The notes under the pieces were generated by a model, which was not told where the DNA came from, ran no database searches, and saw only the letters and a list, made by a program, of their open reading frames with translations. Below are positions 1-23,520 of a stretch of DNA of 23,520 nt, piece by piece. Each line of letters starts with the position of its first letter. Position 1 is the stretch's first letter. The position numbers were made by a program, and so were the translations under genes. This DNA comes from a virus: IMG/VR virus record IMGVR_UViG_3300023501_000055, positions 1 through 23,520 of that record. The stretch is one strand, 5' to 3'.

Positions 1-1
1 A

Positions 2-121
2 ACTGATTCGGTCAATGCGATTAGAGGCGAACCGCCTGAGCTTACTTTGTGGAGCCATCACGATTTAGCTGACTTGATAAAGAACGTACTAGTCATTAAC
101 CCTATAGGTGATAACAAATGA
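2..121 (+). CDS. 3' end of an unidentified protein (partial)
   Basis: An open frame enters from the left edge and ends at TGA 119-121, giving the last 39 residues of a protein (ending INPIGDNK). The start lies outside the window. I recognise no motif. The stop overlaps the next gene's start in an ATGA junction, so the two are probably translationally coupled. A chance open frame of this length cannot be excluded, but the tight junction argues for a real gene. Confidence 0.55.
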   Translation, partial: TDSVNAIRGEPPELTLWSHHDLADLIKNVLVINPIGDNK

Positions 122-279
122 ATTATTTTGAAAGCTTGAGCTTAGTTATTATTTACATAAGCGGCACTTTTTGCGTGATGTGGGGAATTGCTTGGCTTAT
201 CGAGCGCACATATAAAAAGATTCAGATATTGGCCGGGCTGATTGAGTTTCTGATATATCGAAAAAAGATATGTGCGTGA
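118..279 (+). CDS. small single-pass membrane protein
   Basis: This 53-residue frame starts at the ATG of an ATGA overlap with the preceding gene. Residues about 7-28 are hydrophobic (LSLVIIYISG then FCVMWGIAWLI) and are followed by a basic stretch (ERTYKK), which looks like one transmembrane helix with a positively charged inner flank. The overlap supplies the start by coupling; I see no strong separate ribosome-binding site. Function is unknown. Small inner-membrane proteins are common in phage early regions, where some alter host physiology or exclude other phages, but nothing here shows which. Confidence 0.5.
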   Translation: MNYFESLSLVIIYISGTFCVMWGIAWLIERTYKKIQILAGLIEFLIYRKKICA

Positions 280-342
280 TCAGGTCCATGGCGCTGTTAC
301 AGACAACAGTTTTGATGTTCCATTTTATATCTAAATGAGAGG

Positions 343-370
343 TTGACAAAGGCAAAAAAGGTGTTATACT
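343..370 (+). promoter_or_regulatory. early promoter 1 (sigma70-type, extended -10)
   Basis: TTGACA (343-348), a 16-bp spacer ending in TGT, and TATACT (365-370). The -10 runs into the dyad ACTGT-ATATA-ACAGT (368-382). It drives the gene at 427 through a leader of roughly 50 nt. Confidence 0.9.
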
Positions 371-426
371 GTATATAACAGTTAGGAAACATCCTGGCTG
401 ACACTTAAACTGAAAAGGTAATTTAA

Positions 427-675
427 ATGAGCTTTACAACTATTAAGACTGACCAAAAGACTTTCCTAGAAACATACCTACGTGGTACTGGCAAGACTCT
501 AACTGCTGCTGATGCGAACGCTCGCTTTGGTATCAAGAACCTTCCTGCACGTATGTCCGAGCTTCGAGCTGCTGGCTTGAACGTTAAGACTGATGTTGCT
601 ACAACTGGCAAGACTCGCTATGCTGTGACAGCACGTGATGTTGCTGGAAGTCGCGCTAAGATGTTCGTTTCATAA
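427..675 (+). CDS. small winged-helix/HTH-like protein
   Basis: This 82-residue basic protein resembles the short helix-turn-helix proteins common in marine phages. The stretch TLTAADANARFGIKNLPARM followed by SELRAAGLNV fits a helix-turn-helix in which a recognition helix sorts residues after a GI turn, and the C-terminal TTGKTRYAVT could be a wing. It would bind DNA if this reading is right, possibly as a transcription regulator; the target is unknown. It has its own early promoter and an AAAAGG ribosome-binding site, and an intrinsic terminator follows, so it is a monocistronic unit. It is a reasonable candidate for a protein that reads the dyads at the early promoters, but that is speculation. 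Confidence 0.75.
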   Translation: MSFTTIKTDQKTFLETYLRGTGKTLTAADANARFGIKNLPARMSELRAAGLNVKTDVATTGKTRYAVTARDVAGSRAKMFVS

Positions 676-694
676 GAAGCTGAACTAGCGAAAG

Positions 695-722
695 AAAAGT
701 GTCGGAAACGGCACTTTTTTTT
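695..722 (+). terminator. intrinsic terminator after the HTH-like gene
   Basis: Six-pair stem GTGTCG/CGGCAC (699-704 with 709-714, one G-U pair) closed by a GAAA tetraloop. Flanking A4/T4 can extend the stem, and eight T follow (715-722). Confidence 0.9.
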
Positions 723-732
723 GGATTAGGGG

Positions 733-760
733 TTGACAACTGCGTTAAAGATGCTATACT
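733..760 (+). promoter_or_regulatory. early promoter 2
   Basis: TTGACA (733-738) preceded by ATTAGGGG, 16-bp spacer ending TGC, TATACT (755-760), then the dyad ACTATA-TG-TATAGT (758-771). Ribosome-binding box AGGGCA at 780-785. Confidence 0.92.
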
Positions 761-791
761 ATATGTATAGTTAAGCAAAAGGGCAAACACA

Positions 792-989
792 ATGAATAAG
801 ACATTAACAACTGGACTAGTACTAGCAGGCACAATAGCAATAGCAATTGCAGCCAACAGTGCTTTATCAATGCCAGATGCGTACTTCAGCTACGCCACCA
901 ACGAATGTGTTAAGGTTGTGAACTACACAGATGAGATCTTCAGCTGTGATAACCTTCCTTCCAAGTTTAACCATGTATGGGTACAATAA
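792..989 (+). CDS. secreted/periplasmic small conserved phage protein
   Basis: This 65-residue protein begins with a clear signal peptide: MNK, a hydrophobic core (about residues 5-21) rich in Ala and Ile, and a likely cleavage site near ANSA/LS. The mature part of about 38 residues has two Cys (in NECVKV and FSCDN) that could form a disulfide in the periplasm, and ends in FNHVWVQ. From memory, similar NECV/YFSY/FNHVWV proteins occur in T4-like cyanophages as conserved hypotheticals. Function is unknown. The start is fixed by promoter 2 and the AAAAGGGCAAACAC leader. Confidence 0.8.
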   Translation: MNKTLTTGLVLAGTIAIAIAANSALSMPDAYFSYATNECVKVVNYTDEIFSCDNLPSKFNHVWVQ

Positions 990-990
990 T

Positions 991-1125
991 ATGGACTACC
1001 AAACACTGCAAACCGTTATCGAAGATTTAGATCGTGTGCTATCGCTGCGCGATGGAATTGCGGCACAGTGCCGTATATTCCGCCACCAGTTGTTCCAAAG
1101 CCAGAGCATAGAAAAACAAAAGTAG
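991..1125 (+). CDS. short protein, possible first part of the next gene
   Basis: ATG 991 lies one base after the TAA of the secreted-protein gene and opens a 44-residue frame starting MDYQTLQTVIEDLDRVLSLR, a likely amphipathic helix. Only its first 25 or so residues look like natural protein; after GIAAQ the frame becomes CRIFRHQLFQ and overlaps the next frame (1068-1499). That frame has no ATG start and reads VPYIPPPVVPKP from the same place. A -1 shift near 1060-1070 would join the two into one protein of about 170 residues. See the matching finding. Confidence 0.45.
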   Translation: MDYQTLQTVIEDLDRVLSLRDGIAAQCRIFRHQLFQSQSIEKQK

Positions 1126-1499
1126 AATTTCCATACGAAAGTTCTGCAAAGCAGCCAAAAAAGCTACTGGCAATAGACTTTCATTTTTACGGCGACACAA
1201 ATCCCTATATTGCTAGTACGCCAGAAAGCGCAAAAAAACAGATAGATTTTTATAAAAGTTTTAATTTCAGTACACAGATAAAATATATAAAACACTGTCT
1301 TGAAAATAAAGTTTGGCTCGCAAAAGATGGTGTAGTTCATCATGTAACTGCAATGAGTTCGGCACATTTGCATAACACGATCAACTATATAGAAAGACGC
1401 ATAGCGAACCGTGAAACTTGCGTTTTTGGACTAGGTCCAGATTGGCTACCAATTTTAATAAAGGAGACTGAAAGACGGTTAGAAAAAGAAGGTATTTAA
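1068..1499 (+). CDS. hypothetical protein, GTG start or frameshifted continuation
   Basis: 143 codons from GTG 1068. Nothing like a good ribosome-binding site precedes it, and the in-frame stop upstream is the TAA at 987-989. The N-terminus is proline-rich (PPPVVPKPEH). The body has a basic linker, then DFHFYGDTNP and a helical C-terminus (LIKETERRLEKEGI). I do not recognise the family. Codon use turns AT-rich here, as in the following MazG-like gene, unlike the early genes on either side. The gene may be translated from GTG, or as the -1 continuation of the frame starting at 991. Confidence 0.55.
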   Translation: MPYIPPPVVPKPEHRKTKVEFPYESSAKQPKKLLAIDFHFYGDTNPYIASTPESAKKQIDFYKSFNFSTQIKYIKHCLENKVWLAKDGVVHHVTAMSSAHLHNTINYIERRIANRETCVFGLGPDWLPILIKETERRLEKEGI

Positions 1500-1530
1500 A
1501 ATTAAATTAATAAACTCAGGAGTTTTAAAA

Positions 1531-2109
1531 ATGACAGAATTTAATCACGATTTGGAATTGGACCATATTGATATGGTAAACCTTCTTGCAAAAGATGGCG
1601 GCGAAATAATCTTAGGATTAAATCAAGAAACCGCCCACTGTTTGCACATGGCAATCGGTATAGTCGGTGAAGTTGCAGAGCTTACAGAGGCTTTGCTAAA
1701 CCATGATCGTATAAATACTGTTGAAGAGTTAGGCGACACTCTTTTTTATATGGCCGGTTTACAAGAAGCATATGGAATTGAAATTCCGCATTGCATTTTT
1801 GTTCTTCGGTTTAGTGGAAATACGCGAATGGACTGCATTCTTCAAATGTCTATAGCTGCTGGAGATTTGCTAGACGAAGTTAAAAAACAAGCGATTTATT
1901 GCAAAGAAGTTGATATGCAAATCGTCAAAGATAGAATGGCGATTTTAAAAGCTTGCATGGAAGTCGTTTTTAAAATGGAAGAAATAACCCGCGATGAATG
2001 TTTGTTACATGTTCGCGCAAAACTTTTAACTGGTAAAAATGCCAGATATAAATCTGGTTACACTGACGAGGCAGCAAGAGAACGCGCCGATAAAAACGGC
2101 GAACAATAA
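1531..2109 (+). CDS. mazG: MazG-like nucleotide pyrophosphohydrolase
   Basis: 192 residues with the all-alpha NTP pyrophosphohydrolase signature: GEVAEL with the ExxE pair E47/E50, and EELGD with the ExxD pair E66/D69. These residues bind Mg2+ and the triphosphate in the MazG/dUTPase superfamily. Such enzymes hydrolyse NTPs or dNTPs to the monophosphate and pyrophosphate; phage MazG proteins are proposed to alter nucleotide pools or alarmone levels of the host. The C-terminal half (about 100-192) is less typical. A strong AGGAG ribosome-binding site lies 9 bases before the ATG. No early promoter of the local type lies directly upstream, so it is probably read from promoter 2. AT-rich codon use suggests separate acquisition. 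Confidence 0.85.
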   Translation: MTEFNHDLELDHIDMVNLLAKDGGEIILGLNQETAHCLHMAIGIVGEVAELTEALLNHDRINTVEELGDTLFYMAGLQEAYGIEIPHCIFVLRFSGNTRMDCILQMSIAAGDLLDEVKKQAIYCKEVDMQIVKDRMAILKACMEVVFKMEEITRDECLLHVRAKLLTGKNARYKSGYTDEAARERADKNGEQ

Positions 2110-2154
2110 ACCGAAACATAAACAAAAACTTTATCAAAAACGGAATGTAAAAAA

Positions 2155-2247
2155 ATGGCTATATTAATTCAGACAGTGTTGGAAGCGGTTGAAGATCACG
2201 GCATAAAAATACTCGTACACGGACCAGCAGGAGCGCCGGACTCATAA
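2155..2247 (+). pseudogene. 5' fragment of a P-loop ATPase gene, fused to a tRNA remnant
   Basis: From ATG 2155 the frame reads 30 residues, including IKILVHGPAGA, which is how the beta strand and start of a Walker A motif (GPAGxGKT/S) look in AAA-type ATPases. Just before the expected GKS/T the sequence turns into the body of a tRNA gene and the frame stops at TAA 2245-2247. I infer an illegitimate recombination between an ATPase gene and a tRNA gene at a short match around GGAGCG. The product would not be an active ATPase. Confidence 0.5.
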
Positions 2248-2285
2248 TCCGTAGGTTCCGAGTTCGAGTCTCGGAGGGCCCACCA
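2231..2285 (+). pseudogene. tRNA-Met(CAT) missing its 5' part
   Basis: The 3' three quarters of a tRNA are clear: D-stem 3' strand GAGC, anticodon arm CCGGA-CTCATAA-TCCGT (anticodon CAT), variable loop, T arm CCGAG-TTCGAGT-CTCGG, acceptor 3' strand AGGGCCC, discriminator A and encoded CCA. The matching 5' acceptor strand (GGGCCCT) and 5' D-stem are absent; coding sequence of a P-loop fragment stands in their place. It cannot fold as a complete tRNA, so I call it a relict. CAT could also have been a lysidine-type tRNA-Ile. Confidence 0.75.
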
Positions 2286-2290
2286 AATAT

Positions 2291-2367
2291 GTCTCCTTAG
2301 CTCAGCTGGATAGAGCAACGGCCTTCTAAGCCGTAGGTCACAGGTTCGAATCCTGTAGGGGACACCA
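2291..2367 (+). tRNA. tRNA-Arg (anticodon TCT)
   Basis: A complete 77-nt cloverleaf with encoded CCA. The acceptor stem is GTCTCCT/AGGGGAC with one G-U pair, the D arm GCTC-AGCTGGAT-AGAGC, the anticodon arm ACGGC-CTTCTAA-GCCGT and the T arm ACAGG-TTCGAAT-CCTGT. It decodes AGA/AGG arginine codons, which a phage often uses more than its host. It sits five bases after the relict tRNA-Met and ten bases before the next early promoter. Confidence 0.96.
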
Positions 2368-2376
2368 ACTTTTCGG

Positions 2377-2405
2377 TTGACAAGATAGCATTGTGGTGCT
2401 ATAGT
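2377..2405 (+). promoter_or_regulatory. early promoter 3
   Basis: TTGACA (2377-2382), 17-bp spacer ending TGC, TATAGT (2400-2405), overlapping the dyad TATA-TG-TATA. It starts immediately after tRNA-Arg and serves the genes at 2443, 2716 and perhaps 3037. Confidence 0.9.
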
Positions 2406-2442
2406 ATATGTATAAGTTAAACAAGTAGAGGAGCACTATACA

Positions 2443-2673
2443 ATGTCAACACAATTACGCAACGTACCAGACTGCACATTCCAAAACGAATTGACTCAGA
2501 CAATAAATTGGGATACTGGTTATTTTGAAGCTAAAAGAGACCATAGTCAAATTGTTAAAGATTTCCATAATAATATTAAAAGTATGAAACTCGAAAGAGC
2601 TACTGAAATAATGAATAGAGATCACAATTCTATGACCAAGAAGTATTTTGGACCTAAGTATATTAAGTATTAG
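2443..2673 (+). CDS. hypothetical protein
   Basis: 76 residues, polar and Asn-rich, ending in a basic tail (KKYFGPKYIKY). No domain is recognised. The ribosome-binding site is GAGGAG, not the AGGGCA box used by most genes of this region, and codon use is AT-rich. It is the first gene after promoter 3. Confidence 0.65.
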   Translation: MSTQLRNVPDCTFQNELTQTINWDTGYFEAKRDHSQIVKDFHNNIKSMKLERATEIMNRDHNSMTKKYFGPKYIKY

Positions 2674-2715
2674 TAATTTTAGATATTCAAACTGGTATGA
2701 TAGGAAAATTAAATT

Positions 2716-2961
2716 ATGAGTTTAGCAAAGAAATTGTTAAATAAAGTAGAAGAAAGTAATATACATGAAGCTGATATGACTAAATCATATGATGGATTTC
2801 ACTTGCTTAATTTTAAGACTGGTAAAATTACCAATCATAAGTATATTAAAGGTATTAAAAGTACCGAAGTTGAAAACGAAGCTATAGATAAAATGAAGAA
2901 GGAGACTGGTGATAGTAATTTCGGAGTTCATGGTTTCATTAAGAAAGGTGAGTGGGTTTAA
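2716..2961 (+). CDS. hypothetical protein
   Basis: 81 residues, acidic and basic in alternation, with no recognised motif (MSLAKKLLNKVEESNIHEAD at the N-terminus). It follows the previous gene by 42 bases and has only a weak purine stretch before its ATG. It is AT-rich like its neighbour, and the two may have arrived together. A long perfect hairpin follows 27 bases after its stop. Confidence 0.6.
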   Translation: MSLAKKLLNKVEESNIHEADMTKSYDGFHLLNFKTGKITNHKYIKGIKSTEVENEAIDKMKKETGDSNFGVHGFIKKGEWV

Positions 2962-2988
2962 TCTACAAAAACTTAGATCCGAAGACAA

Positions 2989-3021
2989 AACCTATCATAC
3001 GACTAAGTCGTATGATGGGTT
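2989..3021 (+). promoter_or_regulatory. long intergenic hairpin
   Basis: A 15-pair stem with a single G-T wobble (2989-3003 with 3007-3021, core ATCATACGAC/GTCGTATGAT) closes a 3-base TAA loop. No run of T follows, so it is not a standard intrinsic terminator. It could stabilise the upstream mRNA 3' end, act as a processing site, or be a protein-binding dyad in DNA. It lies 15 bases before the next possible start codon. Confidence 0.6.
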
Positions 3022-3036
3022 AATAATTATTGGAAT

Positions 3037-3225
3037 TTGGGTAAGCAAGGTGTAAGTAAAGATATGATTGAAGAAGGTAAAGTATCTAAAGGCGGAGTAA
3101 ATAGAAATCCTCCTACATCAGAGAGGCCAGGTCCTCCTGCTAGACAACGTTCTAAAAATAATATTGATTGGAAAGAAGTTATGGATATGATCTTTGAGGT
3201 CATACCAGAGAGACACTGTAATTAG
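3037..3225 (+). CDS. hypothetical protein, start uncertain
   Basis: The open frame from TTG 3037 gives 62 residues; an in-frame ATG at 3064 would give 53. The middle is proline-rich and basic (NRNPPTSERPGPPARQR), and the C-terminus is a helix (DWKEVMDMIFEVI). No family is recognised. The ribosome-binding site is weak for either start. The frame stops just before promoter 4, the spacing seen for real genes in this region. Confidence 0.45.
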   Translation: MGKQGVSKDMIEEGKVSKGGVNRNPPTSERPGPPARQRSKNNIDWKEVMDMIFEVIPERHCN

Positions 3226-3228
3226 GAG

Positions 3229-3256
3229 TTGACAACTAGCATTTAGATGTTATAAT
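3229..3256 (+). promoter_or_regulatory. early promoter 4
   Basis: TTGACA (3229-3234) preceded by ATTAGGAG, 16-bp spacer ending TGT, TATAAT (3251-3256), then the dyad TAATA-G-TATTA (3253-3263). Ribosome-binding box AGGGCA at 3276-3281. Confidence 0.93.
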
Positions 3257-3288
3257 AGTATTATAAACAAACAAAAGGGCAAGCACAC

Positions 3289-3573
3289 ATGAAAAACTTA
3301 TTTGAAACTCCCCAAGCACAGAAGCAACTTGCAGCCGTAGGGCGCCAGATGCAAGACTACTCCGAAGACTTTGGTAAGATACATGGCCTCAAGCAATTGA
3401 AAGAAGGTGGTCTACGTATACTCAATGAGCTAAGCCATGTAGGCGGGATGCTTATCCGTTATGGTGTGACTTTTGGTACCCAGCTCAAAGACTTTACAGA
3501 TGGTGATTACCAATTGATTGCAGAGTTTATGAAGGGAAATTACTCAAACGATTACTTGAAGGAGTTGAAGTAA
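3289..3573 (+). CDS. hypothetical early protein
   Basis: 94 residues, mostly helical by appearance, with no recognised domain (MKNLFETPQAQKQLAAVGRQ at the start, FTDGDYQLIAEFM near the end). The start follows promoter 4 and an AAAAGGGCAAGCACAC leader. The stop TAA overlaps the ATG of the next gene in a TAATG junction, so the two form one coupled unit. Confidence 0.75.
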   Translation: MKNLFETPQAQKQLAAVGRQMQDYSEDFGKIHGLKQLKEGGLRILNELSHVGGMLIRYGVTFGTQLKDFTDGDYQLIAEFMKGNYSNDYLKELK

Positions 3574-3746
3574 TGGCGTTCTGTGTTAGCTGTCATACAT
3601 TGGAGAAGCAGTTCTTTGCTCCTCGATGCAGTGAGTGTAATGAAGAGACCAGGTTCCTGATGCAGTGTCTTGGTAGTCTAGTATATACCACAGCCTATGT
3701 TGGCGGCATTATACTGTTTGGTTATTTTATATTATCTGTTAATTAG
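3573..3746 (+). CDS. small zinc-ribbon membrane protein
   Basis: A 57-residue frame starts at the ATG of a TAATG overlap. Two CxxC knuckles (C4-VS-C7 and C19-SE-C22) form a probable zinc ribbon at the N-terminus. They are followed by a hydrophobic segment (about residues 35-55, with AYVGGIILFGYFILSV) that would anchor the protein in the inner membrane with the ribbon in the cytoplasm. Function is unknown. It ends three bases before the -35 of promoter 5, the standard arrangement here. Confidence 0.65.
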   Translation: MAFCVSCHTLEKQFFAPRCSECNEETRFLMQCLGSLVYTTAYVGGIILFGYFILSVN

Positions 3747-3749
3747 GGG

Positions 3750-3777
3750 TTGACAATCCTGTAATAGATGCTATACT
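3750..3777 (+). promoter_or_regulatory. early promoter 5
   Basis: TTGACA (3750-3755) preceded by ATTAGGGG, 16-bp spacer ending TGC, TATACT (3772-3777), dyad TATA-TG-TATA. Ribosome-binding box GAGGGCA at 3800-3806. Confidence 0.93.
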
Positions 3778-3810
3778 ATATGTATAAGTTAATAAAGCAG
3801 AGGGCAAATT

Positions 3811-4080
3811 ATGTATACACTAGAACTTTATAAGACGGATGCAAGAACCAAGTCAGGCGAACGCCTAGTAGAGAAGCGTGACGGTTGTGGCGCACTAGGA
3901 TCACCTAAGCTTGCTTGTGAGCTGCACTATGCTAAGATGTATCCTGCACCCAAGTGGCGTACAGAGATTCACGAAACAATGGTTACATCTCGTAACATGA
4001 TGAACGGCAAAGAGTTTAAGGAGCGTTACGACACTCCCTACTATTGTTCACCCAGTTCCGAAACCTACTGGAGTATGTAA
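3811..4080 (+). CDS. hypothetical protein with NMM-GKE / SPSSETYWS tail
   Basis: 89 residues. The last 30 or so (NMMNGKEF, then DTPYYCSPSSETYWSM) closely match the end of the protein at 4387-4701, while the N-terminal parts differ. This shared tail looks like a conserved module of marine T4-like phages (from memory). It may be a binding or targeting tag, but nothing shows its role. Start set by promoter 5 and the GAGGGCA box. Confidence 0.78.
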   Translation: MYTLELYKTDARTKSGERLVEKRDGCGALGSPKLACELHYAKMYPAPKWRTEIHETMVTSRNMMNGKEFKERYDTPYYCSPSSETYWSM

Positions 4081-4326
4081 ATGAGCTATGACCCAACTCC
4101 TTTAGTTTCACCAGAGTTTGATTGCAGTCTAGTAGAAGAAGGCCGCAGGGAGAGTGTGGATGCAACGGACCTAATCCTAAAGGACGGTTGCATGGACCAC
4201 CCGGGAGACATCATTGCTAACATCCTGCACTGGTGCGATCACTATAGCGAAGACTTTGAAGACATCCTGCGCCGTGGCAGGGACTATCATAAAGATGAAC
4301 TAGATGGGTTGAAAATTAGGGGTTGA
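4081..4326 (+). CDS. hypothetical acidic protein
   Basis: 81 residues, acidic, with HWCDHYSEDFEDILRRGRDY near the C-terminus; no family recognised. It starts directly after the stop of the preceding gene with no gap, so it depends on that gene's translation. Its own TGA (4324-4326) lies inside the TTGACA of promoter 6. Confidence 0.72.
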   Translation: MSYDPTPLVSPEFDCSLVEEGRRESVDATDLILKDGCMDHPGDIIANILHWCDHYSEDFEDILRRGRDYHKDELDGLKIRG

Positions 4327-4351
4327 CAGGTTAGCTGTTAGGTGTTATAAT
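4323..4351 (+). promoter_or_regulatory. early promoter 6 (overlaps a stop codon)
   Basis: TTGACA (4323-4328) preceded by ATTAGGGG, 17-bp spacer ending TGT, TATAAT (4346-4351), dyad TAATA-G-TATTA (4348-4358). Ribosome-binding box AGGGCAC at 4377-4383. Confidence 0.93.
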
Positions 4352-4386
4352 AGTATTACAAATTAAGTAAACACAAAGGGCACGAC

Positions 4387-4701
4387 ATGGGCTACATCAT
4401 TTACCGCAAAGACACCACAGCTATTCCTGCGCAATTGCGTGACAAGATATACAAGACTGTACCAGCAGCAAAGGCAGCACTGACTCGCTTCAACACTGCG
4501 TGGGCTCAGACACGGGGCAAGCTGGGCAACGAACCCGACGCACCTCAGTTCACAATGGCTATTGCCGAGTCAGAATACTATGCTAAGAACATTGAGAAGA
4601 CTGTGACACGAGTCAACATGATGAGCGGGAAAGAGTATACTGAGTCAGTGAACACGCCGCTGTTCATGTCTCCCAGCTCAGAAACCTACTGGAGCCAGTA
4701 A
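4387..4701 (+). CDS. hypothetical protein, paralogous tail with 3811-4080
   Basis: 104 residues. The N-terminal 70 are unrelated to anything I recognise (MGYIIYRKDTTAIPAQLRDK). The C-terminal NMMSGKEY and NTPLFMSPSSETYWSQ repeat the tail of the protein at 3811-4080. Two neighbouring early genes ending in the same module suggest duplication followed by N-terminal replacement, or exchange of a mobile C-terminal tag. Start fixed by promoter 6 and the AAAGGGCACGAC leader. Confidence 0.78.
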   Translation: MGYIIYRKDTTAIPAQLRDKIYKTVPAAKAALTRFNTAWAQTRGKLGNEPDAPQFTMAIAESEYYAKNIEKTVTRVNMMSGKEYTESVNTPLFMSPSSETYWSQ

Positions 4702-4709
4702 GAAAAAGG

Positions 4710-4738
4710 TTGACAAGTGCTAGTGTGTGTGCTATACT
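4710..4738 (+). promoter_or_regulatory. early promoter 7
   Basis: TTGACA (4710-4715), 17-bp spacer ending TGC, TATACT (4733-4738), dyad ACTGT-ATATA-ACAGT (4736-4750), identical to that of promoter 1. Ribosome-binding box AGGGCA at 4774-4779. Confidence 0.93.
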
Positions 4739-4783
4739 GTATATAACAGTTAGATAAACGTTAAACAAAGGACAGGGCAAAAC

Positions 4784-5785
4784 ATGCAGAACATTAAGAT
4801 AGTAAATGGTACTTACAGACTACGTGGCAAAGAAACAGATATGAGCGGTATGATATTTCCAATGGCCAAAGAGTTTACTCTAGGCACTAGTGGTGGAGCT
4901 GTTACAGTTGACAGTACTACTGTTATTGGATTACCAAATCGTAACATTAAGATCAAATGTAATAACCCAGAGGATTACGAGCTGGTTGGAGATGATGTCA
5001 AAACAGAAGTCGTTGAAGAGTCAGACGCTGAAATTGTAGAGCGCATCAGAGAACGATTTGACATGCTCAAAGACATGACCAAAGCCGTCAAAAAGGGAAG
5101 CGTCAGAGCAATGATTGTTTCCGGTCCTCCGGGTGTAGGCAAGAGCCACGGTGTTGAGGAAGTGTTGGATCGTTATGCAACTATGGAGATGATGGGAGCA
5201 GGCAAGACACACGAAGTCATCAAAGGTGCTATGTCGCCAATTGGTCTCTACTGCAAGTTGTACAAGATGGCAGACAAAGGTAAGGTAGTTGTGTTTGATG
5301 ACTGTGACAGCATCTTCCAGGATGACCTAAGCTTGAACATATTGAAGGCAGCACTAGACAGCAAGAAGAATCGTTGGATCCATTGGAACACTGATTCATT
5401 CAAGTTGCGCAACGAAGGTGTGCCAGACAAGTTTAAGTTTGAAGCTAGTGCAATCTTTATCACAAACATGAAGTTTGATAAAGTCAAAGGCAAGTTGCGT
5501 GAGCACTTGGAAGCATTAGAGTCACGCTGTCACTACATGGATCTAACTATCGATACCGACAAAGAGAAAGTATTACGTATAAAGCAAGTCATCTCAGATG
5601 GCATGTTGGATGATCGTAAGTTGTCAGAAGATGTTAAAGTTGACATCATGGACTTTGTTGAAATGAATATGAGTAAGCTACGCGAACTGTCACTTCGTAC
5701 AGTACTAAAGGTAGCAGACTTAGCTGAAGCTTTCCCAACTAAGTGGGAAGCGATGGCGGAAAATACCGTTATGCGTCGAGCATAA
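4784..5785 (+). CDS. AAA-family ATPase
   Basis: 333 residues. An N-terminal region of about 85 residues of unknown fold precedes a single ATPase domain with Walker A GPPGVGKS (114-121), Walker B VVVFDDCD (168-175), a sensor-1-like IFITN (224-228) and a possible arginine finger in LESRCH (about 247-250). It should hydrolyse ATP, probably as a ring oligomer, to remodel a DNA-protein or protein complex. Similar single AAA proteins are conserved in T4-like marine phages without an assigned role. It is monocistronic from promoter 7. A 7-pair hairpin (GTTATGC/GCATAAC, 5768-5786) spans the stop codon, and the structured RNA region at 5805-6036 follows. The transcript could therefore yield both mRNA and a 3'-derived regulatory RNA. 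Confidence 0.9.
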   Translation: MQNIKIVNGTYRLRGKETDMSGMIFPMAKEFTLGTSGGAVTVDSTTVIGLPNRNIKIKCNNPEDYELVGDDVKTEVVEESDAEIVERIRERFDMLKDMTKAVKKGSVRAMIVSGPPGVGKSHGVEEVLDRYATMEMMGAGKTHEVIKGAMSPIGLYCKLYKMADKGKVVVFDDCDSIFQDDLSLNILKAALDSKKNRWIHWNTDSFKLRNEGVPDKFKFEASAIFITNMKFDKVKGKLREHLEALESRCHYMDLTIDTDKEKVLRIKQVISDGMLDDRKLSEDVKVDIMDFVEMNMSKLRELSLRTVLKVADLAEAFPTKWEAMAENTVMRRA

Positions 5786-5804
5786 CGCTCCGCTTCATGT
5801 GTAA

Positions 5805-6000
5805 GGGCAGCAGCGCACCCTGTGGTGTTGCCCAACAAGGACAGACTAGATTGTGCCCTCGATCGAAGCTGTCCGAACAGAGCTAGTAAGGATGTGCCCT
5901 CGTCCAAGCTAGTTCATAAGAAGCCGAAGTAGCCATTAAGAACTGTGCGGTAGTTGGTAGTAAAAGCTTGTGCCCTCACGCTTTGCTACCTTTTTAGAAG
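5805..6000 (+). ncRNA. tandem-hairpin RNA with repeated TGTGCCCTC loops
   Basis: Four consecutive hairpins lie here: HP1 5805-5833 (GGGCAGCA/TGTTGCCC); HP2 5839-5874 (GGACAG/CTGTCC, then GAT/ATC); HP3 5880-5915 (eight outer pairs, AA/AA internal loop, GGA/TCC); HP4 5956-5990 (about 11 pairs). HP2 and HP3 share the identical 10-base loop TGTGCCCTCG, and HP4 shows TGTGCCCTC inside a 12-base loop. The terminator hairpin that follows has the loop TGCCCT. The shared core TGCCCT is the reverse complement of AGGGCA, the ribosome-binding box of eight early genes here. Stems differ in sequence while loops are kept, as expected for selection on the loops. Likely a 3'-UTR-derived or independent regulatory RNA; no separate promoter of the local type precedes it, so it may be cut from the ATPase transcript. 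Confidence 0.72.
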
Positions 6001-6036
6001 CCCTGCTCAGTATGCCCTTACTGAGTGGGGTTTTTT
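6001..6036 (+). terminator. intrinsic terminator with TGCCCT loop
   Basis: A 12-pair stem (6001-6012 with 6019-6030, two G-T wobbles) encloses the six-base loop TGCCCT and is followed by TTTTTT. It ends the ATPase/hairpin-RNA transcript, and its loop carries the same core as the preceding hairpins. Confidence 0.93.
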
Positions 6037-6060
6037 CTTTTCTAAATACCAAATGAGTGG

Positions 6061-6089
6061 TTGACAACCCAGCAATACCATGCTATAAT
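6061..6089 (+). promoter_or_regulatory. early promoter 8
   Basis: TTGACA (6061-6066), 17-bp spacer ending TGC, TATAAT (6084-6089), dyad TAATAT-ATAC-ATATTA (6086-6101). The ribosome-binding box is AGGGCG, one base off the usual form. Confidence 0.92.
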
Positions 6090-6124
6090 ATATACATATT
6101 AAACAATAAAGCAAAGGGCGAATA

Positions 6125-6319
6125 ATGATGATCTACGCAGAACTACTTGACATCCTAAAGAACATGACTCCTGATCAACTCGCGGACACTGTACAGGCAT
6201 ACAGTGGTGACATTGATGATACTATCAAGGTGATCGGAGTCTCAGAGAACACAGACCAAGAGATGGGCGAAAGTATCCCAAACTTTAGTACTACACAAAT
6301 ATTCTTGATCTTAGAGTAA
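6125..6319 (+). CDS. hypothetical small acidic protein
   Basis: 64 residues (63 if the second of two adjacent ATG codons is used), acidic, with no recognised domain. The AAAGGGCGAATA leader and promoter 8 fix the start. The stop is followed directly by promoter 9. Confidence 0.72.
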   Translation: MMIYAELLDILKNMTPDQLADTVQAYSGDIDDTIKVIGVSENTDQEMGESIPNFSTTQIFLILE

Positions 6320-6327
6320 ATTAGGGG

Positions 6328-6356
6328 TTGACAAGATGACACTTCGGTGCTATAAT
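6328..6356 (+). promoter_or_regulatory. early promoter 9
   Basis: TTGACA (6328-6333) preceded by ATTAGGGG, 17-bp spacer that contains CAC-TTCG-GTG and ends TGC, TATAAT (6351-6356), dyad TGTATATACA (6356-6365). Ribosome-binding box AGGGCA at 6377-6382. Confidence 0.93.
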
Positions 6357-6388
6357 GTATATACAAACTAGCAAAAAGGGCAAACAAT

Positions 6389-6697
6389 ATGAATTATCTA
6401 AGAGTTGACGTTTACCGTAACGCAGGCATTGATTGTAGCGCACGTGGTGTTACCAGCGACGAATCAAATATGATGGTTGTTCCTTGTGTGAGCGGACCTA
6501 TCACTGCTGAACAAGCTGAGCTCAATGAGTATGTGATCCTAGTTCCAGGTAAGGCAGGCAACAGGATGCATGTTAAACCAGAAGGCGTTGGACGACATAC
6601 TATGTTCGGTGGTAACTTTGTTTACTCAAGTGACAGCCGCTTTGGTGAAACCTACGGTAGCAACCCAGTTCATGTACATGACAGAATTGAATATTAG
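6389..6697 (+). CDS. hypothetical early protein
   Basis: 102 residues, probably beta-rich (MNYLRVDVYRN at the start; CSARGVTSDESNMMVV; FGETYGSNPVHVHD near the end). No catalytic motif is recognised. It is monocistronic from promoter 9 with an AAAAGGGCAAACAAT leader. Confidence 0.76.
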   Translation: MNYLRVDVYRNAGIDCSARGVTSDESNMMVVPCVSGPITAEQAELNEYVILVPGKAGNRMHVKPEGVGRHTMFGGNFVYSSDSRFGETYGSNPVHVHDRIEY

Positions 6698-6700
6698 GGG

Positions 6701-6729
6701 TTGACAGAGTAGCATCCAGGTGTTATACT
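6701..6729 (+). promoter_or_regulatory. early promoter 10
   Basis: TTGACA (6701-6706) preceded by ATTAGGGG, 17-bp spacer ending TGT, TATACT (6724-6729), dyad TGTA-TG-TACA (6729-6738). Confidence 0.92.
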
Positions 6730-6759
6730 GTATGTACAAAATGAGAAAAGGAAGAGAAA

Positions 6760-6879
6760 ATGAAAAATATTGAGCAATGGTTGTATGTGAGGGAGTTAAC
6801 CCAGAAAGATAAGCGTGGTCGACCGATGCATCTCCAGCAAAATAACAAAACTGGTGAATACCGATCAGTATGCGCATAA
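6760..6879 (+). CDS. very small basic protein
   Basis: A 39-residue frame starting MKNIEQWLYVRELTQKDK. It is supported by a full promoter (10) and an AAAAGGAAGAG ribosome-binding site at the right distance. The protein is basic (KDKRGRP, EYRSVCA). No family is recognised. It occupies the same promoter-gene slot as its neighbours, which is the main reason to accept it. Confidence 0.6.
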   Translation: MKNIEQWLYVRELTQKDKRGRPMHLQQNNKTGEYRSVCA

Positions 6880-6890
6880 GAGCGTATACT
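6862..6890 (+). promoter_or_regulatory. weak early promoter 11
   Basis: TATACT (6885-6890) and the downstream TATAAGTTAA typical of the local promoters are present, with the dyad TACT-GTT-AGTA. The -35 position (about 6862-6867) has no TTGACA and the TGY extension is missing. The gene at 6928 may rely partly on promoter 10. Confidence 0.45.
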
Positions 6891-6927
6891 GTTAGTATAA
6901 GTTAAATAAACCATAAGGGCAAACGAC

Positions 6928-7362
6928 ATGGCATATGTAAGCAAGCAGGACAAAGCAGAACTAGCTCCAGGAATCAAAGCTGTTCTTAAGAAGTATAACA
7001 TGAAGGGCAGCATTTCAGTTAGACATTACTCAACTCTAGTAGTTAAGATCACACAAGGCGCAATTGACTTCAGTGATTACTTCACACATGGTGAAGGTTA
7101 CATTCAAGTGAATGAGTACTGGATCGATCAACACTATTCACGCATTCATAAGGCGTTCTTAAACGAACTGTTGGCTGCTATGAAAGGTACCAACTACTAT
7201 AACAATGATGATTCGATGACTGACTACTTTGATCGTAGCCACTACACTAACATCTACATCGGTGCGTGGGATAAGCCATATGCATTCGTCAAAGGCAGCA
7301 TTAATGTTGATGCAAGCCTTAGAGCAGACCCAAACAAAGAAGCATACCTAGTAGCGCAATAA
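6928..7362 (+). CDS. LPD29-like domain protein
   Basis: 144 residues that match my memory of the LPD29 (large polyvalent protein associated) family: MAYVSKQDKAELAPGIKAVL at the start, ISVRHYSTLVVKI, VNEYWIDQHYS, DYFDRSHYTNIYIGAWDKPY. These domains occur in phage and plasmid proteins alone or inside large polyvalent proteins. They are thought to act early after entry against host functions; the molecular activity is not established. Ribosome-binding box AGGGCA at 6916-6921. Monocistronic; promoter 12 follows directly. Confidence 0.78.
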   Translation: MAYVSKQDKAELAPGIKAVLKKYNMKGSISVRHYSTLVVKITQGAIDFSDYFTHGEGYIQVNEYWIDQHYSRIHKAFLNELLAAMKGTNYYNNDDSMTDYFDRSHYTNIYIGAWDKPYAFVKGSINVDASLRADPNKEAYLVAQ

Positions 7363-7366
7363 GAGG

Positions 7367-7395
7367 TTGACAGTATGGCACTTCGGTGTTATACT
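7367..7395 (+). promoter_or_regulatory. early promoter 12
   Basis: TTGACA (7367-7372), 17-bp spacer with CAC-TTCG-GTG ending TGT, TATACT (7390-7395), and the most perfect dyad of the set, ACTGTATACAGT (7393-7404). Ribosome-binding box GAGGGCA at 7421-7427. Confidence 0.93.
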
Positions 7396-7431
7396 GTATA
7401 CAGTTAAACAATAAAGCAAAGAGGGCAAACT

Positions 7432-7692
7432 ATGCAAGCATTAAACAAATACGTTGAAGAGAAGAATCGTTGGAACGCATTCTTCGGACAGACTAACCTA
7501 CTCACACTAGACACAGCATCAGGACGCAAGGCAATAGCTGAGCAACTTGACTGTGATCTATCACCTGAGAACCTACACTGTGATGGAGAGATAAGCCAAG
7601 CACAGGCAATGAAGAAGTATAGAGCACTCAGCAAGGCAGCTGAACAACTACTTAAACTAGACCCAACTCAAACTGTAGAGGAGTTATACTAA
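7432..7692 (+). CDS. hypothetical helical protein
   Basis: 86 residues, predicted helical, with no recognised domain (MQALNKYVEEKNRWNAFFGQ; ISQAQAMKKYRALSKAAEQL). First gene of the last rightward operon. Its stop overlaps the next start in a TAATG junction. Confidence 0.74.
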   Translation: MQALNKYVEEKNRWNAFFGQTNLLTLDTASGRKAIAEQLDCDLSPENLHCDGEISQAQAMKKYRALSKAAEQLLKLDPTQTVEELY

Positions 7693-7967
7693 TGACTATG
7701 ATGAACACTGTAATAGACCAAGTAGCACGTATGGATAGCGCAGAGCTTAACCGTGTAGTGGATGCAATCAAGATGCGCAGGACATACATTGCCAAGGAGA
7801 GCGCCCGTGGCTTGTTCATAGGCGACTATGTTAGCTTTGCTAGCAAGCGTGGCACAACTGTACAAGGCACAGTTACTAAGGTCAACACCAAGACTGTAGT
7901 AGTAGACACAGTAAGGGAAGGACGCTGGAAGGTCACTGCTAGTATGCTAACACTGTTGGCTGCATAG
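7692..7967 (+). CDS. small protein with SH3/KOW-like beta barrel
   Basis: 91 residues. The N-terminal half is a helix (VIDQVARMDSAELNRVVDAI). The C-terminal half (about 40-91) reads FIGDYVSFASKRGTTVQGTV then TKVNTKTVVVD and GRWKVTASML, the pattern of a small five-strand barrel as in KOW/SH3-like nucleic-acid or protein binding modules. Such two-part proteins are frequent in T4-like marine phages. Coupled to the preceding gene; a strong terminator follows. Confidence 0.75.
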   Translation: MTMMNTVIDQVARMDSAELNRVVDAIKMRRTYIAKESARGLFIGDYVSFASKRGTTVQGTVTKVNTKTVVVDTVREGRWKVTASMLTLLAA

Positions 7968-7976
7968 GATAGTCAC

Positions 7977-8043
7977 AAAGTCAAGAGTCTTTTTCCCATC
8001 CCCGGGGGCGTAGTGTTTTTGCACTACGTCTTTTTTTGACTTT
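7977..8043 (+). terminator. nested intrinsic terminator at the end of the rightward region
   Basis: The core stem CGTAGTG/CACTACG (8009-8015 with 8022-8028, extendable by two pairs) is followed by seven T (8031-8037). An outer inverted repeat AAAGTCA (7977-7983) with TGACTTT (8037-8043) encloses it. Confidence 0.92.
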
Positions 8044-8472
8044 AGTTAATGGAAAAAAAATTTATTTCTTTTTTTTATTTTGTCGGGCCCGGGGGCTATA
8101 TAAAGATATTTGCTAATAACTACAGCTAACGCTTAATGGAAAGTTAAGGGGTAAAAATCACCTACCAACTTCTATAAGTACTCCACCCCAAGATATCGCA
8201 GCGCATTTTTTCTACGCTACACAAACCTTTCCACTGTATATAATCACAGTCCTAATTTTTTTGCGCATATTTTTTTTAATCTCTGTAGAACCTTTTTCGA
8301 GCGTAGCACACACAGTGAGTGCAGAGGTCGCTTTACGAAGTAAAAGACTTCCCAACGAGCTGTAGAGCTTTAGCTCTTTCTCTGTGTACGTTAGTAGCTT
8401 ACTGCGAGTGTTCGGTCCAGCTACAAGGTAAGAATAGGATTCTTACTGTGTGCAAGTACTGTTAAATACGGT
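8044..8472. other. non-coding convergent region with T-tracts and short inverted repeats
   Basis: No convincing gene lies here. Visible elements: a 9-bp direct repeat CCCGGGGGC (8001-8009 and 8088-8096), long A/T tracts (8050-8080), two GCGCAT+T-tract copies (8201 and about 8264), a long-range inverted repeat CTACGCT (8212-8218)/AGCGTAG (8300-8306), a hairpin AGAGC-TTTA-GCTCT (8364-8377), and a perfect 8-pair hairpin GTAAGAAT-AGG-ATTCTTAC (8428-8446). It separates the early rightward block from the leftward replication block. It could hold a structured RNA, an origin or regulatory sites, but the sequence alone does not decide. Confidence 0.5.
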
Positions 8473-8721
8473 ATGAACACAATTGATACAATACACACGC
8501 ATGCACACACCTTGCAATTCAACTTCAACACTGTTAAAGACACACAGGCTATAGACGCTCTTGTGTTTGCCTTGTCAATTGACTTGTTTGTACACAATCG
8601 CATAGAGTGCACTCAGCCTAGTTATAACTGTCTAGAGTTTGTGTCAAGTGCGCACTGTGTGTTGGCACAGCTAGCACTTTCAAATGACCGTAGATTTAGT
8701 GTGGCTAGAGTGGATTTATAA
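8473..8721 (+). CDS. doubtful hypothetical protein
   Basis: An 82-codon frame (MNTIDTIHTHAHTLQFNFNT at the start) with no ribosome-binding site and no early promoter of the local type. A TTAAATAC box 10 bases upstream distantly resembles a T4 late -10. No family is recognised. It lies in the convergent gap and may be a chance frame. Confidence 0.3.
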   Translation: MNTIDTIHTHAHTLQFNFNTVKDTQAIDALVFALSIDLFVHNRIECTQPSYNCLEFVSSAHCVLAQLALSNDRRFSVARVDL

Positions 8722-8817
8722 TGGCGTCTAGGGCTGCACGTGCGCTTCGTACAGCGTGTTTAGATGTTGAGGTATAGTGCGGGCTATCAAAGTTATTTAA
8801 GTAGCTGTATGCGCAGA

Positions 8818-8856
8818 GTTAACGCTGTATTTAAAAAAGCGTTAACCGCTTCGCGG
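8818..8856 (-). terminator. hairpin cluster, probable leftward terminator
   Basis: Read leftward, the stem AAGCG/CGCTT with loop GTTAA is followed by a run of T (8833-8838 on the complement), a plausible end for the leftward operon. Overlapping it are a 9-pair inverted repeat GTTAACGCT/AGCGTTAAC (8818-8846) and the mini-hairpin CCGC-TTC-GCGG (8846-8856). A second copy of the CGCTTCGCG motif lies at about 8879 in the end of the next gene. Otherwise 8722-8866 shows no gene. Confidence 0.55.
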
Positions 8857-8866
8857 CTGTGCGGAT

Positions 8867-9484
8867 CTAGCGCTGGGCGCTTCGCGCTTGTTCTGAATCG
8901 CGAGCTGTGTAATTTACGTTAATTATAAATCGCTGAGATGAGTTAGTTGGACTATTTGAGCTATGGTATGTTAGGCCATCAAACCAGGCCATTTGATTTG
9001 CTCGTGGTGTAATAGTATAGTCCACTGTAGGTGTTTTTATATGTTGTTTATAATATTCCGTTTGATCTAATCCTCGTTGAGGGTCAAACCTTTCTTTGTA
9101 CATAATAGTGTCGCCGTCGCAGTCATTGAGATAGAACAGTGCAGTGCGGTGTGCAAAATCGGTATCGACATGCGGGTCTGCTATATGATTTTCAGGAGTC
9201 ATTCCTGTTACACTACATCGTATTCTAATAATGTCAATGTCAGTTTGGCCCGATCTACTCAGTGCATCTCCCACAGCCATTTCTAAGTACGGAGCAAGGT
9301 GTGTTTGGCTGAGATCTTTGTGATAGGCAATGTGCTGCCACTTGTGATTGCCCAGATGCACTGTTTCTCCATCTCCGTAGTAGTCTGTTATGCACACAAA
9401 CCAAGGCATGTCTCCTCCTGTAATCAGTTGTTGTACCCGTTGTAGTTGCCAAGGGCTCCATATGTTTTGAAATAAATTGTTCAT
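8867..9484 (-). CDS. 2OG-Fe(II) oxygenase
   Basis: 205 residues with the facial triad of the prolyl-4-hydroxylase-like family: H105 and D107 in DPHVDTDF, distal H174 in TYHSSNSP, and R185 in QRFIINVNY as the 2-oxoglutarate anchor. The fold should use Fe(II), O2 and 2-oxoglutarate to hydroxylate a substrate, giving succinate and CO2. Phages of marine bacteria carry many such enzymes; substrates (protein, nucleotide or nucleic acid) are mostly unknown. Last gene of the leftward operon, overlapping the preceding acetyltransferase-like gene by an ATGA junction; no start signal of its own is needed. Confidence 0.85.
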   Translation of the reverse strand: MNNLFQNIWSPWQLQRVQQLITGGDMPWFVCITDYYGDGETVHLGNHKWQHIAYHKDLSQTHLAPYLEMAVGDALSRSGQTDIDIIRIRCSVTGMTPENHIADPHVDTDFAHRTALFYLNDCDGDTIMYKERFDPQRGLDQTEYYKQHIKTPTVDYTITPRANQMAWFDGLTYHSSNSPTNSSQRFIINVNYTARDSEQARSAQR

Positions 9485-9975
9485 GTTGTTCCTTTCATTA
9501 AGTGTGTGTATTCAAAGGTTTGATCAGTGTCGTATACAGCTAGGTGCACAGCGCCGTTCTTGAGGTGGAAACGTTTGGCCATGTCTGTGAGAGGACTTAG
9601 TGTTACCCAACGAGTGACCTCTGGTCTAGTGTTGCGTATGTGTTGTGCTAGTGCGTTGACTATGCGAGTACCGCAGCCTCGTTCGTAACTCCACACAGTG
9701 TAGAATACCGCAGTGTCAGTACTTACTGCTAGTTCACCGCTGGCACTGCTGAACCAATCTAGTTCTAGTTCGTTTTTGGGAATTGCATTGGTGTATGCAA
9801 CACAGATAATAGCCAACGGATGATCACTTGGTTCATCAGCAACAGCATATTGATCTTCGTATAGTGCCCACACTTGTCTGCCCTGTGTGGTTCTAAACTC
9901 TGCTGTAATATGTGCACGTACTGGATCGTCTAGTACGTACTGCTGTGCTTGTGCTGATGTTAGTAGTTGGATCAT
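9481..9975 (-). CDS. GNAT-like acetyltransferase
   Basis: 164 residues. The stretch AVFYTVWSYERGCGTRIVNA (from about 89) fits GNAT motif A: a beta strand followed by the acetyl-CoA pyrophosphate loop R/Q-x-x-G-x-G (here RGCGTR, about 99-104). RFHLKNGAVHLAVY near the C-terminus fits the motif B helix and strand with the common F-x-x-x-N/GF pattern. It would transfer an acetyl group from acetyl-CoA to an amine; the acceptor is unknown. It starts two bases after the helicase gene's stop and is read in the same operon. Confidence 0.65.
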   Translation of the reverse strand: MIQLLTSAQAQQYVLDDPVRAHITAEFRTTQGRQVWALYEDQYAVADEPSDHPLAIICVAYTNAIPKNELELDWFSSASGELAVSTDTAVFYTVWSYERGCGTRIVNALAQHIRNTRPEVTRWVTLSPLTDMAKRFHLKNGAVHLAVYDTDQTFEYTHLMKGTT

Positions 9976-9977
9976 GA

Positions 9978-11402
9978 TTACTCGTCGTCTCCTAGATTGT
10001 TTAGAAATTGTCTTAGTTTGGTGCTGTCTGTAGCAGCTCGTACTTTGGGCGCGGTTGCACCATCTGTTGGATTTTCTGATGCATTGTTGGTGCGCTTGAG
10101 ACTGTTGACAATTGAGCTTGCTCCTGAGCTTGCTCCTGCACTGGAGTACGAGTCGTCATCATCTTGATCGCAGTCTATGATGCGCAGTGTGTCTACGTCA
10201 AAGCCTAGGTCAATCTTTTGTCCTACGCCCGAACTGTTACGTGTCTTCATTAGCTGTAACTGATAGCGTCCGCGTTCACGCATTGCTCTAGATGTAAAGA
10301 TACCAAACACGTTGTCTGCTGTTTGTATCTTGCTCAGTCCACCTGATATGTGCGAGTGGTCAAATTCAATTTCTTCAACTGCTCCACGATTCAACTGTGC
10401 TGCTGTAACAAACACACACTGTAATTCCATTGCCAAGTTACGTAGTTCTTCACTCACATACTTGTCTTTGATAAACAAGTTCTCTGCACTTACTTTCATA
10501 CTTGCTGGCATGAGCAGGTCCAAGTAGTCAATTAGTAGTACGTCTACTTTCTTGCCTGACTTAATCTCATACTCTTTGATGTAACTACGAATGTCGTTTG
10601 CTGTCTTGCCACTTGGCATATACTTGACCTGCAATGCTCCACTCTTCTTGCCAATCATGCGTACTTTAATTTCAACATCATCAATCTGCTTAAAGATATC
10701 GCGTGTGCTGATTCCTGTAAGCATACTATCAATACGCATACTTACTAGACTTTCTGCAAGCTCAAGTGTAAGATACATAACGTTCATACCTTTCTCAGCC
10801 ATGTTAACGCCGATGTTAGCAAGGAACAAACTCTTACCTGCACCCGAACCACCTGCAAAGATGTTCAGCTCGCCTCTGTTAAAGCCACCAAACAATTTCT
10901 TGTCCATAGCAGCCCAACCTGTGCTCACTTGTCCGTTTGTATCTTTAATTGATTCTAGTCGCTTGCGCGGATCAGCAAAGTAGTCTGTGCCCAAGTCTTT
11001 CTGTAAACCAATCTGTACAGCTTTCTTTACTAGTTCTTCACAGCTACCATACTCGCCTTTCTCAAGCAAGTCAGCACTCTTAAGAATAGCCGCTTCTAAT
11101 GCTTTGTGTCTGCTAAACGTTTCAAACTCTGCAAGCAACCAATCATAATGATTCTCTTGTAGCACACCTGGATCTTTCAAGTCTGCTCGAGTTGCAGCGT
11201 TTAACATATCAAATGTAGGCAGGGCATTGTGTTCTGTAACATACTCTGTTAAGAACTTTGCTCCGTCATGCAAGCGTCTATCAAATGCATCAGGATCAAA
11301 TACCGCCTGGCATCGAACAAAGCTTTCAGCATCGCTCATCATCATTTCAAGATACACTTTCTGTATCTCATAACCGTAGTCTGTATTTTGTCTAGTACTC
11401 AT
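9978..11402 (-). CDS. 41: replicative DNA helicase, gp41/DnaB-like
   Basis: 474 residues. An N-terminal helical domain (1-150) is followed by a RecA-like domain with Walker A GGSGAGKS (184-191), the glutamate-bearing LTLELAESLV (about 211-220), Walker B VDVLLIDYLDLL (about 286-297) and the H3 motif FVTAAQLNRG (331-340) that contacts single-stranded DNA. It is the hexameric 5'-3' helicase that unwinds the phage fork and works with the gp61-like primase at 13541-14533. The C-terminal tail (about 400-474) is Ser/Asn-rich and acidic, ending DDE. An early-type promoter lies just upstream. No intein is present, although this gene is a known split-intein site in related phages. Confidence 0.93.
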   Translation of the reverse strand: MSTRQNTDYGYEIQKVYLEMMMSDAESFVRCQAVFDPDAFDRRLHDGAKFLTEYVTEHNALPTFDMLNAATRADLKDPGVLQENHYDWLLAEFETFSRHKALEAAILKSADLLEKGEYGSCEELVKKAVQIGLQKDLGTDYFADPRKRLESIKDTNGQVSTGWAAMDKKLFGGFNRGELNIFAGGSGAGKSLFLANIGVNMAEKGMNVMYLTLELAESLVSMRIDSMLTGISTRDIFKQIDDVEIKVRMIGKKSGALQVKYMPSGKTANDIRSYIKEYEIKSGKKVDVLLIDYLDLLMPASMKVSAENLFIKDKYVSEELRNLAMELQCVFVTAAQLNRGAVEEIEFDHSHISGGLSKIQTADNVFGIFTSRAMRERGRYQLQLMKTRNSSGVGQKIDLGFDVDTLRIIDCDQDDDDSYSSAGASSGASSIVNSLKRTNNASENPTDGATAPKVRAATDSTKLRQFLNNLGDDE

Positions 11403-11408
11403 ATTACT

Positions 11409-11437
11409 ATTATATACTCTTTAATTAATATTGTCAA
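11409..11437 (-). promoter_or_regulatory. early-type promoter of the helicase gene
   Basis: On the complement: TTGACA (11432-11437), 17-bp spacer, TATAAT (11409-11414). It lacks the TG extension. The -35 overlaps the TGA of the preceding gene fragment, the same stop/-35 overlap seen at 4323. Confidence 0.85.
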
Positions 11438-11679
11438 ATGTTCATTTTGCTTTTAAGATGAGGAATTATTACCTTTCGGCAGAATAACAGATGTTGATCA
11501 GAAGATGGATGATTGTCATTAAGCATATTAGGCAAGTCTGATGCATTTGCAAATTCCATCTCACCTTCTGTATCAAAGAAATGATCAAAATCAATTTGCT
11601 CATACAAATGAACTAAGCTAGGGTGTGCTGTCATTGAGGCATGATCAAGCATCAATACTTCACTTGTAGTGACACCCAT
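11434..11679 (-). pseudogene. C-terminal part of a frameshifted SGNH-hydrolase-like gene
   Basis: This 81-codon frame contains PSLVHLYEQIDFDHFF and NDNHPSSDQH, which look like the end of an SGNH-like protein, where block V supplies the catalytic Asp and His (DxxHPS). Its apparent ATG (11677-11679) lies inside the upstream frame. Removing one 5-base unit of the short repeat TATGC-TATGC-TATGG just upstream joins both frames into one continuous protein. It ends in the -35 of the helicase promoter. Confidence 0.7.
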
Positions 11680-12260
11680 AGCATAGCATATTTTATATTA
11701 TGTAATTTTAAATAATTTTGTGTTCTAATAATATGTTCTAGAGTTTGTATTTGTGAATACACTTCGTCGTAGATGTATCTGTAATAGTTTCTAGCCTGGG
11801 GTATCTTCCAATGGGCGTTATATAAAATCCAGCCACCGTCGACGTCTTTCTCAACTACACGAGTTGGATTGTCCATCCATTCGTCTAAATTTGATCCGTG
11901 TTTAAGTCTAAGAATTACATCTCTGTCATTCGAGTATTGTTCATGCCTCGAAGGACCACTCCACATAATACATGCTAAGATATCTTCAGGCTTCTTAACT
12001 TTAAGTTGCTCGTGTACACTATGTATTAGCTTTCTAGATATTAGACCGTTTCCTTGACTGCCTAGCCCCAAGCTTATGAATTGGTCTGTTGGAAATTTAG
12101 TTCTATCAACTAGTATACGTTGTAGGTGTATTGGCCAGGTTGTTTCATTGGAAGTCTCGGCAAAACTACATCCTGATGTAATTAGTACTTTATCTGTTCC
12201 TTTAGCTTCAGGTGGCGTAAATCGGAATGACTTTTGTGCTCTTAGCTTCTTCTTTGCCAT
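11652..12260 (-). pseudogene. N-terminal part of the SGNH-hydrolase-like gene
   Basis: From ATG 12260, in a TAATG overlap with the carbamoyltransferase stop, the frame gives about 202 residues; an ATG at 12269 behind AAAAGGACA is an alternative. KVLITSGCSFAE resembles SGNH block I, GLGSQGN the Gly-Asn block, and ILACIMWSGPSRHEQY a conserved strand typical of phage SGNH-like proteins. These are GDSL-type esterase or acyl-transfer folds, some acting on cell-surface sugars. The frame runs out after LHNIKYAMLWVSLQ at the 5-base repeat. Either two pieces are made, or the intact form exists in other phage copies, or the base count here is a sequencing or assembly slip. Confidence 0.7.
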
Positions 12261-13216
12261 TAGTGCCATTGTCCTTTTAATATTATTCGTTGTTTTGTCT
12301 TTGCTAGTACTGCGCCTATACAACTACCTGGGTCGCCTGGGTTCTGCGGTACGTGTACTGTGTCCCATTTATCTCTAAGCAAGTCTACTGCGTCACGGTT
12401 AAGTGCGCCACCGCCTGCTAGTGCTAGGTGCTTGCAGCCTGTGTATACTTTTGTCCATGCTGCTATGTTGACAACACAGTATTCAAACACTGCTTGTGTG
12501 GCTGCTGCAATGTCGTTCAAGTCTTCTTGGCTAGTTAGTTCAGGCCTCCACCAGCTAACACCTCGATGCATATTCTCACGCATCTTAATGTAAGGGTCTG
12601 CACCTATGCCAGTTGTTTGTACTAGCTCTTTCATCATATCAAAGAAGAACCTATGCTTATCTCCTTTGGCTCCCCACTGGGCTACTAAGTATTCATCACG
12701 CTGTGCTTGTAGGCCTAGTCGTTGTGTCATAGCACTGTAGAACAATCCTAGGCTATGTGGATAGCCCTGACTGTGTATTTTCTTTAGCGTGTTGTTCTTT
12801 CCGTGCCATATTGTCAAGGTCTCAAACTCGCCAATGCTGTCTAAACATACTACTGCACACTCGTCTTCGGGTTGCGTGTAGTACGCATAGGCTGCATGGC
12901 TCAAGTGGTGTTGGGTATATTCTATTGGGCAATGAATGCCGTACTCTGTTAGATAACGATGTATGTTGTTCTCTTTGCCTAGCCAGCCTTGCCCTGCATA
13001 AAACTGTCTTAGTGTTTTAAGGAATGGGCGCTCGTACCAAATAACTTTGTTAGGTTTACCTAAGCGCATTGCTCTACGTATTAGCTTCTTGTTAAGGTGT
13101 GGATCGTTTGGTATCTTACTAAAGTCTTTAGCAAGTCCCGCCCATTTTAAATTGTCGTTTTTAAATACTGCAATGCTTGCATCGTGACTATTGCCAACTA
13201 TGCCCCAAGTAATCAT
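12260..13216 (-). CDS. carbamoyltransferase (NodU/CmcH type, short form)
   Basis: 318 residues of the Kae1-like domain that makes carbamoyl-adenylate from carbamoyl phosphate and ATP: GNSHDASIAV (8-17), HHLSHAA (103-109, metal-binding His), LDSIGEFETLTIW, ALAGGGALN (about 268-276) and PGDPGSCIGAV near the end. In TobZ/NodU enzymes a second domain then passes the carbamoyl group to a hydroxyl of a sugar or antibiotic. That domain is missing here, since full enzymes are over 500 residues. Short forms are frequent in marine T4-like phages, where they may modify a sugar, LPS or nucleotide. It overlaps its neighbours at both ends, so it is co-transcribed with the SGNH-like gene. Confidence 0.88.
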   Translation of the reverse strand: MITWGIVGNSHDASIAVFKNDNLKWAGLAKDFSKIPNDPHLNKKLIRRAMRLGKPNKVIWYERPFLKTLRQFYAGQGWLGKENNIHRYLTEYGIHCPIEYTQHHLSHAAYAYYTQPEDECAVVCLDSIGEFETLTIWHGKNNTLKKIHSQGYPHSLGLFYSAMTQRLGLQAQRDEYLVAQWGAKGDKHRFFFDMMKELVQTTGIGADPYIKMRENMHRGVSWWRPELTSQEDLNDIAAATQAVFEYCVVNIAAWTKVYTGCKHLALAGGGALNRDAVDLLRDKWDTVHVPQNPGDPGSCIGAVLAKTKQRIILKGQWH

Positions 13217-13422
13217 ATTATTATATCCACTGCTGTTCCTGGCTGTTTGTAAGGATCTTCATGTCTTCCTTGTGCATTGTATGTTACATATTCAACTGAT
13301 TCTACTACCTTAGCACCTGCACGTTCTACATGCTTAACATGCGATACATGTATATCATCTCCGACATATTGTTGTCGTTTAAAGCTGCTTACAACTTGTG
13401 CTGCGCCTACTGCGTCAATCAT
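13213..13422 (-). CDS. hypothetical protein
   Basis: 69 residues, probably beta-rich, with DDIHVSHVKHVERAGAKVVE in the middle; no family recognised. It joins its neighbours by ATGA overlaps at both ends, strong evidence that it is translated as part of the primase-carbamoyltransferase operon. Confidence 0.72.
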   Translation of the reverse strand: MIDAVGAAQVVSSFKRQQYVGDDIHVSHVKHVERAGAKVVESVEYVTYNAQGRHEDPYKQPGTAVDIII

Positions 13423-13553
13423 TTATATATAAATGGGTCACGTTTTTTAAGCTCTTTCATACGCTTGCGGAACTTAATCTCTTCTTTAATTTTGTGGTAG
13501 GGCCATGTTATCCATCCCCATACTTTCTTGCAGATCTTTTTTATACGAACCAT
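13419..13553 (-). CDS. small basic conserved phage protein
   Basis: A 44-residue frame from ATG 13553. It has a Trp-rich middle (KVWGWITWPYHK) and ends in KELKKRDPFIYK. From memory, small proteins with this RDPFIYK ending occur next to primase-region genes of T4-like cyanophages. It overlaps the primase gene's end by 13 bases and the next gene by ATGA. The Trp/Lys-rich helix could bind membrane or DNA; no function is known. Confidence 0.65.
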   Translation of the reverse strand: MVRIKKICKKVWGWITWPYHKIKEEIKFRKRMKELKKRDPFIYK

Positions 13554-14533
13554 TTTTTTGCTCTCAGTCTAATTTTAAGTGGGCTAGTTTCAGCAGCACT
13601 AGCAATACTGTATAAAGTATATAGTCTACCATACTTATCTACGCAATCGCCTACATCATTAATCTCTTGGTCCCATTCAGGTAAGCTAACTCCCCAGCCT
13701 CTACTAATGGCATCTTCTACAAGTTTCTTGCCTGCGTGATCTCTGTCAGGTACAACTACAATCTCTTTGCCTAGTCTGTTAAGCAGTAATGCTTGTGCAT
13801 CATTAATCTCACTACCGCCCAGCGCACATCCGTCTATGTGAATAGCATCCATTGGACCTTCAACAAGTATAGCAAACTCTTTATCATACGTTTGTTTGTC
13901 TAGTCCGTATACAAATCCTGGTTGCTGTTCGTTCATGTACTTAGGCTTCTTGTCTGCTGTAATAGTTCTACCAGTCCATCCTATAATACGCTGTTCAAAG
14001 TAAAAAGGAATAATAAGTCTATCCCTGTATGCAAGACTTGGACACCAGTAGTATTCTGTATCATCCAAGTCCAAGTTACGAGTTGCTATGTATTCAAGTA
14101 TAGCCATGCTAAACTTATTAAACTCTGTAATGTCTGTAATCTTAACTGCATCAGGTGGAAGAGGAACAGTTTCAAACGTAGGTATTTCTATCTTACGCTC
14201 TGCTACTTGCACACCTTCGTTTATACGCATTACATCGAACGTGAGCTTAGTTATGCTATCATCAGTGCAACCCAGCCACTGTAGAAGCTTACGTAGCTTC
14301 ACAGACACCGCTCTACCTGGTTGCCAACTAGCTTTATATCCACAGTTAAAGCAGGAATAACTTATGTGGTTGCCGCTGACAATCATGCCGCCTCTACCTC
14401 TTGTGTCAGCAGTGTTGCCGTTGTGATGGCAACACGGCGCATTTCCGGAGATCCATCCACTTGGAGTAGTTTTTGTTTTTCTTCCTAATTGCCAATAAGA
14501 CAATATTATTTCGCAGATGCTATTTGTCAACAC
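13541..14533 (-). CDS. 61: DNA primase, gp61-like, with replaced N-terminus
   Basis: 330 residues. A zinc-binding domain (APCCHHNG with C34/C35/H37, and CFNCGY with C61/C64) is followed by a TOPRIM domain: AILVEGPMDAI with E225, and VVPDRDHAG with D263/D265. It makes RNA primers for the gp41-like helicase. The only start with reading room is GTG 14531-14533, which lies inside the 3' end of the GIY-YIG endonuclease gene. The first 20 residues or so (TNSICEIILSYWQLGRK) do not match the N-terminus retained in the orphan fragment at 15209-15304, while KTTPSGW is present in both. The endonuclease insertion seems to have brought or created a new primase start. Confidence 0.88.
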   Translation of the reverse strand: MLTNSICEIILSYWQLGRKTKTTPSGWISGNAPCCHHNGNTADTRGRGGMIVSGNHISYSCFNCGYKASWQPGRAVSVKLRKLLQWLGCTDDSITKLTFDVMRINEGVQVAERKIEIPTFETVPLPPDAVKITDITEFNKFSMAILEYIATRNLDLDDTEYYWCPSLAYRDRLIIPFYFEQRIIGWTGRTITADKKPKYMNEQQPGFVYGLDKQTYDKEFAILVEGPMDAIHIDGCALGGSEINDAQALLLNRLGKEIVVVPDRDHAGKKLVEDAISRGWGVSLPEWDQEINDVGDCVDKYGRLYTLYSIASAAETSPLKIRLRAKKWFV

Positions 14534-15185
14534 GAGTAACTTTCCACTTGTTTAAGTTTTTTTGTTCTCTAATAGTTATAGTGTCTTGGTATAATTTTCT
14601 GTACGCATTAAAAAGTTGCCAATAAGTTACGCCAAGTTCTTCTTTGTTTTGTTCCGAGAACTCTTTTAATCCATTGTCTGCATAATAGACGCCTCCTTCT
14701 GGGGATTCTATAACATAAGTACCTTGATGAGACTTTTTCTTTTTTTCTCGCGTTTCGTCACTGTCAGGATTAGTGTTGTATCTTTTCTTCTGAGCAACAG
14801 AACTATTGTGAGATTTTTGCTGTTTCTTTTCTTCGGTCATAGTTTGATACCATTTTGTTATAACACGACTAGCCGATTCGGAGTCTAACCCGTCGCCGCC
14901 ATAAGTCATATTATATCCTTTTCCTAACGTGTAATATGTCTCGAGCTTATTAATATAGTAAATTTCTTTATCATCAAGTTCTTTTTTAGACCAAGTGCTA
15001 CTCTCTTCAACTACTTCAAATTTCATATTCTCTATACCGTACTTGCGTATAGAATTAAAAATATATCTGTTAGTTTTATCATTATTAGCAGACTTTTTGT
15101 ACCACTGTATTTTTTCGTCAAGGGTTGAAATAGTTTGACCAATGTATTGCTTACTGTTTGGCGCTGTAATTTTATATATTATCAT
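14520..15185 (-). CDS. GIY-YIG homing endonuclease
   Basis: 221 residues from ATG 15185. The first residues hold the GIY-YIG core: IIYKITAPNSKQYIGQT (the two half motifs IY and YIG), then the helix with SIRKYGIENMKFEVVEE and the conserved Glu region ELDDKEIYYI, and YNMTYGGDG, a signature of phage GIY-YIG enzymes. The C-terminal half is basic and would bind the target DNA (EKKKKSHQGTYVIES; LNKWKVTRVDK). It is a mobile gene that cuts an intron- or gene-less allele and is copied in by repair. A perfect late promoter box TATAAATA sits just upstream. It is inserted at the primase 5' end; its stop lies within the primase reading frame. Confidence 0.88.
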   Translation of the reverse strand: MIIYKITAPNSKQYIGQTISTLDEKIQWYKKSANNDKTNRYIFNSIRKYGIENMKFEVVEESSTWSKKELDDKEIYYINKLETYYTLGKGYNMTYGGDGLDSESASRVITKWYQTMTEEKKQQKSHNSSVAQKKRYNTNPDSDETREKKKKSHQGTYVIESPEGGVYYADNGLKEFSEQNKEELGVTYWQLFNAYRKLYQDTITIREQKNLNKWKVTRVDK

Positions 15186-15190
15186 AGCAA

Positions 15191-15198
15191 TATTTATA
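15191..15198 (-). promoter_or_regulatory. T4-type late promoter of the GIY-YIG gene
   Basis: The complement reads TATAAATA, the exact T4 late -10 consensus, only five bases before the ATG at 15185, which would give an almost leaderless mRNA. Late control is known for T4 homing endonucleases such as I-TevI. Confidence 0.6.
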
Positions 15199-15208
15199 CA
15201 GTCCGCAG

Positions 15209-15304
15209 TTAAAACAAATTTAATCTGAAGATTTGCCACCCACTAGGAGTAGTCTTACGCTTTGAAGGCAAGTGTGCTGTTACTGTGTCGGATACAATAC
15301 TCAT
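15209..15304 (-). pseudogene. orphaned original N-terminus of the primase gene
   Basis: From ATG 15304 the frame reads 31 residues, with LPSKRKTTPSGW, then leaves homology (QIFRLNLF) and stops. The primase proper contains KTKTTPSGW at residues 19-27. The 18 bases coding TTPSGW plus flank (15236-15253) recur at 14453-14470 with two silent differences. The fragment keeps the early promoter at 15311-15338. It is what remains of the primase 5' end after the endonuclease gene was inserted. Confidence 0.78.
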
Positions 15305-15310
15305 ACTACT

Positions 15311-15338
15311 ATTATAGCATCAATATTATGTTTGTCAA
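15311..15338 (-). promoter_or_regulatory. early promoter upstream of the primase remnant
   Basis: On the complement: TTGACA (15333-15338), 16-bp spacer ending TGC, TATAAT (15311-15316), the same extended form as the rightward promoters. It probably drives primase and the genes after it, through the endonuclease insertion. Confidence 0.9.
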
Positions 15339-16070
15339 TTAATTTCTGACTAATACTTTAGTTATTTTGTCTGCTGGATTTGCTGTTGCTTTAAAACGTA
15401 TGTGGCTAAACACTCCGTTAAAGTTAACAGGAGTTGGTGTAGTTTCCGATCCACCTAGCTGCATAGTCGCAATATCAGCCCACTGTGTGGTTCCTGTAAC
15501 TTGGTTATCCAAAGTAGCTTGTACTATTATATCACCTATGTACGAGCTTGTATATGCTGCTGCGGTATGCAATGCTTCGTTGCCGTTAATACCAGGTTGT
15601 GCGTCAACTGTTTCACTATACCACGTGTTAATACCAACTCCTTCTTGTTCGAAAGAAGTGACTGAATATGAGTTGAGCGGGCCTGGGAACGTTGTTCCAT
15701 TAACATATATAACTCCGTCATTACCAAAGTTAGGTTGTGAATATGTAAGGACTTTGTCACCATCTGTTTCTACTAGATAGATATTGTAGCTGAGATATTG
15801 TTGTTTAACATTCAATAACTCATTTTCTGTTACTGTAAGTTTAAACTTACCTCTAGTAACTGTTGATCCGTCGTCTAATATTGTAGCATCTTTTTCTAAT
15901 ACCATTTGATTAATTTCATCAAATGCAACAAACTTTGGCGTATACGATGTAATATCTACAGGCTTCTGATCTGCGTTTAACAATCTAAATTCTAGCACAT
16001 TGTCTATGCCTTTATATACTTGAAGCTGTTTACTATACACTGGTCTGTACTCCGTAATAAATCCCGCCAT
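15339..16070 (-). CDS. virion structural protein (probable)
   Basis: 243 residues from ATG 16070 (MAGFITEYRPVYSKQLQVYK), the start I favour because this N-terminus is familiar from T4-like marine phages, although the ribosome-binding site is weak. The protein is beta-rich and Thr/Asn-rich, with no Cys, repeated strands (YNIYLVETDGDKVLTY; YVNGTTFPGP) and a C-terminal half that looks like a small beta-sandwich (ITKVLVRN at the end). This suggests a tail, baseplate or head decoration component. A late promoter box GATAAATA lies about 60 bases upstream, in line with late expression. Confidence 0.7.
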   Translation of the reverse strand: MAGFITEYRPVYSKQLQVYKGIDNVLEFRLLNADQKPVDITSYTPKFVAFDEINQMVLEKDATILDDGSTVTRGKFKLTVTENELLNVKQQYLSYNIYLVETDGDKVLTYSQPNFGNDGVIYVNGTTFPGPLNSYSVTSFEQEGVGINTWYSETVDAQPGINGNEALHTAAAYTSSYIGDIIVQATLDNQVTGTTQWADIATMQLGGSETTPTPVNFNGVFSHIRFKATANPADKITKVLVRN

Positions 16071-16098
16071 ATTTGCTATGACAGTGGTTGTATGGTTG

Positions 16099-16106
16099 CA
16101 TAAATA
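16099..16106 (+). promoter_or_regulatory. late promoter for the rightward gene at 16146
   Basis: CATAAATA, one base from the T4 late consensus, 39 bases before ATG 16146. It lies inside the leader of the divergent structural gene. Confidence 0.55.
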
Positions 16107-16129
16107 TCTAGGTAACAATTGCATACTAA

Positions 16130-16137
16130 TATTTATC
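16130..16137 (-). promoter_or_regulatory. late promoter for the leftward structural gene
   Basis: The complement reads GATAAATA. Transcription would run leftward to ATG 16070 and cross the opposing late box at 16099-16106. Confidence 0.55.
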
Positions 16138-16145
16138 GGAATTAC

Positions 16146-16517
16146 ATGTTAACTAAAGATATACAAGAAAATTTTCCATTCCTAAGCGTAGTAACATACG
16201 GCGGTAACGAATACATCGGAATCATTATCAATCAAGATGTGACTGTAACAAGTATGTATATCTACACAGACATTAAATCAGAGCTTGAACAACGTGCATT
16301 CCTAGAACTAGGTGAAGCGTGGTGGTGGGAATCAAATCGAATGATTCCTATTAATATATTTTTACGTGGTGAGATAGAACCATTTAGATATTCAATTATG
16401 ACTATGAATTCAAAAGATGTTAAAGTAACTATAGGGCCATGCGTTAATTTAAATAACTTATCAGTTAAACGCATTAAACGCAAAAGTGTTCAACTAGTTC
16501 GAAGACCTAAGGACTAA
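16146..16517 (+). CDS. conserved marine T4-like phage protein
   Basis: 123 residues from ATG 16146 (MLTKDIQENFPFLSVVTYGG). It is the only rightward gene in the right two thirds of the window. Conserved-looking features are GGNEYIGIIINQD, LGEAWWWESNRMIPINIFLR and the basic end NLSVKRIKRKSVQLVRRPKD. I recall close relatives in cyanophage genomes as conserved hypotheticals; no activity is known. With a late promoter box upstream and a structural gene as divergent neighbour, it may be a late gene. Its end overlaps the tail of the convergent gene at 16507 by 11 bases. Confidence 0.78.
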   Translation: MLTKDIQENFPFLSVVTYGGNEYIGIIINQDVTVTSMYIYTDIKSELEQRAFLELGEAWWWESNRMIPINIFLRGEIEPFRYSIMTMNSKDVKVTIGPCVNLNNLSVKRIKRKSVQLVRRPKD

Positions 16518-17064
16518 GTTCTTCACATAGTAAATTCATGTGTACTACGCATGCCACTGCGTAGGAGGTGCCGTGTGCTTTCTTGAAGTAGTAACTATTG
16601 TCTGTCGGTTTCGTCCACACTTCTTGAAAAATCAAATTCCAATTGCTTCCACTCAAGTGCCGTTTCGCTGGTCGAATGATCGCTAGTGTTGCTGCCAATT
16701 GCTCTACCGACGACGGTTTCAATTGCTTCAATAGTTTGCCGTGCCCGTTCAGATGAAAGACTTTGTCGCTGAAGTCCGTGTGTTCCAGAAGTTGCCATAG
16801 GGGTTCTCTTTCCATTAATTGTGTTAAGTGTTCATTATCCCTAACGTCTTTATAGATGCTTACGTTAAGGAAGTCTAATTTAAAATAGCCACGTTCGTCT
16901 GCTGCCTTATGTTCAACCGTAGCCAAGTTGTCAATAGGGTTGTGTGGAATCTCCGTTGCGTAGACTCCGGTGTTGTGCTTCTTGCCTGTGTTTAACTTTG
17001 CCACACGATGTTCTAGTTGAGATAATATAATATCTCTGTCTGCAAAGTCAATATCAATATCCAT
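16507..17064 (-). CDS. DnaE-like (DNA polymerase III alpha) mini-protein
   Basis: 185 residues. The order of short motifs recalls bacterial DnaE: DIDIDFADR at 2-10 (compare PDIDIDF, the catalytic Asp motif of C-family polymerases), GYFKLDFLNVSIY (compare KFDFLGL), and EQLAATLAIIRPAKRHL (compare the ALYRPG motif), then YYFKKAHGTSYAVACVVHMN. A full DnaE has about 1,100 residues, so this cannot be a whole polymerase; it may be a palm-derived factor now acting in the phage replisome or as a decoy. Homology is from motif memory. It starts exactly where the upstream gene stops (TAA then ATG). Confidence 0.6.
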   Translation of the reverse strand: MDIDIDFADRDIILSQLEHRVAKLNTGKKHNTGVYATEIPHNPIDNLATVEHKAADERGYFKLDFLNVSIYKDVRDNEHLTQLMEREPLWQLLEHTDFSDKVFHLNGHGKLLKQLKPSSVEQLAATLAIIRPAKRHLSGSNWNLIFQEVWTKPTDNSYYFKKAHGTSYAVACVVHMNLLCEELSP

Positions 17065-17271
17065 TTAGTGCTGTACTCCGTTTATAATGTCATCTAGTGC
17101 TTTTAATGTTACATGGTAATGTAACGAATCTTCTTCACCCCATGTTTCACAATAGTCTTTTCCTGCCTTGTCTGCAAGTTCTTTACTGCTGTACACTCCG
17201 TGGAAACGATTCCATCCATCTCCTATTTTTTTAAAGGTATGCACGATATATATGTTAGTAGTTGTATTCAT
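17065..17271 (-). CDS. hypothetical protein
   Basis: 68 residues, with YIVHTFKKIGDGWNRFHGVY followed by SSKELADKAGKDY, a strand-helix arrangement seen in small phage proteins that I cannot name. It lies between peptide deformylase and the DnaE-like gene with almost no spacing, so it is part of the operon. Confidence 0.68.
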   Translation of the reverse strand: MNTTTNIYIVHTFKKIGDGWNRFHGVYSSKELADKAGKDYCETWGEEDSLHYHVTLKALDDIINGVQH

Positions 17272-17280
17272 TTTGTAATT

Positions 17281-17766
17281 TTACGCAAGTTTTTTTCCTT
17301 TCTTAGTTGCCATGTTCCATTTAAGTTTACTTGCACGATCTTTCATAGTAATGCCTAACAGATGATCTAGTTCGTGCAAGTAGCACTTAGCACTATACCC
17401 GTCAATTTTTACAGTTTGTTTTTCTAAATTTTCATTATACCATTCTGCAAGTATTTCTGTTGGGCGCTTAATTTTAACGTACACATTAGGAAAGCTCAAG
17501 CATCCTTCGATGTCATTTTGTGTTTCTTCTGTATACTGGAGTACTGTAGGGTTAATACATATTGTACTATTTTCTACACTGTCTCCCATAACAAATACTT
17601 TTGCGTCTAGTCCAATTTGATTTGCAGCAAGGCCAATGCCGTTGTTATCAATCATAAACTTAACCATTTCTGCTTTAAGTTCTACAGGATCAAATCCTGG
17701 ATTCTCTAAGTCAACGTCTTTAACTTCACGTGCTAACATTTCATTTGGATATTTAATTAATTTCAT
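17281..17766 (-). CDS. def: peptide deformylase
   Basis: 161 residues with all three PDF motifs: GIGLAANQIG (43-52), EGCLS (87-91, metal-binding Cys) and HELDHL (131-136, metal-binding His pair and catalytic Glu). It removes the N-formyl group from new polypeptides at the ribosome exit. Phage PDFs, first noted in cyanophages, usually lack the C-terminal ribosome-binding helix; here a short lysine-rich tail (ATKKGKKLA) is present. Expected to help processing of phage or host proteins during infection. Its ATG overlaps the zinc-finger gene's stop. Confidence 0.95.
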   Translation of the reverse strand: MKLIKYPNEMLAREVKDVDLENPGFDPVELKAEMVKFMIDNNGIGLAANQIGLDAKVFVMGDSVENSTICINPTVLQYTEETQNDIEGCLSFPNVYVKIKRPTEILAEWYNENLEKQTVKIDGYSAKCYLHELDHLLGITMKDRASKLKWNMATKKGKKLA

Positions 17767-18458
17767 AGTTTACTTTCCTTTACAACATCTTTGACTAATT
17801 GTACATCTACTGTTTGTCTTTTAAATCTAACACCCCAATGTTTCGGGTCTACAATATTGTAGATCATACTTAGTTGTTCATCATTAAAATTACCTAACAT
17901 CTCTTTTCCGCTTTTGCAATTAAGCATCAGCCAAGGACTAATCTTTCCATCCTTAATATGCCATACTGCTCTATTAGGCGACGCATATAAGAAGTAATGA
18001 TTCCACACACTATTATTTTCTTGTGCCCATTCTACCATAGTTTCAACACTACGTTCCAGTGCAGTCTCTACACCTTCCTTCTTAATAAGATCGGTTGCAT
18101 ATGTTTCATACATTTCTTCTCTGCACCAGTGATCAAGTTTAACGCCGCTGGTTACAACATAATTCATATACTTCTCAGGATACAACGGTTTTACATTAGA
18201 TACAAAACTACCAAACTTTACAAATGCATTATAGTAACTGCTTTTGCAAAACTCTTCATAGGTTTTATCTTTTTTTGCACCTGCACTTAATTTATAAAAT
18301 TGATTAAATGCATAAAACCCCAAGCGTACTCTGCGCTCATCCTTTTGCAATGCTCTGCGTTTCTTTTCACACAAGTGCGCCATAAGTGTACTCTCACGCA
18401 CGTAGCCTGAGTTACAGTATTCACATACATATGGCTTAGAGCTTGATTGCAATTTCAT
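17763..18458 (-). CDS. zinc-finger protein conserved in T4-like phages
   Basis: 231 residues from ATG 18458, chosen because AGAGGA stands at the right distance; a start 19 codons further up lacks this. The N-terminus (about 10-32) is a single C2H2-like finger: YVCEYCNSGYVRESTLMAHL then CEKKRR. The remainder is helical, with LDHWCREEMYETYATDLI and WHIKDGKISPWLMLNC. Similar finger proteins are conserved next to gp62-region genes in marine T4-like phages by my recollection. A DNA or RNA binding role is likely but unproven. Confidence 0.78.
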   Translation of the reverse strand: MKLQSSSKPYVCEYCNSGYVRESTLMAHLCEKKRRALQKDERRVRLGFYAFNQFYKLSAGAKKDKTYEEFCKSSYYNAFVKFGSFVSNVKPLYPEKYMNYVVTSGVKLDHWCREEMYETYATDLIKKEGVETALERSVETMVEWAQENNSVWNHYFLYASPNRAVWHIKDGKISPWLMLNCKSGKEMLGNFNDEQLSMIYNIVDPKHWGVRFKRQTVDVQLVKDVVKESKL

Positions 18459-18903
18459 GTTCCTCTGCAAGTGCTTTGAGTTCTTTTTTTGTAGATATTC
18501 TAGCAAGTAGTTCAACCTCGTCTGTTTTCATATTTGGATTTAGTTTTTCTAACAGCGACATTGCTTTGCCTGTGCTGCCGTCACGTTTCTTAAAACCAAT
18601 CCAAGGATGGAATTCGTTCTTGCCTGTGTTGCCACACATACACAACAACTTCCATAATAACTTTGGATGACCTTTGTCCTTACTTACTCCAATATCGTTA
18701 AAGTGCTTGTTGTAGTATTCATTAGTTTTAAGCACAGCAAGCTCTTGCTTGTCACGACTACCTTGTATGCCACTGACATATCTATTCAACAACCAAAAGC
18801 TAATCTGCTTCTTATGGTCGTCTTCTAACTGATCCCATATTGTGCTTTCGCCATTGTCAATCCAACTGAGGATTTCTTTTATTGCAAGTTTTTCTGCTGC
18901 CAT
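18436..18903 (-). CDS. possible gp62-like clamp-loader small subunit
   Basis: 155 residues. Features are ILSWIDNGESTIWDQL, HPKLLWKLLCMCG, FHPWIGFKKRDGS and a basic helical end STKKELKALAEEHEIAIKL. The ending and position in the operon recall small T4 clamp-loader-type proteins (gp62), and the overlapping zinc-finger gene fits a replication block. No gp44 ATPase partner is in the window. The identity is tentative; it could equally be an unrelated conserved phage protein. Confidence 0.5.
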   Translation of the reverse strand: MAAEKLAIKEILSWIDNGESTIWDQLEDDHKKQISFWLLNRYVSGIQGSRDKQELAVLKTNEYYNKHFNDIGVSKDKGHPKLLWKLLCMCGNTGKNEFHPWIGFKKRDGSTGKAMSLLEKLNPNMKTDEVELLARISTKKELKALAEEHEIAIKL

Positions 18904-19139
18904 TCGATTACATCCCCCGGTGCGTTTATCTCTACTCCATTATAGTATACACTCAAACAACCAATTTGTAAACCGTTTTTTAACCAACGGAGTTGTTCTA
19001 GTTTCTCTACTTCTTCTATAATCTTAACAATAGAATCGTAACTTAAATCAAAATTATGTTTTGTTCCTCGTTCAACAGGACACCAAATGCAATTGGCATT
19101 ACACCTATTGCTTAACGATAGATTAAGTTTTTTTAACAT
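18879..19139 (-). CDS. truncated radical SAM protein
   Basis: 86 residues. The N-terminus LNLSLSNRCNANCIWCPVER holds the CxxxCxxC cluster motif (C13, C17, C20) that binds the [4Fe-4S] centre of radical SAM enzymes, followed by one strand-helix repeat. The usual enzyme is near 300 residues with a full TIM-like barrel. Here the sequence passes at about residue 50 into GLQIGCLSVYYNG and ends WQQKNLQ, which looks like the tail of another protein. Probably a deletion remnant or a fusion; radical chemistry is unlikely. Ribosome-binding site AAAGGTAAC is good, so it is likely translated. A TGG-TATAAT box (19152-19157 on the complement) could be a weak promoter. Confidence 0.7.
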   Translation of the reverse strand: MLKKLNLSLSNRCNANCIWCPVERGTKHNFDLSYDSIVKIIEEVEKLEQLRWLKNGLQIGCLSVYYNGVEINAPGDVIEWQQKNLQ

Positions 19140-19152
19140 TTGTTACCTTTCA

Positions 19153-19941
19153 TTATACCACCGCGTTAATTGTAGCTATAACCGCGTTAATTGTAGCTAT
19201 ATCTGCTACGACACTTTCAAAGTCGTCTAGTCGTAACATGTTAGGACCGTCACTAGGTGCGTTGTCTGGATCAGGGTGTACTTCTAAGAAAAAGTTGGTA
19301 ACGCCAAGAGCACTAGCTGCGCGGCATAAGCCAGGAACATAATCCCTGTTGCCACTGCTAGAACCTCCAAGACCACCAGGCTTCTGTACGCTGTGTGTGG
19401 CATCAAAAACCACAGGCACCCTAAAATTATTAAGCATGTAATCAATGCCGGTGAAATCAACAACCAAGTTGTTATATCCAAAACTAGTTCCTCTCTCTGT
19501 GATCCAAAGCTCTTTGGCTTCGTCACATTTACTTAGTATACCTTTCATATCCCACGGAGCAAGGAACTGTCCTTTTTTAATATTAACAATTTTATCTGTT
19601 GCACATGCCGCTTGTACTAGGTCAGTTTGTCGACAAAGGAATGCAGGAATTTGTAATACGTCAACAACATCATAATGCACCATTAGGGCAATTTGTTTTA
19701 TGTCATGTACGTCAGTAAGTATTTTAACACCGTGTACTTCTTTTAATATTTTAAAGTCGTACATAGTTTTAGAAAGTCCCATGCCGCGTTTGCCTTGCAT
19801 ACTACTGCGATTAGCTTTGTCATAACTTGCTTTGAAGTAGTATTCAATGCCGTACTTGGCACACACTTCTTTGCATCGTTGTGCAATTTGTGCAGACTGT
19901 CCTAAGGACTCGTGTTGGCAAGGTCCTGCTATTATTCTCAT
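19153..19941 (-). CDS. kdsA: 3-deoxy-8-phosphooctulonate synthase (KdsA)
   Basis: 262 residues covering the whole KdsA barrel: IIAGPCQHES (3-12), FKASYDKANRSS, ILTDVHD, DVLQIPAFLCRQTDL, VNIKKGQFLAPWDM, ERGTSFGYNNLVVD, PVVFDATHSVQKPGG, and EVHPDPDNAPSDGPN near the end. It condenses phosphoenolpyruvate with D-arabinose-5-phosphate to Kdo-8-phosphate, the precursor of the inner LPS core sugar Kdo. The Cys in AGPC is the metal ligand of the metal-dependent class (as in Aquifex), not the Asn class of E. coli. The C-terminus carries a 7-residue tandem duplication (IATINAV). A phage copy may keep or change Kdo supply during infection. Confidence 0.95.
   Translation of the reverse strand: MRIIAGPCQHESLGQSAQIAQRCKEVCAKYGIEYYFKASYDKANRSSMQGKRGMGLSKTMYDFKILKEVHGVKILTDVHDIKQIALMVHYDVVDVLQIPAFLCRQTDLVQAACATDKIVNIKKGQFLAPWDMKGILSKCDEAKELWITERGTSFGYNNLVVDFTGIDYMLNNFRVPVVFDATHSVQKPGGLGGSSSGNRDYVPGLCRAASALGVTNFFLEVHPDPDNAPSDGPNMLRLDDFESVVADIATINAVIATINAVV
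19160..19201. repeat. 21-bp perfect tandem duplication
   Basis: Two identical, adjacent 21-base units (19160-19180 and 19181-19201, beginning ACCGCGTTAATTG) at the 3' end of kdsA. They add seven in-frame residues just before the stop, so the reading frame is kept. Slippage could change the copy number. Confidence 0.95.
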
Positions 19942-20204
19942 TTGTGTTCCTTAACTGTGTAATACGTTGTTACTAACTTGTCTAATAGCTTTTTTAATGT
20001 TGGATATTCTAAGCTCAGTTTACATAGCTCTTGCCACTCTGCATAGTTTAACAAGTCGCCTTGGGCTCTTGCTATTCCTGCAGGATCACCGCCTATGATC
20101 CAACGTGGTATTGTATTGTGCGGAGGGTCTCGATAATGAGCATACACAACACCGTCGTTGCGCTCGTATATTAATGCTTCTCCAGGTATCATTTTATTTG
20201 ACAA
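19938..20204 (-). CDS. conserved T4-like marine phage protein
   Basis: 88 residues with GEALIYERNDGVVYAHYRDP, RWIIGGDP and LEYPTLKKLLDKLVTTYYTV. I recall close matches as conserved hypotheticals in cyanophages; no role is known. The pattern suggests a small alpha/beta protein. Its stop and the kdsA start share an ATGA overlap, and its start lies inside the cupin gene's end, so the three genes are one coupled unit. Confidence 0.78.
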   Translation of the reverse strand: MSNKMIPGEALIYERNDGVVYAHYRDPPHNTIPRWIIGGDPAGIARAQGDLLNYAEWQELCKLSLEYPTLKKLLDKLVTTYYTVKEHK

Positions 20205-20553
20205 CGTTACTTCCTGAAGTACGTCTTACAATGTCATCGTGGTTAAACTCTGCCCAATACAACTCAAATGCAACACCATCTTCTAATCCTTCGAACTGAT
20301 GAATCTTGCCAGGCTTCACTTGTGTAAAGTCTCCAGCCTCAAGAATAGTTTCATCAACTAGTCCTTGATCATCTTGCCAAACTCGAACAATCATCTTGCC
20401 CGACTCAACAAAGAAGCCATTCCATTTAAATTCGTGTGCATGTTCTGAACACTTGTATCCTGCATTAAAGTTAATGCGGTGGAACTCTAATGCTCCGTTA
20501 GCATGGATCAGTTCCGTTGATCCCCATACTTTGCCTGCTTTAATTCCCATCAT
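20194..20553 (-). CDS. cupin-fold protein
   Basis: 119 residues forming one cupin barrel. Motif 1 includes SEHAHEFKWNGFFVESG (two His and a Glu as metal ligands) and motif 2 PGKIHQFEGLEDG (His). Such single-domain cupins bind a metal and act as isomerases, epimerases, dioxygenases or sugar binders. Sitting beside kdsA suggests a sugar-related role, for example an isomerase step, but this is inference. Ribosome-binding site AAGGAG stands before two adjacent ATG codons. Confidence 0.8.
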   Translation of the reverse strand: MMGIKAGKVWGSTELIHANGALEFHRINFNAGYKCSEHAHEFKWNGFFVESGKMIVRVWQDDQGLVDETILEAGDFTQVKPGKIHQFEGLEDGVAFELYWAEFNHDDIVRRTSGSNVVK

Positions 20554-20561
20554 AATTCTCC

Positions 20562-21068
20562 TTACATTAATAGGCTATATTCTATCACTTCGCATTGTCT
20601 ACTTATATCCTTAACAAAAAATGCGCACAGAGGATTTTTACCTTCAGTGATTGGGATACTTAGTAGTTGTCCATTTTTCATTTTAGGAAAATACCATTTT
20701 ACATCTGTATAGAAATTAGTAATTTTAATTTCTGCAAAGTCTGTTTTAAAACTACTTAATGGATTAAAAAGAAATGCTTCAAATCCTCTGTCATTAATAC
20801 TAGTCAGTGGCAACACTTCTAGATCCATTCCGCTTTCGGAACACCCAACTGCAACACTCCAATCAACTGGCATTGTTACTTCATGCCCGCCAATATCCAA
20901 CACCATTGCAGGTGCGCTGAATGATTCTAAGAAAATTAACGGAACAAAAAAGAAGTCAGGTTCTTTAGGGTTACTATTATCTAGTACACTAAAGCGTACA
21001 TCATCTTCTATTGTTTCGGGTAAGTCATCTAAGTTAAAACACTCATTTTCTAATGTTAATATTCTCAT
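20562..21068 (-). CDS. conserved T4-like phage protein downstream of uvsW
   Basis: 168 residues. Characteristic stretches are LPETIEDDVRFSVLDNS, DFFFVPLIFLESFSAPAMVL, LPLTSINDRGFEAFLFNPL and the end KDISRQCEVIEYS. I recall this protein as conserved beside uvsW in cyanophages; the function is not known. It starts three bases after the uvsW stop, so it is translated from the same mRNA. Confidence 0.8.
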   Translation of the reverse strand: MRILTLENECFNLDDLPETIEDDVRFSVLDNSNPKEPDFFFVPLIFLESFSAPAMVLDIGGHEVTMPVDWSVAVGCSESGMDLEVLPLTSINDRGFEAFLFNPLSSFKTDFAEIKITNFYTDVKWYFPKMKNGQLLSIPITEGKNPLCAFFVKDISRQCEVIEYSLLM

Positions 21069-21071
21069 AAT

Positions 21072-21911
21072 TTAATTCCAGTCCACTTTCTCAATTGTAA
21101 ATGGGTACTCAGCTTCTTTGTAAAATTTCTTACGTTGAGTTAAGTGTCGCTTCGCAAACTTGCATGTTGATGTCAAGTCCCAAATTTGTACGAAGTCTTT
21201 GTCTTTTGCCTTACGAACGCCTCTACCAATACTTTGTATTACTCTTACAAATGATTTGCCAGGCTCCAAGAGTACAAGATTAAAAATGCGAGGGATATTA
21301 AGGCCCACCGCTGCGACACCATATGTTGCAATAATAACTTCGTTAGTCCCCTCGCGAATTGTATCATATGTTTCCTTCCTGTCTTTTACTTTAACTGCAC
21401 CACTTACGAAAGTGCTGCCGGGTATAAGTTCTGCCAGTGTTTGTCCTGCACTAATCCTGTCTACTAAGATTAGTGTGTTGCCTGTTTGTGATACGTTATT
21501 CATCATACTCGCAATGTATGCTAAACGTGCTGGATCTGATGTTAAGTATTTTAGTTCACCTTGATAGTCCGAATGTGCTACAACATCAATCAGCTGACAT
21601 ACATTAACATGACACGCTGATAGTACTCCTTGATCCTGTAACGACTTTGCTGTAATGCTTCCAACTACTGGACCTAAGCTTGCGTGAATACTTTCAAACT
21701 CAAACTTCTCTCTAGGCACTGTGCCAGTTAGTCCCCAACGAATCGGAGCGTTCTTTAAGTTGCGTGTAAGTAAGTTCTTTAGTACTTCTGCTTTGGCCAT
21801 GTGACAGTTTGAAACTACAACATCATTTGCAATATAGTTATGGTCCGTTTCTACATGAAGATTATAAGTTTCGTGTGGCTTTTCGATTTCTTTTTTACTG
21901 ATTAACTTCAT
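21072..21911 (-). CDS. uvsW: C-terminal split-intein half plus C-extein of UvsW helicase
   Basis: 280 residues from ATG 21911, chosen because TTAGGA stands seven bases upstream. Residues 1-35 (MKLISKKEIEKPHETYNLHV at the start, ending VVVSN) are an intein C-terminal half with block F/G features, and the next residue Cys is the splice nucleophile. The extein then continues CHMAKAEVL, so motif II reads DE|CH. The rest is the helicase C-half: LTGTVPRE (motif III), DRISAGQTL, TYGVAAVGLNIPR (motif V region) and QSIGRGVRKAKDK (motif VI). UvsW is a 3'-5' helicase that unwinds R-loops and branched DNA in T4. This piece must be joined in trans to the polypeptide at 22820-23520. Confidence 0.9.
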   Translation of the reverse strand: MKLISKKEIEKPHETYNLHVETDHNYIANDVVVSNCHMAKAEVLKNLLTRNLKNAPIRWGLTGTVPREKFEFESIHASLGPVVGSITAKSLQDQGVLSACHVNVCQLIDVVAHSDYQGELKYLTSDPARLAYIASMMNNVSQTGNTLILVDRISAGQTLAELIPGSTFVSGAVKVKDRKETYDTIREGTNEVIIATYGVAAVGLNIPRIFNLVLLEPGKSFVRVIQSIGRGVRKAKDKDFVQIWDLTSTCKFAKRHLTQRKKFYKEAEYPFTIEKVDWN

Positions 21912-22806
21912 AAAGTTTCCTAATTTTATTTTGTGTTTTAGTATCAAATTCGGTCAAATCATCAGGCATTGGCCGAGTTATAAAATATTCTTTATCTGCT
22001 AATACTAAATTATATCCATTAGCATTGCACCACTCTTCGGCGGTAGATATTTTAGTTTGTGTTTTTTGGTCATTAAAAAGTTCTCTAGGTTTTACTTCAA
22101 TTGCAGTTTTAGTTTTATGATTAACAAAATCTATTATGTAAATATGTTCTTTACATTCAAAAACATAAGGTATTCTTAAAGTTTCATACTCGGCATCAGG
22201 ATCGAAATATTGATAAAGTGATTCCCAGCTGCTTCTATATTTTTTATTTTTATAATACGAATCCCAATGAGTATTTCTATTATTAGAATTTGGAGTAAAC
22301 TCTCCTGAAAGAATTTTTTCTTTCATTAAGTTACTTCTATATTCTTTTTGTTCTGCGGTCATCATTGTTCCGTACATGCCGTTTTTTGTGCCAGTATTAG
22401 CAACACTTATCTTTTCTTTTGTTTCAGCTGAATGCGGATAAGAATAAGGATAGTTTCCCTTCATATCTTTATTCCATGGCGTTCCTGTATTTAGGTTAGA
22501 TTTAATTTTTTTTCCATGCTTTTCTTGGCATTTGATTCCGCCTTGCACAGAAGTCAAGGATCTACACTTTTTTTCGGCCAATTCTCTGTCATCACTATTG
22601 ATACTGTAAAGTATGTCAAAATTTTCTTTCCAAACATTATCTCCTGACATTACTCGTTTCTTGCAAAGACGCACGTCTCTCTCAGACTCAAGGATTAATC
22701 CATTTGATAGAATAACTTTTTTACCAGTTATTTTTTCTGCTTGCAGTTTTTGATGATTTATTTTTAAAACTTTATTAAAGTTTTCTATATCAAATTGTTT
22801 TGCCAT
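21895..22806 (-). CDS. free-standing homing endonuclease, PD-(D/E)xK/VSR-like
   Basis: 303 residues between the two intein halves. The middle has NUMOD3-like DNA-binding segments (GTPWNKDMKG; HSAETKEKISVANTG). The C-terminal domain (about 190-275) fits the VSR-like nuclease fold: KYRSSWE (E195), YIIDF (D226) and AIEVKPR (E237, K239). This arrangement, an endonuclease gene between split-intein halves in phage replication genes, is the one described for fractured genes in marine metagenomes. It should cut intein-free uvsW alleles and spread the cassette. Ribosome-binding site GGAGAAG; a late-promoter-like box lies upstream. Confidence 0.87.
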   Translation of the reverse strand: MAKQFDIENFNKVLKINHQKLQAEKITGKKVILSNGLILESERDVRLCKKRVMSGDNVWKENFDILYSINSDDRELAEKKCRSLTSVQGGIKCQEKHGKKIKSNLNTGTPWNKDMKGNYPYSYPHSAETKEKISVANTGTKNGMYGTMMTAEQKEYRSNLMKEKILSGEFTPNSNNRNTHWDSYYKNKKYRSSWESLYQYFDPDAEYETLRIPYVFECKEHIYIIDFVNHKTKTAIEVKPRELFNDQKTQTKISTAEEWCNANGYNLVLADKEYFITRPMPDDLTEFDTKTQNKIRKLYEVNQ

Positions 22807-22819
22807 AAATACTTCTCCT

Positions 22820-23520
22820 TTAGCTATATGTATTTATGTCAATAATTTCTAAATCTTCAGTTAATTGGTCTGCTCTAACCCAGCCATTGTCTGTTAAAAA
22901 TTTATGGTTAGCAGTAACTTTAGTTTTTATGCCGTTGTCAAACTCTATCTCTAGCATTTTTTCACTTTGACTATGTGTTAAGTTTTTATGAACTTTAACT
23001 ACTGTATCTTCTTTGTATTGTTTTGTTTTTTCACATAGATTAATTACTTTGTCGCCCGCCTTTAAATCTTTAATAGGCACTTGACCACTTGGTGTTGTGA
23101 TAAGAGTGTTGCCATCAAAACATTCGTCAACAATGATTGTAGATACCTCTTCTAAGAACTCTGCAAGACTTAGTGCTGCTGTGCCGTCCTTGTTTTTCTT
23201 GTCAAGTATATTTAAACTTTGCCAAGTACAAATTGTGTGAGTCTTACCTAGCATCTTCCTGTCGCCGAAGTACACACCAACGTCGAGCCCACAGTTAACA
23301 TAGTCTTCTTCTGTTTGTTCTACTAACGACTTGTTAGGAACAATAACTATGCTACGTCCGTAAGGCTCAGTTATATGACTTAGAGTTGCTGTGGTAATTG
23401 TATTATGATGTAATACTCCGTCTGCATCATAATATAAGTACGGTGCATCTATTCCGATATCGTAAAATGTAGTATCGTCAATATTGTTAATACTACTAAC
23501 CTTAACATTCCCGTTAATAG
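22820..23520 (-). CDS. uvsW: UvsW middle piece: end of intein 1, extein, and N-half of split intein 2 (partial)
   Basis: The frame enters from the right edge. Codons 23402-23518 end an intein (FYDIGIDAPYLYY, then GVLHHN), followed by extein T, which should be the Thr of Walker A. The extein of 93 residues (23123-23401) reads TITTATLSHITEPYGRSIVI, VPNKSLVEQTEEDY, GVYFGDRKM, THTICTWQSLN and ends STIIVDE (Walker B). At Cys 23120-23122 a second intein starts: CFDGNTLITTPSGQVPIKDL (block A) and VTANHKFLT (block B). It stops after 100 residues, the usual length of a split N-intein. The two flanking extein parts and the C-half at 21072-21911 should be spliced in trans to active helicase. Confidence 0.9.
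   Translation of the reverse strand, partial: INGNVKVSSINNIDDTTFYDIGIDAPYLYYDADGVLHHNTITTATLSHITEPYGRSIVIVPNKSLVEQTEEDYVNCGLDVGVYFGDRKMLGKTHTICTWQSLNILDKKNKDGTAALSLAEFLEEVSTIIVDECFDGNTLITTPSGQVPIKDLKAGDKVINLCEKTKQYKEDTVVKVHKNLTHSQSEKMLEIEFDNGIKTKVTANHKFLTDNGWVRADQLTEDLEIIDINTYS
22831..22838 (-). promoter_or_regulatory. late promoter box upstream of the endonuclease
   Basis: The complement reads CATAAATA, a T4 late -10 variant inside the end of the N-intein gene, 24 bases before ATG 22806, with the GGAGAAG ribosome-binding site between. Confidence 0.5.

Follow-up and report, generated by a model that had tools for sequence, protein, structure and literature searches.

The stretch of DNA analysed here (the window) is the whole of IMG/VR virus record IMGVR_UViG_3300023501_000055, 23,520 bases from an uncultivated phage. 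Its plus strand carries a block of small genes, reaching up to position 7,967, with eleven promoters that have 11 or 12 of the 12 consensus bases. These genes are called early on the basis of their promoters and sizes. A tRNA-Arg (TCT) gene is located at 2291-2367 within this early block. The minus strand encodes a DnaB-like helicase, a primase-like protein and metabolic genes; a malonyl-CoA-decarboxylase-like gene (9481-9975, minus strand) and a DAHP-synthase gene (19153-19941, minus strand) are possible auxiliary metabolic genes.

The plus-strand gene at 4784-5785 encodes an AAA+ ATPase of PHROG 1250, similar to T4 NrdC.10 (phrog_1250 match, 1.6e-82). Homologues were found in 1,235 phage records (E 1e-5) and include proteins named nrdC.10 in Edwardsiella phages PEi20 and PEi26. 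The predicted structure of the protein is an ordinary AAA+ fold of modest confidence (pLDDT 73.9), and no clues to its function were found in this structure. A consensus-like sigma-70-type promoter (TTGACA-17-TATACT; 4710-4738, plus strand) drives the ATPase gene, and hence would also drive the RNA of an array of hairpins that lies in the 3' UTR of the gene, between its open reading frame and an intrinsic terminator at 5996-6035. The sole plus-strand promoter-like match listed between 4784 and 5800 has 9 of 12 consensus bases and is at 5621, inside the ATPase gene.

Five hairpins are predicted in this array, the number given in an initial annotation of the sequence: hairpin 1 at 5805-5833, hairpin 2 at 5839-5874, hairpin 3 at 5880-5915, hairpin 4 at 5956-5990 and hairpin 5, the terminator itself, at 5996-6035 (all plus strand). 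Hairpins 2, 3 and 4 carry TGTGCCCTC at 5852-5860, 5893-5901 and 5969-5977, and hairpin 5 has TGCCCT in its loop at 6013-6018, again as annotated. The accompanying statement that the loops do not differ is correct for hairpins 2-5, whose predicted six-base loop is exactly TGCCCT, but not for hairpin 1, the loop of which lacks the GCCCTC motif and has CCC only. A copy of AGGGCA at 5804-5809, in the 5' arm of the first hairpin, had been put forward as a self-target; because it falls almost fully within the stem, this proposal is unsupported. Folding of the array region gave an energy of -103.4 kcal/mol (z = -5.85), and none of 200 shuffled sequences was equally stable. The three copies of TGTGCCCTC in the window are all in the array (0.11 expected; three or more were reached in 0 of 100 shuffles).

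When the window and seven relatives were compared with Rfam 15, only tRNA was detected at the gathering threshold; the best sub-threshold match of the array was NsiR1, with 20.8 of the 39 bits required. In a DNA similarity search of isolate phages, the matches shown for the 76 records listed are to the tRNA region and none is to the array, and a second search of isolate-phage DNA gave two short matches with an E value of 0.9. No comparable array was present in the stretches examined from PA5oct and Cronobacter phage S13.

The initial annotation reported an AGGGCA box before each of eight early genes, and all eight coordinates were confirmed. The boxes are at 780-785, 3276-3281, 3801-3806, 4377-4382, 4774-4779, 6377-6382, 6916-6921 and 7422-7427 (plus strand), which is 4-7 nt 5' of the ATG codons at 792, 3289, 3811, 4387, 4784, 6389, 6928 and 7432, respectively; the box at 4774-4779 is that of the ATPase gene itself. 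The seven-base matches that had been noted at three of these genes are also present (GAGGGCA at 3800-3806 and 7421-7427, and AGGGCAC at 4377-4383). A near-box, AGGGCG, precedes gene 6125 (6115-6120, plus strand), and a further AGGGCA at 7004-7009 is intragenic. AGGGCA occurs 18 times on both strands of the window compared to an expected 7.5, a number reached in 0 of 100 shuffles. Within the plus-strand block, the box is found on promoter-proximal genes. The operon-internal genes at 3573-3746, 4081-4326 and 7692-7967 have ordinary GGAG leaders without it, so only promoter-proximal genes would be targets. AGGGC is absent from the 22 minus-strand leaders of the window.

Interaction prediction, one of the checks proposed with the initial annotation, separates these groups with some overlap: the mean energy of the predicted duplex with the loops is -12.4 kcal/mol for the eight boxed leaders, -7.0 kcal/mol for the ten other plus-strand leaders and -5.9 kcal/mol for the 22 minus-strand leaders, and three unboxed leaders pair comparably to the boxed ones (gene 2443 at -14.0 kcal/mol and two minus-strand genes at -11.3 and -11.1 kcal/mol). 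In the leader of gene 2443, a candidate target, the pairing involves GAGGAGCAC (2428-2436, plus strand) and by our reading has one bulged A.

Relatives of the locus were collected in two ways: a search with the ATPase contributed 17 loci, and a profile search contributed the 80 best of its 586, for a total of 97. Six were dropped as duplicates. L004 and L005 belong to the window's own population (L005 is identical at 9584 of 9600 bases, and L004 has the same ATPase and 3' region), while L008, L015, L278 and L219 have 1.00, 0.997, 1.00 and 0.82 of their 31-mers in common with a kept neighbour. The remaining 91 and the window make 92 typed loci, which still include near-copies with identical ATPase rows (L217/L218, L259/L261 and L267/L268). 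Leaders were gathered by promoter and not by box. Twenty loci, including the window, were assigned to type A and 34 to type B, and 38 are without an array. Two loci were typed into A by hand: L010, in which the array is behind an insertion, and L212, which has one GCCCTC and one TGCCCTT. Lone TTCGCTCC 8-mers in L233, L257 and L266 were not scored as arrays.

In the 20 type A loci, the array is positioned behind the ATPase stop codon. The stems are largely unrelated among loci, and loop words such as TGTGCCCTCG, TATGCCCTCACG and GACCGCCCTCATC are kept. The 66 copies of GCCCT in these regions have a mean predicted unpaired probability of 0.83, with 77% above 0.7, compared to region means of 0.35-0.55; four copies have a value of 0.0, as they are in stems, and three more are below 0.4. 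In L010, a 201-codon minus-strand ORF (2189-2794), by eye a likely GIY-YIG homing endonuclease, stands between the ATPase gene and the array, which is kept. A motif-first search with the A word pair recovered 12 stretches, all with the ATPase gene upstream (35-139 nt). AGGGC leaders predominate in 11 of these, and the other is a 1.65-kb piece with neither leader type.

Type B loci have hairpins with TTCGCTCC loops (hairpin word GATTCGCTCCC or a close variant), and their promoter-led leaders are mostly AGGAGCG(A). The 11 loci of subtype B1 carry the hairpins directly 3' of the ATPase gene (two copies in nine loci and one in two), while the 23 loci of subtype B2 have a single hairpin 594-929 nt downstream of it. 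So that the selection would not depend on the ATPase gene, a motif-first search was made with only the B hairpin word as its query. This identified 57 stretches, several from the same records as the ATPase-selected loci. In 56 of them, the gene for an ATPase homologue is on the same strand and has its end 27-76 nt upstream; the 57th, L370, begins 96 nt before the word. As the ATPase gene is on the strand of the loop word in these 56 type B stretches and in the 12 type A stretches, its transcript would carry the antisense word. By loose leader counts, GGAGCG outnumbers AGGGC in 42 of the 57, with nine ties and six cases of the reverse; in these 15, the sequence available 5' of the array is no longer than 1,619 nt. 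A second hairpin is present in 52 cases, and in 40 of these a run of five T follows within 30 nt. A search of bacterial genomes with the B word gave a single match (L426), which was taken as chance because of its unrelated context.

The covariance check suggested by the initial annotation was made in relatives, and it bears out the expectation of kept loops on stems that change with compensation. In a gap-free alignment of 45 distinct B1 first hairpins, all 360 cells of the eight stem pairs hold standard pairs. Each of the six outer pairs has changes on both sides (94 cells), and the two inner pairs are invariant. The stem covariation score is 0.741 compared to 0.199 for shuffled alignments (0 of 500 as high), and slid versions of the stem are 19-39% paired. 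The loop was the search word, so its invariance in this set is by selection; loop conservation is instead taken from the ATPase-selected loci. B hairpins (e.g. L245:3250-3340) also keep letters outside of the loop, namely the internal-loop letters CCAA and YAA in the first hairpin and RTAAR in the second. These letters hint that, in addition to pairing, a protein or a tertiary fold is involved, though the first set is partly fixed by the search word.

Loops and leaders differ together between the two types. In type A (20 loci), 141 of the 188 promoter-led leaders contain AGGGC and not one contains GGAGCG; in type B (34 loci), GGAGCG is present in 143 of 241 (B1 53/73, B2 90/168) and AGGGC in none. 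The 38 loci without an array have AGGGC in 5 and GGAGCG in 18 of 181 promoter-led leaders. By locus count, L225, L246, L253, L264 and L276 contribute 17 GGAGCG leaders, and L257 and L284 a single one each. In the first five loci, the contig stops 80-777 nt past the ATPase gene and does not extend beyond the position of the B2 hairpin, so that absence of the array is not judgeable there. An unbiased k-mer table of loops and leaders agrees for the leaders, and its loop counts are noisy.

Similar patterns are observed in 14 longer records. GGAGCG-N2-12-ATG occurs 15, 19, 9 and 14 times in the four type B records, 1-4 times in each of the seven type A records and 3-4 times in the other three. AGGGC-N3-12-ATG occurs 29, 26, 13, 22, 27, 33 and 20 times in the type A records (reversed controls 2, 5, 5, 2, 8, 3 and 1), 11, 24, 15 and 10 times in the type B records (controls 7, 12, 10 and 4) and 29, 12 and 17 times in the other three (controls 16, 1 and 18); this pattern is short and also frequent in type B and other records, and therefore discriminates less well. 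In G002, which is from the window's own population, 17 of the 21 forward matches to it are near the array, within the final 13 kb. Each of the four type B records has two copies of GATTCGCTCCC, which is absent from the ten others, while TGTGCCCTCG is found in type A records only (four of the seven, the remaining three having variant flanks).

Predicted pairing follows the same division. The mean duplex energy of A leaders is -12.4 with the A loop, -5.7 with the B loop and -6.6 with a generic anti-Shine-Dalgarno (anti-SD) sequence, and the A loop is the better of the two for 176 of 188 leaders. For B leaders, the means are -10.7 with the B loop, -6.5 with the A loop and -7.2 with the anti-SD sequence, and the B loop is better for 197 of 255. 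The loop match reaches past the SD core, to a conserved GCA in A and CGA in B. The distance from box to ATG is 5.7 nt (sd 2.1, n = 151) in A and 4.3 nt (sd 1.3, n = 159) in B, while the distance from the -10 element to the box has an sd of 8.7 in A and 5.1 in B: box spacing is tied to the start codon and not to the promoter. The leaders share further letters besides the box. As read from these sequences, loop and leader changed together between A and B with their complementarity kept.

On a quick IQ-TREE phylogeny of the ATPase (92 rows), type A is accounted for by one change (branch support 56), B1 by one (96), B2 by five and the array-less state by seven. The initial annotation had considered that relatives keeping the early boxes without the loops would speak against its reading. 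This is addressed by an array-less clade next to or inside A (L233-L237, L241, L242, L244 and L258), in which AGGGC remains in 5 of 32 promoter-led leaders, all five being the leader of the ATPase gene. The regulon-wide box is thus gone along with the loops, while the ATPase gene's own box stays. In L233-L237 and L244, AGGGC is kept before the ATPase gene alone and the array is absent. Among 82 loci scored (five others were left out because of truncation and another five because they had fewer than two leaders), array presence was compared with a box frequency of 30% or more among the promoter-led leaders. The two agree in 80 loci (52 with both, 28 with neither) and disagree in L235 and L239. 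The latter, a B2 locus, has the B hairpin and GGAGCG in only one of its seven leaders. A test of independent pairs found three pairs, in which the box follows the array in 2.8 on average and is never discordant (p 0.25). The direction of the independent co-changes is clear, and their number is small.

Several observations do not fit this pattern. In group C, 11 of 17 loci examined (L252, L255, L257, L273, L374, L376, L377, L379, L381, L384 and L395) have a different structured RNA, built around GGGGTAGTGTCC and carrying GCTCC words, upstream of the ATPase gene, possibly related or analogous to the array. Five of the 17 are in the ATPase tree, as the sister of B2. The word TTGCTCC accompanies GGAGCA leaders in L252 (8 of 9 GGAG leaders), in L384 (6 of 7) and less clearly in L395 (2 of 7), but L379 has GGAGCA in 10 of 12 with the word CCGCTCC and L376 in 5 of 6 with TCGCTCC. 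Judged from these words, group C appears to couple loops and leaders only loosely. L247 (record G001, 259 kb) has ten plus-strand leaders with ACGGAG, most of them CACTAACANAACGGAGAAACA, with AACGGAG in common. At nine-base exactness, the complement of this leader has 12 matches in the 259 kb, none of which resembles a hairpin array; an RNA of this kind is therefore not a prerequisite for uniform leaders. When the array-less loci were searched for tandem equal loops, only A/T-rich or scattered pairs emerged, with a detector that also misses the real arrays of L256 and L269. Matches to a loose pattern and to a 16-mer (69 stretches) were judged to be largely chance and were not counted.

The hairpins very likely belong to a family of structured RNAs associated with the ATPase gene. 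Taking together the hairpins, the loop word, the boxes, the stem covariation and the matched difference between lineages, all of which come from sequence, we infer that a stable RNA is produced, that it pairs with leaders in the cell and that it thereby represses early genes and sets their timing. As a whole, we consider it likely that a small RNA from the 3' UTR pairs with the leader boxes and represses the early regulon of the phage itself. In its parts, pairing with the early leaders is probably the function of the RNA, and it is fairly likely that the RNA both represses and times that regulon. The 3' UTR of the ATPase mRNA (about 5786-6036) would itself be, or would give rise by processing to, a small RNA composed of hairpins. 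Four of the hairpins would present one common C-rich word, single-stranded, in their loops, and each of these loops would pair with the box that overlaps the SD site in the leaders of promoter-proximal early genes, that of the ATPase gene included, and by covering the ribosome-binding site would lower translation of the early set. Because it has the same class of strong promoter, the small RNA would build up alongside its targets and so end the early burst. The initial annotation had proposed a multi-target antisense RNA acting on early leaders, including that of its parent gene at 4784; the strongest new support for that proposal comes from the second lineage, in which loop and leader are different yet complementary.

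Three other explanations were weighed against this one. CsrB RNAs are a binding platform for the protein CsrA, and the hairpins could similarly be a platform for a phage or host RNA-binding protein, with the leader box being a separate ribosome-binding sequence. Several loops with one conserved word on free stems are indeed the anatomy of a protein sponge, and the letters kept outside of the loop in B hairpins (CCAA and YAA, in part fixed by the search word, and RTAAR) agree with a bound protein; however, a sponge would copy the mRNA site, and the array instead has its complement, which differs with the leader. We regard such a platform as unlikely. Marginally less so is an RNA that pairs with the leaders but helps the mRNAs (by stabilizing, storing or delaying them, or by shielding them from nucleases), or that acts mainly in cis on the ATPase mRNA. 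The array has the same promoter class as its targets, the ATPase leader is boxed in 16 of 20 type A and 20 of 23 B2 loci, and this box is the sole one kept in the array-less clade, all of which would suit a helper or a cis element. In opposition to this, pairing should block initiation at the position of the box, the end of which is on average 4-6 nt 5' of the start codon, and action in cis alone is insufficient since many other genes carry the box.

It is very improbable that the box is an operator in the DNA, or a component of a promoter-leader cassette that was duplicated, with loops that owe their match to descent from such an element. The location of the boxes on promoter-proximal genes, the further letters shared among leaders and the common leader of L247 without loops are compatible with such an origin, but spacing follows the ATG and not the promoter, and the loops are an antisense copy on the strand transcribed with the ATPase gene (56 of 56 and 12 of 12 stretches), set within covarying stems.

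Lytic phages shut down their early genes using transcription factors and repressor proteins such as RegA. If the small-RNA interpretation is true, a multi-loop RNA that addresses at least eight early leaders through a common, co-varying word would be a different route to early shut-down. The balance also tilts modestly towards a private translation code, in which an ATPase-linked small RNA bears the antisense word for a lineage-specific box of the early regulon, and RNA and regulon were rewritten together as lineages diverged. This would be a case where a small RNA and a whole regulon appear to have changed together. The words of the two lineages differ by nature, which makes specificity accessible to a test by exchange of their natural arrays and leaders.

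Among phage systems, the T4 protein RegA is described as a repressor that acts at the initiation region of about 30 mRNAs of a single phage (PMC3014915). It resembles the proposed RNA in the translational shut-down of an early regulon and differs in being a protein that recognizes A+U-rich sites. RegA (PF01818) was not detected in the 14 records of this group that were searched, which are possibly fragments (controls: Cronobacter phage S13, 3.9e-58; PA5oct, no match). The C4 antisense RNA of phages P1 and P7 pairs around a ribosome-binding site and blocks translation, with its complementary parts probably in loops according to the account in PMC12197685. C4 acts on one target mRNA (ant) in lysogenic immunity, in contrast to the many early genes, tandem identical loops and 3'-UTR position of the array, and the Rfam C4 family had no match in the window or the seven relatives. 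Nothing comparable to a multi-target anti-SD RNA from a phage was found in the titles and abstract openings listed from published open-access papers. Among bacteria, Listeria LhrC-type sRNAs bind SD regions by C-rich sequences. The same is described for staphylococcal RsaA (PMC3961350). Both differ from the array in being bacterial and chromosomal, with other targets.

By computation, the array has an accessible loop complementary to several mRNA start regions, as in trans-acting anti-SD RNAs, a likeness of functional kind and not of homology. To this kind belong the alpha-r14/cuckoo sRNAs of alphaproteobacteria, which we take to include CcsR of Rhodobacter. Members such as NfeR1 of Sinorhizobium meliloti and SmelA075/SmelA099 are described as having two to four hairpins with the same anti-SD motif in each loop on diverged stems, and their loops as silencing mRNAs redundantly at start regions (PMC3927594; PMC10746234). 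The phage array is similar in its tandem hairpins, conserved loops and diverged stems, although B2 loci have a single hairpin. The alpha-r14/cuckoo RNAs are bacterial and direct the loop CCUCCUCCC against the general SD sequence of host genes, whereas the phage loops are TGTGCCCTC (A) or ATTCGCTCC (B) and fit a box particular to the lineage, including letters beyond the SD core, and differ along with that box. The array appears to be a multi-loop anti-SD small RNA of a phage: it would work like an alpha-r14/cuckoo RNA, yet it is set apart from that group by the Rfam comparison and by its loop word.
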